55,565 nt of DNA, taken from contig NZ_JAGAXX010000053.1 in assembly GCF_017940815.1 (NCBI RefSeq), positions 1-55,565 on the forward strand, written 5' to 3'. The first letter of the stretch is position 1, and each line of letters opens with the position of its first letter. The DNA is from Methanobrevibacter sp. GTDB taxonomy: Archaea > Methanobacteriota > Methanobacteria > Methanobacteriales > Methanobacteriaceae. The translations under genes were made by a program, and so were the position numbers. The notes beneath the pieces are model-generated. The model did not search any database and had not been told where the DNA came from. It saw only the letters and a list, made by a program, of their open reading frames with translations. This document shows positions 1-55,565 of the stretch, piece by piece.

Positions 1-405
1 CATTTCATCATACATCGGCCCCTCCCCATACTTAGACATATCCTCCATTGCGTTTTCAAAGCTTAGACCAACCTGAAGCATGCTTGAAAGCTGCCTTAGG
101 AAGTCCGGTGCAGTCCGCTCTATTTCCTGAGCCCGTTTCTCCTGCTGTACAATGACATATGTGAAAAGTCCAGGAATTATGAAAAAAGGCAATATCAATA
201 TGGACAATGGAAGGTTTAGGAGAGTCATTTCTATTGCTAAAGCAATTTCTGAAATTATTAAAAAAATTATCAGAATAGCTAAAACTTTACTTGCATCCGT
301 AAAAATAGCTCCACTCAACAAAAATTCCTGGAACTTGGACAAATACCTTTCAGGAACAATATTGTCAATGAAAACTACTAGATTGTCAATTATTTTAAAA
401 TTCAT
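1..405 (-). CDS. Type II secretion system F family membrane protein (N-terminal part, cut by window edge)
   Basis: The reverse strand is open from an ATG at 405 down to base 1 with no stop, giving 135 residues. The N-terminus is followed by two hydrophobic segments (about residues 38-60 and 65-85) separated by a short loop, then a basic stretch and a cytoplasmic-looking helix region that reads FLRQLSSMLQVGLSFENAM. This arrangement is typical of the start of TadC/FlaJ/GspF-like inner membrane platform proteins of type II/IV pilus systems. The rest of the gene and any ATPase partner lie outside the window. No clear Shine-Dalgarno sequence precedes the ATG. The family call rests on the membrane layout plus the post-TM motif and is an inference. 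The forward reading frame overlapping it at 152-412 looks like a shadow. Confidence 0.72.
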   Translation of the reverse strand, partial: MNFKIIDNLVVFIDNIVPERYLSKFQEFLLSGAIFTDASKVLAILIIFLIISEIALAIEMTLLNLPLSILILPFFIIPGLFTYVIVQQEKRAQEIERTAPDFLRQLSSMLQVGLSFENAMEDMSKYGEGPMYDEM

Positions 406-514
406 GAAATAATATTAATTTTTAATAAATATAAAGACTTGGTTACCTATTAAATCAATTTTATTATAGGAAAACAATATTTATTCTTGAGAGATTATGC
501 TTACCATCATTAAA

Positions 515-1948
515 TCATCTTTTAAATATCTCAAAGAATGCCCTTAATGTAATCAATACAGGATAAATCTCCAATCTGCCAGTCAACATGTTAAATATGC
601 CAACAACTTTCAATGGCCATTCCAATGCTTGTGAAATCTGCCCTATTTCAAGGCCAACATTACCCTGCATCGAAACTGCAAAAAATAGCGAATCGAATGT
701 GTCGTGACCGTACAGGCACAATAATGACCATGTAATGAGAATGAACAGCAGGTAAATTGTTATGTAGTTTCCGCTTTGCTCCACAACATCGTCGGAAAGC
801 TTTTTTCCCTCATGGTGAACATGAACAACGCTTCCTGCGGGAGACCATATCTCACGAAGGTTTCTGTATATCCCCTTAAAAAACGCAATGATTCTCATCA
901 ATTTTATTGCACCGACCGTGGATCCGTTGGAACCTCCCATGAGCATCAACACTATTAATATGAATATTGTAAACGGAGGCCATCCCCCCATCACGGTTGA
1001 GCTTTGAATGCTTGCTCCGGTTGTGGTGATAGCCGAAACCACAACAAAGAGATTGTCCATTGGAACTATATAAGATGTGAAATAAATCAACAATGATGCA
1101 GCCGCTATCAGACAAATCATCACCTTAAATTGCATATCCCTAATTAAAGATCTTCCACGTGTCTTTATAAGATTATAATGAACCAAGAAGCTTGTTGCAC
1201 CCAGTATCATCAGGATTATGGTAATGAAATAGATGATGTCGCTTTGATAATATCCCATATTCGCATTCTTTACGCTCATTCCACCTGTTGAAATTATGCT
1301 GAACGTATTGCAGATGGAATCAAAAAGAGGCATTCCCGCAAGACAATACAAAACAATGCCGAAAACTGTGAAAATGGAATATATCTTGAGTGTCTGTTTT
1401 ATTGTGGCCTTGGTGGATGGCTTAATGCGGTCCTCACGGGCTTCGGACCGATATAATTTTGAAGAAGCCGCACTGGATTTTGTTAGAACAGATATGATCA
1501 TGACAATGATTCCCAAACCACCAATCCATTGCTGGAAGCCCCTAAAAAATAGCACACTGTGAGGCAGACTCTCCACATCTGGATAAATTGTAATTCCACT
1601 TCCAGTCAATGCTGATACGCTTTCAAAAAGGGCATCGATGAAGCTTATGCCAGTTATAAAGTAAAGAATCAAACCGCAAACCAAACCTGCCCATAACCAT
1701 GAGAGAGTGGATACAATCATTGCATGCTTCAAACGCATTTTCTTGATGTTTCGCCCCTCCAAAAGCATTATGCATATCAGGCCGAGTATAATTGACATCA
1801 ATGAAGGAATCAGATAATATGGAGCATTGAATTCCAGATAAATCAAGTCTATGATTATTGGAACCAGACACAACACCCCTATTCCAACCATTAGTCGACC
1901 CATATTCTTAGCAACAATCAACAAATCCTTTCTGTTAATGTACTTCAC
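515..1948 (-). CDS. trkH: TrkH family potassium uptake protein
   Basis: 477-residue integral membrane protein of the TrkH/KtrB superfamily, the pore subunit of K+ uptake systems. It contains four pore-loop-like segments in order: TGSGITIYPDVESLPHS near residue 114, ISTGGMSV near 217, ITTTGASI near 308 and QGNVGLEIG near 430. The conserved selectivity-filter glycines are present, and the FRGFQQWIGGLG motif is typical of TrkH. The length matches the family. The start is GTG at 1948, which sits three bases after a GGTGAT ribosome binding site. The regulatory NAD-binding partner TrkA is not in this window. The gene lies upstream of the secretion-like gene on the same strand with about 110 bp between them, so they may be separate units. 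Confidence 0.93.
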   Translation of the reverse strand: MKYINRKDLLIVAKNMGRLMVGIGVLCLVPIIIDLIYLEFNAPYYLIPSLMSIILGLICIMLLEGRNIKKMRLKHAMIVSTLSWLWAGLVCGLILYFITGISFIDALFESVSALTGSGITIYPDVESLPHSVLFFRGFQQWIGGLGIIVMIISVLTKSSAASSKLYRSEAREDRIKPSTKATIKQTLKIYSIFTVFGIVLYCLAGMPLFDSICNTFSIISTGGMSVKNANMGYYQSDIIYFITIILMILGATSFLVHYNLIKTRGRSLIRDMQFKVMICLIAAASLLIYFTSYIVPMDNLFVVVSAITTTGASIQSSTVMGGWPPFTIFILIVLMLMGGSNGSTVGAIKLMRIIAFFKGIYRNLREIWSPAGSVVHVHHEGKKLSDDVVEQSGNYITIYLLFILITWSLLCLYGHDTFDSLFFAVSMQGNVGLEIGQISQALEWPLKVVGIFNMLTGRLEIYPVLITLRAFFEIFKR

Positions 1949-2144
1949 GGCATCACCCGATTCATCAATTATGTAACTATTGAATAAATCAGTATATAAA
2001 TGTTAAAGTAAAGAAAATATTACTATAATTATTAGAAAAAATAAATAAAAATATAAAATATGCCTAAATTAATATACAAAATAGCATATAAAAACAATCT
2101 TTTAAAATTAGCAGATAAAACAATGAAAAAATAGTTATACAACC

Positions 2145-2239
2145 TTATCCAGACAAATCAAAAATAATTTCGAGCAGGGTCATGAAATAATATAAATGAA
2201 CATCATCGGAAAACACACCACTGCCCAATACTTGTGAGG
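2145..2239 (-). other. Out-of-frame tail of the broken acyltransferase
   Basis: Reverse-strand segment in a frame different from the upstream acyltransferase fragment. It encodes about 30 residues (GVFSDDVHLYYFMTLLEII and a few more) that look like a periplasmic loop followed by a membrane helix, then a TAA at 2145-2147. It is best explained as the next part of the same protein after a frameshift. The remainder of the 1949-2239 spacer is AT-rich with no other gene that I can support; it must also hold the promoter of trkH. Confidence 0.45.
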
Positions 2240-2971
2240 TCACATAAAGTAAACGAATGCTACAATTATATAGATTGGCCAAAACTTGAAGAACTTTTTC
2301 TTGTCTTTGGCTCTAATGAAATATTGTCCCCAAACAAATCCTGCAACTGGAAAAATGAACCAAATGAACAATGGGAAAGCGCCAAATCCTCCAGCAGAAC
2401 CTATAAAATCAGCGAAGAATAAATTTGAAATTGGCAACCCAAAATCAAAACCTCTTGTAAATGTTCCGATTAAGGACATTACAACTGCAATCACGATCAT
2501 CCATTTGTTTGAAAGTTTAAATTTATTTAATACCCCCATTAAAACAAATGCTAAACCGGCAAACGCAAAAATGTCAACACAAAACAATAATAATCCATCA
2601 TCAGTTGGGAAAACACACCATCTGCCTAAAAGAGCTCCGCAAATGAAATTAGGTATGAAAAATTCAAATACATTTACCAAAAGGCATAGGAGATATAATA
2701 TTACACCTCTTCGCATCATAGTATTCCATTGGCTGTGTCTCGAATATACTATCCCAACACCCATACAGAACATAAAAACTGGAGCGGCACAAGGCCTACC
2801 TAAAACATTACCAAATACAAAATTATAATCATAACTTAAAGAATTGTTGAATCCCTTAACTACCATTAAAGTATGGAGAAAAATCATGAATATGATGGAT
2901 AATCCCTTTGCAATATCTAGCTCCACCTGCCTTCCTGTATTGACCTTCTCCTCAGAAAACAAATCCAACAA
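2240..2971 (-). pseudogene. Membrane acyltransferase (DUF1624/heparan-alpha-glucosaminide N-acetyltransferase-like), C-terminally broken
   Basis: 243 residues with about seven hydrophobic segments. The N-terminus has the RQVELDIAKGLSIIFM and HTLMVV pattern typical of DUF1624/acyltransferase-3-like membrane enzymes that move acyl groups to glycans. Family members usually have about 350 or more residues. Here translation stops at 2240 just after IIVAFVYFM. Immediately beyond the stop, another frame stays open and reads VTSQVLGSGVFSDDVH then YYFMTLLEIIF before a stop at 2145. This looks like the continuation of the protein after a one- or two-base indel, and the rest of the C-terminus is missing. 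The start is a weak TTG at 2971 with no good ribosome binding site and an in-frame stop close upstream. I read this as a decaying gene; a short functional protein is the alternative. Confidence 0.6.
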
Positions 2972-3183
2972 CCAACACTTATTCTATCAGAGTCAAATAC
3001 AAATAACATTGTATAGTTAATATTGAATATGGTGGTTTCTCTTGTTTCAATTGCCAAGTTATTATAAACTGGTTTTGAAATTCTTGAAAAATCAGATTTT
3101 ATCCAACGAATAATTTTCACAAAATGCCAATAAAAAAAATGTTACTGATAGGATTATATGCAAATAAATAGAAAGATATCTAT

Positions 3184-4065
3184 ATGACAGGCAAAGAGAT
3201 TTCAGAATACACAACATTTCCAAGAACTTTCGAAAAATACAGATGGTACAAGCCCATACTTGTTTTCATAATAGGTGCAATAATATTCTTAATACTCAGT
3301 TTAATATTAACTGCCGTTTTCTCTGCAATATACGGAGATAACATTATGTACCAACTCATGCATGGCGGATATGAAATCATGAACACCGAAATAGGCGAAA
3401 TCTATTCCCATTTGGGAGTGGCCATCATGATTCCATCTTTGTACCTTGCAACTAGAATTGTTAAGGACAGACCGTTTTCCTCATACTCATCTTCACGTGG
3501 AGGATGGAACAGAAACCTATACCTCAAGGCATTTATAATCCCATTTATTTTATTCCTTATCGTGGGAGTTATTGAAGCCGCAATACTGGGCAATACTGGA
3601 GATTATCATTTCTCAATACTGTTTTTTATAATCCTTCTAATTGTAGTGCCGCTACAATGTATTGCTGAAGAATACGTGTTCCGTGGACTTATTATGCAAA
3701 CATTCGGGTCATGGTTTAACATACCGATTTTGGCAGTGATTCTCCAAGCCATAACCTTTGGATTAACCCACGGATACAATGGCATAGGAAACATTGGAAT
3801 AATAATTTCAGGTCTAGTGATGGGATTTTTAGCATGGAAATCCAATGGTCTGGAAGTCAGTTCCGCATTCCATACTGCAAATAACCTATCCCTCAGCTTA
3901 CTGGTCATGTTTGGAATTCAATCCACAACATCAACCATACAAATGTCTGATTTAATAATTTCAACCACTGGCACTGTAATTTTCGGCATATTACTTTATT
4001 ACATCGGAAAGAGAAGCAACTGGTTTGGTGAAATTCCAGAAAACCTTCAGGAAGACGATTCTTAA
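3184..4065 (+). CDS. CPBP family intramembrane glutamic protease
   Basis: 293-residue multi-pass membrane protein of the CPBP/Abi (Rce1-like) family, whose members cleave within or next to the membrane. The three family motifs are visible: AEEYVFRG (the EExxxR motif) near residue 161, FGLTHG with the catalytic-site histidine near 194, and HTANN near 227. About eight hydrophobic segments span the protein. It is the first gene of a plus-strand pair; the next gene, a second CPBP protein, begins 15 bases after its stop. It is transcribed divergently from the broken acyltransferase. The substrate is unknown; in bacteria such proteins are often linked to peptide maturation or self-immunity, and in eukaryotes to CAAX processing. 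Confidence 0.9.
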   Translation: MTGKEISEYTTFPRTFEKYRWYKPILVFIIGAIIFLILSLILTAVFSAIYGDNIMYQLMHGGYEIMNTEIGEIYSHLGVAIMIPSLYLATRIVKDRPFSSYSSSRGGWNRNLYLKAFIIPFILFLIVGVIEAAILGNTGDYHFSILFFIILLIVVPLQCIAEEYVFRGLIMQTFGSWFNIPILAVILQAITFGLTHGYNGIGNIGIIISGLVMGFLAWKSNGLEVSSAFHTANNLSLSLLVMFGIQSTTSTIQMSDLIISTTGTVIFGILLYYIGKRSNWFGEIPENLQEDDS

Positions 4066-4080
4066 ATAATAAGTGATAAT

Positions 4081-4770
4081 ATGAACAATTTTTATAGATT
4101 TGAAAACGAAAATATGGACTTCCCATTTTATAACGGAATTCCAATGCTTTCATCAAAGGACTGGCTGTTCCTATTGGCAGGAGTTTTAGTGTTTATCGCA
4201 ACCCTTATTATTCCAGCAAACATTGATGACAATACCACATCATTGATTTTATGTCTGTCAGTGCTCCTCCCATTAGCTTACGTATGCCGGGGAAGATTTG
4301 AACTGTTGTTCAGAAAGCCTGAAAGAAAAGACATCAAAATAATCATTGCATGTTTGATTGCCTATTTCATATATTCCATAGTAATGGGCATCTTACTTGA
4401 AAATTTGGGATTGGCTCCAACCACAAACGCTGCAGTAGAATCAAACATGGATCTTGTTTTCTGGATTATGACATTCATACAGCTGCTTGGCGAGGAATTG
4501 TTTAGGGTATCCATATTCTTAATCATGATGCATGCACTCTTCAACATAGCATCCAGAAAACTTTCCATCATATTAAGTACAATCGTAGCACTCCTGATAT
4601 TCGGTTTGATGCATGTCAATACCTATGGTGGAGCATTAGCGCATATAATATTGATTATAGGACTGGGAGGCATCTTCTATTTCTACGCTTACCTGAAAAC
4701 AAAAAACGTGATTTTGAGCTACATCATTCATATTTTAATCGATGTAATAGCTTTAACTCTACCAATTTAA
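4081..4770 (+). CDS. CPBP family intramembrane protease, second copy with a shortened EExxR motif
   Basis: 229-residue membrane protein of the same family as its upstream neighbour, with the histidine motif FGLMHV and the C-terminal HILID motif. The glutamate motif reads GEELFRV, which is EExxR and so one residue shorter than the usual EExxxR, as seen in the neighbour's EEYVFR. The deletion would rotate the arginine on the helix, so activity is uncertain. The gene begins 15 bases after the first CPBP gene with no promoter between, so the two are probably co-transcribed. It is followed by a hairpin at 4800-4819 that can terminate transcription from both sides. Confidence 0.85.
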   Translation: MNNFYRFENENMDFPFYNGIPMLSSKDWLFLLAGVLVFIATLIIPANIDDNTTSLILCLSVLLPLAYVCRGRFELLFRKPERKDIKIIIACLIAYFIYSIVMGILLENLGLAPTTNAAVESNMDLVFWIMTFIQLLGEELFRVSIFLIMMHALFNIASRKLSIILSTIVALLIFGLMHVNTYGGALAHIILIIGLGGIFYFYAYLKTKNVILSYIIHILIDVIALTLPI

Positions 4771-4799
4771 CATTTATGTTTAAAAAAAAAAGAAAGATT

Positions 4800-4819
4800 A
4801 GGAGAAATTATTTTCTCCT
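4800..4819 (-). terminator. Bidirectional hairpin terminator between CPBP gene and giant adhesin
   Basis: Eight-base stem AGGAGAAA / TTTCTCCT with a four-base loop. On the minus strand it overlaps the adhesin stop codon and is followed by a long T-run (the A-run at 4781-4790 on the plus strand). On the plus strand it is followed by T-rich sequence downstream of the CPBP gene. Confidence 0.65.
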
Positions 4820-7800
4820 TATTTGATTTTGATTTTTACTTTTTTGGTAACTGCCTTGTAGTATTTGTTGCCTTTGAATTTGATTTTAGCTTTGAATTTA
4901 CCCTTTTTGGATAATTTCTTGATTTTAAATACCGCTTTTCCTTTGGCATTTGTTTTCGCCTTGAACTTTTTGCCTTTGACTTTCAAGGTAACTTTAACAT
5001 TCTTGATAGCCTTCTTACCAGATTTGAGTTTTATTTTGTATTTTTTAATCTTTTTAGCTTTCTTGAATGTTTTCTTTTTGGCAGTTAACTTGGATGCAGC
5101 TTTACCCACAACCACTTTAGCAGCAACACTTGATTTAGCATATGTTCCGTCACCCTTGAATACAATGTTGGCAGTGTATGTTTTCGGATCCAAACCGTTT
5201 GTTGACAATTTGGCAACACCATAGGCATTTGTTTTAACAACTTTTGTTTTTCCGTTGATTATGATACTGAGACTTCTTGACTTGACCAGTTTACCGTTTT
5301 CATCCTTAACTGTTATTGTCAAGTAACCGTTACCATTGTAGGTTGTGGTCACTTGCGGTGCAAAAATGACTGTTTTCAATAAGGACGGATCTACAGGAGT
5401 GTTTTCAACCACACTAAATTCTTTAGTTGTCTTATTGGAATTAAATTCCTTATCACCAAGGTAAATTACAGACATATTATAATTTCCGATAGGCAATGAA
5501 GATTCATATACTACTTTACCGTTGTTGACTGGAAGGTAGACAGTACTGTTATTCAATTCAATCGCAACCAAACCATCAGCGGTTTCGTTAACATTAACAG
5601 TTACAATAACATTGTTTCCATTAACAGAAACGTTTACATCAACAGTAGTGTTTTTCAATGATACATTTTGACTAGTGATGCTAAATGAGCAAGTAGCATT
5701 TGCAGCATTGAATTTATCATCACCAAGGTAAGTCACATTAGCTACATAAGTTCCGGCTAAATATTGGTTTTTGAATACAGCCACACCATCGACAACAGGA
5801 GCATAGAATTTATTTCCAGAAATAGCAATTTCAACGTAACCTGTTGCATTTTTATTGACATTAACAGTGATAATTACATTGTTTTCAACAACTTGTGAAG
5901 TTACCTCAAGATTTGCATCAAGTTTAGTGGTATTTTCAACCACATCTACTGATCTAGTTGTCTGATTAGCATTGAACTCACCATCACCAATATAAGTAAT
6001 AGTCATATCATAATGACCAACAGGCAATACATACTCTTGAGTTACTTGACCGTTGTTTATTGGTAGATAAATGATATCGCCATCCAATTCAAATGCAACC
6101 AAACCAGTGGCATTCTCATTGACTTTAACAGTTACAGCAACATCATTTCCATTAATTGAAATATCAACATTCAGGGTAGTGTTTTTCAATGATTCCTCTT
6201 GCTCAATCACAACAAAGGTAGTTGTTGTAGTATTGGAATTGAACAAATCATCACCAAGATAAGTCACATTTGCAACATATTGTCCTGGAATGTATTTGTT
6301 TTCAAATTTAGCAACACCGTCAACGACAGGCACGTAGAACTTCTTGCCTGCAACTGCAATCTCTACAAAACCTGTAGCTTGACTATCAACTTCAACAGAT
6401 ATGGTTACTGTGGTCTCATTGACATCAGATTTTGCATCAATTGTAGTGTTAAAACTGCGGGAAAGTTCAATTGTTTCATTGTCCATACTAAAGTCATAAT
6501 TATCATCACCAGAATACATGGCAGTTACATTATATGTGCCAAGTGGCAAGATGGCAGAATAACTAATGAATTCATTATCGCCAGTCAAATCATAATAAGT
6601 GTATGTATCGTTGATGGATAACAATACGAATCCTGTAGCGTCAGAAGGAACATTTATGATGACGAAAATCTTATTGCCATCAACATAAACATCCAATGTG
6701 ATGTTTGAATCTTTTATTTCAGGCTGTTCGATAGTGATTGATTTTGTTGCCTCGGCAGGATTGAATTTTTCATCACCAATATATTTAACATTAACACTAT
6801 AATTTCCAGGGCTTAAGACTGTTTTATAGTAAGCAAAACCATAATCCACTTTAACATATGCTTCAGTTCCATTAATGTCAATTAAGGCAAACCCGTTGGT
6901 TTCAGCATCGAGACTGATGAAGAGTTCAACTGTTCCTTCATTGATTCTGCTTGTCACATCAACAGTAGTGTTTTTAAGAGCAGGTTTTTCAATTGTAAAG
7001 CTTACAGAAGTTGAATTTGATTCAAACTCATCGTCACCTAAGTATTCAACATCAATTACATGATAACCTTCATTGAAATAACCGTTAAATACAGCTTTTC
7101 CGAAGAAAACATCAACCTTGTAGGTGTTTCCATCAATTGTGAATGCAACTTCACCGGTTGCATATTCATCGACCTCAACAGTGATTCCGGCATTGTTTCC
7201 GTCAATGCTGACGTTTTGAGTGATTGTAGTGTTCTTCTTAACCTTATCGGTTACATTGATTGTTGTGCGTGTGCTGTTTGCATTGAATCTGGAATCTCCT
7301 GTGTATGTTACCAATACATTGTGTGTTCCTGCTTCCAAAACAGTGAAGTGCACAGCTTCACCATTAACGATTGGCACTAAAACTGATTCACCATCTATAA
7401 TAAACGCAACAACACCTGTTGCACTTGGATTGACTTTAGCGGTTAAGAACACGTTATTGTTTGCCATTTCAGGAATGATTTCAATTGAAGTGTTCTGCAA
7501 TGCATCATCATTTGACTTTGTAGTGTAGAATGAAACTGTTCTGTTAACGGAAGTAAAGATATCTGGCTTGTCGGTTTGGTAAGTAACATTTACAACATGA
7601 TATCCTGGTTCAAACTGACCTATGAAAGTTGCAATACCGTTTTCAATAGGGACGATGTTGCTGCCGAATAAGATGCTACCAGTTACATTGGAATCCATTT
7701 TAACAGTGATGTTCACATGAGATTCGACAACAGCACAGTTGACTTCCATTTTTGGAATAATCTTCTCAACAGTGAATGTTTCAACAATACGGCTTTCATA

Positions 7801-10800
7801 AACAGTATCGTTTTCTTTGTTGACAATGATTAAAGTGTAATCTCCACAATCTAAACCATTAACGATCAATTCCCCATTATCAATTGTTCCGTTTTCAACA
7901 GACACATTATTAGCATCTAAAACACTGTATGTAACAATGGTTTTATTGGAGATGTTCAATTTAACTTTGAAATCCTCACCATAAGTAATGCTTTCTGGAG
8001 CTTCCACGTCGATTTTTGAGTCATATTTGAGCACAAGATAATATACCTCATCCTCATAGCTTCTCAGATAATGTGAAGTAGGAATATACTCTGCGATTAC
8101 CGGATAATGACCAACAGGATTACTTACTTCAACTGTGTAAACCCTCTCACCAGCAACATCTACTTTAAGAACTCTCAAACCATTAATAGCCACTATTAAA
8201 GTACCTTCAGTCACACCACCATAAATTGAATCAAGAACAACAGTGACGTTTCTGCTTTCACCAATATGATAATTTTCAACAATCACATTCAAAGAGGTTT
8301 TTACTGGAAGGATAGTGAAACTGCCATTTATTTTAGGATATACATGATCATTCTCGATGTAAATAGTGTAATTATATGTTCCAGGTTCAGAGACATTTAA
8401 AAGAGTGTTCAGTTTTAAATTAGAATATCCATTAGGATCAGGATTCAAAACCATACTCTTACCATTGGACAACTCAAAGATGATATATTTCATTTTATCC
8501 AGATAAATTACATTGCCGAAGGTGTCAACTAACCTTACAGAATAGTCACTGACATTGCCATATACCATTTGATCAGGCAATCCTTCAAGGTGCAATCCAG
8601 CAACGAATTTAACAGTTTTAGTGAAAGACTTGTCGGCATACTTGAGGGTTATTCCAATAGGATTTTCATAGTCATAACCTTTTTCGGGAACAACATATGT
8701 AAGCTGATTATCCGGGACAATATAAATATTTCCAGTTACATTTTCCTTGATTTTAATATTGCTTGTGGTATTGAATGCAAACTCAATCCCTGGCAAGCCA
8801 TAATGATTCTCATCAACAGTGATAACTTCATTTTTAGAATTGACGTATTCATTATTTAATGACATTGAAATGCTTGATGTAGTCACGGTTACATTCAGGA
8901 AGTACCATCTGTCCGCTTCAAGGTCACCAAGGACACTAGGTTTTTCATTGTAATTGGTCCAGTCGTTTCCAAACCAGTTGTCATTGAAATCAAAACCGAA
9001 TCCTCCCCCTATGTAAAATACAGGTCCAGGATTATTTGTTAGGATACAGTCATTTACTTTAATATCCCCCTTATTAAATTCGGCCACACTTCCTAAAATA
9101 TTTGCTCCATTTTCAAATACTATTCCACTCATTGAGAAATGAGCTGCATTAACCTTGAACATTCTTGTTTGGCCTTTTGCATCGATAATATGGCCTTGAC
9201 CTAGGATAGTGATTTTTTTGTTAATGAGGATACCGCCATTATCTTTAATATTTGCATCGGTCGCTTCAGTGTAAACATAATCTTTTTCGAGAATTAATTC
9301 TCCTCCTTCAGGAGTATTGTCGATTAACCTTTGCAAGTCCGCAAATGTAGCATTTTTAACTGAAATGGAAGTCATCTTTTGAGCAAATGTATACTGCAAA
9401 TCATTAGCATGTTGTAAAACCACAATAGGATAATATCCTGTGTGTGCATCACCATAACTAAATGTGGCAATACCATTAACATCACTTACCTCAGAAGAAG
9501 TGAAAACTCTGTTTTTAGTGCTTAAAGCATACAAATCAATTTTCACAAAAGGAGCATACTCTGATTTAAGGGAATTTGTTTTTTTAGCCCAATATCCATT
9601 TCCCCAAAAGGAAACATTATCAAAGTCGACTGTTGCGTTATCTTCAGCATATACCGCATTGACATAATTATTTCCGCCTTTCAAGGCAACCTGCAATTCC
9701 TGATTATCCCTATCATCCTTTACAATGACTATTTCAGTTGCATTTGCCTTGTTGTCCATGAAATAAGAATCGCTAATACTCATACTCTTTGTGTCAAGAT
9801 TACCATCACGGTCCTTATTACTGAGATAAATTGCACCACCCCTTTCAGCGACATTTAATGTGAAATTAGATGAAAGAATATTCATTGGATTTACTTCAAA
9901 GTAAATGGCGCCCCCCATCTTTGCCTCATTGGCTGAAAAGTAAGAGTTATTAATTACATTATTATAACTTAAACGGTTGTATATTGCACCACCCAATGTT
10001 GCCCTATTGTAAATAAACTTGTTCCCCGTCAAGGTTACATCACGACAATCGAAGCTGTATATTGCACCCCCATTTTCAGCAGTGTTATTTATGAAAACAC
10101 TATCTTGCAGAGTTGTCTTTTCACCAATTATGCCGAAATTATGGAAGTATAATGCACCGGCATCCTTATCAGCACGATTTGATTCGAATGTACAATTGAC
10201 TATTTTACCTTGGTAATTACTGAAGTCAACTGCACCACCACGATAAGCGTGATTGTTTCTAAATTCTACATTTTCAATAGTACCATAGCTGCCCTTGAAC
10301 TCTATCGCTCCACCATAGTTCTCATGGTTTCCGTTAATGAGAATCATGTTTTTAAGTGTAACATCACGAACACGATCGCCAAACTGGAATATTCTTGAGA
10401 ATCCTTTTGCATCAATTGTATGGCCCTGACCATCAATGGTCAAATTATCTTTATTGATTAAAATACCCTGAACAATGTTTGTGTCATAGACTTCAGAGTA
10501 GACAAAGTCACGGGTCAAGTTTATGACACCATTAGCAGATGCATTGTTGACTAAACTTTGCAAGTAGTTGAATGCACCGAATGTTTCGAATTCACCAGGG
10601 ACACTGAACGGCAAGGTATAACTGTCCCCATCAAAACTACAGATGAATGTATTGTAACCTTCATTACTCCATGACCATAATTTTTGATCATGCCTATAAT
10701 CATATTTGACTTGGCCATTCTTATCAGTGCGGAATGTTGGAGTATAAGTGTCTAAAGTATATTTCGGATTCTCAAATTTAATTAAAAGCTTAATTTCTTT

Positions 10801-12006
10801 GTTTATTAATGGATTCTGGCAAATGTTTACATCATTGGTTTTTACAAAATTTGTACCGTTCCAGAATTCGCAGTTTGTAAACTTAACATTTCCTTGGGAT
10901 GTGACCGCACCTACATAATTTGTAATAGGTTTTAATGATATGGTTAAAACACCCTCAGCACTGTTGGTCACCTCGCATTCCACTTTGGATTTGATGTTGG
11001 TGAACTTACAGTTTTCAAATACTATATTGGTACCTTCCACAGCCTTGACAGCACCATACTCACCAGTGATATCTTCAAAATTACAGTTTTTAAATGTGAT
11101 ATTACATTTATAATTGGCAATTACGGCACCTCCGGTGATGTTTCTGAAGTTACAGTTTTCAAACACCACTACAGGAGTCCTGTTATACTTTCTCATAAAA
11201 GTATCATCGAAGTCATCAAGGATAAATCCCCCGTTGATTGCATTTATGAAATCACAATCCCTAAAACAAGCAAGAGTCTGTGTGTGAGTAATCTTACCTA
11301 GTGATGACAAACCTTTCGCATCAAATATTCCATTCGGACCTCCTTTAAAGTTACCTAAAATATAGACATTATAAAAAGCTTCAGGATTTCCTGAAAAAAG
11401 AGTTCCTCCATTTTTTATCGCATCCATTTTAGATGCAGGTCCACCTTTAAGAATCATAGGTTGTCCTGTTGAAATGGTATGGATCTGTCCACTATGATCA
11501 GGAAAGTCCATAAGGAATAAAAACCATGTATGATAACGGAATTGACCAAGTTGGGACTTAAAAGTCACAGAATCAAAAGTCGGACCAATATTTAAAGTCT
11601 CCGTACTTTTGAGATATTTATATTTAATTGGATAACCATAGTTAATGAAATAATCCTCATTTGAAGACAAAACATCCTCATCATCACTAGCTCCAAGCAC
11701 ATCTCCATTGCTTTGAGCTACACTATCACCATCAATTTCAATGCTTCCATTACTTTCCGCCTGACTACCAATAACCTCCTCGCCATCAGCTTCAAGCACT
11801 TCTTCAATATCATTTTCCGGTTCGGCTTCCGTAGCCTGAACCTCTATATCCTCCATGTCTTGTGAAGAGATTACCCCCACAAGGTTTGAATCATCAGTTT
11901 GTAATGTGGAATTATTGTCCGGGGCCTGTGTTGCGCTTACACAAGTAACGCTCAATAATATAAGCATTATCAAACCGATGAACATTACATTATTCTTAAT
12001 TTGCAT
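4819..12006 (-). CDS. Giant secreted adhesin-like protein with beta-helix, nine Ig-like repeats and Lys-rich C-terminus
   Basis: 2,395-residue predicted surface protein. The start is the ATG at 12006, six bases after GGTGT; a further upstream TTG at 12039 lacks a ribosome binding site. A signal peptide (MQIKNNVMFIGLIMLILLS, cut near VSA) is followed by an acidic linker to about residue 110. Residues about 130-1000 carry two blocks of right-handed beta-helix coils with GGAIY/GGAVDF-type motifs typical of polymorphic outer membrane protein and adhesin-like repeats. Residues about 1415-2204 hold nine Ig-like repeats of 85-90 residues, each with ATGxV and YxGDxxFN motifs. A further Ig-like domain is followed by about 90 residues dominated by lysine, shared with the adhesin at 22479. 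There is no C-terminal membrane anchor, so the basic tail probably binds the pseudomurein wall or its anionic polymers (inference). A TATA-like box lies at 12061-12070. Confidence 0.88.
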   Translation of the reverse strand: MQIKNNVMFIGLIMLILLSVTCVSATQAPDNNSTLQTDDSNLVGVISSQDMEDIEVQATEAEPENDIEEVLEADGEEVIGSQAESNGSIEIDGDSVAQSNGDVLGASDDEDVLSSNEDYFINYGYPIKYKYLKSTETLNIGPTFDSVTFKSQLGQFRYHTWFLFLMDFPDHSGQIHTISTGQPMILKGGPASKMDAIKNGGTLFSGNPEAFYNVYILGNFKGGPNGIFDAKGLSSLGKITHTQTLACFRDCDFINAINGGFILDDFDDTFMRKYNRTPVVVFENCNFRNITGGAVIANYKCNITFKNCNFEDITGEYGAVKAVEGTNIVFENCKFTNIKSKVECEVTNSAEGVLTISLKPITNYVGAVTSQGNVKFTNCEFWNGTNFVKTNDVNICQNPLINKEIKLLIKFENPKYTLDTYTPTFRTDKNGQVKYDYRHDQKLWSWSNEGYNTFICSFDGDSYTLPFSVPGEFETFGAFNYLQSLVNNASANGVINLTRDFVYSEVYDTNIVQGILINKDNLTIDGQGHTIDAKGFSRIFQFGDRVRDVTLKNMILINGNHENYGGAIEFKGSYGTIENVEFRNNHAYRGGAVDFSNYQGKIVNCTFESNRADKDAGALYFHNFGIIGEKTTLQDSVFINNTAENGGAIYSFDCRDVTLTGNKFIYNRATLGGAIYNRLSYNNVINNSYFSANEAKMGGAIYFEVNPMNILSSNFTLNVAERGGAIYLSNKDRDGNLDTKSMSISDSYFMDNKANATEIVIVKDDRDNQELQVALKGGNNYVNAVYAEDNATVDFDNVSFWGNGYWAKKTNSLKSEYAPFVKIDLYALSTKNRVFTSSEVSDVNGIATFSYGDAHTGYYPIVVLQHANDLQYTFAQKMTSISVKNATFADLQRLIDNTPEGGELILEKDYVYTEATDANIKDNGGILINKKITILGQGHIIDAKGQTRMFKVNAAHFSMSGIVFENGANILGSVAEFNKGDIKVNDCILTNNPGPVFYIGGGFGFDFNDNWFGNDWTNYNEKPSVLGDLEADRWYFLNVTVTTSSISMSLNNEYVNSKNEVITVDENHYGLPGIEFAFNTTSNIKIKENVTGNIYIVPDNQLTYVVPEKGYDYENPIGITLKYADKSFTKTVKFVAGLHLEGLPDQMVYGNVSDYSVRLVDTFGNVIYLDKMKYIIFELSNGKSMVLNPDPNGYSNLKLNTLLNVSEPGTYNYTIYIENDHVYPKINGSFTILPVKTSLNVIVENYHIGESRNVTVVLDSIYGGVTEGTLIVAINGLRVLKVDVAGERVYTVEVSNPVGHYPVIAEYIPTSHYLRSYEDEVYYLVLKYDSKIDVEAPESITYGEDFKVKLNISNKTIVTYSVLDANNVSVENGTIDNGELIVNGLDCGDYTLIIVNKENDTVYESRIVETFTVEKIIPKMEVNCAVVESHVNITVKMDSNVTGSILFGSNIVPIENGIATFIGQFEPGYHVVNVTYQTDKPDIFTSVNRTVSFYTTKSNDDALQNTSIEIIPEMANNNVFLTAKVNPSATGVVAFIIDGESVLVPIVNGEAVHFTVLEAGTHNVLVTYTGDSRFNANSTRTTINVTDKVKKNTTITQNVSIDGNNAGITVEVDEYATGEVAFTIDGNTYKVDVFFGKAVFNGYFNEGYHVIDVEYLGDDEFESNSTSVSFTIEKPALKNTTVDVTSRINEGTVELFISLDAETNGFALIDINGTEAYVKVDYGFAYYKTVLSPGNYSVNVKYIGDEKFNPAEATKSITIEQPEIKDSNITLDVYVDGNKIFVIINVPSDATGFVLLSINDTYTYYDLTGDNEFISYSAILPLGTYNVTAMYSGDDNYDFSMDNETIELSRSFNTTIDAKSDVNETTVTISVEVDSQATGFVEIAVAGKKFYVPVVDGVAKFENKYIPGQYVANVTYLGDDLFNSNTTTTTFVVIEQEESLKNTTLNVDISINGNDVAVTVKVNENATGLVAFELDGDIIYLPINNGQVTQEYVLPVGHYDMTITYIGDGEFNANQTTRSVDVVENTTKLDANLEVTSQVVENNVIITVNVNKNATGYVEIAISGNKFYAPVVDGVAVFKNQYLAGTYVANVTYLGDDKFNAANATCSFSITSQNVSLKNTTVDVNVSVNGNNVIVTVNVNETADGLVAIELNNSTVYLPVNNGKVVYESSLPIGNYNMSVIYLGDKEFNSNKTTKEFSVVENTPVDPSLLKTVIFAPQVTTTYNGNGYLTITVKDENGKLVKSRSLSIIINGKTKVVKTNAYGVAKLSTNGLDPKTYTANIVFKGDGTYAKSSVAAKVVVGKAASKLTAKKKTFKKAKKIKKYKIKLKSGKKAIKNVKVTLKVKGKKFKAKTNAKGKAVFKIKKLSKKGKFKAKIKFKGNKYYKAVTKKVKIKIK
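5395..7770 (-). repeat. Nine Ig-like protein repeats encoded in tandem
   Basis: Nine consecutive repeats of about 85-90 codons, each beginning with NTT or a variant and containing a central ATG[FYLV]V strand and a terminal [TY]YxGDxxFN strand. They are diverged at the DNA level except for the A-B-A-B pair at the C-terminal end. They probably form a stalk that projects the beta-helix head from the cell surface. Confidence 0.7.
5401..6453 (-). repeat. Tandemly duplicated two-domain unit (A-B-A-B) in the adhesin
   Basis: The last four of nine Ig-like repeats alternate in type. Repeats 6 and 8 share ATG[FY]VEIA, YVANVTYLGDD and PVVDGVA; repeats 7 and 9 share LPVNNG-type strands, ending VVENT. 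Corresponding bases, for example catcaccaag at 5718 and at 6249, lie 531 bp apart. This indicates a duplication of a 177-codon A-B pair. Confidence 0.75.
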
Positions 12007-12060
12007 TTTTACACCAAATAAATATAAAAATTTATACAATATTATTTATTATTTTTATAC

Positions 12061-12070
12061 TATTTATAAA
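12061..12070 (-). promoter_or_regulatory. TATA-like box of the giant adhesin gene
   Basis: Reads TTTATAAATA on the minus strand, 55 bases before the chosen ATG at 12006. With archaeal spacing this implies a leader of about 30 bases carrying the GGTGT ribosome binding site. Confidence 0.45.
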
Positions 12071-12166
12071 TAATTCAATATTTTAGTGTATAAAATGGCA
12101 AAATAATATACGAAAATCGGTAAATTGGATAAATAGATAAAAAAAACTAAACTAGAAAAATCATTG

Positions 12167-12203
12167 AAAAAAAAAATAAAAAAGTAGAAGTGGCCCAAGC
12201 CAC
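12167..12203 (-). terminator. Hairpin plus T-run after the 12223 gene
   Basis: On the minus strand a GTGGC-TTGG-GCCAC hairpin (12190-12203) is followed by two T-runs (complement of the A-runs at 12178-12183 and 12167-12176). It lies just downstream of the stop of the secreted-protein gene at 12223. Confidence 0.65.
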
Positions 12204-12222
12204 ATCAAATAACTTTAAGGAT

Positions 12223-12705
12223 TTAGACAATCACTTTGGAAATGACATCCTTGTCCGCTGTAACTTGAGCGCATTTTCCGTCTTGAACGTAGATAAACAT
12301 TGCAACGCCATCTGATTCGCTGTACATTCCCTCTTTACCATTGATTGTTTTTTTGACCATTCCATCCTCTGATTTCAATTTGTCTGCAGACAAGTTCTTG
12401 TCTCCGGTAAACATCACCTGAAGATTAAGCAAGTCCCCATCCTCATTCAGGTATTGATGATTGCTCAATGTAATCTTTGAATTACCAATGGAGTAAGTGT
12501 CGTCATCTTTTGCTATGTCCTTTTGTTCGCCGTAACCTTTTGGAACGTTGAATGTGATTCCATCGATTGTCACATTAGTATCTGCATCGAATGGAGTTAT
12601 GTCCAATGCATCCAACATTCCCACATCATCGTCTGCTGCTGACAATGGAGCCAAGGTCATTATTGCAATGACCAATCCCATCACTAAAAAATTTTTTATA
12701 TTCAT
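12223..12705 (-). CDS. Small secreted protein of unknown function (PsbP-like fold suspected)
   Basis: 160 residues beginning with a clear signal peptide (about residues 1-23, ending PLSAAD). The mature part is acidic and includes ITFNVPKGY, KMTI-type beta strands, and a repeated turn pattern (TINGKEGMYSESDG, then MFIYVQDGKCAQV). The layout resembles the C-terminal domain of the protein at 52184, which has FSFKYPDNW followed by TLDGRNTSN and MTYVLKV, so both may share a PsbP-like or related beta-rich fold; this is inference from pattern only. The ATG is preceded by GTGGT. The gene stands alone, downstream of a divergent promoter region shared with the small membrane protein at 12846. Confidence 0.75.
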   Translation of the reverse strand: MNIKNFLVMGLVIAIMTLAPLSAADDDVGMLDALDITPFDADTNVTIDGITFNVPKGYGEQKDIAKDDDTYSIGNSKITLSNHQYLNEDGDLLNLQVMFTGDKNLSADKLKSEDGMVKKTINGKEGMYSESDGVAMFIYVQDGKCAQVTADKDVISKVIV

Positions 12706-12794
12706 AATACCACAATCAAATATTTATAATGTCAAATATTAAAGTTTTCTTATTTTACAGGATTTTATTTGAATTAAAAAATATTGAACAAAAA

Positions 12795-12841
12795 ATTTAT
12801 ATTTACGTATGCCTAAACCTTAATATAATTAAAGGAGGTGA
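12795..12841 (+). promoter_or_regulatory. TATA-like box and strong ribosome binding site for the 12846 gene
   Basis: ATTTATATTTA at 12795-12805 is a good archaeal TATA element. GGAGGTGA at 12834-12841 is a full match to the expected anti-Shine-Dalgarno and lies four bases before the ATG at 12846, which decides the start over upstream in-frame codons. Confidence 0.6.
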
Positions 12842-12845
12842 CTTG

Positions 12846-13067
12846 ATGGTAGAAAGTGATGCAGTGATAAATGGAGTTTTCTCATTCATCATTCCGGGAT
12901 TAGGCCAGGCAATCGAAGGTTACAAGGCAAGAGGTTTGATCATATTCATAGTTGGAGTGATAATTGCAGCAATAATCATTTATTTAAATTTTGGCCCAAT
13001 AGTACAGTATACCGTGTCTGGAATTTACGGACTTATTGCAGCATATGATGCATACAGATTATACTAA
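12846..13067 (+). CDS. Small two-TM membrane protein
   Basis: 73 residues. The frame is open upstream to 12729, but the start at 12846 is preferred because a perfect GGAGGTGA lies four bases before it. The protein has SFIIPGLGQAIEGYKARGL, a pattern typical of small TM2/DUF5683-like membrane proteins in which a PGxGQ turn joins two helices, and then hydrophobic segments at about residues 31-47 and 53-66. No function can be assigned. Such proteins are common and often abundant in Methanobrevibacter, and the strong ribosome binding site suggests high expression. A hairpin terminator follows at 13071. Confidence 0.8.
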   Translation: MVESDAVINGVFSFIIPGLGQAIEGYKARGLIIFIVGVIIAAIIIYLNFGPIVQYTVSGIYGLIAAYDAYRLY

Positions 13068-13070
13068 TTT

Positions 13071-13101
13071 GAGTAATTAAATATTACTCACCACTTTTTT
13101 T
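13071..13101 (+). terminator. Hairpin terminator after the small membrane protein
   Basis: Stem GAGTAAT / ATTACTC with a five-base loop (13071-13089), followed by ACCAC and a run of seven T (13095-13101). Confidence 0.7.
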
Positions 13102-13222
13102 AAAAAAAAATTAACAATATCACATAAATTTTACAAAAAAGTATTCAATTTACAATCTTACCATTAAAACATTTATATTCCACTTAATAAACTATTACAT
13201 ATCACATTTAAAGGTAATGATT

Positions 13223-14956
13223 ATGATTAAATTTATGAGAGATTATGTTAATCCTTATTGGAAATATCTTCTTTTAGTCATACTGGTGGTTATACTGCAA
13301 GTATATTTCCAGATAAACATCATGCAGGAGACAAAAAACATAATCGATACAGGCATTTACAACAGAAACCTCAGTTTTATTGACAACACCGGAATCTACA
13401 TGATGACTCTTACAGTGCTTTATGGAGTGAGCATGATAGCTTCATCATACTTGAGCTCATTCATTAGCGCAAGCGTAACCTGCGACGTTCGTGAAGGATT
13501 ATTTGATAAGATTGTTTCATTATCCTCTTATGACTTCAACAAGTTTGGAGGCTCAAGTTTAATGACACGTGCAACAGCGGACACAACAAGAATCCAAATT
13601 TTCATGATAAATTTCCTGAGAAATGCACTTATCATTCCCGCCGTGATAATTGGAGTCATAATAGCTGCTGCAGAGATCGACTTGACCCTGTGCGGAATAC
13701 TTGTAGTCGCTTTCATATTGACAATCGTATTTATGGAAGTGAAAAGTAGACAGAGCATTCCCCTATTCAACAAACTGCAGAAAAAGTTGGATTTCCTGAA
13801 TTTGAAGTTCAAGGAAAAGATAGAGGGAGTTAGAACAATAAGGGCATTCGGAAAACAGAAATATGAAATTGAAACATTCAACGAATTGAATGATGAATTT
13901 AATGAAGATTCAGTAGAGGCTGAATTAAAGCTATACTACCTGACACCAGTTGCCCTGATTATAATGAACTTAGCCGTTTTATTGATTTACTATTTGGGGT
14001 CTGTCCAACTTAAGACAAAGATAGTTACAATATCCGACTTAATCCTATTTTTCCAATATGTGACCTATTTCATCACATCACTTGGAATTCTCCCATTCAT
14101 TGTGGACACATTACCTAAAACAATTGTGGCAACCGAACGTATTGAAGACGTCTTGTATATGGATGAAAGCGTAATCAACCACCCCTCCGACGACATTTCC
14201 AGTGAAGACGAAGATGCGCCAGAGGTCGAATACAAAGAAGTCATTTTCGGATATAGCGGAGCAAAAAGCGTTATTGCAGACATCAGCTTTAAAGCCAAAA
14301 AAGGAACCACTACCGCATTAATAGGACCTACCGGTTCTGGAAAAAGTACCATAATGTATCTTTTAAACAGATTATATGACCCAACCTTTGGAGAAATACT
14401 TTACAAGGGAATTGACACCAAACAGCTGGACATTACCTACCTACGGGACAAAATTTCATATGCAAACCAGAAAACGCTTGTACTGAATGATACAGTCTAT
14501 GCAAACATTGCCATGAACAACCAAAACCTGTCAAGGGAAAAAGCAATTGAAATGTGTGAATTGAGCAGATTCTCAGAGGTGTTTGAATTTTTACCAGATG
14601 GTTTAGACAGCATTATGGCACAAGGAGGAATGAACGTTTCAGGAGGACAGAAACAAAGACTGTCCATAGCAAGAACACTAGCCAAGGATGCTGAAATCTA
14701 CATATTTGACGACTGTTTCTCTGCACTGGACTCAAAAACTGAATATATCGTCAGACAAAACGTCAAGGAATATCTTAAAGGCAAGACCATTCTGATGGTT
14801 GCCCAAAAGATCAGCACAATCATGGATGCGGACAACATCATCGTTTTGGACAAGGGACGAATTGTAGGTCAGGGAACTCATGAACATCTTTTAGAAACAT
14901 GTGAACTATACCAAGAGATTTATGCCACCCAAGCATATTTGAAGGAGGATGAATAA
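13223..14956 (+). CDS. ABC exporter half, degenerate ATPase site subunit (permease-ATPase fusion)
   Basis: 577 residues from the ATG at 13223; an ATG two codons earlier is too close to the AAGGT ribosome binding site. The N-terminal 310 residues form a six-helix exporter membrane domain and the C-terminal part an ATPase with Walker A GPTGSGKST (about residue 368), signature VSGGQKQRLS (about 472) and Walker B IYIFDD (about 493). The catalytic glutamate is aspartate (FDDCFSALD instead of LDEATSALD) and the switch histidine is glutamine (VAQKIST). These are the hallmarks of the degenerate-site subunit of heterodimeric exporters such as TM287/288 or LmrCD. The partner gene starts one base after this stop. 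The substrate is unknown; multidrug or lipid export is typical. Confidence 0.92.
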   Translation: MIKFMRDYVNPYWKYLLLVILVVILQVYFQINIMQETKNIIDTGIYNRNLSFIDNTGIYMMTLTVLYGVSMIASSYLSSFISASVTCDVREGLFDKIVSLSSYDFNKFGGSSLMTRATADTTRIQIFMINFLRNALIIPAVIIGVIIAAAEIDLTLCGILVVAFILTIVFMEVKSRQSIPLFNKLQKKLDFLNLKFKEKIEGVRTIRAFGKQKYEIETFNELNDEFNEDSVEAELKLYYLTPVALIIMNLAVLLIYYLGSVQLKTKIVTISDLILFFQYVTYFITSLGILPFIVDTLPKTIVATERIEDVLYMDESVINHPSDDISSEDEDAPEVEYKEVIFGYSGAKSVIADISFKAKKGTTTALIGPTGSGKSTIMYLLNRLYDPTFGEILYKGIDTKQLDITYLRDKISYANQKTLVLNDTVYANIAMNNQNLSREKAIEMCELSRFSEVFEFLPDGLDSIMAQGGMNVSGGQKQRLSIARTLAKDAEIYIFDDCFSALDSKTEYIVRQNVKEYLKGKTILMVAQKISTIMDADNIIVLDKGRIVGQGTHEHLLETCELYQEIYATQAYLKEDE

Positions 14957-14957
14957 T

Positions 14958-16727
14958 ATGGCCAAACACAAAAAGTATTCATATATTGAGCTTTTCAAGA
15001 GATTAAGCAATTACCTCCACAAGGACAGGAAAAAATTCATATTTGCAATTGCAATATTGGTTGTTGGTAATTTCTTGTTGGCCGTTACTCCAAAGCTAGT
15101 GGGAAACATCCTTGATTACCTATCACAATATGTATCTAGAGGATATGTTGGACTGAATGAGACCTATTTGATATTGTATATACTTGGAATTGCTGGATTG
15201 TACATCATGGGAAACGGAGCTACAATCATAGCAAGCAAAATCACTCTAATCATATCCCGCGACGTTTCAAAAGAGTTTAGAAAGGAACTTTATGAAAAGC
15301 TCAACAAGGTGCCTATAAATTATCTGGACACCCATTCGTCAGGAGACATCATGGCACGCCTAACAAATGACCTGATAACCTTTGAATCATTCATATCAAA
15401 TGACCTGACAGATTTCCTTGTTCAGATATTGATTATAATTCTGGTATTCATCATGATGATTGTTGTAGACCCTTATCTGACAACAATATATGCTGTTCTG
15501 CTTCCAGTATCATTTGTCATTACAGGAATTATTACAAAAATCACCAAGAAGAACTTCAAACTCCAGCAGTCATCAGTCGGAGAACTGAACGGATTTATGG
15601 GAGACATTTTCTCAAACCATACTCTAATCAAGTCTTATAATATGGAAGAACAAACCAAAGAAAATTTCGACAAAATCAACCAGAAATTCCACAAGTCATA
15701 TGTGAAAGCCAAATTCTATTCAGGTTTTATTTTCCCTATGACTCTTCTAATCAGCAAAGTAGGATACATCCTCATTAGTATGATTGGTGCGATTTTCATT
15801 CTCAAAGGCACATTGACCATCGGAGAGTTCTTGGCATTCATGCTATACGGACAGCTTCTGAACGGACCGCTTTCCCAGTTCTCAACTTCAATGAATCAAG
15901 TGCAATCAGGACTTTCATCCCTTGAAAGAATTTTCGAAATTATTGACGAGGAAGAGGAAACAGATGAAACACAACTTGCAAAACTTGATTTGGATAACGT
16001 TAAGGGGGAAATTGAATTTCAAAACGTTGAATTCGGTTATGTCCCCGAAAAACAGTTGTTCTATGATGTTTCATTGAAATCAGAACCTGGAATGGTGATG
16101 GCCATTGTTGGTCCATCAGGTGCCGGAAAGACCACATTAATCAATGTGCTGATGAGGTTCTATGACATTAACGGTGGAAAAATCTTGCTGGACGGCAAGG
16201 ACATTAGAGAAATAAACCGGGAAGAATTAAGAAATGCATTTGGAATGGTGTTGCAGGACTCATGGGTTTTCAACGGAACAATAGCTGAGAACATCTCCTA
16301 CGGAAAAGAGTGTGCCACCATGGAAGAGATTGTTGAAGTGTCTAAATTAATAGGCTGCGATTCATTCATTAACCTGCTGCCTAATGGTTACGATACGGTG
16401 ATAAGCGAAGAGGATTCCCAATTGTCAGTTGGTGAAAAACAGCTTTTGGTGCTTGCAAGAACAGTATTGTCCAATCCAAAAATATTGATTTTGGATGAAG
16501 CTACTTCAAACATGGATACAAGAACTGAAAACATGGTAACATCAGCAATGGAACATATGATGGAAGGAAAAACCACATTCATAATAGCGCATCGCCTATT
16601 TACAATCAAGAATGCAGATAAGATTATCTTCATGAAGGATGGAGACATAAAAGAAGTCGGATCCCATGAAGAATTATTGAAATTAGATGGATTGTATGCG
16701 GAGATGTATAAAAAGGCATCATCCTAA
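14958..16727 (+). CDS. ABC exporter half, catalytic-site subunit (permease-ATPase fusion)
   Basis: 589 residues from the ATG at 14958, nine bases after GGAGG; the alternative ATG at 14949 directly abuts that site. It has a six-helix exporter membrane domain (about residues 20-310) and an ATPase with Walker A GPSGAGKTT (about 384), Walker B ILILDEATS with the catalytic glutamate (about 510) and switch histidine in AHRLFT (about 544). Its signature is LSVGEKQ, altered from LSGGQ. Its intact catalytic residues would pair with the normal SGGQ of the upstream subunit to form the working site, while the altered signature faces the upstream subunit's degenerate site. The two genes are clearly an obligate pair and translationally coupled. 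A palindrome follows the stop by two bases. Confidence 0.92.
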   Translation: MAKHKKYSYIELFKRLSNYLHKDRKKFIFAIAILVVGNFLLAVTPKLVGNILDYLSQYVSRGYVGLNETYLILYILGIAGLYIMGNGATIIASKITLIISRDVSKEFRKELYEKLNKVPINYLDTHSSGDIMARLTNDLITFESFISNDLTDFLVQILIIILVFIMMIVVDPYLTTIYAVLLPVSFVITGIITKITKKNFKLQQSSVGELNGFMGDIFSNHTLIKSYNMEEQTKENFDKINQKFHKSYVKAKFYSGFIFPMTLLISKVGYILISMIGAIFILKGTLTIGEFLAFMLYGQLLNGPLSQFSTSMNQVQSGLSSLERIFEIIDEEEETDETQLAKLDLDNVKGEIEFQNVEFGYVPEKQLFYDVSLKSEPGMVMAIVGPSGAGKTTLINVLMRFYDINGGKILLDGKDIREINREELRNAFGMVLQDSWVFNGTIAENISYGKECATMEEIVEVSKLIGCDSFINLLPNGYDTVISEEDSQLSVGEKQLLVLARTVLSNPKILILDEATSNMDTRTENMVTSAMEHMMEGKTTFIIAHRLFTIKNADKIIFMKDGDIKEVGSHEELLKLDGLYAEMYKKASS

Positions 16728-16729
16728 TC

Positions 16730-16750
16730 GGCTTCACATCATGTGAAGCC
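16730..16750. other. Perfect palindrome after the ABC exporter operon
   Basis: Ten-base arms GGCTTCACAT / ATGTGAAGCC around a single C. It begins three bases after the stop of the second ABC gene. No T-run follows, so it could be an RNA-stabilising hairpin or a protein binding site rather than an intrinsic terminator. The rest of 16751-16967 has no gene I can support; a 33-codon open frame on the minus strand (16825-16926) is too short to call. Confidence 0.5.
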
Positions 16751-16967
16751 ACAACCATCATTCAATTGTAATTACTATGTTGTTCAATCCCAATATCTGA
16801 GAATAACCTATTTTTTGTGAAACGCTATAAAAATTGCAATTTTAAATCGAGGAGTTCATCCTTCGCCAAATTAATGCCCATGCCAAAATACCTGACGGAA
16901 ATTAGAATATAATCATCAATCAAACATCAGCACATAAATTGAAATTACACCCAATCATGACATCAAA

Positions 16968-17171
16968 CTATCTTTTTGATGCAATAACCATTCTGTCAAA
17001 TTTATGTATCGGAAACTCTATTTTAAAGTCCAACACTTTTAAAAGTGCTTCGGCACCCAATCTTGAATTAGGCATGAATGCATAGGTTGTATTTGGAATG
17101 AAAATCAATCCGCCAAACTTGACCTTATCGAATATGTCAAGGAAGCGTTTGGCAATCTCCTCATCCTTCAT
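16968..17171 (-). pseudogene. Remnant of a class I methyltransferase (C-terminal part only)
   Basis: 67 residues with no N-terminal cofactor-binding region. The sequence reads as the last part of a Rossmann methyltransferase: a helix (EEIAKRFLDIFDKVKFGG), strand 5 (GLIFIPNTTYAF), a helix (GAEALLKVLDFKIEF) and the final strand (DRMVIASKR). The SAM-binding GxGxG motif would lie upstream, but the bases between this ATG and the next divergent gene at 17274 are AT-rich non-coding sequence. There is no ribosome binding site at the ATG. I think it is a gene remnant; a genuine small protein cannot be excluded because the frame is intact. Confidence 0.5.
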
Positions 17172-17273
17172 ATCTGAAAGACTTTTATTTAAATATTTAA
17201 CATTATATTGATATATAAACTAACTCAAAAATATTCATGAATTTTTAGCCATTTAATAAAATTTTATAATAAA

Positions 17274-17885
17274 ATGAACATAATATTAACTATGAATCTG
17301 ATTGACAAAGAATTTTTCAATAGAAACAAGAAACTACTACTGATTGCATTAATAATCGTTTTTGGATCTCTGATTGTTGGAAGCCTAATTGGGTATTTCG
17401 AGGCGGGAGACAGCTACGGGCAAATGAGCCAGATGATTGAATTTGCCCATGAGAACAACATCCCCTCCCCTATAAACAATACTGCAACCGACACAAGCGG
17501 CCTTGAATATTTCATCCACAACTTCTTAATCGACATAATGACCATGATTGGAGGATTCCTGTTTTCAATATTTTCCGTGATAAACGTGCTGCAAAGCAGT
17601 TTTATCGCAGGCCAGTTTATAGGCCAGGACTTCATATTCGGATTGGTTTCAACACTGCCTCATGGAATCATAGAATATCTGGGCACAGTGTTTGCTCTTA
17701 CAATTGCATTCATCATAACCAGAGCGGAAATACGAATAATCAGAACAAGAAGTCTTGATGGATTGAAGAGGGATTTTAAAGATATACTCCTCTTATTGAT
17801 ACTTGACATAATATTTCTGGCGATTGCAGGATGCATTGAGGCTTATGTGACTCCAGGAATAGTGTCATCAGTCTTTGGAATATAA
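17274..17885 (+). CDS. Stage II sporulation protein M-like membrane protein
   Basis: 203 residues, five or so hydrophobic helices, with the SpoIIM-family landmarks FIAGQFIG, LPHGIIEYLG (near residue 124) and EAYVTPGI at the C-terminal end. The family (DUF95) is widespread in bacteria and archaea that do not sporulate; the molecular role in archaea is unknown and the name reflects only homology. The ATG at 17274 has no clear ribosome binding site, and an in-frame ATG at 17292 is an alternative start. It is monocistronic or leads the following AIM24 gene, 69 bases downstream. Confidence 0.85.
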   Translation: MNIILTMNLIDKEFFNRNKKLLLIALIIVFGSLIVGSLIGYFEAGDSYGQMSQMIEFAHENNIPSPINNTATDTSGLEYFIHNFLIDIMTMIGGFLFSIFSVINVLQSSFIAGQFIGQDFIFGLVSTLPHGIIEYLGTVFALTIAFIITRAEIRIIRTRSLDGLKRDFKDILLLLILDIIFLAIAGCIEAYVTPGIVSSVFGI

Positions 17886-17954
17886 TCCGAAAATAATTAT
17901 TAGTTTAATTTAAATACATTAAATAAAGAAGATTCAAATTAATAGGTGATAAAT

Positions 17955-18638
17955 ATGGAATATGAAATAGAAGGCGGAGCATTCCCTGTCGTAATATGTA
18001 CCCTTCAAAAGGGTGAAACCATGCTAGACGAAACCGGTGCAATGGCATTTATGACTCCAAACATGAAAATGGACACAAACACCGGAGGAGGAATTCTCAA
18101 AGGGCTTGGAAGAGCATTGAGTGGAGATTCAATATTTTTAACATATTATACTGCTAAAGAAGATAATGAAAGAATAGCTTTTGCATCAGCCACCCCTGGA
18201 AAAATCATTCCAATAAGACTGGATGGTAGAAAAACAGTGATTGGACAGAAAAACGCGTTTTTAGCATGTGAAAAGGGTGTTGACATCCAAATGCACTTCA
18301 GAAAAAAATTAGGTGCAGGACTCTTTGGTGGGGAAGGTTTTATCCTTCAAAAATTCACAGGAGAAGGAATGGTCTTTCTAGAGATTGATGGGGAAGTAAT
18401 TGAATATGAGTTGGAACCGGGCGAAAGGTTACTTGTGGAACAGGGCCACATTGCTGCAATGGACGAAAGTGTTGATTTTGACATTCAAAGAATCAAAGGT
18501 GTTAAAAACATGCTATTGAGTGGTGAAGGTCTATTTTTAGCCACATTAACCGGACCTGGAAGAGTATGGATTCAAACTATGCCAATCAGCAGATTAGCTG
18601 AAGCAATAATTCCATTTATTCCAACAAAATCCGAATAG
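17955..18638 (+). CDS. AIM24 / TIGR00266 family protein
   Basis: 227 residues. The start is the ATG at 17955, five bases after AGGTGAT; an upstream in-frame GTG lies inside that ribosome binding site. The protein is rich in beta strands and glycine and shows the family pattern GAMAFMTPNMKMDT, TGGGILKGLGRAL and LFGGEGFILQKFTGEG, seen in the AIM24/TIGR00266 double-stranded beta-helix family. No signal peptide is present, so it is probably cytoplasmic. The function is not established in prokaryotes. No neighbouring gene gives a clear hint. Confidence 0.9.
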   Translation: MEYEIEGGAFPVVICTLQKGETMLDETGAMAFMTPNMKMDTNTGGGILKGLGRALSGDSIFLTYYTAKEDNERIAFASATPGKIIPIRLDGRKTVIGQKNAFLACEKGVDIQMHFRKKLGAGLFGGEGFILQKFTGEGMVFLEIDGEVIEYELEPGERLLVEQGHIAAMDESVDFDIQRIKGVKNMLLSGEGLFLATLTGPGRVWIQTMPISRLAEAIIPFIPTKSE

Positions 18639-18713
18639 GACTATGAACAATTACATAATTATATAATTAACTTAAAAGAAAAATAGGTTTACAGCCAATT
18701 GGAGAAAAATCTA

Positions 18714-19757
18714 ATGAGTAAAACTAGAGTTGAATGGATTGACTTTGTGCGTGCAATAGCAATCTTGACAGTCCTATATATTCATGCTACCGACGGCATC
18801 TACATCATATCCTCAGACGCAGTCATGAATTTTGGAGTCTATTCAAGAGCATTCCAATTTGCTTCACTGTTTATTGGACGTATAGGTGTTCCATTCTTTT
18901 TAATGATTACAGGTTACTTACTATTAAATAGAACATACGATGACGAACGTGTACGTAAGTTTTGGACTAATAACTGTAAGGGATTGATTATTGTAACAGT
19001 CATTTGGGCAGTAATATATGCAGTAAGCCTGCAATTCATTACAGTTGGAAGCAGCCAGGTCAATTTCTCAGAAGCAGGATCACTGTTCTTCAGCCACATG
19101 TGGTATATGCCAATGATTATCGGAATGTATCTTTCAATTCCTTTTGTTTCAAGCGCATTAAGCCATTTTGACCCGAAAACAATCAACCAGGCAACAATAG
19201 TGTTTGCACTTCTGGCATTCCTGTTACCATTCATCACACTTGTATTGGACATGCATGGAATCAAAAACGCAACAGTACAATATTGCCTAGGATTCAGTGG
19301 TGGAGTTTACGGAATCTACATAATTCTTGGATACCTGGTTAAAAAAGACCTGTTTAAGAAGTATTCATCCAAAAAGATGGGATTGCTTGCAATCGTATCA
19401 TTCATTATATGCTTCCTATTCCAATATTATGCATACATAATAGGATACGATTTCTTCTTATGGTATGAGTTCCCATTCATCCTGACCGGTTCATTCGCAT
19501 TGTTTGAATTGTGTTCCAGAATGAAAAAAGTCAAGGCATACCCTATTGTAAGTTTCTTGTCTAAATATTCATTTGCAGTGTTTTTAGTGCACAACCTGTT
19601 CAGATTACCTCTGCTTCCTGTTGTCGTTCAGATACCTGTAACAGAACCTGTAAAGGCAATTATTCTTTGGATTTTATTGATAATTCTAAGCTACATTGCA
19701 GTAGTGATTATTTATAGAATCCCAAAATTCGGAAAATACATATTGTACATGAGATAA
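18714..19757 (+). CDS. Acyltransferase 3 family membrane protein
   Basis: 347 residues with about ten hydrophobic segments. The N-terminus (WIDFVRAIAILTVLYIHATDG) has the typical acyltransferase-3 opening with the conserved arginine and histidine. The family transfers acyl groups, often acetyl, to surface polysaccharides or other exported molecules. The start is the ATG at 18714, nine bases after GGAG; the TTG at 18699 precedes this site. The stop codon is directly adjacent to the stop codon of the convergent hydrolase gene, and both lie in one hairpin (19751-19769). A role in decorating pseudomurein or cell-surface glycans is inferred. Confidence 0.9.
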   Translation: MSKTRVEWIDFVRAIAILTVLYIHATDGIYIISSDAVMNFGVYSRAFQFASLFIGRIGVPFFLMITGYLLLNRTYDDERVRKFWTNNCKGLIIVTVIWAVIYAVSLQFITVGSSQVNFSEAGSLFFSHMWYMPMIIGMYLSIPFVSSALSHFDPKTINQATIVFALLAFLLPFITLVLDMHGIKNATVQYCLGFSGGVYGIYIILGYLVKKDLFKKYSSKKMGLLAIVSFIICFLFQYYAYIIGYDFFLWYEFPFILTGSFALFELCSRMKKVKAYPIVSFLSKYSFAVFLVHNLFRLPLLPVVVQIPVTEPVKAIILWILLIILSYIAVVIIYRIPKFGKYILYMR

Positions 19758-19777
19758 TTACATTATCTCTTTTTTTA
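19751..19777 (+). terminator. Hairpin terminator containing both convergent stop codons
   Basis: Eight-base stem GAGATAAT / ATTATCTC with a three-base loop (19751-19769), followed by eight T (19770-19777). The stem and loop hold the TAA of the acyltransferase gene (19755-19757) and the TAA of the opposite-strand hydrolase gene (19758-19760). Confidence 0.75.
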
Positions 19778-20615
19778 TTTCTTTAAAAGCTTTTTTTGCC
19801 TCAGGATTAGGGAACAATGGATAAATATGAAACATGCCGTTTCCTTCAATGAAACTGACATCCACACCGTCTCTCTTAAGGTTTTCAACATATACCTTAA
19901 TGTCTTTGTAAAAAATTTCATTGGTCCCTGCAAAAATTAGAGTCCTTGGAAGCCCCTTATTGTCCCCATAAAGAGGGCTTACCCTATAATCTTTTGTGTC
20001 CAAATCCCCTGCCCAGGATTTGCCGATTTCCCTTAGGCCGACCTCTCCCAAAATTGGATCGTTTGCACTGTCATATGGAGGGTTGCCCAATGAGATATCC
20101 ACCCATGGTGAAAAGGTTATTATTTTACTTGGTTGTGGAAGGCCAATTGTTTTTATATACTGACAAAATGACAAGATGAAGCCTCCACCTGCTGAGTCTC
20201 CCATCAATATCAATTTATCTTCATGAGCCAATGTCTCATAAAATTCAGTAATCAACTCCAAACTTTCATTCACTTTATGTGAAGGAGCGAGCGGATAAAC
20301 AGGCAAGAATACACGAACGTTTAATTTTCGTGAAAGCTTGAAGCAATATAACAGATGCTGATAATTTATTTCATTAACGTATGCACCACCATGCACATAC
20401 AGTACTGTTTTTTCAGCATTCTCATCCCCAATTGTAAAAACCTCCATGCCATTAAAATCAAAACTTTTGAAAATACCTTTAGGAGGCTTGTCATTGCTGT
20501 TCAATTTATCAGCTAAAAACCTGTTAATATCCTCCCGGATGTCCATATATTTCGGCTTGGTAGATTTTAAAATAGCCTCTTCCACTTTTGCAATAAATGA
20601 TTTTTGATTAGACAT
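19758..20615 (-). CDS. Alpha/beta hydrolase fold-3 (HSL-like) esterase
   Basis: 285 residues of the hormone-sensitive-lipase-like carboxylesterase group. The oxyanion-hole motif HGGAYV lies near residue 104, the nucleophile elbow GDSAGGG near 162, a probable catalytic aspartate in the C-terminal third near TNEIFYKD and the histidine in MFHIYPLFP near 263. The PVYPLAPSH motif is also characteristic. No signal peptide is present, so it is cytoplasmic. The ATG at 20615 has no ribosome binding site and a TATA-like stretch lies about 45 bases upstream, which suggests a short-leader transcript. The natural ester substrate is unknown. Confidence 0.9.
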   Translation of the reverse strand: MSNQKSFIAKVEEAILKSTKPKYMDIREDINRFLADKLNSNDKPPKGIFKSFDFNGMEVFTIGDENAEKTVLYVHGGAYVNEINYQHLLYCFKLSRKLNVRVFLPVYPLAPSHKVNESLELITEFYETLAHEDKLILMGDSAGGGFILSFCQYIKTIGLPQPSKIITFSPWVDISLGNPPYDSANDPILGEVGLREIGKSWAGDLDTKDYRVSPLYGDNKGLPRTLIFAGTNEIFYKDIKVYVENLKRDGVDVSFIEGNGMFHIYPLFPNPEAKKAFKEIKKEIM

Positions 20616-20708
20616 GATAATTAACTCAATGGAAATTATGTTTTTGGAAATATTTAAATATAACTTGAGTTAAATTTTAAAAAAAGAAATTTAGTCATTA
20701 AAAATTAA

Positions 20709-20732
20709 AAAATAGCAGATGGAAAATCCATC
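20709..20732 (-). terminator. Hairpin terminator after the Cna_B-type protein gene
   Basis: Stem GATGG / CCATC with a five-base loop at 20718-20732; on the minus strand it is followed by GCTATTTTTTAATTTT-type U-rich sequence. Confidence 0.5.
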
Positions 20733-20740
20733 CACCTCAA

Positions 20741-21559
20741 TTATTTTCTACGTGACAATGGGATGAATGCTGCCACAAACACGGCGCAAACTAAAATAGC
20801 TATAGGAAAACCAGTGTTATCATTTTTGATTTTAGTTGTGTTTTCAGGCTTTTTGTTATCCTTTTTGACCACTTTTGATTTTTTAGTGATTTCAGTTATT
20901 TTTAATTTAGTGGTTTCGGTTACGTTTTCATCACCATTATCTGAATCCTCATCTTTTGGATCAACATTTTCAGTTGCATCATCTTCTTCAGTTGAATTGT
21001 CAGTTGATCCCTCATCGGTACTGTTGTCTGTTGAATTGCTCTCTTCTTGAGCAGGATTATCATCACTAGAATTTGTACCATCCTCTTGAGAATCATCATT
21101 TGAATTCTGACCGCCATCACTGGTTGTATCATCAGCATTTGACTTCTGATTATCATCAGGTTTTGCACCATCATCCTTACCAGTATCGTCTGCTGAAGAA
21201 TCTTCAAGGCCATCCTCATCCCCAGACTTTAAAACATCATTTACAAGATGATTTGTGATAACAAAACCTGCCATTTCATCTCCTGTGATTTTAGAAGAAT
21301 AATCCTCCGAAGCTGATTCAGTCACATTATAATTTCCTTCATCATCAACATTAAAAGTTGTTTTCCATGAATTTTTTGAACTTAACTCAGCTGAATCCAC
21401 AACTTTTCCATCCTTAACAAGATTTACAGTAACATGGTCCGGTGCATCGCCACCATCCCAAACAACTTTAACGGAAATGCTGTTTGAAGCTGAAATAGCA
21501 CCCACAGAAGTTATTAAAAAAATTGAAATAATCAAAATGATCAAGAGCCTTTTGTACAT
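20741..21559 (-). CDS. Surface protein with Cna_B-type domain, acidic Ser/Asp-rich linker and C-terminal anchor helix
   Basis: 272 residues. A signal peptide (MYKRLLIILIISIFLITSV, cut near ISA) is followed by one beta-sandwich domain (about residues 28-105: ISVKVVWDGG, NLVKDGKVVDSAEL, YNVTESASEDY) that fits the Cna protein B-type family. Residues about 115-240 are a low-complexity linker of Asp, Glu, Ser, Thr and Asn. The C-terminus has a hydrophobic helix (TGFPIAILVCAVFVAAFIP) followed by RRK, so the protein is probably anchored in the membrane and projects through the wall. The ATG is preceded by GGAGGTC. It belongs to the minus-strand surface cluster at 20.7-25.2 kb. Confidence 0.85.
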   Translation of the reverse strand: MYKRLLIILIISIFLITSVGAISASNSISVKVVWDGGDAPDHVTVNLVKDGKVVDSAELSSKNSWKTTFNVDDEGNYNVTESASEDYSSKITGDEMAGFVITNHLVNDVLKSGDEDGLEDSSADDTGKDDGAKPDDNQKSNADDTTSDGGQNSNDDSQEDGTNSSDDNPAQEESNSTDNSTDEGSTDNSTEEDDATENVDPKDEDSDNGDENVTETTKLKITEITKKSKVVKKDNKKPENTTKIKNDNTGFPIAILVCAVFVAAFIPLSRRK

Positions 21560-21598
21560 ACTTTTGACCTCCTGAAAAAATAAAAAAAGAGGGTTTAT

Positions 21599-22309
21599 TT
21601 ATACTTGAGAGTATAATAAACCGGTTGCCCTACCAATGAAGAAAGCAATGTAGACACCTAAGATACCTAACAAGATTCCTCCGACAGTAGAATTCCATTG
21701 ATTAATAAGACCTACAATCAAGAATAAAATGAAGGTAATAACTGCAATGAGAATGATAAATAAAACAACTTTAAGAGCACCAATTCTTGAAATGTCTCCG
21801 ATAGCATCTCCAATAGCTAATGCATAACCTAAATCTTCAGTTTTAGCTAATCTACATTCTGCCATGAGTAATGCTAATGAGAATACAATAGCTAAAATGA
21901 ATGAGATTATAGAAGATAACCAGTGTTGGAAGATTACAGCTAAGATAGCACCGATGATAATAGGGATAATCATGTAAACAATAATTACAACAAAGTATTT
22001 TACACCATTGATGAATTGTCTTACAAAATCAATTCCAGGAGCTGCAGCGCTTCTTTCAATACCATATTTAATAATGTCCAATTGATAACCTGTAATTACA
22101 AAACCAATTACAAGAGAAATGAAAATTCCGATAATTCCTAAACCAACAAGGGCGAAAATGTTTTTGGTAGCTGTACCTGCAGCAATACCCACGACAGTTC
22201 CGGAAATAGCGATTCCTAATATAATACCTAAAATAATATATAAAACTAATGCTTTGATGTTTTGAAATGGGTAAACCAAAGCATCACTTAATATTTCACC
22301 TAATTCCAT
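21599..22309 (-). CDS. DUF4013 domain membrane protein
   Basis: 236 residues with about six long hydrophobic helices rich in Ile, Gly and Val. The N-terminal ILSDALVYPFQNIKALVLY and the central GYQLDIIKYGIERSAAAP pattern match the DUF4013 family of archaeal membrane proteins of unknown function. The start has AAGGTGA six bases upstream. It lies between two surface-protein genes on the same strand. A distant paralogue of similar layout lies at 30569-31342. Confidence 0.8.
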   Translation of the reverse strand: MELGEILSDALVYPFQNIKALVLYIILGIILGIAISGTVVGIAAGTATKNIFALVGLGIIGIFISLVIGFVITGYQLDIIKYGIERSAAAPGIDFVRQFINGVKYFVVIIVYMIIPIIIGAILAVIFQHWLSSIISFILAIVFSLALLMAECRLAKTEDLGYALAIGDAIGDISRIGALKVVLFIILIAVITFILFLIVGLINQWNSTVGGILLGILGVYIAFFIGRATGLLYSQV

Positions 22310-22478
22310 TTATTTCACCTTTTTATTTTATAATTTACTCAAATAACAAGAGTCATTTATATTTATTTAAATAACAATATTTATATGTTATTTAAAAATT
22401 ATTGAAAATTAATGTAATAATTTCATATTAACTACAAATTAAACAACAGATTTTAAAAAAAACAACTGAAACTATCAC

Positions 22479-24500
22479 TTATTTTACAGTTATTTTAACT
22501 TTTTTGCCAGCAACTTTATAACATGCATTGCCTGCAAATTTAACAATCCCCCTGAATTTGCCTTTTTTGGCCAATTTCTTTATTTTAAAGATGGTCTTGC
22601 CCTTGCTGTTTGTTTTTGCAATATATTTTTTTCCATTAACTTTTAAGGTTAATTTTACTTTCTTAACTGCCTTACCCCTGCTGTTTTTCAATGAAATTTT
22701 GTATTTTTTAATTTTTTTAGATTTTTTAAATGTTTTCTTTTTAGCAACAATTTTTGTTTTTTCCTTATTGATTTTTATTTTAGCAGTTTTACCGGCAATA
22801 TTGTAGTTTGCACCAGTTACTTTAATAACAAGATTCTTTTTACCTGCTTTTGCAGTTTTAAGCATTTTTGAAGTTAATGAAAGCGTAGCAACACCTTTTG
22901 AATTTGTAGTGACTGAACGTATAGCTTTGCCGTTTAGGACGAATGTCACTTTAACACCAGAAACCCATTTATTGGTAGAGTCCCTAACAATTACGGAATA
23001 TTTGCCACCATAGTTAATTACATATGCCTTATTGCTTGCAGAAACTACCAAATTCTGTTTTTTAACATTGAAATTTACACTAACATTTGTTTCAGTATAA
23101 TTTTCATGACCATTGAATGCCACACTACAGGAGTATGGTCCCACATCAAGATTAGGAATTTCAATTGTTGCATTTCCATTAACGACATCATAAGTGTATC
23201 TCTTATTGCCGATTACAACTGAAACGTTACCTCCATTAACTGCAACATCATTATATGAAACATTGACCATAATTTTCACAGTATTGCCATAAATAACATC
23301 AGAAACATTAATGATTGTTAAACGAGCAACATAGAAAACCGTTGCATTTCCTTTTAAGCAGATATCATGAACTCCTGAAGTTGCAAAATTATCCTTGAAT
23401 GTGGAATTATCGATTAACAGCTTTCCACTGGATAAAATCGCACCTCCATCATTAGCCTTATTGCCTTCAAATACTGATTTTTCCATTGCCCCGTTTTGAT
23501 TAAAATAGATTGCACCACCATAAAGTGAAGCTGAATTATTAGTGAAAATACAGTCAGCAAACTCTCCAAAACTGAATATGTAAATTGCACCGCCAGAATA
23601 TCCCTCAGCAGAATTATTTGTTAAATTGCAATAGTTCATACATACATCGTCATTAGCGTAAATTGCCCCTCCACTAAATGTTGCAACATTATCCTTAAAA
23701 AGGGAATGGATTACAGTTCCATTTTTCCAGAATTCTATTGCACCACCTGTTCTTGCCCTATTGGCTACGAAGTTACATCCATCAACTTCAGAGGCGCCCT
23801 TAACATATAATGATCCGCCACTTTGTGCAGAATTACCTTTAAAATTGGAATTTTTAATTTTTCCATCCGTCCAAAAGTTGATTGCCCCACCTTCGGAGCT
23901 TGCACTATTATTTGTGAAGTTACAATCAGATACTAACCCCTCTCCGTTAAAATAGATTGCACCACCATAGCTGCCAGCAGTGTTGTTTTTGAAATAGGAA
24001 TTGGAGACCGTTCCTCCTTGGGCGAAGTAAAGTGCTCCTGCGCTATATCCTGCAGTGTTGTTTAAAAATGTTGAATTCAATATGTTTAAACCCTGAGTGG
24101 AGTATATTGCTCCGCCATTTTCACTGGAATAGGCATTGATGAACTTGATGTTTTTTAGAGTAACATTGCTAGAGGTTATATTGAATATCCGGGCTTGTCC
24201 TGCCCCATCAATTGTGTGTCCGCAACCATCGATTAATATATTGTCACTGGTGATTCTAATTCCATCTTTGTAATCTGAATCACTGTAATTGTATACATAA
24301 TCCTTAGTTAAGGTTAAATTCCCATAAGTAGGAATTTTACTGATATCATCATTCAAACCTGTGAAATTTCCAATTTCAGCAGTGTTTTGGTCTTCTTGTA
24401 AGATTGTATGTTCTGTTTGATTGGTGTCCACAGCACCCACACAGGCTAAACTGGTTAGGACAATCATGAGGAATATTGCAAAAACAGATTTAAATTTAAT
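22479..24500 (-). CDS. Adhesin-like protein with ten-coil beta-helix, probable ATT start codon
   Basis: About 673 residues. The first ATG (24467) lies inside the signal peptide. The coding frame continues upstream as KFKSVFAIFL, giving a full signal peptide (basic n-region, hydrophobic core, ACVGA cleavage site). No ATG, GTG or TTG occurs before the in-frame stop at 24522-24524, but an ATT at 24500 lies six bases after GGAGGA, so I place the start there. Residues about 95-345 form ten right-handed beta-helix coils (GGAIY, AGALY, GGAIN, GGSLY and similar, every 23 residues or so). Then come an Ig-like domain with NxxVNVSY-type strands, a Big-1-like domain (SGVKVTFVLNGKAI) and the Lys-rich C-terminal module shared with the giant adhesin. 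It is probably wall-attached. Confidence 0.8.
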   Translation of the reverse strand: MKFKSVFAIFLMIVLTSLACVGAVDTNQTEHTILQEDQNTAEIGNFTGLNDDISKIPTYGNLTLTKDYVYNYSDSDYKDGIRITSDNILIDGCGHTIDGAGQARIFNITSSNVTLKNIKFINAYSSENGGAIYSTQGLNILNSTFLNNTAGYSAGALYFAQGGTVSNSYFKNNTAGSYGGAIYFNGEGLVSDCNFTNNSASSEGGAINFWTDGKIKNSNFKGNSAQSGGSLYVKGASEVDGCNFVANRARTGGAIEFWKNGTVIHSLFKDNVATFSGGAIYANDDVCMNYCNLTNNSAEGYSGGAIYIFSFGEFADCIFTNNSASLYGGAIYFNQNGAMEKSVFEGNKANDGGAILSSGKLLIDNSTFKDNFATSGVHDICLKGNATVFYVARLTIINVSDVIYGNTVKIMVNVSYNDVAVNGGNVSVVIGNKRYTYDVVNGNATIEIPNLDVGPYSCSVAFNGHENYTETNVSVNFNVKKQNLVVSASNKAYVINYGGKYSVIVRDSTNKWVSGVKVTFVLNGKAIRSVTTNSKGVATLSLTSKMLKTAKAGKKNLVIKVTGANYNIAGKTAKIKINKEKTKIVAKKKTFKKSKKIKKYKISLKNSRGKAVKKVKLTLKVNGKKYIAKTNSKGKTIFKIKKLAKKGKFRGIVKFAGNACYKVAGKKVKITVK
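23390..24140 (-). repeat. Ten beta-helix coil repeats in the second adhesin
   Basis: About ten consecutive units of roughly 69-75 bp, each encoding GGAIYF or a variant followed by a strand and an N[NS]xA turn (for example FTNNSAS, FKNNTAG). They are diverged at DNA level and are protein repeats, not a CRISPR array. Confidence 0.65.
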
Positions 24501-24512
24501 ATAAATTCCTCC
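24498..24512 (-). promoter_or_regulatory. Ribosome binding site and putative ATT start of the second adhesin
   Basis: The minus strand reads GGAGGAATTTATATT. The GGAGGA core (24512-24507) is six bases from the in-frame ATT (24500-24498). The same 15 bases occur at 50774-50788 in front of the MetX-like hydrolase, also followed by coding sequence without an ATG. Confidence 0.6.
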
Positions 24513-24548
24513 AAAATTAATTCAAATAGAAGTAAGGCCATAAATTAA

Positions 24549-24586
24549 AAAAAAGAAAGAAAAAAAGTATTAGATTAATAATACTT
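24549..24586 (-). terminator. Hairpin terminator after the Ser-rich Ig-like protein gene
   Basis: Stem AAGTATTA / TAATACTT with a six-base loop (24565-24586). On the minus strand a long interrupted T-run follows. It starts just after the stop of the gene at 24588. Confidence 0.7.
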
Positions 24587-24587
24587 T

Positions 24588-25238
24588 CTAGATAAGATAA
24601 CCGTCTTCATCCACCACTGGCGGGTTATTTCTAACGTCGTAAATACTGGCTCCTTCGTTTTGTCCGCTAACGATTATACCGTTTTCATCATAAGTATCAC
24701 CGGTTTCATAATCATAGTAATAGGTATGTGATGAACCAGATGAACTGGAAGAACTGGAAGAACCAGATGAACTGGAAGAAGTACGGTTGTCATGAGCAAT
24801 TGTACTTGCTGTTGAATTTGTTGGTGTGGACTCAGTAGATGAGGATTCACCTTCTTCAATAGTAATTGTTTGTGAAGCTGTGCATGGATTATACTTAGCG
24901 TCACCAGCATATGATACATTTACTTGATGTTGACCAGCATCCTCATTACTTAAAACTAAGAATGCTTTTCCTTGGTTATCTGTGACAACTGAATATTTTT
25001 CATCTTGACCGTTAGCCTGATATGTGAAGTTAACAACTTGATTTGCAAGCGTATTTCCTTGCGCGTCTTTTAATTCGATCTGTATTTGATCTCCATTTTT
25101 TAAATTAGATTGACTTAAAAAATTAATTTGTGTATTCAATTTACCATCTTCAGTAGTTGCACCTGGATGGAAAACAAAGATTCCAACGACTGCAATAATA
25201 ATGATAATTAGAATAGCAATTATAATATTTTTATTCAT
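24588..25238 (-). CDS. Membrane-anchored Ig-like protein with Ser-rich linker
   Basis: 216 residues. An N-terminal hydrophobic helix (about residues 4-23, ending IFVFHPG) acts as a signal anchor. One Ig-like domain follows (about 35-132: QIQIELKDAQGNTLANQVV, then VNVSYAGDAKYNP and ITIEEGE); its last strands are very similar to the adhesin repeats (VNVKYIGDEKFNP). Then comes a Thr/Ser region with runs of serine, and a tail with repeated aromatic-acidic motifs (YYYDYETGDTYDENG). The ATG is preceded by GGAGGTTAAATA. The function is unknown; it probably sits outside the membrane and may bind or support the larger adhesins. Confidence 0.8.
   Translation of the reverse strand: MNKNIIIAILIIIIIAVVGIFVFHPGATTEDGKLNTQINFLSQSNLKNGDQIQIELKDAQGNTLANQVVNFTYQANGQDEKYSVVTDNQGKAFLVLSNEDAGQHQVNVSYAGDAKYNPCTASQTITIEEGESSSTESTPTNSTASTIAHDNRTSSSSSGSSSSSSSSGSSHTYYYDYETGDTYDENGIIVSGQNEGASIYDVRNNPPVVDEDGYLI
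24731..24780 (-). repeat. Short tandem repeat encoding the serine linker
   Basis: An 18-base block (ccagatgaactggaagaa on the plus strand) occurs at 24736 and 24763, a 27-base period, and encodes Ser-rich residues with single glycines. Such a tract may vary in length between strains. Confidence 0.6.
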
Positions 25239-25368
25239 TATTTAACCTCCAAATAATAATTTTTAATAAACAAGTATAAATATATTAATACATCGTAAAA
25301 CTAAATTAAACAAAACATGTAAAAAATATTTTAAATGATGAAAAAGAAGTTAATAAAAGTAATTTAAA

Positions 25369-25956
25369 TCAAACTTTTATTCCATTATACAATATATCTA
25401 AGAATTTTTCAGCATAGTCATCCCTTGGGACATTAGGACTTTCCTCATATATCCTATATAACACAAGAGACTGGAATGTCATGGAATAACACATCACTGC
25501 CAATACTCGAGTATCCACGGATCTAATCTTTCCTTTTTCAATTTGTAATTTGAAAAACTCATCCAGTTTGTCGAAAGCAGTGGTAGAAATCCTTGATACC
25601 AATTGATTCCTTTCAGGACCCTCCCTAACTTCTTCCATAGCTATTTTAATAATACTATAATCATCTTCTGAAAGATTTAAAAGGCCCATGAAATTGCTTT
25701 GGAGATATCCTTCAATTTCATCATCCTCATTAAAATCAAAAATTTCCTCAAATTTTTCTAGAAATAGTTTAAAATAGTGCTCCTTTGTAGTTTCCACCAA
25801 ATTCTTCTTATTTTTAAAATTTCTAAAAATAGTTACCTCATTCACACCAGCTTTGGCGGCAATTTTCTTAGTGGTTGCTTTTGAAAAACCTTCCTCTTGA
25901 AGAATTTCTAATGTTGCCCTCATGATTTTTTCATCAGTGCTGCTGAATTCGCTCAT
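25369..25956 (-). CDS. TetR/AcrR family transcriptional regulator
   Basis: 195 residues. The N-terminal helix-turn-helix (about residues 8-56) is a textbook TetR domain: IMRATLEILQEEGFSKATTKKIAAKAGV, then TIFRNFKNKKNLV. (Written here as two parts: IMRATLEILQEEGFSKAT and TKKIAAKAGV.) The C-terminal all-helical part is the effector-binding and dimer region. The ligand is unknown. The ATG follows GGGTGTTTAT. TetR regulators usually repress themselves and neighbours; the adjacent genes are the surface cluster (same strand, downstream) and the DUF2207-C-like gene upstream. No convincing palindromic operator was found, only a loose GTTC...GAAC pair in 25970-26010. Confidence 0.92.
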   Translation of the reverse strand: MSEFSSTDEKIMRATLEILQEEGFSKATTKKIAAKAGVNEVTIFRNFKNKKNLVETTKEHYFKLFLEKFEEIFDFNEDDEIEGYLQSNFMGLLNLSEDDYSIIKIAMEEVREGPERNQLVSRISTTAFDKLDEFFKLQIEKGKIRSVDTRVLAVMCYSMTFQSLVLYRIYEESPNVPRDDYAEKFLDILYNGIKV

Positions 25957-26084
25957 ATAAACACCCTATTATTTAATAGTTCACCAATATATAAATAATT
26001 TATACTAAACGAACCATTTAAATAAAACATATCAACGAGAAATCATGAATTTAAAAAAAAATTATGGAGGATTTAAAGGAAAAA

Positions 26085-26885
26085 TTATCCCCCTCCAGGA
26101 ATGGTATATTTATCGTTAACCCCGTAAAATATTCCGTCCCCTTTTCTTTTTTCAGTTACATTCAATAATGCATTATTGAATATGATATTTAACAATTTAT
26201 ATCCATCCTTATCAATGAAATCTGTCAATGAAGAATTATTCTCCCTTGCACGCAATGCATCTTTTTCAATGCCAAAGCATGATGCATACAACACTTGAAT
26301 GGAGTTTTCCAAATCGGATTCCGGAGGATATTTTTCAGTCAAATCTTTTGATTTCAGATATTCCTGGAAGTTTTTCCATTCTTTTTTCAATTCCTTTCCT
26401 TTGCTTGTCAATTTGGAGTTTTGCAGGATATCTCTGTAATTTTCACCATCATATCCATTTTCATTTTTAACCGCATTGACGAATTCATTGAAATCCATTT
26501 CAAATTTGTTGGCAATTGAAGAGTTGTTGGTTTGTTTTGCCATGGATTTTAAGTTGAACTTTTTGCCCTTATTCATATTCTTGAGTAATTTAATGGCTAA
26601 TGACTCTGAGGTTTTCAACTCCCCTTTATTGGCTATTCTGAGAGTTATCTTTTTCAGAACCTCCATATCATTAGGTGCCAATTTATTGCCCACTTCGTAT
26701 GAGTCCTCCAAATCAATGTCGCATTTTATTTGGTCATTATTGATTAAATCAAGAACTGTAAGGGACAATGCATTAACTCCAATCCCATTGTTTTTTGAGA
26801 ATAATATGGCTACCATCGGATATGAATCATCACTAGGAACATTCCTAATAGTTTCATCATACTGAGTTTTATTTAAGCCTAACAT
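26085..26885 (-). CDS. DUF2207 C-terminal-like protein without the membrane half
   Basis: 266 residues from the ATG at 26885, five bases after GGTGA; a GTG at 26894 overlaps that site. The C-terminal half (KGKELKKEWKNFQEYLKS, then a proline-rich step and QVLYASCFGIEKDAL) matches the pattern of the cytoplasmic C-terminus of DUF2207/YciQ membrane proteins (leader-like LREWRAFRRYL and Y-A-ALG motifs). The N-terminal half has mixed helices and strands (VAILFSKNNGIGVNALSLTVLDLINN). No membrane segment or signal peptide is present. The gene is 20 bases downstream of a zinc ribbon gene on the same strand. The function is unknown. Confidence 0.7.
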   Translation of the reverse strand: MLGLNKTQYDETIRNVPSDDSYPMVAILFSKNNGIGVNALSLTVLDLINNDQIKCDIDLEDSYEVGNKLAPNDMEVLKKITLRIANKGELKTSESLAIKLLKNMNKGKKFNLKSMAKQTNNSSIANKFEMDFNEFVNAVKNENGYDGENYRDILQNSKLTSKGKELKKEWKNFQEYLKSKDLTEKYPPESDLENSIQVLYASCFGIEKDALRARENNSSLTDFIDKDGYKLLNIIFNNALLNVTEKRKGDGIFYGVNDKYTIPGGG

Positions 26886-26905
26886 CTTGCTCACCTCATA
26901 AATAT

Positions 26906-27091
26906 CTATTCATCATCATCTTTTAATGAATCTAGGTATGCTTCATGAATCTCTTGAGCCAATTCATCGTTTCCTTCTATTATTGGTCCAGTATAATCGC
27001 AATCTCTGCAAACGCATTGTGACCAATTTTGAGGAATAATCCAATCAACATTTCTAGATCCACATCTTGGACAAATTTTATGCATTCTCAT
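26906..27091 (-). CDS. Small zinc ribbon protein
   Basis: 61 residues from the ATG at 27091, eight bases after GGTGGA; an ATG at 27106 lies ahead of that site. Two CxxC motifs (CPRCG near residue 7 and CRDCDY near 28) form a zinc ribbon, and the C-terminus is acidic (ending SLKDDDE). It lies directly upstream of the DUF2207-C-like gene and is probably co-transcribed with it. The function is unknown; a nucleic acid or protein binding accessory role is usual for such small ribbons. Confidence 0.8.
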   Translation of the reverse strand: MRMHKICPRCGSRNVDWIIPQNWSQCVCRDCDYTGPIIEGNDELAQEIHEAYLDSLKDDDE

Positions 27092-27359
27092 TTTCGATTC
27101 CACCATAAATTTTTTTAAGAATTTTTAAAATTACACTTAATCATAAGTCTATTGAACACTATATATAAAGTTTTTTGAATGCAATTACACACTTGCATAT
27201 TAAATCATGAATAAATAACAAATAGGAAGTTTTATTAAAAATAAACAAATTTAAAATAGATTTAAATCATGAAAAATCATTTAATCATATTTCCTCTCAA
27301 AATACAATATTCAAAAAATATTTAAAATTAAGAGAGAAAATATTAAAATAGTGATAAGT

Positions 27360-27659
27360 ATGGATATTGAAAAAAAGTATAACGATACTGAATTAACAAT
27401 CTCAGTTGGAGATCGCATTGATACAGTTACCGCCCCTGACTTTGAAAAGGAAATCCTTGATGAAATGGGAAATTTCAATTCACTGGTTATAGACTTTTCC
27501 AAATTGAAATACATTTCAAGTGCAGGATTACGTGTCCTAATTGCAACCCAAAAGAAATTAGCACCTGATAATATCCCAATGACAATTAAAAATGTTAATG
27601 ATACAATCAACGAAATTTTTAAAATGTCAGGTTTCGATAAAATATTGAAGATAGAATGA
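27360..27659 (+). CDS. STAS-domain anti-sigma factor antagonist-like protein (RsbV/SpoIIAA type)
   Basis: 99 residues, a single STAS domain. The start is the ATG at 27360 after GTGATAAGT. The phosphorylatable serine lies in the family motif KYISSAGLRVL (about residue 57). In bacteria such proteins are phosphorylated by an RsbW-type kinase and dephosphorylated by an RsbU-type phosphatase. All three components are present here in consecutive overlapping genes: this stop overlaps the kinase start by four bases. Archaea are not known to use bacterial sigma factors, so the output of this switch must be something else. Confidence 0.92.
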   Translation: MDIEKKYNDTELTISVGDRIDTVTAPDFEKEILDEMGNFNSLVIDFSKLKYISSAGLRVLIATQKKLAPDNIPMTIKNVNDTINEIFKMSGFDKILKIE

Positions 27660-28033
27660 ATTCAATTTCATTACAACCAGAATTACTTGAACTGCAAAGA
27701 CTAAATAAGTTTATTTTAAATAATCTTAAAAAAGAAAACCTCAAAGTGGATTTGATTGTTGAAGAAGTTTTCGTCAATATCCTCAATCATTCAAATGCTG
27801 ATTTTGTTAAAGTCAATGTTGAATTTGAAGAACCAACACTGACCATAGAATTTATTGATAACGGAATTGAATTTAATCCAATCCTTAAAGAAAATCCAAA
27901 ACCCCCTGCAACAATCGAAGAAACAACCGTGGGAGGACTTGGAATTTTATTAACTAAAAAGATGGCTGATGAGTTAGATTACAAATACGTTAATGGTGAA
28001 AATCACTTGAAAATTATTAAAAATGTGGAATAA
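27656..28033 (+). CDS. RsbW-type serine kinase / HATPase
   Basis: 125 residues, a GHKL ATPase of the anti-sigma kinase size. The N-box reads LIVEEVFVNILNHS, the G1 box IDNGIEFNP and the G2 region GGLGILLTKKMAD, so ATP binding is likely intact. It probably phosphorylates the STAS protein encoded just upstream and releases or holds a third partner. The ATG overlaps the upstream stop (ATGA) and its own stop overlaps the phosphatase ATG by one base, which implies translational coupling and fixed stoichiometry. Confidence 0.9.
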   Translation: MNSISLQPELLELQRLNKFILNNLKKENLKVDLIVEEVFVNILNHSNADFVKVNVEFEEPTLTIEFIDNGIEFNPILKENPKPPATIEETTVGGLGILLTKKMADELDYKYVNGENHLKIIKNVE

Positions 28034-29934
28034 TGAATGATAAAATAAAAAAAGTGATGATTCCTTTCGTTTTAATGATGGTTTTTAACTTAGGAACATA
28101 TTACTTGACCAATGGATTTGACTTTGCAGAGGGATTGACTCCCCATGTAGGAATATTGTTAGTTTCAGGACTGATATTTGGTCCATATGGTGCAATAGGT
28201 TCCGTATTTGCAAATTTTTTATGTGACCTGATAAGAGGATTTGGTCCAGTAACTGCAATATCTTCAGCAATTGCAGGTTTTGGAGTGTCATATTTGGCAC
28301 ATAAACTATGGTATGAAAAATATAATGGAAGACAAGAAATTTCAATTCCCAAATTAAACAATACTTCTAACGTGCGCCTATTTTTGGGAATTATAATTAT
28401 TTGTGGAGTTTTATACGTATTAACTCATGGAAAATTGTTTTATTTATTATATCCGAACACCATACCAATAAATTATATAATTGAAATAAGATACTTCCTA
28501 AACTTCATCAATTCATCATTCATATTCGGGATAATTGGAATCTGGATTTCTAACAAGTTTGATTTTACCCACGTTCCAAAAATATCAAAAAAAGAATATA
28601 ATAAAAAATTATACATCATACTTGGAATCCTATTGATTTTATCTTTATCAATAACATTGGTAATCGATTGGGCCACTCCTTTGAATCAGAATATTGCTAT
28701 AATGGAATTGATCACTATTTGTTTGATATTATTCCTATATTTAACAAAGCCAATAACCGGGAATATAGTCAAATCAAAAAACAAATCAATCCCTGAAGAA
28801 ATTATGTCCATATTTCTTTTGGCAACATTGATTTTAGCAATCTTTGGAATCATCATCGCAGGAGATTCGAAACTAATTATCGCATTTGATAAAATTCTCC
28901 CTTTAAACCTAAATGAAATAATCATTTCAATGATGGTGTTCATGGACATCATATTGTTGATTTTCCTTATCCCCTCAATAGCCGTTTTGAGACATGTTGA
29001 AAATAAGGTAATTAACCCAATCATATCATTTGCGGGAATTGAAAAATTCCTCCATGAAAATGAAAAAATAGAATCTGAAGGATTATTAGAACTTTATTCC
29101 AATTATATTAATGAAAAAACAGAGATCGGAACATTAGCTCGCTCTTATACTGAATTAATTAACTTCAACAACAATTATATTGAAAACATTCATGAGATTG
29201 AAGGGGAAAAAGAGCGCATTAAAGCTGAACTTGATATTGCAACAAGAATTCAGGCCGCAAATCTACCGACAGAACCCCTTGAAAATAATGATTATATTGT
29301 AAATGGATATTCAAAACCTGCCAAGGAAGTGGGAGGAGACTTCTTTGATTATTACCCTCTGGATGATGAGCACTTGGCCCTTATAATTGGAGACGCTTCA
29401 GGAAAAGGAGTTCCCGCAGCAATTCTTGCAATGATTAGTCAAGTAATGATAAAACAACACTTAAAATACACTAAAAGTCCTTCAAGAGTTTTATTCCTAT
29501 TGAACAATCAATTAAGTGAAAATAATTCTGAAACCATGTTTATCACAGTCTGGCTCGGAATATATAATAAAACAACAAAAAAATTGATATTCTCAAATGC
29601 CGGACATAATCCTCCGTTGATTAAAGAAAATGATGAATTTACCTATTTAAACATCAATCCAGGAATCGCGTTAGGACTTTTTGAAGATTTCAAGTTCGAA
29701 GACCAAGAAATAATCCTGTCAAATGAAATCGTGTTATATACTGATGGAATTACAGATGCAATCACTGAAGAAAAAGAAATGTATGGTGCAGATAGGTTAT
29801 TGAAATTCTTTAATGAATTTGAAAGTGACAAAGATCCGATAGGACCATTATCAAGCGACATCAACAAGTTCGCCAAAGATACAGAGCAATTCGACGACAT
29901 GACATTATTATATTTAAAGATCAAAAATGATTAA
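28033..29934 (+). CDS. Membrane PP2C-type serine phosphatase (RsbU/SpoIIE-like) with multi-TM sensor
   Basis: 633 residues. About nine hydrophobic helices fill residues 1-310; the first part (LTPHVGILLVSGLIFGPYGA, then FANFLCDLIRGFG) resembles a MASE1- or ECF-like integral membrane sensor. A helical linker (about 330-400) leads to a SpoIIE/RsbU phosphatase domain (about 400-630). Metal-binding residues are visible in VGGDFFDYY, IIGDASGKG, YTDGITDA and FDDMTLL. It should reset the phosphorylated STAS protein in response to a membrane signal. Its stop overlaps the following phosphopantetheinyl transferase gene by eight bases. Confidence 0.9.
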   Translation: MNDKIKKVMIPFVLMMVFNLGTYYLTNGFDFAEGLTPHVGILLVSGLIFGPYGAIGSVFANFLCDLIRGFGPVTAISSAIAGFGVSYLAHKLWYEKYNGRQEISIPKLNNTSNVRLFLGIIIICGVLYVLTHGKLFYLLYPNTIPINYIIEIRYFLNFINSSFIFGIIGIWISNKFDFTHVPKISKKEYNKKLYIILGILLILSLSITLVIDWATPLNQNIAIMELITICLILFLYLTKPITGNIVKSKNKSIPEEIMSIFLLATLILAIFGIIIAGDSKLIIAFDKILPLNLNEIIISMMVFMDIILLIFLIPSIAVLRHVENKVINPIISFAGIEKFLHENEKIESEGLLELYSNYINEKTEIGTLARSYTELINFNNNYIENIHEIEGEKERIKAELDIATRIQAANLPTEPLENNDYIVNGYSKPAKEVGGDFFDYYPLDDEHLALIIGDASGKGVPAAILAMISQVMIKQHLKYTKSPSRVLFLLNNQLSENNSETMFITVWLGIYNKTTKKLIFSNAGHNPPLIKENDEFTYLNINPGIALGLFEDFKFEDQEIILSNEIVLYTDGITDAITEEKEMYGADRLLKFFNEFESDKDPIGPLSSDINKFAKDTEQFDDMTLLYLKIKND

Positions 29935-30544
29935 AGTAGCCTACACAAATGTTGAAGATTTGAATTGGATTGAATCATACAAACTGCTGCCTGAAAGCAG
30001 AAAGGACAAAGTTGACAGATTCCGATTCGAAAAGGACAAGAAGCTCAGTGCAGGAGCATACATTCTTTTGGATAGCTTGCTTAAAGAAGAAAACATCACA
30101 AACCCAACTTTTGAAATTGACAAATACGGCAAGGCATACATATCCAATTATAAAGATATCTATTTTAATTTAAGCCATTCTGGCAAAATGGTCGCTTGCG
30201 CAATATCCGACAAAGAAGTCGGAGTTGATATAGAATATAATGACCCAACCATTGATTTAGATATAGCAAAGCATTACTTCTACAACAGCGAATATGAAAG
30301 CATAATGAAATCGCAAAATCCTTCAGATGAATTCTTCAATTACTGGGTTTTGAAGGAAAGCTACATGAAATACACAGGATTGGGATTTAACCTAGATTTG
30401 GATAGCTTTGAGATAATTATAGACAATGAAATAACCCTAAAAAATAAGAAACAACCAAAATTCAACCTATTTGAAATTGAGGATTACAAATTGGCAACCT
30501 GTTCAGAGTATAATGTAACAGAAATTTTTGAATACACTATTTAA
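29927..30544 (+). CDS. Sfp-type 4'-phosphopantetheinyl transferase
   Basis: 205 residues with the hallmark motifs of Sfp/AcpT enzymes, which attach the CoA arm to a carrier-protein serine: NLSHSGKMVACAIS (about residue 80), GVDIEY (about 98, metal binding) and NYWVLKESYMKYTG (about 139). Archaea rarely have carrier proteins; some Methanobrevibacter carry NRPS genes, and such enzymes would activate them. No NRPS or carrier protein is in the window. The start overlaps the phosphatase gene by eight bases, placing it at the end of the partner-switching operon. A hairpin at 30549-30566 follows the stop. Confidence 0.92.
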   Translation: MIKVAYTNVEDLNWIESYKLLPESRKDKVDRFRFEKDKKLSAGAYILLDSLLKEENITNPTFEIDKYGKAYISNYKDIYFNLSHSGKMVACAISDKEVGVDIEYNDPTIDLDIAKHYFYNSEYESIMKSQNPSDEFFNYWVLKESYMKYTGLGFNLDLDSFEIIIDNEITLKNKKQPKFNLFEIEDYKLATCSEYNVTEIFEYTI

Positions 30545-30548
30545 AACA

Positions 30549-30566
30549 TGTTGGACATATCCAACA
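30549..30566. other. Hairpin between convergent genes
   Basis: Seven-base stem TGTTGGA / TCCAACA with a CATA loop, between the phosphopantetheinyl transferase stop and the convergent membrane gene. No T-run follows, so it is a possible but unproven terminator. Confidence 0.4.
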
Positions 30567-30568
30567 AA

Positions 30569-31342
30569 TCACTCTTCAGATGCAGGAACCTCTGATTCGG
30601 AATTTTTAATCGTGGAGTAAACTGCACCAATACCCAAAAATTGAGTCGCAAACATGAATAAATCCAGAATAATAACCCAAATATAATTTAATAACCAGTT
30701 TGGAAGGGCAATATTGCCTAAAAAAGCAAATAAACCAATCGCCAGAATAATTGCAGTATAATCCTTGGCATAATTTCTCCAACCTATTTCATCAATTATT
30801 TTCTTGATAGTCACTAAATTAAAAGAGGACCAGAAACTTCCAGTGTCTGCCAGCCTAGCTAATGCAATCTCCATGAAAAATGCAGTGCAATAAAATAGTA
30901 TGGACCCTAAAACGACAAACACTAATGTATTGAACGGATCATGTGCAAACAGCATGTGAATCGTTTCGGGCAATTGGATTAACATCTCCTCCAAATCAAA
31001 AGTCGAAAACCCCAATGGAGAACATACAAAATTCAAAATAACTCCCTGAATTAAAACATAAACTGAAACAACAATGCTTGACTTAATTCCTAAAGTAACA
31101 ATATCCTTAATTAATAGTTTAGGTAGCCTATAACCACCATGTATCCTGTCACGAGTGATTGACATCCCATAACCCCATATGAGCACAAAACATATTAACG
31201 CAACAACATAATTAAAAGAATGCCACTCAACGCCCTCCTGGACATAATTTAATACTAAAAACAAGAACAAAACAAACAGAAAAAACGGCTTGTTATATGT
31301 GCAATAATCCCAAACTTTTTTCATCCTAATTAACGGCATTGC
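30569..31342 (-). CDS. DUF4013-like membrane protein
   Basis: About 257 residues with six or so hydrophobic segments. The GYGMSITRDRIHGGYRLP region followed by a conserved helix (IVTLGIKSSIVVSVYVLI) resembles DUF4013, and the overall layout is like the DUF4013 protein at 21599. The start is uncertain: ATG at 31342 just after GGTGG, or ATG at 31327. The function is unknown. The C-terminus is acidic and cytoplasmic (NSESEVPASEE). It is convergent with the phosphopantetheinyl transferase operon. Confidence 0.7.
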   Translation of the reverse strand, partial: AMPLIRMKKVWDYCTYNKPFFLFVLFLFLVLNYVQEGVEWHSFNYVVALICFVLIWGYGMSITRDRIHGGYRLPKLLIKDIVTLGIKSSIVVSVYVLIQGVILNFVCSPLGFSTFDLEEMLIQLPETIHMLFAHDPFNTLVFVVLGSILFYCTAFFMEIALARLADTGSFWSSFNLVTIKKIIDEIGWRNYAKDYTAIILAIGLFAFLGNIALPNWLLNYIWVIILDLFMFATQFLGIGAVYSTIKNSESEVPASEE

Positions 31343-31412
31343 CACCACTCAAAATATAATATTAAAATTAAAATAGATAAATTTAACGATTAAAAGCCAT
31401 ATGACCCATATT

Positions 31413-32429
31413 TTAGACTATATTCAGAGGCAATTCCCCAATGACATTGCCTTTCTTTGAAACAGCCACAGTATCTTCAAGCCTAACTCCAAACTCACCT
31501 TCCAAATAGATTCCCGGTTCAACTGTTATGACCATGCCTTTCTCAACGATTGTATCATCACGAGGAGAAAATCCTGGAGTTTCATGGATGTCAAGTCCCA
31601 AGCTATGGCCAGTTGAGTGAATGAACCTGTCACCATAGCCATAATCTGCAATTACATCCCTTGCAACCTTATCCACTTCACAACATTTCATTCCAGGTTT
31701 GATTGCCTTTATGGCCTTGTCATGAGATTCGGCAACAATGTCCCAAATTTCCTGCTGCTTTTCTGTATAAACCATGGTTCTGGTATTATCTGAACAGTAT
31801 CCTTCAAAGATGCATCCCCAATCGATTAAGATTGGTCGGTCAAGCTTTTTGGCCTCTGGAATCGCATGAGGCAGACTTGAATTAGAACCACTTGTGACAA
31901 TTGTGTCGAACGATTCCTTATCCGCACCGTTTTCAATCATGTAGCGGACAAGATCAAAGGCAATCTCTTTTTCAGTGTTTTCATTGTTGAGAATGTCCAA
32001 TTGCAGAAATGACCTTTGGGCGATTTCGGTTGCCCTAGTGATTTTTTCAATTTCATCAGGAGTCTTGATCATCCTTTGCTTGTCAATGTATGTTTTTGAA
32101 TCGATTTCAAAATCATCCCTGAACCTGACGAAGGTACTGAAAGGCAAGGTTGGCTCAATTGCAAGATTTTTAATCCCTTCTTCCTTCAATTCATTAATCA
32201 TAACATCATAGGATTCATATTCCTTAATTTCAATAGAAGAATTGTTTTTAGCCAATTCCATATCCATTTTAGATGTATAAATAACAGGATTATCCTTAAT
32301 TATACAAAATGCAAAGCTGGTTGGCTTATATCCTGAAATATACTCAACATTTGTAAAGCCAGTCAACAAATAAGCATTAAAATCATCCTTTTGCATATCA
32401 TTTAAAATATTGTCAATGTGAAAGTCCAT
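31413..32429 (-). CDS. M24 family metallopeptidase (Xaa-Pro aminopeptidase-like)
   Basis: 338 residues from the ATG at 32429; upstream in-frame codons extend the frame antisense to the next gene but are unlikely to be used. It has the creatinase-like N-terminal domain (about 1-110) and the pita-bread catalytic domain. The metal ligands are visible: ILIDWGC and YCSDNTRTM (two Asp), FIHSTGHSLG (His), TVEPGIYL (Glu) and GVRLEDTVAV (Glu). Such enzymes release an N-terminal residue before proline. It is divergent from the M50 protease gene with 49 bases between starts. Confidence 0.92.
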   Translation of the reverse strand: MDFHIDNILNDMQKDDFNAYLLTGFTNVEYISGYKPTSFAFCIIKDNPVIYTSKMDMELAKNNSSIEIKEYESYDVMINELKEEGIKNLAIEPTLPFSTFVRFRDDFEIDSKTYIDKQRMIKTPDEIEKITRATEIAQRSFLQLDILNNENTEKEIAFDLVRYMIENGADKESFDTIVTSGSNSSLPHAIPEAKKLDRPILIDWGCIFEGYCSDNTRTMVYTEKQQEIWDIVAESHDKAIKAIKPGMKCCEVDKVARDVIADYGYGDRFIHSTGHSLGLDIHETPGFSPRDDTIVEKGMVITVEPGIYLEGEFGVRLEDTVAVSKKGNVIGELPLNIV

Positions 32430-32478
32430 AATTAATATTAGAAAAAACTTTATATATAAAATTAGATATTTTAACATT

Positions 32479-33120
32479 ATGTTTAAATTTACACTCAGTG
32501 AAATAAGAGATTTGATAATTGCATTTATTGTCATTTCACTTTGTTTTGCAATAGCGAACGTCGGAAGAGACGCTAATGCAATTTTATCAATCCTGCCAAT
32601 TATTATGGTTGGTGTTGGAGCAGGTTTCATCCTGCACGAGCTCGGACACAAATTCATATCAATGAAATATGGTTACTGGGCTGAATTCAAATTATGGCCT
32701 CAAGGATTAATATTTGCACTTGTCACATCATTTTTCGGATTCGTATTTGCAGCTCCGGGTGCGGTATACACCTATGCAAACTATATGACCGATGAAATCA
32801 ACGGTAAGATATCCATTGCAGGACCTATTGTCAACATTATCCTTGCATTGGTGTTTTTAGGAATTGCAACTGCAGTTTATCCTTCCGCATTCACTTCCGA
32901 GACTTCAGTACTGATATACATCATCTGTTCAGCAGGTTACTCAATTAACAGCTTTTTAGCCGTGTTCAACTTGCTTCCAATTGGAAATCTGGACGGATCC
33001 AAAGTATTTACATGGAACATTGGAATATGGATTGCCACAATTGCAATTGCAGGAATATTAACCGCAGCATCAATGACAATTGGTGTCGAAGGTATTGTTA
33101 GATTAATATTAGGATTTTAA
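32479..33120 (+). CDS. M50 family (site-2 type) membrane metalloprotease
   Basis: 213 residues, about six hydrophobic helices. The zinc-binding HELGHKF motif is near residue 53 and the third-ligand motif reads LPIGNLDGSKV near 173. This short form, with no PDZ domain, is common in archaea and cleaves transmembrane substrates. The stop is one base before the ATG of the ycaO gene, so it is probably the first gene of an operon with the McrA thioamidation pair. Whether this linkage is functional is unknown. Confidence 0.92.
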   Translation: MFKFTLSEIRDLIIAFIVISLCFAIANVGRDANAILSILPIIMVGVGAGFILHELGHKFISMKYGYWAEFKLWPQGLIFALVTSFFGFVFAAPGAVYTYANYMTDEINGKISIAGPIVNIILALVFLGIATAVYPSAFTSETSVLIYIICSAGYSINSFLAVFNLLPIGNLDGSKVFTWNIGIWIATIAIAGILTAASMTIGVEGIVRLILGF

Positions 33121-33121
33121 A

Positions 33122-34324
33122 ATGACAGAAGAACTCACATATTTTAAAGGGACACATAGAGTAATAGCTCCAAAAAGGACAATTGAAATCAACGAGGACA
33201 AGTTAAGGACTGTTGGAATAACCCGTATTGCCGACATTACCGACCTGGATAGAATCGGAATGCCCGTCTTTACAGCAATAAGACCAACTGCAGAAGACGG
33301 AGCGATAAGCATTTATGGTGGAAAAGGAATCAGCAAGGATCATGCCAAAGCTTCAGCAATGATGGAGGGATTTGAGAGATATTCCGCTGAAAAGCAAGAG
33401 GACGATGAAACAGTCATTGCAACTGTTGGCGAAATTGGCAAAAAGGGAGACTATATAGACCCAAAATCGTTAAACCTAAATCAAAAATTTGAGAAAAAAG
33501 ATTTGAGTGACATGAAGCTGGAATGGAACATATCTCATGATTTGATTTCAGGAAATGAATATTATGTCCCTTCAAATGCAGTTTTTCATCCGTACATCCA
33601 TGACAATTCAGTTGAAAGCCTATTCAAGTCAAACACCAACGGACTCGCTTCTGGAAATGTCTTGGAGGAAGCGATATTACATGGAATTTTTGAAGTCATA
33701 GAAAGGGATGCATGGAGCATTTTCGAGATGACTCATAAAAACTATTCCCAAATAAACATTGACAGCATAAAAAGTGAACTTATCAATGAAATAATCGATA
33801 AATTTGAATCTGAGGGAATCAAAATCAAGCTGATGGACTTTACTGCAGACATTAAGATTCCAACAATAGCTGCTTCGGCTGATGACACTGTGACAAGGGA
33901 TGCAGGCCTACTTACATTGGGTATAGGAACCCATCTCGACCCGGAGGTTGCAATCCTAAGGGCATTGACAGAAGTTGCACAAAGCAGAGCAACACAAATC
34001 AATGGTGCTCGTGAAGACACTGTCAGAGCGGATTTCGCCCGTGAGGCAGGCTATGAGAGAATGAAAAGGATTAACAAGTATTACTTCCAGCAGGAAGATG
34101 ACCAAATTGATTTGGCAGACATTGAAAATAGGTCCACCACCTCAATCACAAAAGACTTGGAGATTGTTAAAGAGGAATTGATGGCAAATGACATAAAGAA
34201 AATCCTATATACTGATTTAACAAGACCTGAGATTGACGTTAGCGTAGTCCGTGTAGTGATTCCCGAAATGGAACTTTATGCAATTGACCCTACAAGAGCA
34301 GGATACAGATTTTTAAAAGTTTGA
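33122..34324 (+). CDS. ycaO: YcaO-related McrA-glycine thioamidation protein
   Basis: 400 residues. YcaO enzymes use ATP to activate a backbone amide; in methanogens, together with TfuA, they convert a glycine of methyl-CoM reductase subunit A to thioglycine. Family motifs that bind ATP/Mg are visible: SAMMEGFERYSAEKQ (about residue 80), GNVLEEAILHGIFEVIERDA (about 180) and LTEVAQSRATQI (about 285). The C-terminus ends RAGYRFLKV, a typical short tail. A TfuA gene follows four bases after the stop, which supports the McrA role over cyclodehydratase functions. Confidence 0.93.
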   Translation: MTEELTYFKGTHRVIAPKRTIEINEDKLRTVGITRIADITDLDRIGMPVFTAIRPTAEDGAISIYGGKGISKDHAKASAMMEGFERYSAEKQEDDETVIATVGEIGKKGDYIDPKSLNLNQKFEKKDLSDMKLEWNISHDLISGNEYYVPSNAVFHPYIHDNSVESLFKSNTNGLASGNVLEEAILHGIFEVIERDAWSIFEMTHKNYSQINIDSIKSELINEIIDKFESEGIKIKLMDFTADIKIPTIAASADDTVTRDAGLLTLGIGTHLDPEVAILRALTEVAQSRATQINGAREDTVRADFAREAGYERMKRINKYYFQQEDDQIDLADIENRSTTSITKDLEIVKEELMANDIKKILYTDLTRPEIDVSVVRVVIPEMELYAIDPTRAGYRFLKV

Positions 34325-34328
34325 TACC

Positions 34329-34997
34329 ATGGTAAAGATTATAATTTATACAGGACTGTCCCTTCCATTTGATGAGGCTCGTGAAATTCTAGATTCACAT
34401 GATGATGTAGAAGTAATATACAGAAAGCCCATAAAAAGAGGAGACCTTGGCCATGACATTAAAGAAAATCCGGACATTATAGGAATAATCGATGGAGTTT
34501 TCCATCAAAATTCTGCCGTAGGCCATAGGGAAATCATTAATGTCATGAAAAAAGGCGTAAAGGTATTTGGCGCATCAAGTATGGGCGCACTTAGAGCCTC
34601 AGAACTTGACATCTTAGGAATGACCGGAGTTGGTTATTGTTATAACCAATATGCAAGTGGTGCAGTGGATTCAGATGATGACGTTGCAGTGATGCTTGAT
34701 TCCGAAACATTGGAAGCATTGTCAGTTCCGTTAATCAGCATGAATTATGTCTTCACAAATGCAGTGTCTGAAAATATCATCACAGAAGATGAAAAGGATG
34801 AACTGATTCAAATCACAAAGTCTACTTTTTATCCAAAAAGGAATTACGCTCAGACTTTAGGCGAATCAAGTTTGGATGATGACACAAAGGGAAATCTTAT
34901 TGATTTCATTCGCACATCAGATGACATTAAAAAGGAAGATGCAAAGGAATTGCTTGAATATATTAAAAAATATATTGAAAGTGAAAATTTGATATAG
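34329..34997 (+). CDS. tfuA: TfuA-related McrA-glycine thioamidation protein
   Basis: 222 residues of the TfuA family. Visible family features are the N-terminal IYTGLSLPFDEA, the central IIGIIDGVFHQNSAVGHREI and KVFGASSMGALRASEL with the conserved Ser-Met-Gly-Ala. TfuA is thought to recruit or deliver sulfur for the YcaO reaction on McrA. The ATG follows the ycaO stop by four bases. A weak hairpin (ATTTGAT / ATCAAAT, 34987-35009) surrounds its stop codon. Confidence 0.92.
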   Translation: MVKIIIYTGLSLPFDEAREILDSHDDVEVIYRKPIKRGDLGHDIKENPDIIGIIDGVFHQNSAVGHREIINVMKKGVKVFGASSMGALRASELDILGMTGVGYCYNQYASGAVDSDDDVAVMLDSETLEALSVPLISMNYVFTNAVSENIITEDEKDELIQITKSTFYPKRNYAQTLGESSLDDDTKGNLIDFIRTSDDIKKEDAKELLEYIKKYIESENLI

Positions 34998-35167
34998 ATA
35001 ACATCAAATCTATTTATTGAAATGAACACCACAATTATTTTAATGAAAAATAGCTTCAATAAAAAAATAATCCATTAAAAAAATATGCATTTAAATTAAC
35101 CGCCAAATCAATAATAATGCAAGAAAAAAATTTGCTAAAAATAGAAATAAAAAATGATGAAAAAATC

Positions 35168-35644
35168 TTATGATTCTTTCATTTCCAAATATTTTTTTAA
35201 GACAATATCCGGAGTTTCAATACTCTGATCGAAAGTAGTTACAAACTCATTAGGTTCAAAGTCATCATCAATTTTGCTAATATGAGATAATGAAATTTCG
35301 CCGCCATCAATTTTAAAGCCAACATCATCCGCCACAACAGAAATCAGATTGATTTCAAGTTCGGAAGCCTTTTCCAAAGTTTCATTAGCCTTGACCTCAT
35401 ACTTCAAGTTCAAAGTCTTATGAGGCATAATCTCATTGATTGTTCTTTTTATAACTGAATCCAATAACTCTAAAAATTTTACGGCAGGCGGTAAATTATT
35501 AGCCCACCAATAAGTGAGAACAGAGTTTAAAACAATATTGTGTTCAGAAAAATCATCATACAATCTTGCACGAACCTGAACACTGACATTGTCAACTACT
35601 TTTATCACCAATACGGGACTAACAGCCATTATACCACTATTCAT
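35168..35644 (-). CDS. Conserved archaeal protein of unknown function
   Basis: 158 residues, no signal peptide or membrane segment. It has alternating strands and helices (SVQVRARLYDDFSEHN, then KFLELLDSVIKRTINE) and an acidic C-terminal half. I do not recognise the family. The start is either ATG 35644, which overlaps the upstream stop by eight bases, or ATG 35629, which has a partial GTGGT site. It is the last gene of a probable operon: universal stress protein, CBS protein, then this. A role in stress or energy sensing is suggested only by that context. Confidence 0.7.
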   Translation of the reverse strand: MNSGIMAVSPVLVIKVVDNVSVQVRARLYDDFSEHNIVLNSVLTYWWANNLPPAVKFLELLDSVIKRTINEIMPHKTLNLKYEVKANETLEKASELEINLISVVADDVGFKIDGGEISLSHISKIDDDFEPNEFVTTFDQSIETPDIVLKKYLEMKES

Positions 35645-36482
35645 CAGGAACTAATGCTTTGATTAAATCACTAGCTCTTACAAGACCTACTAAATCTCCT
35701 TCAACACCGATTACAGGAATTTGTTCAATGTTCAAGGTTTTCATTTTCTTAGCACAGTCAGAAACTTTGGTTTTTGAATTAGCCACTTCAACATTATCTA
35801 CAGCAACGTCACTAACAACCTTATCGGTGAATTTCAAGTGATTTTTCTCAATGTATAACACTGAAGTACTATCCCATGACCATTTATCCCCTTCAGTTCC
35901 AACAGTAGAACTGTGTTCACTTCTTTCAGAGATGATTTCAATTTCTGAAATGAAATCGGTTTCAGTTAAAATACCTGATAATTTAGCGTCATCATCTAAT
36001 GCTAAAACAGATTTTAAACCAAATTGATTCATAGTTTCAAAAGCAACATTTAATGGAGCTTTTTCCCAAGTTGTAGGGACAGTTGTAATCATATAATCTT
36101 CAACAGCATCATGCACATCAATTTTTGTTAAAGCCTTAGACACCAAATCAAAAGAGGTGATGATACCTACTAATTCGCCATCATCGTTTACAACAGGAAC
36201 TCTTCTAACATTATTCTCCATCATAAGGCGAGCAGCATCAACTACATCGTCACCAGGATTAACAGTAATCAATTCTCTGGTCATTAACATTGCAATTTGT
36301 TCTTCATCAGGATTATTAATTAAATCAGAACGAGTTACTAGTCCTACTAAAATATCAGTATCTTCTTTAACAACAGGAAGAACTGCTTTGTTTTCTTTTC
36401 TCATTAAGTCTAAAACTTTTTCACGATTTCCAGGAACGGAAACACTTACAACATTTTTAGACATTGTTCTTTTAACTAACAT
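35637..36482 (-). CDS. Four-CBS-domain protein
   Basis: 281 residues made of two Bateman pairs (four CBS domains). The first pair covers about residues 1-125 (VLPVVKEDTDILVGLVTRSDL; MMENNVRRVPVVNDDGELVG) and the second about 130-280 (SVLALDDDAKLSGILTETDF; LNIEQIPVIGVEGDLVGL). Such proteins bind adenine nucleotides or other ligands and often regulate a partner. The ATG is preceded by AAGGTG. It lies between the universal stress gene (37 bases upstream) and the unknown gene (overlap). No enzymatic domain is fused to it. Confidence 0.93.
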   Translation of the reverse strand: MLVKRTMSKNVVSVSVPGNREKVLDLMRKENKAVLPVVKEDTDILVGLVTRSDLINNPDEEQIAMLMTRELITVNPGDDVVDAARLMMENNVRRVPVVNDDGELVGIITSFDLVSKALTKIDVHDAVEDYMITTVPTTWEKAPLNVAFETMNQFGLKSVLALDDDAKLSGILTETDFISEIEIISERSEHSSTVGTEGDKWSWDSTSVLYIEKNHLKFTDKVVSDVAVDNVEVANSKTKVSDCAKKMKTLNIEQIPVIGVEGDLVGLVRASDLIKALVPDE

Positions 36483-36519
36483 AAAAACACCTTATATCTA
36501 CAATAATAAAATGGTAAAA

Positions 36520-36945
36520 TTAATGCACTACAAGCACTGCGCATTTGGCTGAATTTACAACCTTGTCTGCCACACTGCCCATAATAAATCTATCGAAACC
36601 AGATTTTCCAGAACTACCCATAACAATCAAGTCAACGACTTCTTCTTTTGCAACCTCTAAAATGACTTTAGCAGGTGAGCCTTCTCTAATGACATGAGCA
36701 ATTTTGAGGTCATCTTCATTCAATGCATCAAATTCCTTAAGATTCTCTTCGGATCTTTCTTTTAAAATTTGATTTAACTGGTATACTTCATCATCTAATG
36801 GAAGCCCGTTAACAAAATTATTTTCTGTGACACTCACAGCGATTATTTCAGCTCCACTAACTTTGGATAAAAACAAAGCGTGTTTTTGAGCTTTTTTTGC
36901 AAATTCTGACCCATCTGTAGGGACCAATATTTTTTTATACATCAT
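36520..36945 (-). CDS. Universal stress protein (UspA family)
   Basis: About 141 residues. The start lies in a cluster of ATGs; the one at 36945, six bases after GGGAG, is preferred (36951 abuts it, 36942 is also possible). The ATP-binding motif GSSGKSGFDRFIMGSVADK (G-2X-G-9X-G-S) is near the C-terminus, and the N-terminal ILVPTDGSEFA is typical. It is the first gene of a stress-type operon with the CBS protein. It probably senses ATP or energy status. Confidence 0.92.
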   Translation of the reverse strand: MMYKKILVPTDGSEFAKKAQKHALFLSKVSGAEIIAVSVTENNFVNGLPLDDEVYQLNQILKERSEENLKEFDALNEDDLKIAHVIREGSPAKVILEVAKEEVVDLIVMGSSGKSGFDRFIMGSVADKVVNSAKCAVLVVH

Positions 36946-36983
36946 TAACATCTCCCATAATATATAGATTTATATCCATGATA

Positions 36984-38138
36984 TTATATGCTAAATTTTT
37001 TGTTAATGATATATAATATATTTTTCGTTTCGGACCTATTTATGATATTTAAGTAAGGATTTTTAGAAAAAGACTTAAAAATTATACATTCAGCAGAATT
37101 TCCAACATCAATACTATTCTTTTGAATAACATTATTAATATTCAATCCACAAACGTTTGTTGTAGCCATTTTTAATAACTCTTTAGGGTTTATGTATTTC
37201 CTATAATAAACAGACATCAATTTTAATGTGAATTCCAACTCCCTAAGCATATTCGGAGAGTTTAACATAACATTATCCGTACCGATTAAAGGACGAATTC
37301 CAAAATCAAGCATCCTATTTAATGGAGCCACACCAACATTCAGGGTGGCGTTTGCCCTTGGACAGACGACAACATTCTGATTAGATGAAGCGACTGAATC
37401 AAGGTCATTTCCTTTTGGATTAGTGAGGTGAACCAACTGACTGAAACCAGCATCAACACCTTTTCCGATTTCACTCATCCTGTCCTCATTCAATGATTCT
37501 ATTTGGTTTGATTCAGATTCCGCAACATGAATTGATGAAATCTTGCCCTGCTTATTGCACTCCTCAACAATCAGTTTGGCAACTTCAGGAGTGATTTCAC
37601 CAAATCCGCTTGGGGCAATCCCATCAGCAATTTTTAAAAGTTTACGAATGGCAGTTTTTACTTTTGTTAAATCAGGATCGTCACCATAAAAGCTATCGTC
37701 ACGACCCAGGATAATTGGCTTGATCGGCAAGTCTGCAGAAGCTTTCTTTAGAAGCTTGACTCCATGAAGACCGCCTTCCCGGTAGTCAATGAAATGTGTT
37801 GTTCCAGATTCGACCATTTCCTTCATGGATTTTCTCATAGCATCAATCAAATCATCATCGGAAGCATTAGAAAGGGCAACATGCTTTACTCCATGAGGCG
37901 GCTTGACCATTTCACTCAATGAAAGGCCATAACCTTCATCCTTGATGATTGAATCCCCAATGTGCATATGTCCATTTATAAAAGATGGGCAAACCACAGC
38001 ACCATCAACATCAATTATTTTACCTTCACTAGCCTCTTTTCCGATTTCGATTATTTTGCCATCATCAATGACAATATTTTCCTTAACAGGAACCAAATCT
38101 TGCCCTTTTAATATAATTCCGTTTGATATAGTAAACAT
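36984..38138 (-). CDS. Amidohydrolase family protein (cytosine/SAH deaminase-like)
   Basis: 384 residues of the metal-dependent amidohydrolase superfamily. Metal-binding motifs are visible: INGHMHIGD (HxH, about residue 55), SSIHVAESE (His, about 195) and GTDNVML (Asp, about 273). The N- and C-terminal strands form the small beta-domain that flanks the TIM barrel. The specific substrate is uncertain: candidates are cytosine, S-adenosylhomocysteine or a related aminopurine. The N-terminus lacks a ribosome binding site. It is divergent from the gene at 38311. Confidence 0.85.
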   Translation of the reverse strand: MFTISNGIILKGQDLVPVKENIVIDDGKIIEIGKEASEGKIIDVDGAVVCPSFINGHMHIGDSIIKDEGYGLSLSEMVKPPHGVKHVALSNASDDDLIDAMRKSMKEMVESGTTHFIDYREGGLHGVKLLKKASADLPIKPIILGRDDSFYGDDPDLTKVKTAIRKLLKIADGIAPSGFGEITPEVAKLIVEECNKQGKISSIHVAESESNQIESLNEDRMSEIGKGVDAGFSQLVHLTNPKGNDLDSVASSNQNVVVCPRANATLNVGVAPLNRMLDFGIRPLIGTDNVMLNSPNMLRELEFTLKLMSVYYRKYINPKELLKMATTNVCGLNINNVIQKNSIDVGNSAECIIFKSFSKNPYLNIINRSETKNILYIINKKFSI

Positions 38139-38307
38139 TAAAGGAAAATCTAATTTTTTTTATTAATATATTTTTGTATTCATTACATTTATTTAATCAA
38201 AAAATCAATATTATAATTGTGATGGCCATTAAATTAAATACAACCTCAATTTATTAGAACACGTTTTAACTTCATAATATGACCATTACACTTACTTTTA
38301 AACCATC

Positions 38308-38315
38308 AAGGTGAT
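38308..38315 (+). promoter_or_regulatory. Ribosome binding site before an uncertain start (GTG or ATT)
   Basis: AAGGTGAT. The only canonical start, GTG 38311, lies inside this site. Four bases after it is an in-frame ATT (38320), the same spacing seen at other genes here (for example AGGTGAT-AAAT-ATG at 17944). Confidence 0.5.
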
Positions 38316-38904
38316 TTCAATTAACTCTCAGGAAATACGATACTTTTACAGGAATATAGTAAAAACAGGCAACGTATACAGAGTTAAATATAACAATAAG
38401 GACTATGGAGAGTTCAGGAAATTATCTGACGCATTATACGAAAGAGATGCACTATTTTTTTGTAACTTTGACTATGACCTGCTTGTTGAATGCGATTTGG
38501 AAAACAAGTATGAGAACATGGAATTGCCACCATTTCCCGAAAAAAGACCGAAAGGCAGAATCAAGGGAACCAAGGTAAACAAGACCGAAAGGGAAGGAGA
38601 AATCCTTTTTGACCATAAAAAGAGAAAATTCTTTATCAAGAAGGGAGAAGACATCATAGGCGATTACGACACCATGACCGAAGCGTTTTACTATAAGAAG
38701 CTTTTAATGGACAACCATTGGGACATGAGCGTCTTAAGAACACACATCACAGAAAGAATTGAAGTCAATATAACCATTGACCCGACAAAAAAGTACAAGG
38801 TCAAGCTCAACTTCTGTCCTAAGTGTAAAAGCAGGTTAAAAATCGGTGAGGAAGAATGCCCTTCATGTGGTATTAATATTAAAGAATATTTGTATAATAA
38901 TTAA
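38311..38904 (+). CDS. Zinc-ribbon protein of unknown function
   Basis: 197 residues if started at GTG 38311, or 194 if at the ATT 38320. The first two-thirds contain two similar basic modules (VYRVKYNNKDYGEFRKLSDA and KFFIKKGEDIIGDYDTMTEA) each with a strand-turn-strand-helix look, which suggests a duplicated domain. The C-terminus carries a zinc ribbon with CPKCKSRL and CPSCGINI. The gene is rich in lysine and tyrosine, and nucleic acid binding is plausible but unproven. It is convergent with carB; its stop is 18 bases from the carB stop. Confidence 0.75.
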   Translation: MISINSQEIRYFYRNIVKTGNVYRVKYNNKDYGEFRKLSDALYERDALFFCNFDYDLLVECDLENKYENMELPPFPEKRPKGRIKGTKVNKTEREGEILFDHKKRKFFIKKGEDIIGDYDTMTEAFYYKKLLMDNHWDMSVLRTHITERIEVNITIDPTKKYKVKLNFCPKCKSRLKIGEEECPSCGINIKEYLYNN

Positions 38905-38930
38905 AAAAAGGATAGAGAAAAATTATTCTC
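38903..38930 (-). terminator. Hairpin terminator at the end of carB
   Basis: Stem GAGAA / TTCTC with a six-base loop at 38915-38930, overlapping the carB stop. On the minus strand it is followed by a seven-base T-run (complement of A at 38903-38909). Confidence 0.55.
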
Positions 38931-41900
38931 CATCAGCATATTTGTTTAAAGATTTTACATTGATTTCACTATTTTGAACAGCTTCAATAGCATTTAAAAC
39001 TGCTCTTGCTCCAGCCAATGTGGTAACGTATGGAATACCGAGCTCAATAGCTAGACGTCTGATGATATAACCGTCTTTTGCAGATTGCTTACCTTCAGAA
39101 GTGTTGATAATCAAATCAATTTCCTTGTTTAGGATTGAATCCCTGATGTTAGGTGATCCTTGTGAGACTTTCAATACTTTTTCAACATCAGCCAAACCGG
39201 TTGCATCTCCTGTACCGTCAGTTGCAACAACCTTGAATCCTAAAGTGGATGCTTTTTCCGCAATAGGTCTGATTTTCTTTTTGTCAGCCTCTTTAACACT
39301 CATGAATATTTTACCTTCTTTAGGCAATTCCATGCCTGCTGAAAGCTGTGATTTGTAAAATGCCATTCCAAAGTTGTCATCGATACCGATACTTTCACCA
39401 GTGGATTTCATTTCAGGTCCAAGAACTGTGTCAGATTCAGGTAATTTAAGGAATGGGAATACGGATTCTTTTACAGCCACATGGTCAATCTTGATTTCTT
39501 TTGTTAAATCGAAATCTTTCAATTTGGCGCCGTTCATAATCCAGGTTGCAACCTTAGCCAATGGAACTCCAATAGCCTTACTTACAAATGGAACTGTCCT
39601 ACTTGCACGAGGGTTTGCCTCAATGATGTAGACCATTTCCTCATCTAGTTTGACTGCATATTGAATGTTCATTAAACCTTTGACGTCTAATTCCAATGCC
39701 AATTTTCTTGAGTTTTCACGGATGGTGTTCAATATATGTTCCGGAATGGTTTGAGGAGGTATCACACATGCGGAGTCTCCTGAGTGAACACCCGCTTCCT
39801 CGATGTGCTCCATGATTCCTGCAATGAATACATCTTCACCGTCACATAAGAGGTCAACATCCAATTCGATTGCATCTTCGAGGAACTTGTCAACTAAGAT
39901 TGGGTGGTCAGGTGAGACTTTTACAGCCTCTTTCATATATTCCTCAAGCTCGTTGACATCGTAAACGATTTCCATTGCTCTTCCACCGATTACATAGGAT
40001 GGACGTACAAGCACTGGGAATGTGATTCTTTCTGCAATCTCTTTTGCTTCTTCAAATGAGTTAGCAGTTCCATATGGTGCTTGGTGAATGTGTAATTTTT
40101 CAAGCAAGTCAGCGAATAACTCCCTGTCTTCTACTCTGTCAATGCTTTCATATGGAGTACCCCAGATTTTAACTCCTGCATTTGCCAATGGCACTGCAAG
40201 GTTGATTGAGGTCTGTCCACCGAATTGAACGATAACACCATCAGGTTTTTCCTGTTCGATGACTCCCATTACATCCTCAAATGTCAATGGTTCGAAGAAC
40301 AGTTTGTCTGAAATGTCGTAATCGGTACTTACGGTTTCAGGGTTGTTGTTGATTAATATTGTTTCAATTCCTTCATCTTTTAATGCAAGGGATGAGTGTA
40401 CACAGCAGTAATCGAACTCAATACCCTGACCGATTCTGATAGGTCCTGCACCTAAAATGACAACCTTTTTCTTGGTGGTTGAGGTCAATTCATTACCTTT
40501 GTCATAGCTGCTGTAGTAATAAGGAGTCTTAGCTTCAAATTCAGCTGCACAGGTGTCTACCATCTTATAGGATTGCTTGATATTGTATCTTGAAAGCAAG
40601 TTTCTGATGTATTCCTCGGTTTGGCCGGACAATTCAGCCAATCTCTTATTGGAACATCCTATTTGTTTTGCTTTTCTTAAGTAATCTTCATCATCTAATT
40701 TGTCAGCAGTCACATCATTTTCAAAGTTGACGATGTTTCTGATTTTGTATAAGAAGAAATTGTCGATTTTAGTGAGCTCACGGATTTTATCGATATCCAT
40801 TCCGTCCTTAATAGCTGAATAGATTTGGAAGTAGATTAAATCTGTCGGATGAGCAAGGTCTTCTTCGGTGTATTCCACATATTCGAATCCGTCAAAGCCC
40901 ATATCAAGTGATCTTAATGCTTTTTGGAAAGCTTCCTCAAAGGTTCTTCCGATAGCCATTACCTCACCGGTTGCCTTCATTTGAACTCCCACTTCACGGC
41001 TGATTCCTTTGAACTTGTCAAACGGCCATCTTGGGATTTTGATAACTACGTAATCGATTGCTGGCTCAAATGATGCAGGTGTTTCCTTGGTAATGTCGTT
41101 TTTGATTTCGTCCAACGTCATTCCTAAAGCGATTTTGGATGAAATTTTAGCGATTGGATAACCTGTCGCTTTTGATGCGAGTGCACTACTTCTTGATACA
41201 CGTGGGTTTACTTCAATTACCTTGTACTCATCGGTTTCAGGGTTTAAAGCGAATTGAATGTTACATCCACCACGAATTCCTAAAGCTCGGATAATCTTGA
41301 TTGAAGCGTCACGCATTTGCTGAATGGTTTCATCGCATAGATTTTGGATAGGAGCGACTACTACACTGTCCCCTGTGTGAATACCCATAGGGTCGATGTT
41401 TTCCATGGTACATACGATGATACAGGTGTCTTCCTTATCCCTCATTACCTCAAACTCGATTTCCTTCCATCCGAGAACGGACTCGTCAATGAGAACTTGG
41501 TTGATGAAACTCATGTCCAAACCATGGTTAGCGATTTCAATCAATTCTTCCTCATTGTGAGCGATTCCTCCACCGGTTCCACCTAATGTGAATGCTGGTC
41601 TAACAATTACAGGGTATCCAATGTCTTCAACAGCCTTGAGTGCGTCTTCAACGCTTTCAACAGCATGACATTTTGGAATTTTCTCTCCGATTTCATCCAT
41701 TAAGTTTGCGAATAAGTCACGGTCTTCTACATCTTTGATTGTTTGAACGTCAGAACCTAAAACCTTAATTCCATCTAATAATCCTAAGTCTCCAAGACCT
41801 GTTGCAATATTTAATCCGGTTTGTCCACCCATTGTTGGTAAAATAGCATCAATTTCTTCTTCTTTTATGATTTTTGCAACAACTTCTGGAGTTAATGGTT

Positions 41901-42099
41901 CAGTGTAAACTGTATCTGCCATATCAATATCGGTTTGAATGGTAGCAGGATTACTGTTAACAAGCACAGTTTCAATACCTTCCTCTCTTAATGATTTACA
42001 TGCTTGAGAACCGGAGTAATCGAATTCAGCTGCCTGTCCGATTTGAATAGGTCCAGATCCAATAATTAATACTTTTTTAATATCCTTATCAACTGGCAT
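38923..42099 (-). CDS. carB: Carbamoyl-phosphate synthase large subunit
   Basis: 1,058 residues, a single unsplit chain. Two homologous halves each have an ATP-grasp carboxyphosphate/carbamate domain: the first starts KVLIIGSGPIQIGQAAEFDY and the second VVILGAGPIRIGQGIEFDY near residue 557. The C-terminal allosteric MGS-like domain (about 930-1058) contains VVATDGTG. It makes carbamoyl phosphate from bicarbonate, ammonia and two ATP for pyrimidine and arginine synthesis. The ATG is preceded by GAGGAT. It is 21 bases downstream of carA. Confidence 0.97.
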   Translation of the reverse strand: MPVDKDIKKVLIIGSGPIQIGQAAEFDYSGSQACKSLREEGIETVLVNSNPATIQTDIDMADTVYTEPLTPEVVAKIIKEEEIDAILPTMGGQTGLNIATGLGDLGLLDGIKVLGSDVQTIKDVEDRDLFANLMDEIGEKIPKCHAVESVEDALKAVEDIGYPVIVRPAFTLGGTGGGIAHNEEELIEIANHGLDMSFINQVLIDESVLGWKEIEFEVMRDKEDTCIIVCTMENIDPMGIHTGDSVVVAPIQNLCDETIQQMRDASIKIIRALGIRGGCNIQFALNPETDEYKVIEVNPRVSRSSALASKATGYPIAKISSKIALGMTLDEIKNDITKETPASFEPAIDYVVIKIPRWPFDKFKGISREVGVQMKATGEVMAIGRTFEEAFQKALRSLDMGFDGFEYVEYTEEDLAHPTDLIYFQIYSAIKDGMDIDKIRELTKIDNFFLYKIRNIVNFENDVTADKLDDEDYLRKAKQIGCSNKRLAELSGQTEEYIRNLLSRYNIKQSYKMVDTCAAEFEAKTPYYYSSYDKGNELTSTTKKKVVILGAGPIRIGQGIEFDYCCVHSSLALKDEGIETILINNNPETVSTDYDISDKLFFEPLTFEDVMGVIEQEKPDGVIVQFGGQTSINLAVPLANAGVKIWGTPYESIDRVEDRELFADLLEKLHIHQAPYGTANSFEEAKEIAERITFPVLVRPSYVIGGRAMEIVYDVNELEEYMKEAVKVSPDHPILVDKFLEDAIELDVDLLCDGEDVFIAGIMEHIEEAGVHSGDSACVIPPQTIPEHILNTIRENSRKLALELDVKGLMNIQYAVKLDEEMVYIIEANPRASRTVPFVSKAIGVPLAKVATWIMNGAKLKDFDLTKEIKIDHVAVKESVFPFLKLPESDTVLGPEMKSTGESIGIDDNFGMAFYKSQLSAGMELPKEGKIFMSVKEADKKKIRPIAEKASTLGFKVVATDGTGDATGLADVEKVLKVSQGSPNIRDSILNKEIDLIINTSEGKQSAKDGYIIRRLAIELGIPYVTTLAGARAVLNAIEAVQNSEINVKSLNKYADGE

Positions 42100-42120
42100 A
42101 TATAATCCTCATTTAATTTT

Positions 42121-43203
42121 TTAATAATCATCCATCATTTGGCTAAACTCATCAAAAGTATTTCTTGTATCGTTTGGACCAGGTCCCGCTTCAGGGTGGT
42201 ACTGTATACAACGTATAGGAAGTTCCTTGTGAGAAATACCCTCAGGAGTTCCATCATTCAAGTTAACGTGAGTCAATACTAAATCTGTTTCCTTCAAGGA
42301 TTCCTTATCGATTGTGAATCCGTGGTTTTGGGAAGTGATGTATACTTTTCCAGTGTTCAAGTCTTTAACTGGCTGGTTTTCACCACGGTGTCCGAATTTC
42401 ATCTTATATGATTTTGCACCGAAAGATTTAGCGATTAGTTGCTGGCCCATACAGATTCCGAAAATTGGCAACCTGTTGGATAACTTTTTCATAGTTTCAA
42501 TGGTTTCAGATACCCTATCAGGATTTCCAGGACCGGATGTAATCATCAAACCGTTAGGAGAGTAATCCAAGATAGTTTTATAATCAGTATCATAAGGGAA
42601 CAACAATACTCCAATATCCCTTTCTAAGAATGAGTTAATAATGTTCTTTTTAACTCCGCAGTCAATTAAAGCAACTTTTTTGTCGGCATCTTCATTGAAT
42701 ACCTTAATCTCTTTTGTGGATACTAATGGAACAACATCAATATCTTCAATGCTTGGCTGTGACTTTGCCATTTCGATTAATTTATCATCTGCAATGTCTT
42801 CAGTAGTAATTGCTGCTTTAAGGGAACCTCTTTCACGAATCTTAAGAGTTAAGTCACGTGTATCGATTCCACTGATACCGGGAGTTTTAAATTCTTTTAA
42901 AAAATCATCCAAAGTTTTTTGAGGTCCAAAATTAGAGACTTCACGACAGACCTCACGACAAACAAATCCTTCAACCTGAATCTTATCAGATTGGTACCAT
43001 TTTTCACTTACCCCATGATTACCTTCTAACGGGTAAGTAGACATTAAAATTTCTCCTTTAAAAGACGGATCAGTTAATGATTCAGTGTAACCACCCATAC
43101 CTGTAGAAAAAACGAGTTCTCCTAATTTAGTGGTTTCATAACCGAATGCTTCACCTTTTAAAACAGTTCCATCTTCCAAAGCTAATTTAGCTATTTTTAC
43201 CAT
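42121..43203 (-). CDS. carA: Carbamoyl-phosphate synthase small (glutaminase) subunit
   Basis: 360 residues. The N-terminal half is the small-subunit domain ([19 protein letters not shown]) and the C-terminal half a class I glutamine amidotransferase. The catalytic cysteine lies in GICMGQQL (about residue 250) and the His-Glu pair in YHPEAGPGP (about 337). It releases ammonia from glutamine for CarB, encoded just downstream. GGTGAT precedes the ATG by three bases. The upstream 43204-43416 spacer is AT-rich, carries TATA-like stretches for both directions and no further gene. Confidence 0.97.
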
Positions 43204-43416
43204 TAAATCACCATTTTAAGAAAATATAATTCTCTATCTTTAATATATCTTATTTTACTATATTATATACTTTGTTTTTTAGGTGATTAATTCAAAATTC
43301 GGTAAAAAAAAAATATTTAAAAAATTGAATATTATTTAAAAAAATAAGACAAAATAAAATTATTTATATTGTTAAAAATAGTATATTAACTAATTAAATC
43401 TAAAAGAGAACAGAAT

Positions 43417-44934
43417 ATGGGCAATACAAAAAAATTAGCTAAAAGACAATTGAAAAATCCTGCCGATTATAAGAGATTTAAGGAATTAATAAAGGAAACC
43501 AAAATATACAATGCTCCTGAAACACTGACCGGAGAATTGAGACCTTATCAAAAAATCGGCTATTCATGGTTAATCCAGAATATAAGATACAGGTTTGGAA
43601 GCATCCTGGCTGACGACATGGGATTAGGTAAAACAATACAGGTATTGTCCGCAATATTGTTCTATAAGGAAAAGGGACTTTTAGAGAACAAGTCATCACT
43701 AGTAATCGTCCCGCCCACATTGATATCCAATTGGGAAAATGAAATAAAGAAATTCACACCTGAATTGACCTACTTCATATATCATGGATCCAACAGGAGA
43801 TTCCCACTAGAGAACTATGACATCATTTTAACATCTTATGGAGTCGTAAGACTTGATTTGGACATGTTTGTCGATGAACCGTGGTTCTTATGCGTTATCG
43901 ATGAGGCGCAAAACATCAAAAATCCGAACACAGAGCAGACAAAAGCCATCAAGGAAGTTCCGACAAGGACAAAAATAGCTTTGACAGGTACTCCTATTGA
44001 AAACAGGCTGATGGACTACTGGTCAATATTTGATTTTGTAAACAAAGGATACCTATCAACAAAGGACGATTTTAAAAGAAACTACGTGATGCCTATTGAA
44101 AAACTTGATGATGAGGAGGCCTTGGAAAACCTCAGAACAATAGCCAAGCCCTTTGTAATGAGGCGTTTGAAAACTGATGACGACATCAAGAAGGAATTGC
44201 CTGACAAATTGATCAATGACGTTTACTGCAGCCTAAGCAAAAAGCAGATTAAGCTATACAATGCAATATTGGAGGAAATTTTCTTTGACATTGAAAACTC
44301 CAAGGGAATTCAAAGGAAAGGAATAATCCTTAAAATATTGACTGCACTGAAGCAGACCTGCAACCATCCCGCACAGTTTCTGGACATTAAAAAGCCGAAG
44401 ATTTCCGAATCCGGAAAAATGGAACTGCTGGTCAACATTTTAGAAAACATTTTGGACAATGATGAGAAGGTCATAATATTCACCCAATACGTTGAGATGG
44501 GCAAGCTCATTCAGGAATTGATTTCAAAGAAATTCAAACAGGAAGTATTGTTCTTGCACGGTTCACAGACCCTTAAGGAAAAAACAGAAATCATTGACAC
44601 ATTCCAGGAAAATCCTGACTATAAAATATTCGTTGCAACACTGAAAACCGGAGGAACAGGTTTGAACCTGACTGCCGCAAGCAATGTGATACACTATGAC
44701 TTATGGTGGAATCCTGCAGTTGAAAATCAGGCAACAGACAGGGTTCACAGAATCGGACAAAACAAGGATGTGATGGTTTACAGGTTCATCACCAAGGGAA
44801 CACTTGAAGAGACAATCGATGCTATAAGCAAGCACAAGACCGACCTTGCAAGCAAATCCATCAGCAATGACGAAACATTCATTACGGAAATGAGCGATGA
44901 AGAGTTAAAAGAAGTTTTATCACTAAGATTGTGA
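43417..44934 (+). CDS. SNF2-family helicase, short form
   Basis: 505 residues consisting almost wholly of the SNF2 core. Motifs: DDMGLGKT (Walker A, about residue 66), IDEAQNIKN (DEAH-like, about 164), TGTPIENR (about 189), TGGTGLNLTAAS (about 410) and QATDRVHRIGQ (about 438). Related archaeal and bacterial proteins usually have several hundred extra N-terminal residues, often with a SWIM zinc finger; here only about 35 lysine-rich residues precede the core. The frame is open with a proper start, so this may be a natural short form. It ends 12 bases inside the convergent nadC. Confidence 0.92.
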   Translation: MGNTKKLAKRQLKNPADYKRFKELIKETKIYNAPETLTGELRPYQKIGYSWLIQNIRYRFGSILADDMGLGKTIQVLSAILFYKEKGLLENKSSLVIVPPTLISNWENEIKKFTPELTYFIYHGSNRRFPLENYDIILTSYGVVRLDLDMFVDEPWFLCVIDEAQNIKNPNTEQTKAIKEVPTRTKIALTGTPIENRLMDYWSIFDFVNKGYLSTKDDFKRNYVMPIEKLDDEEALENLRTIAKPFVMRRLKTDDDIKKELPDKLINDVYCSLSKKQIKLYNAILEEIFFDIENSKGIQRKGIILKILTALKQTCNHPAQFLDIKKPKISESGKMELLVNILENILDNDEKVIIFTQYVEMGKLIQELISKKFKQEVLFLHGSQTLKEKTEIIDTFQENPDYKIFVATLKTGGTGLNLTAASNVIHYDLWWNPAVENQATDRVHRIGQNKDVMVYRFITKGTLEETIDAISKHKTDLASKSISNDETFITEMSDEELKEVLSLRL

Positions 44935-45762
44935 TATCTCTTCCATTTTCAGACTGAAATTTAGGCTTCTTGATGAATGGGTCAATGCACCTATTGAGAT
45001 TATGTCAACACCAAGATTTGCATAATCCAACAATGTTTCATCAGTAATTCCGCCGGACACTTCAATCAATGAATTTTGACGAATATTGAGTTCATTCAAT
45101 TTATCAAGCACTTCCTTAACTTCAGCAGGACCCATATTGTCAAGCATCACAATATTCGCACCGTTTTTCACACATTCAACAGCATCATCCAGGCTTTCAA
45201 CTTCAATCTCTATTTTCTTGGAAAAGCTGGTGTTTTCCTTTGCTCTTAAAAGCGCTTTGAGAGGTGTTCCACAAGCGGCAATGTGATTGTCCTTAATCAA
45301 TACCATATCATCCAACGCAAACCTGTGAGTATCAGCACCCCCAACCTTTAAAGCATGCTTATCAAACTTGCCTATTGCAGGAGATGTCTTACGAGTTCCG
45401 GCAATCCTGACGCTTGAGCCCTTAACAAGCTCAACATAATGATTAGCGGCACTTGCAACACCACTCATTCTCATTAGCAAATTAAGTGCAGTCCTTTCTA
45501 AAAGCAAAATTGTCCTTGCATCCCCTTTGCAAGAGAGCAACAAGTCTTTTTTAGATATTTTACTACCTTCAGCCATCCAGAATTTGACTTGAACTCCAAA
45601 TTCCTCAAATAAATCTCGAATTATATTAATTCCTGCAAGAATCCCTTCATCCTTTGATATGATATATGCGTTTACAATCTTACCTTCGTCAACAACCGCA
45701 TTTGATGTGATGTCTCCGAATCCCTCATCTTCAGCAAGCATATATTCAATAATTTTTTCCAA
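44923..45762 (-). CDS. nadC: Nicotinate-nucleotide pyrophosphorylase (carboxylating)
   Basis: 279 residues. It converts quinolinate and PRPP to nicotinate mononucleotide, CO2 and pyrophosphate. Family motifs: RIAGTRKTSPAIGKFDKHAL (about residue 118), MVLIKDNHI (about 152) and IMLDNMG (about 204). The start is TTG 45762 after AGGTGAT. nadA is 1.7 kb away on the opposite strand, so the two steps are clustered but not co-transcribed. The aspartate-oxidising step (NadB or NadX) is not in the window. Confidence 0.95.
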   Translation of the reverse strand: MEKIIEYMLAEDEGFGDITSNAVVDEGKIVNAYIISKDEGILAGINIIRDLFEEFGVQVKFWMAEGSKISKKDLLLSCKGDARTILLLERTALNLLMRMSGVASAANHYVELVKGSSVRIAGTRKTSPAIGKFDKHALKVGGADTHRFALDDMVLIKDNHIAACGTPLKALLRAKENTSFSKKIEIEVESLDDAVECVKNGANIVMLDNMGPAEVKEVLDKLNELNIRQNSLIEVSGGITDETLLDYANLGVDIISIGALTHSSRSLNFSLKMEEISQS

Positions 45763-45833
45763 AAAATCACCTAAAATTTAATATGATTATGAATATATAT
45801 TAATTTAAGAAATTAATAAAAGTGAGTATTATT

Positions 45834-46733
45834 ATGGAAATAATTTTTTTAGGAACTTCATCAGCAGTTCATTCGAAAGAGAGAAACCATCCGTCAATTG
45901 CCCTTAAGGCCTTTGGCGATGTAATGCTGTTTGACTGCGGTGAAGGAACACAAAGGCAAATACTTTCCACAAAAGTAAGTCCAATGAAAATATCTAAAAT
46001 ATTCATAACACATTACCACGGAGACCACATCTTAGGCCTTCCGGGGCTGTTGCAATCAATGAGCCTGCATGGTAGAGAGACTCCCTTGACAATTTACGGC
46101 CCGAAAGGATTGAAAAACATTAAGAATGCCATCTACTCCTTAGGTTACTGTGCTATCGAATATCCGATTGAATTTATTGAAATAGACTCTGGAATTATTG
46201 AGGAAACCGAGGAGTATGTGATAACCGCCCAAAGGGTTAAGCACAATGTTCCATGTCTTGCATATTCGATTGAAGAGAAGAAAAAACCAAGATTCCTACG
46301 TGAAAAAGCCATTGAATTGGGAGTTCCTGTGGGTCCTGCATTTGGACGCTTGCACAATGGAGAGGAAGTTGAAGTTGACGGCAAAATCATAAAACCAGAA
46401 CAGGTACTGGGCGAACCTAGAAAAGGAAGAAAGATAACCTATTCCGGAGACACAAGACCCTGTGAGGAAATGATCAGTCTTGCAAAGGACAGTACCGTGC
46501 TTATCCATGAATCCACTTTTATTGAAAAAGAAAAAAGCAATGCAGAAGAGCATGCCCATTCAACTTCAATAGATGCTGCGTACATTGCAAAGGACTCAAA
46601 CAGCAAGGAATTGATTCTGACACACATCAGTACAAGATACAGCAAGGAATATGAAGAGATGATGTTGAACGAAGCCAAAGAAGTGTTTGAAAATACAAGA
46701 ATGGCTAAAGACCTAATGGAAATAGAATTATGA
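45834..46733 (+). CDS. rnz: Ribonuclease Z (tRNA 3' processing endonuclease)
   Basis: 299 residues from the ATG at 45834; an upstream GTG at 45822 is less likely. The metallo-beta-lactamase metal motif THYHGDHILG is near residue 60, with FDCGEGTQRQ before it and later motifs YSGDTRPCE and HSTSIDAAY. It removes the 3' trailer of tRNA precursors. The stop overlaps the mscS ATG by four bases, so it leads an rnz-mscS-nadA operon. Confidence 0.95.
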   Translation: MEIIFLGTSSAVHSKERNHPSIALKAFGDVMLFDCGEGTQRQILSTKVSPMKISKIFITHYHGDHILGLPGLLQSMSLHGRETPLTIYGPKGLKNIKNAIYSLGYCAIEYPIEFIEIDSGIIEETEEYVITAQRVKHNVPCLAYSIEEKKKPRFLREKAIELGVPVGPAFGRLHNGEEVEVDGKIIKPEQVLGEPRKGRKITYSGDTRPCEEMISLAKDSTVLIHESTFIEKEKSNAEEHAHSTSIDAAYIAKDSNSKELILTHISTRYSKEYEEMMLNEAKEVFENTRMAKDLMEIEL

Positions 46734-47482
46734 TTTTCCCAAACTTTAATGACCCCGCAACATATGTATTGTACCCCCTACTGGTAGTTATCATAGCATA
46801 CATAGCTACAAGAGTCACAGCACATGCACTAAACAGAATGAACAAATATAAAGATGATATGACTGCAATATACCTCATTAGAGACATAATCACTGCAGTC
46901 ATATATTTTGTTGCATTAATGATTGTTCTGCAAGTATTTGGAATCAATCTTGCAGGAACATTGTTGAGTGTAGGTATTGTAGGTATTGCAGTGAGTTTTG
47001 CAGCAAAAGATATCATTTCCAATTTATTTTCAGGAATAATGCTGATATTGGGAAGGAGCGTAAAAGTTGGAGATACTATTGAAATCAACGATAAAAAGGG
47101 ATATGTTGAAAAGATTTCTCTTAGATCCACTGTACTCGTTGACGATTATGGAGTTAGAAACAACGTTCCAAACTCAACATTGACAAACAACGAATATCTC
47201 CAATTCAAAGATACTGAAATGTATAGGGTAGACATCTTTGCAGGAATGCCTCTGGACATTGATATGGTGAACTTTAGAGAATACCTAATCAAAAAAATGA
47301 AAAGTTATCCAGAAATTTCAGACAAACCTCAACCAGACGTTTATGGAAGAGAGATAAGTTTTAAACAAAGTAAAGTTAAAGTATCATTCTGGGTAAAAGA
47401 CTTTAATGATAAAGATAAATATAAATTAATAATCATCAATGAAATTAGAAAATATATGGAAAAAGGTGAAAACGATGAATAG
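46730..47482 (+). CDS. mscS: MscS family mechanosensitive ion channel
   Basis: 250 residues. Two to three N-terminal helices lead to the pore-lining helix (VGIVGIAVSFAAKDIISN) followed by the conserved beta domain (SVKVGDTIEINDKKGYVEKI). It is a short-form MscS that protects against osmotic downshock. It overlaps rnz by four bases and nadA by eight. No functional link between the three genes is known, so the grouping may be only transcriptional. Confidence 0.93.
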   Translation: MIFPNFNDPATYVLYPLLVVIIAYIATRVTAHALNRMNKYKDDMTAIYLIRDIITAVIYFVALMIVLQVFGINLAGTLLSVGIVGIAVSFAAKDIISNLFSGIMLILGRSVKVGDTIEINDKKGYVEKISLRSTVLVDDYGVRNNVPNSTLTNNEYLQFKDTEMYRVDIFAGMPLDIDMVNFREYLIKKMKSYPEISDKPQPDVYGREISFKQSKVKVSFWVKDFNDKDKYKLIIINEIRKYMEKGENDE

Positions 47483-48392
47483 TCCACTTCAAGAAGAGAT
47501 ATTGAAATTAAAAGAAGATAAAAACGCTATAATCCTGGCACATAATTACCAACCAAAAGAAGTTCAAGAAATTGCCGATTTTCTTGGAGATTCACTGGAA
47601 TTATGTATCAAGGCATCCGAAATTGATGACAAAGACTTGGTAATCTTTTGTGGTGTGGATTTCATGGCTGAAACCGCATTTATTCTAAATCCAGACAAAA
47701 AAATCGTCATACCAACTCTTGAAGCGGAATGTCCTATGGCACACATGCTTCCAGAAGAAGAATTATTGAAAGCTAAAGAAGAGCACCCTGATGCAGGAGT
47801 CATTCTTTATGTGAACAGTATTGCCGAAGCTAAACAACATGCAGACACATTATGCACTTCCGCAAATGCCGTAAAAGTTACTGAAAGCTTGCCTCATAAT
47901 AAGATATTATTCGGACCTGACAAGAACCTAGGAACTCACGTTGCAGAAAAAATAGACAAGGAAATCATTCCAGTCCCAAAAGATGGTCACTGTTACGTTC
48001 ACAGACTATTCCATGTTGAAGATGTGGAACTTAAAAGAGAGCAATATCCTAATGCAGAGATAATCTGCCACCCAGAATGTAATATTGAAGTTCAAAAAGC
48101 AAGCGATGTTGTAATGTCAACTGGAGGAATGTTAAGACACATTGCTGAAAGTGACAAAGAGGAATTTGTTATCGGAACTGAAGTGGACATGATTACAAGA
48201 ATCAATTCAGAAGTTCCCGGCAAAAAGTTATATCCATTGCTTGAAGGGGCAATTTGTGAAACAATGAAATTGCACACCCTTGAAAAAATTAGAGATTCAC
48301 TTGTCAACGAGGCTCCAGAAGTCACATTGCCAAAAGATGTTGCTGACAAGTCAAGAAAAGCAGTTCAACACATGTTGGACGTTTCAAAATAG
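47475..48392 (+). CDS. nadA: Quinolinate synthase
   Basis: 305 residues from the ATG at 47475, five bases after AAGGTGA. It condenses iminoaspartate with dihydroxyacetone phosphate to quinolinate using a [4Fe-4S] cluster. The three cluster cysteines are visible in EAECPMAHM (about residue 82), CHPECNIEV (about 200) and EGAICETMK (about 270). The N-terminal ILAHNYQPKEVQ is diagnostic. The stop codon is inside a terminator hairpin. Confidence 0.96.
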   Translation: MNSPLQEEILKLKEDKNAIILAHNYQPKEVQEIADFLGDSLELCIKASEIDDKDLVIFCGVDFMAETAFILNPDKKIVIPTLEAECPMAHMLPEEELLKAKEEHPDAGVILYVNSIAEAKQHADTLCTSANAVKVTESLPHNKILFGPDKNLGTHVAEKIDKEIIPVPKDGHCYVHRLFHVEDVELKREQYPNAEIICHPECNIEVQKASDVVMSTGGMLRHIAESDKEEFVIGTEVDMITRINSEVPGKKLYPLLEGAICETMKLHTLEKIRDSLVNEAPEVTLPKDVADKSRKAVQHMLDVSK

Positions 48393-48416
48393 CTAGATTA
48401 CTAGCTACTCTTTTTT
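48390..48416 (+). terminator. Hairpin terminator overlapping the nadA stop codon
   Basis: Seven-base stem TAGCTAG / CTAGCTA with an ATTA loop (48390-48407), followed by CTC and six T. The first TAG of the stem is the nadA stop. Confidence 0.75.
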
Positions 48417-49409
48417 ATTTTTTAAACTATCCATAAACAATTTCAAATCATCTTCAATTATTGAACAATCATCATAGTCCACACGGTCCTCTTTTGAATC
48501 AAAAATGACGACAGTTGCATTTTCTATCATGTTTTCCAACGGCAATACGTCAAATTCTGGAGTATAATACATATCATCGTCAGAACTAACGATTAACATT
48601 TCCGCCTTGATGTTTTTTAATTTATCCTCCAAATTATACTCTAAAACTGCCTCATTACGCAAATTGAAATCATAGATGTCTGTGAACAAACCTTCATCAA
48701 CATAATCATCCATCAAAACATCAATCTCCTCATTGGACATGTTTTGAAATATTTTTTTGGAAAATTGATTTGAATATAACAATTTGTTTATGGAAACCAT
48801 GATTCTGGATAATGAATCACTGTATAAATCTGAATAAAAATCGTCATTGGATTCTATAATGCTTTCCATACATTTGGAGACAACATAACGGTACCCATTT
48901 GTTTTATATGAACTTCCAGCAACCATTATGAAATCCATTTCATCAGGATACTCACAAGCCCAAGTGTATGCCTCATATCCTCCGACACCACGACTTATAA
49001 TTCCAAAAACATGATCTATCCCAAATCTTTCTTTTAGAAACTGCCTTTTGAAATTAACACGATCTTTCATAGTGTATTTTGGAAAATTGTGCTTAAGATT
49101 TGTGGTGGAAGGTGAACATGAATCAGGGAATCCCAAGGAAGTGATTGAAATAAAATAGTACTCGTTAAAATCCAAAGGTTTGCCTTCGGCAGTGAGCTTA
49201 TATAAATCATCTAAAGAGGAATAGTTACCATTAAATGTATGGCAATAAACAATTACATTAGTGATTTTTCCATCGTCATCAAATTTTGGAGTTCCTTTTG
49301 CGGAATATTCAACGACAACATCATTTAAAACTCTTCCAGACTCAAATTCAAACTCATCCAATGAGCATTTATCGTATCCAATGAAAAAATCGTTTGTAAT
49401 TCCCATCAT
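48405..49409 (-). CDS. MetX-like alpha/beta hydrolase homologue lacking catalytic Ser and His
   Basis: 334 residues, clearly paralogous to the protein encoded at 49790 along its whole length (for example CSPSTTNLKHNFPKYT and FLKERFGIDHV). At the nucleophile elbow the paralogue has IGNSMGG, while this protein has ISRGVGG, so serine is replaced by glycine. At the histidine position the paralogue has DSDLGHLCF and this one DSKEDRVDY. The aspartate region is kept. It is therefore probably a pseudoenzyme. The frame is intact over 1 kb and the ATG follows AAGGTGTG, so it is maintained, not decaying. It is the third gene of an operon with the active-looking paralogue and a small acidic protein. Confidence 0.85.
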   Translation of the reverse strand: MMGITNDFFIGYDKCSLDEFEFESGRVLNDVVVEYSAKGTPKFDDDGKITNVIVYCHTFNGNYSSLDDLYKLTAEGKPLDFNEYYFISITSLGFPDSCSPSTTNLKHNFPKYTMKDRVNFKRQFLKERFGIDHVFGIISRGVGGYEAYTWACEYPDEMDFIMVAGSSYKTNGYRYVVSKCMESIIESNDDFYSDLYSDSLSRIMVSINKLLYSNQFSKKIFQNMSNEEIDVLMDDYVDEGLFTDIYDFNLRNEAVLEYNLEDKLKNIKAEMLIVSSDDDMYYTPEFDVLPLENMIENATVVIFDSKEDRVDYDDCSIIEDDLKLFMDSLKNKKE

Positions 49410-49505
49410 TTAAACACACCTTGTTGTTATTATAGTATATAATTAAACAAAGTATATAAAATTTGCTTGGTTTTAATCAAAAACTATAAATAAAGATTAA
49501 TTAGT

Positions 49506-49781
49506 TTACATATCTTCCAAAAAGCTTGATAAAAATACATTCATTTCAATTTCCTCACGTGCTATGAAATCATCAAGCCTAATTTTTGCAACATCACTTT
49601 GGAAAGGATACAAATCTTCATCAAAATAGCTTTTAATAAAAAGGGAGCCATCATCAATTCTTGTCTGTTCCTCTAAAGACTCTTTCAGAAAATCCAATTG
49701 ATCTTGAGACAATTCATCAACCTTATATTCAACAAAATATTTGTCCCCCTCATTGCCATAATCAATTATATTTACAATCAT
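49506..49781 (-). CDS. Small acidic protein between two hydrolase paralogues
   Basis: 91 residues, no signal peptide or membrane helix. It is acidic with a strand-helix layout (VNIIDYGNEGDKYFVEYKV, then QLDFLKESLEEQT). I do not recognise a family. The ATG follows AGGTGAT by three bases, and the ribosome binding site overlaps the stop of the upstream hydrolase gene (gap of eight bases). It probably acts together with the two hydrolases it lies between. Confidence 0.75.
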   Translation of the reverse strand: MIVNIIDYGNEGDKYFVEYKVDELSQDQLDFLKESLEEQTRIDDGSLFIKSYFDEDLYPFQSDVAKIRLDDFIAREEIEMNVFLSSFLEDM

Positions 49782-49789
49782 GAAATCAC

Positions 49790-50776
49790 CTAAAAATCAT
49801 CCATAAACTCATTCAATTCATCTGAAATATCTTCAAGCACGTTAAAGCACAAATGACCCAAATCAGAATCCATTATGATTAATTGAGCATCACGTATCAT
49901 TTCAGACATTGGAATTCCGTCAAGTTCCGGAGGAAAATGAGGGTCCTGTTTGCAGGAAATGATTAAAACCTTAGATTTAATCTTGTCCAAGTCATCTTCA
50001 ACGTCATAATTCATGCAGGATTCGTTGCAATATTTCAAGTCATAAATGTCAATTTCCATCATTTCATTGCCAAAACTTTCCAATTCAGCCGCAAGTTCAT
50101 CATTTGACATGTCCCTTAATGCCTTTTTAGAAAGTCCAAAATTGAATTCCGCCAAGTTTGCCAATCTTAAAGTCCTGAGCAATGAATAGGTCATTTCTCC
50201 TTTTGCATAATCCGGATCGGAGGTGATTATTTCATCCACAAATTTTGAAAGGACATAATCATGGCCTGCAACCTTATAACTGCTTACACCGACAATTAAA
50301 AAATCAGAAAAATCCAGATAATGAATGGCTGAAGTCAAGCTGACAAAACCGCCCATGGAGTTTCCAATCATTCCCAAAACATGATCAATATTGAATTTTT
50401 CCTTAAGGAATTGCTTTTGGAAATTGACAACATCCAAAATGGAATATTTTGGAAATTTGCTGTTCAAGTTTGTAGTTGATGGAGAGCATGAGCCAGGAGA
50501 GCCCAATGCAGTAAGGGAAATGAAAAAATATTTGTTTTCATCAAAGGCATCTCCCTCGCCAACCAACGGAGCAATTTTCTTCATTGATGAATAATTTCCA
50601 AGAGATCCATGACAGTATAAAACCGCATTTTTTATTATGCCGTTTTCATCATAAGCAGGAGTTCCAAAAGTCATATACTCAACCTGAACCCCATTTAAGA
50701 CCTCACCATTTTCAAATTCAAATGAATCCATAGTGTAATATTCATTTTTTCCTTCAAAATACTCATCATCGTAAAT
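49790..50776 (-). CDS. MetX-like alpha/beta hydrolase with intact triad and probable ATT start
   Basis: 328 residues if begun at the ATT 50776. It resembles homoserine O-acetyltransferase-type hydrolases: VEYMTFGTPAYDENG, YCHGSLGNYSS, then the nucleophile elbow IGNSMGGFVS (about residue 140), an aspartate in SCKQDPHFPPELDG and the histidine in DSDLGHLCF. The first ATG (50731) has no ribosome binding site. Upstream codons read DEYFEGKNEYYTMDSFEFENG, which aligns with NDFFIGYDKCSLDEFEFESG of the paralogue (each shown in full at no more than 20 residues or so), so the protein begins before the ATG. The only SD-placed codon is ATT, after GGAGGAATTTAT. The true acyl substrate is unknown; a real methionine-pathway role is not supported by neighbours. 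Confidence 0.82.
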   Translation of the reverse strand: MYDDEYFEGKNEYYTMDSFEFENGEVLNGVQVEYMTFGTPAYDENGIIKNAVLYCHGSLGNYSSMKKIAPLVGEGDAFDENKYFFISLTALGSPGSCSPSTTNLNSKFPKYSILDVVNFQKQFLKEKFNIDHVLGMIGNSMGGFVSLTSAIHYLDFSDFLIVGVSSYKVAGHDYVLSKFVDEIITSDPDYAKGEMTYSLLRTLRLANLAEFNFGLSKKALRDMSNDELAAELESFGNEMMEIDIYDLKYCNESCMNYDVEDDLDKIKSKVLIISCKQDPHFPPELDGIPMSEMIRDAQLIIMDSDLGHLCFNVLEDISDELNEFMDDF

Positions 50777-50788
50777 ATAAATTCCTCC
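50774..50788 (-). promoter_or_regulatory. Ribosome binding site and putative ATT start of the MetX-like hydrolase
   Basis: The minus strand reads GGAGGAATTTATATT, identical over 15 bases to 24498-24512. The in-frame ATT is 50776-50774. No ATG, GTG or TTG lies between the upstream in-frame TAA and the ATG at 50731. Confidence 0.65.
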
Positions 50789-50854
50789 GCATAAATTCTG
50801 TATATTCCTTTGAAAAACAAATTATTTAAATTAAACTAAACAATGTTTATTGTG

Positions 50855-51637
50855 ATGAAATATAAAATTTTAGAACACCCAAGTTGCGAAGATGCATATG
50901 ACCTCGTTCAGGACGCATTGAGAAAACGAGCAACAATAATGATGTTTGCATGCTGCAAAGTTAATTATGAAGGTCGTGCATTAAGTGAACTTAACTGGGG
51001 AGAACGCATAATTATGATTAAACCGGATGGTGCATTTTTAATCCATCAAGAAAAAAAAGTCGAACCGGTCAATTGGCAACCGCCGAAATCAAGAACCAGA
51101 ACATATATCAAAAATGAAAACCTTTTTTTAGAAAGCCACAGAAGAACACCTAAAGAGCTTTTAACCGCAGAGGTTAGAAAAATCCAGTTCATTAGTTATG
51201 CCAACATGGAAGACTTCGAAGAGCTCGAACAGGCAGGCTATGAAAAGGACATGAGCGACATGATTATGGAAAAGCCCCATCTCATTGAAGAAGGTTTCAC
51301 ACCTACCACACGAGAATACAGCGTAGAACATGGTTTTATCGACATACTTGGAAAAGATAAAGACAATAACCTGATGATACTGGAATTGAAAGCCCGTAAG
51401 GCAGGAGTTACTGCCGTGAAACAATTGAGAAGATACATTCAGGATATGGAAAATACCGAAAACGATTATCTAAGAGAAGTCAATGCTGAAAAGAAAAAGA
51501 TTAGAGGATTGCTTGTCGCACCATCAATAATGGATGATGCATTAGAGCTAATCGAAGAAGAAGGCATTGAATTTGTCTCAGTAGAACCTCCTCGTGAGTT
51601 AAAAAGAGATAAAAAGGTAACATTAGATGCATTTTAG
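50855..51637 (+). CDS. nucS: Endonuclease NucS (EndoMS)
   Basis: 260 residues from the ATG at 50855; ATG 50843 is an alternative. NucS/EndoMS cuts DNA at mismatches or at branched ends and in archaea works with the sliding clamp. The N-terminal DNA-binding domain shows YEGRALSELNWGERIIMIKPDG and PVNWQPPKSR (shown in parts). The C-terminal RecB-like nuclease has GFIDILGKD (catalytic Asp, about residue 160) and ILELKARK (Glu and Lys, about 178). Its end overlaps the convergent gene at 51634 by four bases. Confidence 0.94.
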   Translation: MKYKILEHPSCEDAYDLVQDALRKRATIMMFACCKVNYEGRALSELNWGERIIMIKPDGAFLIHQEKKVEPVNWQPPKSRTRTYIKNENLFLESHRRTPKELLTAEVRKIQFISYANMEDFEELEQAGYEKDMSDMIMEKPHLIEEGFTPTTREYSVEHGFIDILGKDKDNNLMILELKARKAGVTAVKQLRRYIQDMENTENDYLREVNAEKKKIRGLLVAPSIMDDALELIEEEGIEFVSVEPPRELKRDKKVTLDAF

Positions 51638-52113
51638 TCCAATGCATCCTCAATTTTTTTCAATTCATCTTGGAAATATTTTTTTGTAAAGTCATTGGCC
51701 GGAATAGAAGTGGTCACATGACAATCTTTTTCTAATTTATATATGAGATAATCTTCAGTTTCAAGTGAAAGAGTGTCTTCATCACTTAATAATTCTAATC
51801 CTTCCAATTCATCCATGATATTGTTGAATTCTGTTTTTTCAAGTTCAATAGCCTCATCCAGTTCCATCTCTTGCACTTTTGGATTCAATTGTAATGCGAT
51901 TGCGACAAAACCATTAACAGTTTTATCTGAAATTTCAAAACGAGAATTTCTGATTTCATCCATAGAGAACTTAATGTGAGTCACTGTGTTTTTAGTGACA
52001 GGAATTTCTCTAGACAAACCAATTTGATTGATTTCATAATGGTTTTTCCAATCACCCACTTTGTAAACTGCATAATTTATATCATCAAGATTAATAATTT
52101 TTTCATCTGCCAT
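51634..52113 (-). CDS. Conserved protein of unknown function
   Basis: 159 residues, no signal peptide or membrane segment, acidic (about a quarter Asp and Glu). Predicted strands (YAVYKVGDWKNHYEINQIG) precede two helices (ELDEAIELEKTEFNNIMDEL) and a strand (YLIYKLEKDCHVTTSI). I do not recognise a family. The start ATG follows GTGATAAT. It is convergent with nucS and divergent from the gene at 52184 with 70 bases between starts. Confidence 0.7.
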   Translation of the reverse strand: MADEKIINLDDINYAVYKVGDWKNHYEINQIGLSREIPVTKNTVTHIKFSMDEIRNSRFEISDKTVNGFVAIALQLNPKVQEMELDEAIELEKTEFNNIMDELEGLELLSDEDTLSLETEDYLIYKLEKDCHVTTSIPANDFTKKYFQDELKKIEDALD

Positions 52114-52183
52114 ATTATCACACTTTATTAAATATATTTTTATATTATAATTAATAAATGTAAATTTTAATGGAGGTCAAAGT

Positions 52184-52885
52184 GTGAAAAAATGTCCAAA
52201 ATGTGGAAATCCTAGTTATGATGGTGCTCCTGTTTGTGGAAATTGTGGTTACAATTTTCCAAAACCAAAAGTTGTAGCCCCTAAAAGCGAGGATATCTTC
52301 CAACAAGAACCAAAAGTTGAAAAAGAATCCAATGATGAAGATACAATCAGTATTATAAAAAGTCATAAACTTCTTATTGGTGCAATAATACTTATAACAT
52401 TAATCGTTATTTGCGGAATTGTCCTTACAGGATCAAATAGCAACTCCAACTCACCATTACAATCAGGCAATAATGGAATGTCATATGCCGATGGAGAGTT
52501 CTCATTTAAATATCCTGACAATTGGAAGGAAGTAAACGGAAGTGATGAAACTCACCCTGGAGCAAAATTCTTCCAAAATGACAATAATACCACAATTGAG
52601 TATTATAATGTTACAAGCAATGCAGATTCCGTAAAAGAGATAGCTCAAAGCATCATCACATCTGCACAAGGAAAAGGTGCTTATGTAGAACTTGTTGAAA
52701 CAATAACCCTAGACGGTAGAAATACCTCAAATATTGTTTTAGAAGATGCTGATGGAGACTACACTCGTTATGTTTCAATGTTTAGCGATGGAATGACATA
52801 TGTATTAAAAGTTAACGGAGATTCAATGAATACCGTTACTTCCGAAGAAGTAAATTCCATTATAAACACTGCAGATATTGCTTAA
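52184..52885 (+). CDS. Zinc ribbon - TM - PsbP-like secreted domain protein
   Basis: 233 residues with a GTG start after GGAGGTC. An N-terminal zinc ribbon (CPKCGNPSYDGAPVCGNCG, residues 4-22) is cytoplasmic. One membrane helix (about 62-82, LLIGAIILITLIVICGIVL) leads to an extracellular Asn/Ser-rich spacer and a beta-rich domain from about residue 100 (FSFKYPDNWKEVNG, then TLDGRNTSNIVLED and MTYVLKVNGD) of PsbP-like/DUF type. This layout is common in Methanobrevibacter; the function is unknown. The terminator overlaps its stop. Confidence 0.82.
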   Translation: MKKCPKCGNPSYDGAPVCGNCGYNFPKPKVVAPKSEDIFQQEPKVEKESNDEDTISIIKSHKLLIGAIILITLIVICGIVLTGSNSNSNSPLQSGNNGMSYADGEFSFKYPDNWKEVNGSDETHPGAKFFQNDNNTTIEYYNVTSNADSVKEIAQSIITSAQGKGAYVELVETITLDGRNTSNIVLEDADGDYTRYVSMFSDGMTYVLKVNGDSMNTVTSEEVNSIINTADIA

Positions 52886-52920
52886 GTATGAAAATTTAAT
52901 TTCATACTTTTTCTATTTTT
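52884..52920 (+). terminator. Hairpin terminator after the zinc ribbon-TM gene
   Basis: Ten-base stem AAGTATGAAA / TTTCATACTT with a six-base loop (52884-52909), followed by TTTTCTATTTTT. The stem begins within the stop codon. Confidence 0.72.
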
Positions 52921-52930
52921 AAAGATTATC

Positions 52931-53758
52931 ATGACAAAAATCAAACTTGCTCTTTGTCAAATGAATGTTATTGACAATAAAAAGGCCAACCTCGAAACTG
53001 CCCGCTCAATGATTGCAAGCAGCGCAGAGGAAAACGCTGATTTTATAATTTTACCTGAAATGTTTAACTGCCCTTATTCAAATGACAAGTTCATTGAATA
53101 TTGTGAAACTGAAAACAGCAGCCAAACATTAAAGAGCATTTCAGAATTATCAAAAGAGAATGACGTTTATATCCTGGCAGGATCAATTCCTGAAAAGGAA
53201 GGCAACAAATTATTTAATACTAGCTATCTTTTTGATAAAAATGGAGACATAATCGGCAAGCACCGTAAAATGCATCTTTTTGACATTGACGTTAAGGACA
53301 AAATCACTTTCAAGGAATCAGATGTCTTAACCGCAGGAGATGGAGTCACAGTTGTTGAGACAGAATTTGGAAAAATAGGCATTGGAATATGTTATGACAT
53401 CCGTTTTCCAGAACTTGCAAGGATAATGGTTGAAAAGGGAGCATCAATACTATGCTATCCCGGTGCATTCAACATGACCACCGGCCCTGCCCATTGGGAA
53501 CTGTTATTCAGGTCAAGAGCATTGGACAATCAGGTTTTCTGTATTGGCGTGGCACCTGCCCTTAATGAAAATGCAAGCTATCACAGCTACGGCCATTCAA
53601 TTGTTGCAAACCCCTGGGGAGAAGTATTGTCACAAGGCGATGAAAAAGAGCAGATAATATTCTGTGAAATTGATTTGGATGAAATAAAAAAAATAAGAGA
53701 AGAACTTCCTCTTTTAAAGAACAAAAGGGAAGATCTTTATGAAACTAAATTATTTTAA
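52931..53758 (+). CDS. Carbon-nitrogen hydrolase (omega-amidase/nitrilase-like)
   Basis: 275 residues of the nitrilase superfamily. The Glu-Lys-Cys triad is visible: ILPEMFN (Glu about residue 42), KHRKMHLFD (Lys about 114) and GIGICYDIRFPEL (Cys about 152). MFNCPYSNDKF and the sequence after the cysteine resemble Nit2/omega-amidase, which hydrolyses deaminated amide metabolites; N-carbamoyl amidase activity is an alternative. The ATG has no ribosome binding site and may be on a short leader. The last nine bases overlap the convergent HEAT gene. Confidence 0.9.
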   Translation: MTKIKLALCQMNVIDNKKANLETARSMIASSAEENADFIILPEMFNCPYSNDKFIEYCETENSSQTLKSISELSKENDVYILAGSIPEKEGNKLFNTSYLFDKNGDIIGKHRKMHLFDIDVKDKITFKESDVLTAGDGVTVVETEFGKIGIGICYDIRFPELARIMVEKGASILCYPGAFNMTTGPAHWELLFRSRALDNQVFCIGVAPALNENASYHSYGHSIVANPWGEVLSQGDEKEQIIFCEIDLDEIKKIREELPLLKNKREDLYETKLF

Positions 53759-54598
53759 TTTAGCCAATCTTTTTTCGAAGTATGCTAATTTCTTTTCATT
53801 GTCAGCAAATACTTCACAAGCTGTTTCTATGACCCTGACCTCATTGTCATAATCATTGGATTTTCTATAGAGAACACATAATCTTTTATATGGTGCATCC
53901 TTAGTCTGTTTTGATTCTACGTAACTTTCATATCCTTTAATAGCCTTTTGAACGTTAGTCTTTTCCATTTCCTTAAGAGTACTCATTGGAATTAAAGATA
54001 CAACCGCCTCACCAGACTCTTTAGCTTTTTGTCTTTTTTGAGCTTTTTTGATTGCCTTGTTACAGGATTTTTTAAAGTCCTTGTCACTTTCAGCCTTTCT
54101 TGCATCTTTGATTAATTTAATGGAATCGTCTGTTGCAATATCTCCTAACGCTTGAATGGCAGCTAATCTAACACCCCAATCTTCATCCTCCAAACATTTT
54201 GCAATTGAATCCAATTCCCCTTCTGCTTGGAGTTCTCCCAATGCACGAACTGCAACTTTTCTAACACCAAAATCCTCATCAGATGTTGCATCAACAAAAT
54301 ATGGAATAACTTTTTCGTCTTTGGTTTCTTTAAGTGCAAAAGCCAAGAAACGTTTGTCCTTACCCTCTGCATTTTCAAATTCATCAATTAATTTATCGAC
54401 AGCCACTTCACCCATGTTTCCTAAAATTTCAGCAGCTTTGAATCTTACTTGAGCACTTTCGTCAGTGGTGGCTTTAATTAATGGTTCAATAGCTTCTTCA
54501 TCAGTAATTCCAACTAATGACTCTATTGCTTCTTTTCTCACTTTAACATCATCATCAGATAAATTGTTAATAGCTTCTTCAAAACTTAAATTTGACAT
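53750..54598 (-). CDS. HEAT-repeat protein
   Basis: 282 residues. Residues about 1-165 hold five or six HEAT/PBS-lyase-type repeats (DDDVKVRKEAIESLVGI, ESAQVRFKAAEILGNMG, DFGVRKVAVRALGEL, EDWGVRLAAIQALGDIA). The C-terminal part is helical, with Lys-rich segments and a TPR-like end (YKRLCVLYRKSNDYDNEV). It is probably a scaffold for protein binding; the partner is unknown. The ATG has no ribosome binding site, like the ATGs at 20615 and 52931, each preceded by TTATC. Confidence 0.9.
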   Translation of the reverse strand: MSNLSFEEAINNLSDDDVKVRKEAIESLVGITDEEAIEPLIKATTDESAQVRFKAAEILGNMGEVAVDKLIDEFENAEGKDKRFLAFALKETKDEKVIPYFVDATSDEDFGVRKVAVRALGELQAEGELDSIAKCLEDEDWGVRLAAIQALGDIATDDSIKLIKDARKAESDKDFKKSCNKAIKKAQKRQKAKESGEAVVSLIPMSTLKEMEKTNVQKAIKGYESYVESKQTKDAPYKRLCVLYRKSNDYDNEVRVIETACEVFADNEKKLAYFEKRLAKLK

Positions 54599-54692
54599 GA
54601 TAATAATTAGATTTTAAGAATATATAAACATTTGAACTTTTCATTAAAAAAATAGGTTTTGATTGGTTGTTAAAAGAATTGGGAATATTGCC

Positions 54693-54735
54693 CTAAAAAA
54701 AGAAAAAGAAAATTGAAAATAGAAATTTTCAATTT
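54693..54735 (-). terminator. Hairpin terminator after the SDR gene
   Basis: Ten-base stem AAATTGAAAA / TTTTCAATTT with a six-base loop (54710-54735), overlapping the SDR stop. On the minus strand it is followed by TCTTTTTCTTTTTTT. Confidence 0.75.
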
Positions 54736-55501
54736 AAATACAAGTGTATCCACCGTCTACAGCAATAGCTTGTCCAGTTACGTAACTGGATTTAGGGGAT
54801 GCTAAGTATACTACAGTGGAATCTAGTTCTCCATCAACACCAGATCTTCCTACAGGCACTACAGTTTTTGTGTATGCTTTGTACTCATCGTTGTCAATGG
54901 TTGAACGAGTAAGTTCTGTTGGGAAAGTACCAGGACAGATTGCGTTTACAGTAATATTATATTTTGCCCATTCTGCTGCTAATTGTCTGGTTAAGTTTAC
55001 TACTCCACCTTTTGCTGCTGCATATGGAGAGGTTGGTGTTGCCATGGTTCCTACTAAACCGAACATGGATGCAGTGTTGATGATTCTTCCGTATTTTTGT
55101 GGAATCATTGCTTCACGTGCAACTGCTCTGGACATCTTGAATGTACCTGTAAGGTCTACATCCACAGTCATGTTCCATTCTTCGTCAGTTAATAATTCTG
55201 CTTCTTTAGTTGCACCGTATCCTGCGTTGTTATGGAGAATGTCAATTCTTCCGTAGTGGTCCATGACTTCTTTAACACAGTTTTCTACACTTTCGGTATC
55301 GGTTACATCACAAACTACACCAATGCAGTCTACGCCGAGTTCTTTGATTTCGTCTGCTACTTGGTCTAATCTTTCTTTCCTTCTTCCGGTAACAACAATG
55401 TCTGCGCCATATCTAGCATATGCTTTTGCCATGTCTACTCCAATACCGGAGGATGCACCGCTTACGAGTGCTACTTGTCCTTTTAAGGAGTCTGTAAAAT
55501 T
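54734..55501 (-). CDS. Short-chain dehydrogenase/reductase, start codon not resolvable
   Basis: SDR oxidoreductase. The body has ILHNNAGYG, the catalytic serine in NTASMFG and YAAAKGG (YxxxK) plus TVNAICPGTFPTEL, so it is catalytically complete and resembles 3-oxoacyl-ACP reductase or gluconate 5-dehydrogenase. The first ATG (55432) is after the cofactor motif, but the frame continues upstream with GQVALVSGASSGIGVDMA, which is essential for NAD(P) binding, to NFTDSLK at 55501. Then comes a TAA, and no ATG, GTG or TTG lies between. Either a one-base change in the A4T4 tract (55497-55504) broke the start, or an unusual start is used. Coordinates here include the clearly coding extension. Confidence 0.8.
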   Translation of the reverse strand, partial: NFTDSLKGQVALVSGASSGIGVDMAKAYARYGADIVVTGRRKERLDQVADEIKELGVDCIGVVCDVTDTESVENCVKEVMDHYGRIDILHNNAGYGATKEAELLTDEEWNMTVDVDLTGTFKMSRAVAREAMIPQKYGRIINTASMFGLVGTMATPTSPYAAAKGGVVNLTRQLAAEWAKYNITVNAICPGTFPTELTRSTIDNDEYKAYTKTVVPVGRSGVDGELDSTVVYLASPKSSYVTGQAIAVDGGYTCI

Positions 55502-55565
55502 TTATAGGCTTATTTAATTTTTATGTGTTTTTGTGTCCAGTTTTGCATTTGGAAGTCTAAAAAGG

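What the first reader, a model, noticed from the sequence alone, without database searches (positions are those of the whole stretch)
24467..24512. Second adhesin also appears to start at ATT, with the same 15-base leader
Seen: the signal peptide is only complete if translation begins before ATG 24467. GGAGGAATTTATATT (15 bases) precedes it and is identical to the sequence before the hydrolase at 50.7 kb, although the genes are unrelated. In both, ATT is the SD-placed codon. Two independent cases with the same leader suggest either a deliberate start type or a shared recent mutation or transfer.
Basis: partly seen in the sequence, partly recalled or inferred. Interest (0 to 1): 0.68.

Follow-up and report, generated by a model that had tools for sequence, protein, structure and literature searches.

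The report
AUU start codons in Methanobrevibacter
Several genes of these gut methane-producing archaea, including a surface adhesin and an enzyme gene, appear to begin with AUU, a start signal that gene-finding programs ignore, and related species have kept it, so it is a real, if rare, way of starting proteins rather than a sequencing slip.

Summary
Confirmed and extended. GGAGGAATTTATATT occurs twice in the window and twice in its whole genome, each time ending in an in-frame ATT 7 nt after GGAGG. The ATT is best read as the translation start, not a mutation. For the hydrolase, 49 distinct Methanobrevibacter orthologues have ATT 42, ATC 1, ATG 5, GTG 1 in that column. In 11 ATT cases a stop codon sits directly before it, and the next canonical in-frame start is 15-35 codons downstream. 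A hydrogenase-maturation protease gene elsewhere has ATG 14, TTG 8, ATT 7, GTG 1 of 30: ATT swaps with ordinary starts. Four more adhesin-like genes and an FAD oxidoreductase in a 634-kb sample of this genome also look ATT-started. The identical 15-mer is a Shine-Dalgarno sequence plus an A/T-rich spacer; it is not a special element and not evidence of transfer. AUU starts are known (E. coli infC, pcnB; Borrelia pncA), so the kind is known. A multi-gene, genus-wide archaeal case, partly in adhesins, I did not find in print. No protein N-terminus was measured.

The parts
24498..24500 (-). ATT start codon of the adhesin-like protein
   Evidence: SD-placed (spacing 7), opens a complete signal peptide
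24508..24512 (-). Shine-Dalgarno GGAGG of the adhesin gene
22479..24500 (-). adhesin-like protein, 673 aa from ATT; Chlam_PMP/POMP repeats and bacterial Ig-like domains
50774..50776 (-). ATT start codon of the alpha/beta hydrolase
   Evidence: start column in 49 distinct orthologues ATT42 ATC1 ATG5 GTG1
50784..50788 (-). Shine-Dalgarno GGAGG of the hydrolase gene
49790..50776 (-). alpha/beta hydrolase (MetX-like superfamily), 328 aa from ATT
38320..38322 (+). third ATT start codon in the window, not reported in the finding
   Evidence: start column in 34 loci ATT31 ATC2 ATG1
38309..38315 (+). Shine-Dalgarno AGGTGAT; the GTG at 38311 that an ORF finder picks lies inside it
38320..38904 (+). 194-aa protein with a C-terminal zinc-ribbon-like motif (below Pfam cut-offs), found only in the same genus among the 61 genomes searched
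48405..49409 (-). paralogous hydrolase that starts with ATG here; several relatives show SD-placed ATT codons at its start

Best explanation
ATT (AUU) at 24500(-), 50776(-) and 38320(+) is the translation start codon of these genes. The 30S subunit is placed by the Shine-Dalgarno sequence and the ordinary initiator tRNA-Met (CAU) reads AUU with a third-base mismatch, so the proteins begin with methionine and initiation is probably weaker than from AUG. The lineage tolerates and in some genes keeps AUU, probably because a modest translation rate is sufficient or favoured. Shown by sequence: position, SD, conservation, interchange with ATG/GTG/TTG. Inferred: Met at the N-terminus, low rate, selective reason.
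For: Hydrolase: 49 distinct orthologues ATT42 ATC1 ATG5 GTG1. In 12 of 37 loci an in-frame stop is directly before codon 1 (11 of them ATT), 28 of 37 have no ATG/GTG/TTG upstream in frame, and the next canonical codon is at 15-35 in all 33 ATT/ATC loci. Codons 2-15 vary like coding sequence (pairwise differences at positions 1/2/3: 0.19/0.27/0.46) while upstream is flat (0.65/0.63/0.63). Third gene: ATT31 ATC2 ATG1 of 34, codons 2-13 vary 0.07/0.00/0.34. HycI-type protease: ATG14 TTG8 ATT7 GTG1 of 30 in one column. FAD oxidoreductase: ATT with GGAGG at spacing 7, a few codons before the GTGAGG motif. Adhesins: among 24 signal-peptide-like ORFs with an SD-placed site in 634 kb, ATG13 ATT5 TTG2 AAA2 AAT1 ATA1. 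Pattern with free third base: 16 of 16 matches, in 15 of 41 genomes, are ATT. One initiator-type tRNA-Met(CAU) and one tRNA-Ile(GAU) found.
Against: A crude codon census shows only weak ATT excess (G000 11 of 550 ATT versus 94 of 7458 other codons; out-of-frame ATT 9 of 743), so ATT starts are rare and cannot be called by SD alone. In the third gene, 29 of 34 loci have a canonical codon upstream in frame, usually GTG inside the SD or ATG at codon -3, so ATG there is a possible start in some species. The window's adhesin has no close full-length orthologue, so its ATT rests on SD, signal peptide and related adhesins. No protein data.
Confidence: 0.9

Rival explanations
1. The ATTs are recent point mutations (ATG to ATT) or assembly errors that cripple the genes.
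For: The window comes from a draft assembly of 88 contigs.
Against: The same ATT is in dozens of separate assemblies, including single-contig genomes G014 and G029 (hydrolase) and G011, G034 (third gene and HycI), over divergence to about 67% identity, with frames intact.
Confidence: 0.02
2. Translation starts at the first downstream ATG (adhesin 24467, hydrolase 50731) and the stretch from ATT is untranslated leader.
For: These are the starts an ATG/GTG/TTG gene finder gives.
Against: No SD at those ATGs; codons 2-15 of the hydrolase vary like coding sequence; ATG or GTG occurs at the ATT column in other species; the downstream M is L in many orthologues; the adhesin signal peptide would be truncated.
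Confidence: 0.05
3. AUU is read by a dedicated or isoleucine-charged initiator tRNA (GAU), explaining ATT and ATC but almost no ATA.
For: Start columns hold ATT 80, ATC 3, ATA 0 among 113 distinct sequences of three families, whereas Ile codons in the hydrolase and third gene are 22% and 19% ATA (from the counts).
Against: Only one tRNA-Ile(GAU) was found, without initiator features; one initiator-type CAU tRNA is present (initiator features recalled). ATG/GTG/TTG use the same column. Pattern hits include 3 ATA of 15.
Confidence: 0.03
4. The shared 15-base leader is a functional element moved between genes by recombination or transfer.
For: Two identical 15-mers 26 kb apart and none elsewhere in the genome.
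Against: Close hydrolase orthologues have GGAGGAATTTAAATT and other adhesins GGAGGAATTTTTATT, so the identity is SD plus A/T-rich spacer; by eye no similarity extends beyond it.
Confidence: 0.04

Closest known systems
E. coli infC (IF3) and pcnB, AUU start codons
   Same: In-frame AUU starts translation; expression limited or regulated through AUU (PMC1780047 and PMC4245954, passages read).
   Different: Bacterial; in infC the AUU regulates IF3 expression. Here unrelated genes in an archaeal genus; no evidence of autoregulation.
Borrelia burgdorferi PncA (BBE22), AUU start
   Same: AUU start missed by annotation, giving an N-terminally truncated database protein (PMC13398362, passages read).
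   Different: Single bacterial gene, experimentally proven; ours is comparative only.
Kariarchaeal tubulin atubA, predicted ATT start
   Same: Archaeal, ATT inferred from N-terminal completeness and RBS distance (PMC13394414, passage read).
   Different: One gene in one Asgard genome; here several genes and tens of Methanobrevibacter genomes.
Methanobrevibacter adhesin-like proteins
   Same: Large surface proteins; the table in PMC2812497 (passages read) gives 105 for M. ruminantium M1.
   Different: No mention of ATT starts in the passages read.

Membership tests
AUU-initiated genes | in-frame AUU at SD distance | tested here: met
   GGAGG spacing 7 (two genes), AGGTGAT spacing 8 (third)
AUU-initiated genes | no usable canonical start upstream in frame | tested here: met
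   hydrolase 28 of 37 loci, 12 with a stop directly before codon 1; third gene only 5 of 34, so weaker there
AUU-initiated genes | region between AUU and first canonical codon is coding | tested here: met
   third-position variation in codons 2-15 / 2-13
AUU-initiated genes | orthologues have ATG/GTG/TTG at the same column | tested here: met
AUU-initiated genes | protein N-terminus is Met encoded by AUU | not testable with these tools
   needs N-terminal proteomics
AUU-initiated genes | lower expression than with AUG | not testable with these tools
   needs reporter assay
infC-type autoregulation | gene product discriminates against AUU | not tested
   gene products here (adhesin, hydrolase, zinc-ribbon-like protein) give no reason to expect it
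Methanobrevibacter adhesin-like proteins | signal peptide, PMP-type repeats, Ig-like domains | tested here: met

The most novel reading that the evidence does not exclude
Methanobrevibacter has a standing class of AUU-started genes, enriched among surface adhesins and conserved over tens of species, in which AUU is a selected throttle on translation, possibly responsive to initiation-factor activity, and which gene callers limited to ATG/GTG/TTG truncate. Three genomes of another family of the order (f3) share an SD-plus-ATT start motif with a signal-peptide gene of a fourth (f2), so the class may be order-wide.
Probability: 0.3. Interest if true: 0.75.

Novelty: new variant of a known kind. 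Interest (0 to 1): 0.6.

Why it matters
If right, gene models that allow only ATG/GTG/TTG cut off N-termini, including signal peptides of adhesins, in common gut methanogens, so secreted proteins can be misfiled as cytosolic. It also gives a natural, many-species system for asking how an archaeal ribosome accepts AUU, why AUA is nearly absent, and whether AUU is selected to hold expression down.

Tried and rejected
Tried and weak: a genome-wide SD-placed codon census did not by itself separate ATT from other codons; a signal-peptide-anchored census did better and a GGAGG-ATN census gave the FAD oxidoreductase. Automated start-column choice on the syntenic region (18 genes of the window passed its filter) picked wrong columns for several genes (for example the hydrolase itself, and 43390, 50840, 52892), so I use it only for genes whose column is plain: 38923 ATG 21 of 21, 42121 ATG 20 of 21 (1 gap), 44923 TTG 18, ATG 2, GTG 1 of 21.

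Rejected: sequencing error, private mutation, 15-mer as mobile element, second GAU initiator tRNA (reasons under rivals). For adhesins in relatives (20 loci that I chose for N-terminal matches) an SD-placed ATT was found by rule in 4 (L137, L138, L142, L150); in 6 more (L139, L140, L141, L143, L144, L147) an Ile stands at the expected place after an SD-like stretch but the rule did not fire and its codon was not printed there; 6 have ATG; 4 are unclear.

Full report
What was checked. The 15-mer GGAGGAATTTATATT is present at 24498-24512 and 50774-50788, minus strand, and nowhere else in the 2.03-Mb genome. In both places GGAGG is 7 nt before an in-frame ATT, and the ATG that an ORF finder uses lies 11 or 15 codons further on without a Shine-Dalgarno match. 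The adhesin frame from ATT gives a full signal peptide. A third gene of the same build was found in the window at 38320(+).

What organism. The nearest named hydrolase orthologues are all labelled Methanobrevibacter, best 86%, so the window is taken to be from that genus; its adhesin carries PMP-type repeats and Ig-like domains.

Hydrolase. In 30 loci of the genus including the window the start column is ATT 25, ATC 1, ATG 4 (these are the loci cut out, which had matches in 50 of 61 genomes). A separate scan of named genomes gave 80 loci; of these the 36 with at least 67% identity plus the window give ATT 32, ATC 1, ATG 3, GTG 1. Merged and made distinct, at 59% identity or more: 49 sequences, ATT 42, ATC 1, ATG 5, GTG 1. 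The 44 remaining loci of the named scan, at 43-57% identity (other Methanobrevibacter clades, Methanosphaera and others), are not in this count; many have an ATG near the same place, and I saw no clear SD-placed ATT in that column there. Twelve of 37 loci have a stop codon directly before codon 1, so nothing upstream can be read. The next canonical in-frame codon is at 15-35 in every ATT/ATC locus. Codons 2-15 show coding-type variation, the upstream stretch does not. Orthologues in other families of the order appear to begin with ATG.

Third gene. Of 34 loci the column is ATT 31, ATC 2, ATG 1; SD GGTGAT or similar precedes it and codons 2-13 are strongly conserved as protein. Caveat: in 29 of 34 a GTG (inside the SD) or ATG lies a few codons upstream in frame, so in some species a canonical start is not excluded; the 5 without it have ATT 3, ATC 1, ATG 1.

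Interchange. A HycI-type hydrogenase maturation protease, noticed in genome G034, has ATG 14, TTG 8, ATT 7, GTG 1 in one column over 30 loci; most, not all, have a GGTG-type SD. The fewest changes between ATH and NTG on quick protein trees are 4 (hydrolase), 1 (third gene) and 3 (HycI), so the switch has probably happened several times; many branches of the HycI tree are weakly supported.

Adhesins and others in this genome. In 634 kb (window plus 40 stretches; 568 ORFs of 100 codons or more) I count eight genes that look ATT-started: the two of the finding, the third gene, adhesin-like genes in L067, L070, L202 and L208, and an FAD oxidoreductase in L205 (my name, from its N-terminal GxGxxG motif; no family search was run on it) whose motif starts a few residues after the ATT. 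Among signal-peptide-like ORFs with an SD-placed site, ATT takes 5 of 24 in G000, 2 of 12 in G029 (one clean), 2 of 13 in G034 (one clean), and 0 of 10 in the outgroup G043. With the third base left free, GGTGG-N4-ATN-TCN-ATN-AAAAA matched 16 times in 15 of 41 genomes, always ATT; GGAGG-N7-ATN-AA... matched 15 times in 12 of 41 genomes: ATT 10, ATG 2, ATA 3. Three of these ten are in another family of the order (G038, G040, G042), where GGAGGCGGTAAA-ATT equals the leader of a signal-peptide protein in G043.

Against. The plain census shows ATT only mildly above other codons, so most SD-ATT pairs in the genome are chance and each gene needs comparative support. Neighbouring conserved genes keep ATG or TTG, so this is gene-specific.

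Decoding. There were 32 tRNA matches in the genome; ARAGORN was run on 27 of the 30 loci cut out and on all 30. They hold one initiator-type tRNA-Met(CAU), another CAU tRNA, one CAU tRNA with an intron, and a single tRNA-Ile(GAU); the initiator features (A1-U72, three G-C pairs in the anticodon stem) are recalled and judged by eye. So the ordinary initiator reading AUU is the simplest mechanism. ATA is absent from the three start columns (0 of 113) although 22% and 19% of Ile codons in the hydrolase and third gene are ATA; because the sequences are related this is suggestive, not a test.

The shared leader. Among 61 genomes GGAGGAATTTATAT occurs four times: twice here, once before an ATG start (G014), once inside a coding frame (G002). 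Close hydrolase orthologues have GGAGGAATTTAAATT and other adhesins GGAGGAATTTTTATT. The identity is an SD plus A/T-rich spacer; no recent copy or transfer is needed.

Literature. AUU starts are established for E. coli infC and pcnB (passages in PMC4245954, PMC1780047) and Borrelia PncA (PMC13398362, passages); one Asgard tubulin ATT is predicted (PMC13394414, passage). The listings of searches showed nothing on ATT starts in Methanobrevibacter. The SM9 and AbM4 genome papers used Glimmer with manual start checks and the passages read do not mention ATT; the M. ruminantium M1 passages do not either.

Verdict. Direct N-terminal evidence is missing.

Noticed in passing
window 38320-38904 (+): Zinc-ribbon-like protein, found only in this genus among 61 genomes, with a conserved ATT start; ORF finders pick a GTG inside its Shine-Dalgarno.
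   Followed up: yes
L347-L376 (G034:C1:345708-346178 and orthologues): HycI-type hydrogenase maturation protease whose start codon switches between ATG, TTG, GTG and ATT among species.
   Followed up: yes
L205:6860-8167 (-), G000:C30: FAD-type oxidoreductase apparently started at ATT just before its dinucleotide-binding motif.
   Followed up: partly
L217:8735-9274 (+), G043; pattern matches in G038, G040, G042: Signal-peptide protein with a C-terminal Cys/His-rich region outside the genus, also with GGAGG-N7-ATT at its start; the same leader occurs in three genomes of another family.
   Followed up: partly
L067, L070 and 14 pattern matches in other genomes: Nearly invariant leader and start GGTGGAAAAATTTC in front of adhesin-like genes here (two copies) and once per genome in 14 relatives, always ATT.
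   Followed up: partly
window 48405-49409 (-) and L252, L255, L263, L384: Paralogous hydrolase next to the first, ATG-started here, with SD-placed ATT codons at the start in several relatives.
   Followed up: partly

Follow-up and report, generated by a model that had tools for sequence, protein, structure and literature searches.

An AUU Codon as the Likely and Conserved Translation Start of a MetX-Like Hydrolase Gene in Methanobrevibacter

Where does translation begin in a gene whose first in-frame ATG has no ribosome binding site and whose reading frame stays open upstream of that ATG? The question is raised by the gene for a MetX-like α/β-hydrolase on the minus strand of a contig of Methanobrevibacter sp. 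(NZ_JAGAXX010000053.1; the window, here the whole stretch of DNA that was analyzed, is 55,565 nucleotides long). Upstream of the ATG at 50731, the frame is open to a TAA without an ATG, GTG, or TTG. Read along the minus strand, the sequence GGAGGA (50788–50783) is followed by ATTTAT and then by an in-frame ATT (50776–50774), with 15 codons between the TAA and the ATT. This is the arrangement that the first-pass annotation described, with GGAGGA six bases before the ATT, and we find its account of the site to be accurate. As judged from the comparisons presented below, the most likely start of translation is the ATT at 50776–50774. The features of the start region are as follows.

49790..50776, minus strand: coding sequence of the MetX-like α/β-hydrolase, 328 amino acids from the AUU (presumably with Met as residue 1), the coordinates including the stop codon; an open frame to which the 57 orthologues align
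50774..50776, minus strand: putative AUU (ATT) start codon
50783..50788, minus strand: Shine–Dalgarno (SD) sequence GGAGGA
50732..50773, minus strand: predicted N-terminal extension YDDEYFEGKNEYYT, codons 2–15, with conserved protein columns
50729..50731, minus strand: first in-frame ATG, codon 16 and the choice of the ORF finder, probably an internal codon
50823..50830, minus strand: candidate TATA box TTTAAATA, read from the sequence

The candidate codons differ sharply in their predicted pairing with the anti-SD sequence of the 16S tail. The duplex energy is −8.4 kcal/mol for the ATT at 50776, −1.7 kcal/mol for a second in-frame ATT at 50782, and only −0.8 kcal/mol for the ATG at 50731, in keeping with the earlier assertion that this ATG has no ribosome binding site. 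An SD-type purine run is present in 54 of 55 orthologues, with a spacer of 6–8 nucleotides counted from the last SD base. A TATA-like word is found upstream in 53 of 55 orthologues, and from the candidate box we infer a transcription start near 50800 and hence a leader of about 24 nucleotides that holds the SD sequence; a search of Rfam revealed no known structured RNA in this leader. We also observed that the spacer between SD sequence and start is unusually constant, with T at −5 in 55 of 55 orthologues, T at −4 in 51, and A at −6 in 47, and that this constancy yields the second in-frame ATT (50782–50780) beside the SD sequence.

All 67 of the genomes of the genus that were searched have a match to the hydrolase family, most of them an intact orthologue, and N-termini were read from 57 orthologues with more than 65% identity. 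At the position of the codon at 50776, these orthologues have ATT in 50 cases, ATG in five, GTG in one, and ATC in one. Two more distant congeners (G002 and G007) likewise have ATG at this column. The first-pass annotation, which had inferred an AUU start from the DNA sequence alone, is thus upheld by the retention of ATT at exactly that codon in 50 of 57 orthologues, and the replacements by ATG (and once by GTG) at the same codon are of the kind that it predicted. In 13 of the ATT orthologues a stop codon directly precedes the ATT, and therefore nothing upstream can serve as the start. More broadly, in 37 of the 51 ATT or ATC orthologues an upstream in-frame stop is reached without an ATG, GTG, or TTG. 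The gene meets three sequence-based tests for a gene started at AUU: the lack of an upstream in-frame standard start, the spacing from the SD sequence, and the interchange with AUG or GUG among orthologues.

Is the ATT conserved as a start or merely as an isoleucine codon? In a codon alignment of 57 orthologues, from which two interrupted copies were excluded and in which G002 and G007 were included, ATT accounts for 50 of the 51 isoleucine-type codons (98%) at the start column, whereas at 18 other columns with at least 80% isoleucine it accounts for only 21%–86% of the isoleucine codons. The variants that are not isoleucine codons are start codons at the start column, whereas at the other isoleucine columns they are mostly valine or leucine codons. 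Because the same sequences and the same tree underlie both sets of columns, relatedness fails to explain the contrast.

The simplest competing view is that translation starts at the ATG at 50731 and that the upstream frame is a leader conserved for another reason. Standard gene callers would pick this ATG, and 43 of the 57 orthologues have ATG at codon 16. In the remaining 14, however, the codon is TTG (6), TTA (3), CTA (3), or CTT (2), and in most of the TTA, CTA, and CTT cases the next standard start lies at codons 25–34 (codon 25 in L008). The observation that would have refuted the AUU start, namely that all orthologues begin at the methionine of 50731, was accordingly not made. Moreover, the segment upstream of 50731 evolves as protein: for codons 2–15 the ratio pN/pS is 0.37, as compared to 0.22 over the remaining codons, and from these substitution patterns the extension is judged to evolve as a coding sequence under purifying selection. 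The extension is also retained in relatives outside the genus, where an ATG or TTG start can often be seen. Given that the ATG at 50731 lacks an SD sequence as well, we regard a start there as improbable, although the many orthologues with ATG at codon 16 leave room for a second, shorter product. One argument that had been offered for the extension did not survive: it was said to match the N-terminus of the tandem paralogue, but BLASTP aligns the two proteins only from about 50731 on (44% identity), and so no match of the extension to the N-terminus of the paralogue is detectable; the lengths alone are similar (15 versus 16 residues). The orthologues, by virtue of the inferred conservation and purifying selection, are better support for the extension than is the paralogue.

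Two other ways of accounting for the N-terminus fare worse. A start at the ATT at 50782 has in its favor that the codon is in frame and that A-T-T is common there among the orthologues, but it abuts the SD sequence, leaving no spacer, and it is contradicted by the stop codons that lie between 50782 and 50776 in 13 orthologues; we consider its chances negligible. Scarcely more credible is an N-terminus produced by an ATG in another frame (such as the ATGATG near 50769) and a frameshift, or simulated by an indel error in the assembly. Out-of-frame ATGs do occur in 52 of the 57 orthologues in this AT-rich stretch, but they are absent in five, and in 31 a stop within the stretch interrupts the shifted frame. 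Furthermore, variation of the synonymous type follows the gene's own frame, the species with ATG carry it at the ATT codon itself, and the start pattern recurs across dozens of independent assemblies, and we therefore rejected this explanation.

For the codon at 50776, parsimony on a quick protein tree requires six changes of codon state, or four if only changes between standard and near-cognate codons are counted, and the tree is weakly resolved, with strong support for ten of 54 inner branches. Because the orthologues are related, the 50 instances of ATT represent only a few independent events (the four to six changes). With that qualification, it looks as if the ancestor of the main Methanobrevibacter clade already had ATT and a few descendants went back to ATG or GTG. 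Taken as a whole, the best explanation would be a start at AUU 50776 behind a strong SD sequence, ancestral to the clade and one instance of a broader acceptance of AUU, AUC, and AUA (here, AUN) starts. We assign this reading a probability of about 0.92; comparative genomics shows where the start lies, that AUU is conserved, and that other genes have the same feature, in the absence of N-terminal peptide, ribosome-profiling, or reporter data.

The hydrolase gene is not the only gene in the genus that appears to have an AUN start. Comparison of 240 gene pairs between samples of about 400 kb each from G062 and G008 revealed three more genes with ATG in one genome and AUN behind an SD sequence in the other, and 30 orthologues were read for each. 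A methyltransferase-like gene (G062 C4:121606–122499; L150–L179) has ATC in 16, ATG in ten, ATT in one, ATA in one, and another codon in two, and its ATC forms stand behind very strong SD sequences. A gene for a DEDDh exonuclease (G062 C4:168809–169462; L180–L209) has ATT in 14, ATG in 12, and ATA in four, with an abutting stop in three of the ATT orthologues. Finally, a gene for a tadC-like membrane protein (G008 C1:451067–451966; L210–L239) has ATG in 20 and ATT in ten. The names of all three were assigned by reading, and membership in a methyltransferase family was not tested. Single sequences can be ambiguous, because the next codon or a codon within the SD sequence is sometimes also a standard start, but as aligned the start columns as wholes are not ambiguous. 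As regards the exonuclease gene, we note that the ATG forms tend to trail the upstream gene closely and to have a weak SD sequence and that a GGAGG or GGTGGG frequently precedes the ATT and ATA forms.

When the survey was extended to samples of about 400 kb from five genomes in all, two cases were gained. In G004 the exonuclease gene has an ATT directly preceded by TAA, and in G085, which has the code of another genus, a DUF89-like gene (named by reading) has ATT where TTG or GTG is found elsewhere (L303–L322). The sample from G007 contained no credible AUN case. Several survey pairs with unshared starts were dismissed as internal homology, antisense ORFs, or alignment slips, and one gene of G062 (A_-_296324), which has an odd AAA at the start column, was set aside. 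As a rough estimate, the rate of AUN starts is zero to three per 115–240 testable genes. Many of the genomes are metagenome assemblies; G004 and G008, which also show AUN starts, consist of one contig each, which suggests that they represent cultured strains.

AUN starts go together with strong SD sequences. Their mean duplex energy is −8.3 kcal/mol, with 95% at −6 or below, as compared to −3.9 kcal/mol and 28% for 111 ATG genes. Within families, too, SD pairing is stronger in the AUN forms than in the ATG forms (−11.0 versus −6.0, −7.2 versus −3.0, −8.9 versus −8.3, and −7.7 versus −5.9). These comparisons ignore relatedness, and the survey flagged candidates partly by the strength of the SD sequence.

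How might an AUU be used as a start? In the mechanism that we envision, the strong SD sequence (GGAGG), 6–7 bases upstream, would dock the 30S subunit and keep the AUU in the P site. There, Met-tRNAi is inferred to pair with the first two bases and to mismatch at the third. The protein would still begin with methionine, because Met-tRNAi would read the AUU despite the mismatch. The codon would have arisen in the ancestor of the main clade and have been retained since, with few reversions to AUG or GUG, in a lineage that may more widely tolerate AUU, AUC, and AUA starts when the SD sequence is strong. Initiation is proofread in archaea by aIF1 (PMC6237735). The aIF1 gene is present and intact, with ATG and an SD sequence in each of the 29 genomes for which we read its start, and hence neither loss of the factor nor autocontrol through the start codon of the infC type explains the tolerance. 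A non-AUG start of aIF1 itself, as an analogue of infC, was entertained and rejected: the apparently missing start in the window's own genome is a contig end, and the start is ATG in 29 others.

What the AUU does for the gene, if anything, is less certain. It may be kept, we infer, for lowered or aIF1-sensitive expression, and low or factor-sensitive expression from AUU is plausible, there being no expression data. A tentative generalization, which we rate as somewhat less likely than not, is a relaxed rule shared by Methanobrevibacter with one or more related genera, such that AUU, AUC, or AUA behind a strong SD sequence would be normal for about 1% of genes and some of these starts, including that of the hydrolase gene, would be kept by selection for translation that is weak and sensitive to initiation factors or initiator tRNA. 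Against a regulatory role, and with a chance that approaches one-half, stands the view that the AUU is merely a weak start that persists through drift. Other genes of the genus likewise alternate between AUN and ATG, and the strong SD sequences that accompany AUN starts could compensate fully; on the other hand, a single mutation would restore AUG, yet 50 of 57 species keep ATT.

An AUU start is rare in prokaryotes. Across 36 groups of prokaryotic genomes, a single switch to AUU was counted for 61,358 starts that were ancestrally AUG (Belinky et al., PMC5622118), and the conserved AUU described here is accordingly far from background. Archaeal translation is described in a review as using AUG, GUG, and UUG starts (PMC7531240). 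In Escherichia coli, infC, which encodes IF3, has an AUU start with translational autocontrol, and the expression of pcnB is limited by its AUU start (both cited in PMC1780047). The hydrolase gene resembles infC in having AUU behind an SD sequence, with only the third base different from AUG. However, the product of infC is the discriminating factor itself, and the gene is autoregulated, whereas here the AUU gene encodes an archaeal MetX-like hydrolase rather than a fidelity factor, failing the test of an infC-type system, and aIF1 has an ATG start. The likeness to pcnB is that of an ordinary enzyme gene with AUU and presumed low expression, for which we have no data; the difference is that here AUU is conserved genus-wide and the trait is common to other genes. 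The nearest archaeal precedent is the atubA tubulin gene of the Asgard Kariarchaeaceae, for which a likely ATT start was deduced from an N-terminal alignment and a plausible ribosome binding site (PMC13394414). It too is an archaeal ATT start by inference, but it is a single case in one archaeon, as opposed to 50 species and several genes. Beyond these bacterial examples and the inferred Asgard one, full-text searches, which leave most subscription papers uncovered, yielded no account of an AUU start conserved across a genus, and none of AUU starts in Methanobrevibacter. The start-codon rules of Methanobrevibacter thus seem less strict than those on which textbooks and gene finders rely, and the conserved AUU together with the other AUU, AUC, and AUA genes implies that N-termini are miscalled in these gut methanogens. 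With these genes, nature supplies a set of cases in which to study how the stringency of start-codon selection depends on archaeal aIF1, on aIF2, and on the SD sequence.

The hydrolase itself matches Pfam Abhydrolase_1 (E 4.7e-9), MetX_acetyl (108 bits), and PRK06489 (156 bits). It belongs by profile to the same α/β-hydrolase family as MetX and the MetX-like esterases, and a triad of S140, D278, and H308, with roles assigned by motif and not by structure, is invariant in the 57 orthologues. In contrast to MetX, it falls far below all NCBIfam MetX cut-offs, including that of TIGR01392 for MetX homoserine O-acetyltransferase (108.4 bits against a cut-off of 500). Another, more distant relative, an open frame of 488 amino acids, is found elsewhere in the same genome. 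The neighboring genes are as follows.

49506..49781, minus strand: downstream DUF5750 gene with an ATG start (Pfam PF19024, E 1.7e-33) and a strong SD sequence (anti-SD −8.6)
48405..49409, minus strand: tandem paralogue with an ATG start, 44% identical, in which the triad's nucleophilic Ser and its His are replaced
50843..51637, plus strand: divergent gene for endonuclease NucS (NCBIfam PRK04247, 327 bits, above the cut-off)

Over an alignment of 312 residues the paralogue has glycine in place of the nucleophilic serine (ISRGVGG versus IGNSMGG) and is missing the catalytic histidine, and from these replacements we consider it probably a pseudoenzyme kept beside an active copy.

Finally, we note some irregular copies. 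In two genomes (G045:C9:19127–19988, L066, and G034:C17:58170–58947, L067) the orthologue, with ATG at the start column, is split across two frames, which reflects either a broken gene or an assembly error. In another (G025:C14:21692–22618), the paralogue beside the orthologue carries an internal TAA and is possibly a pseudogene.
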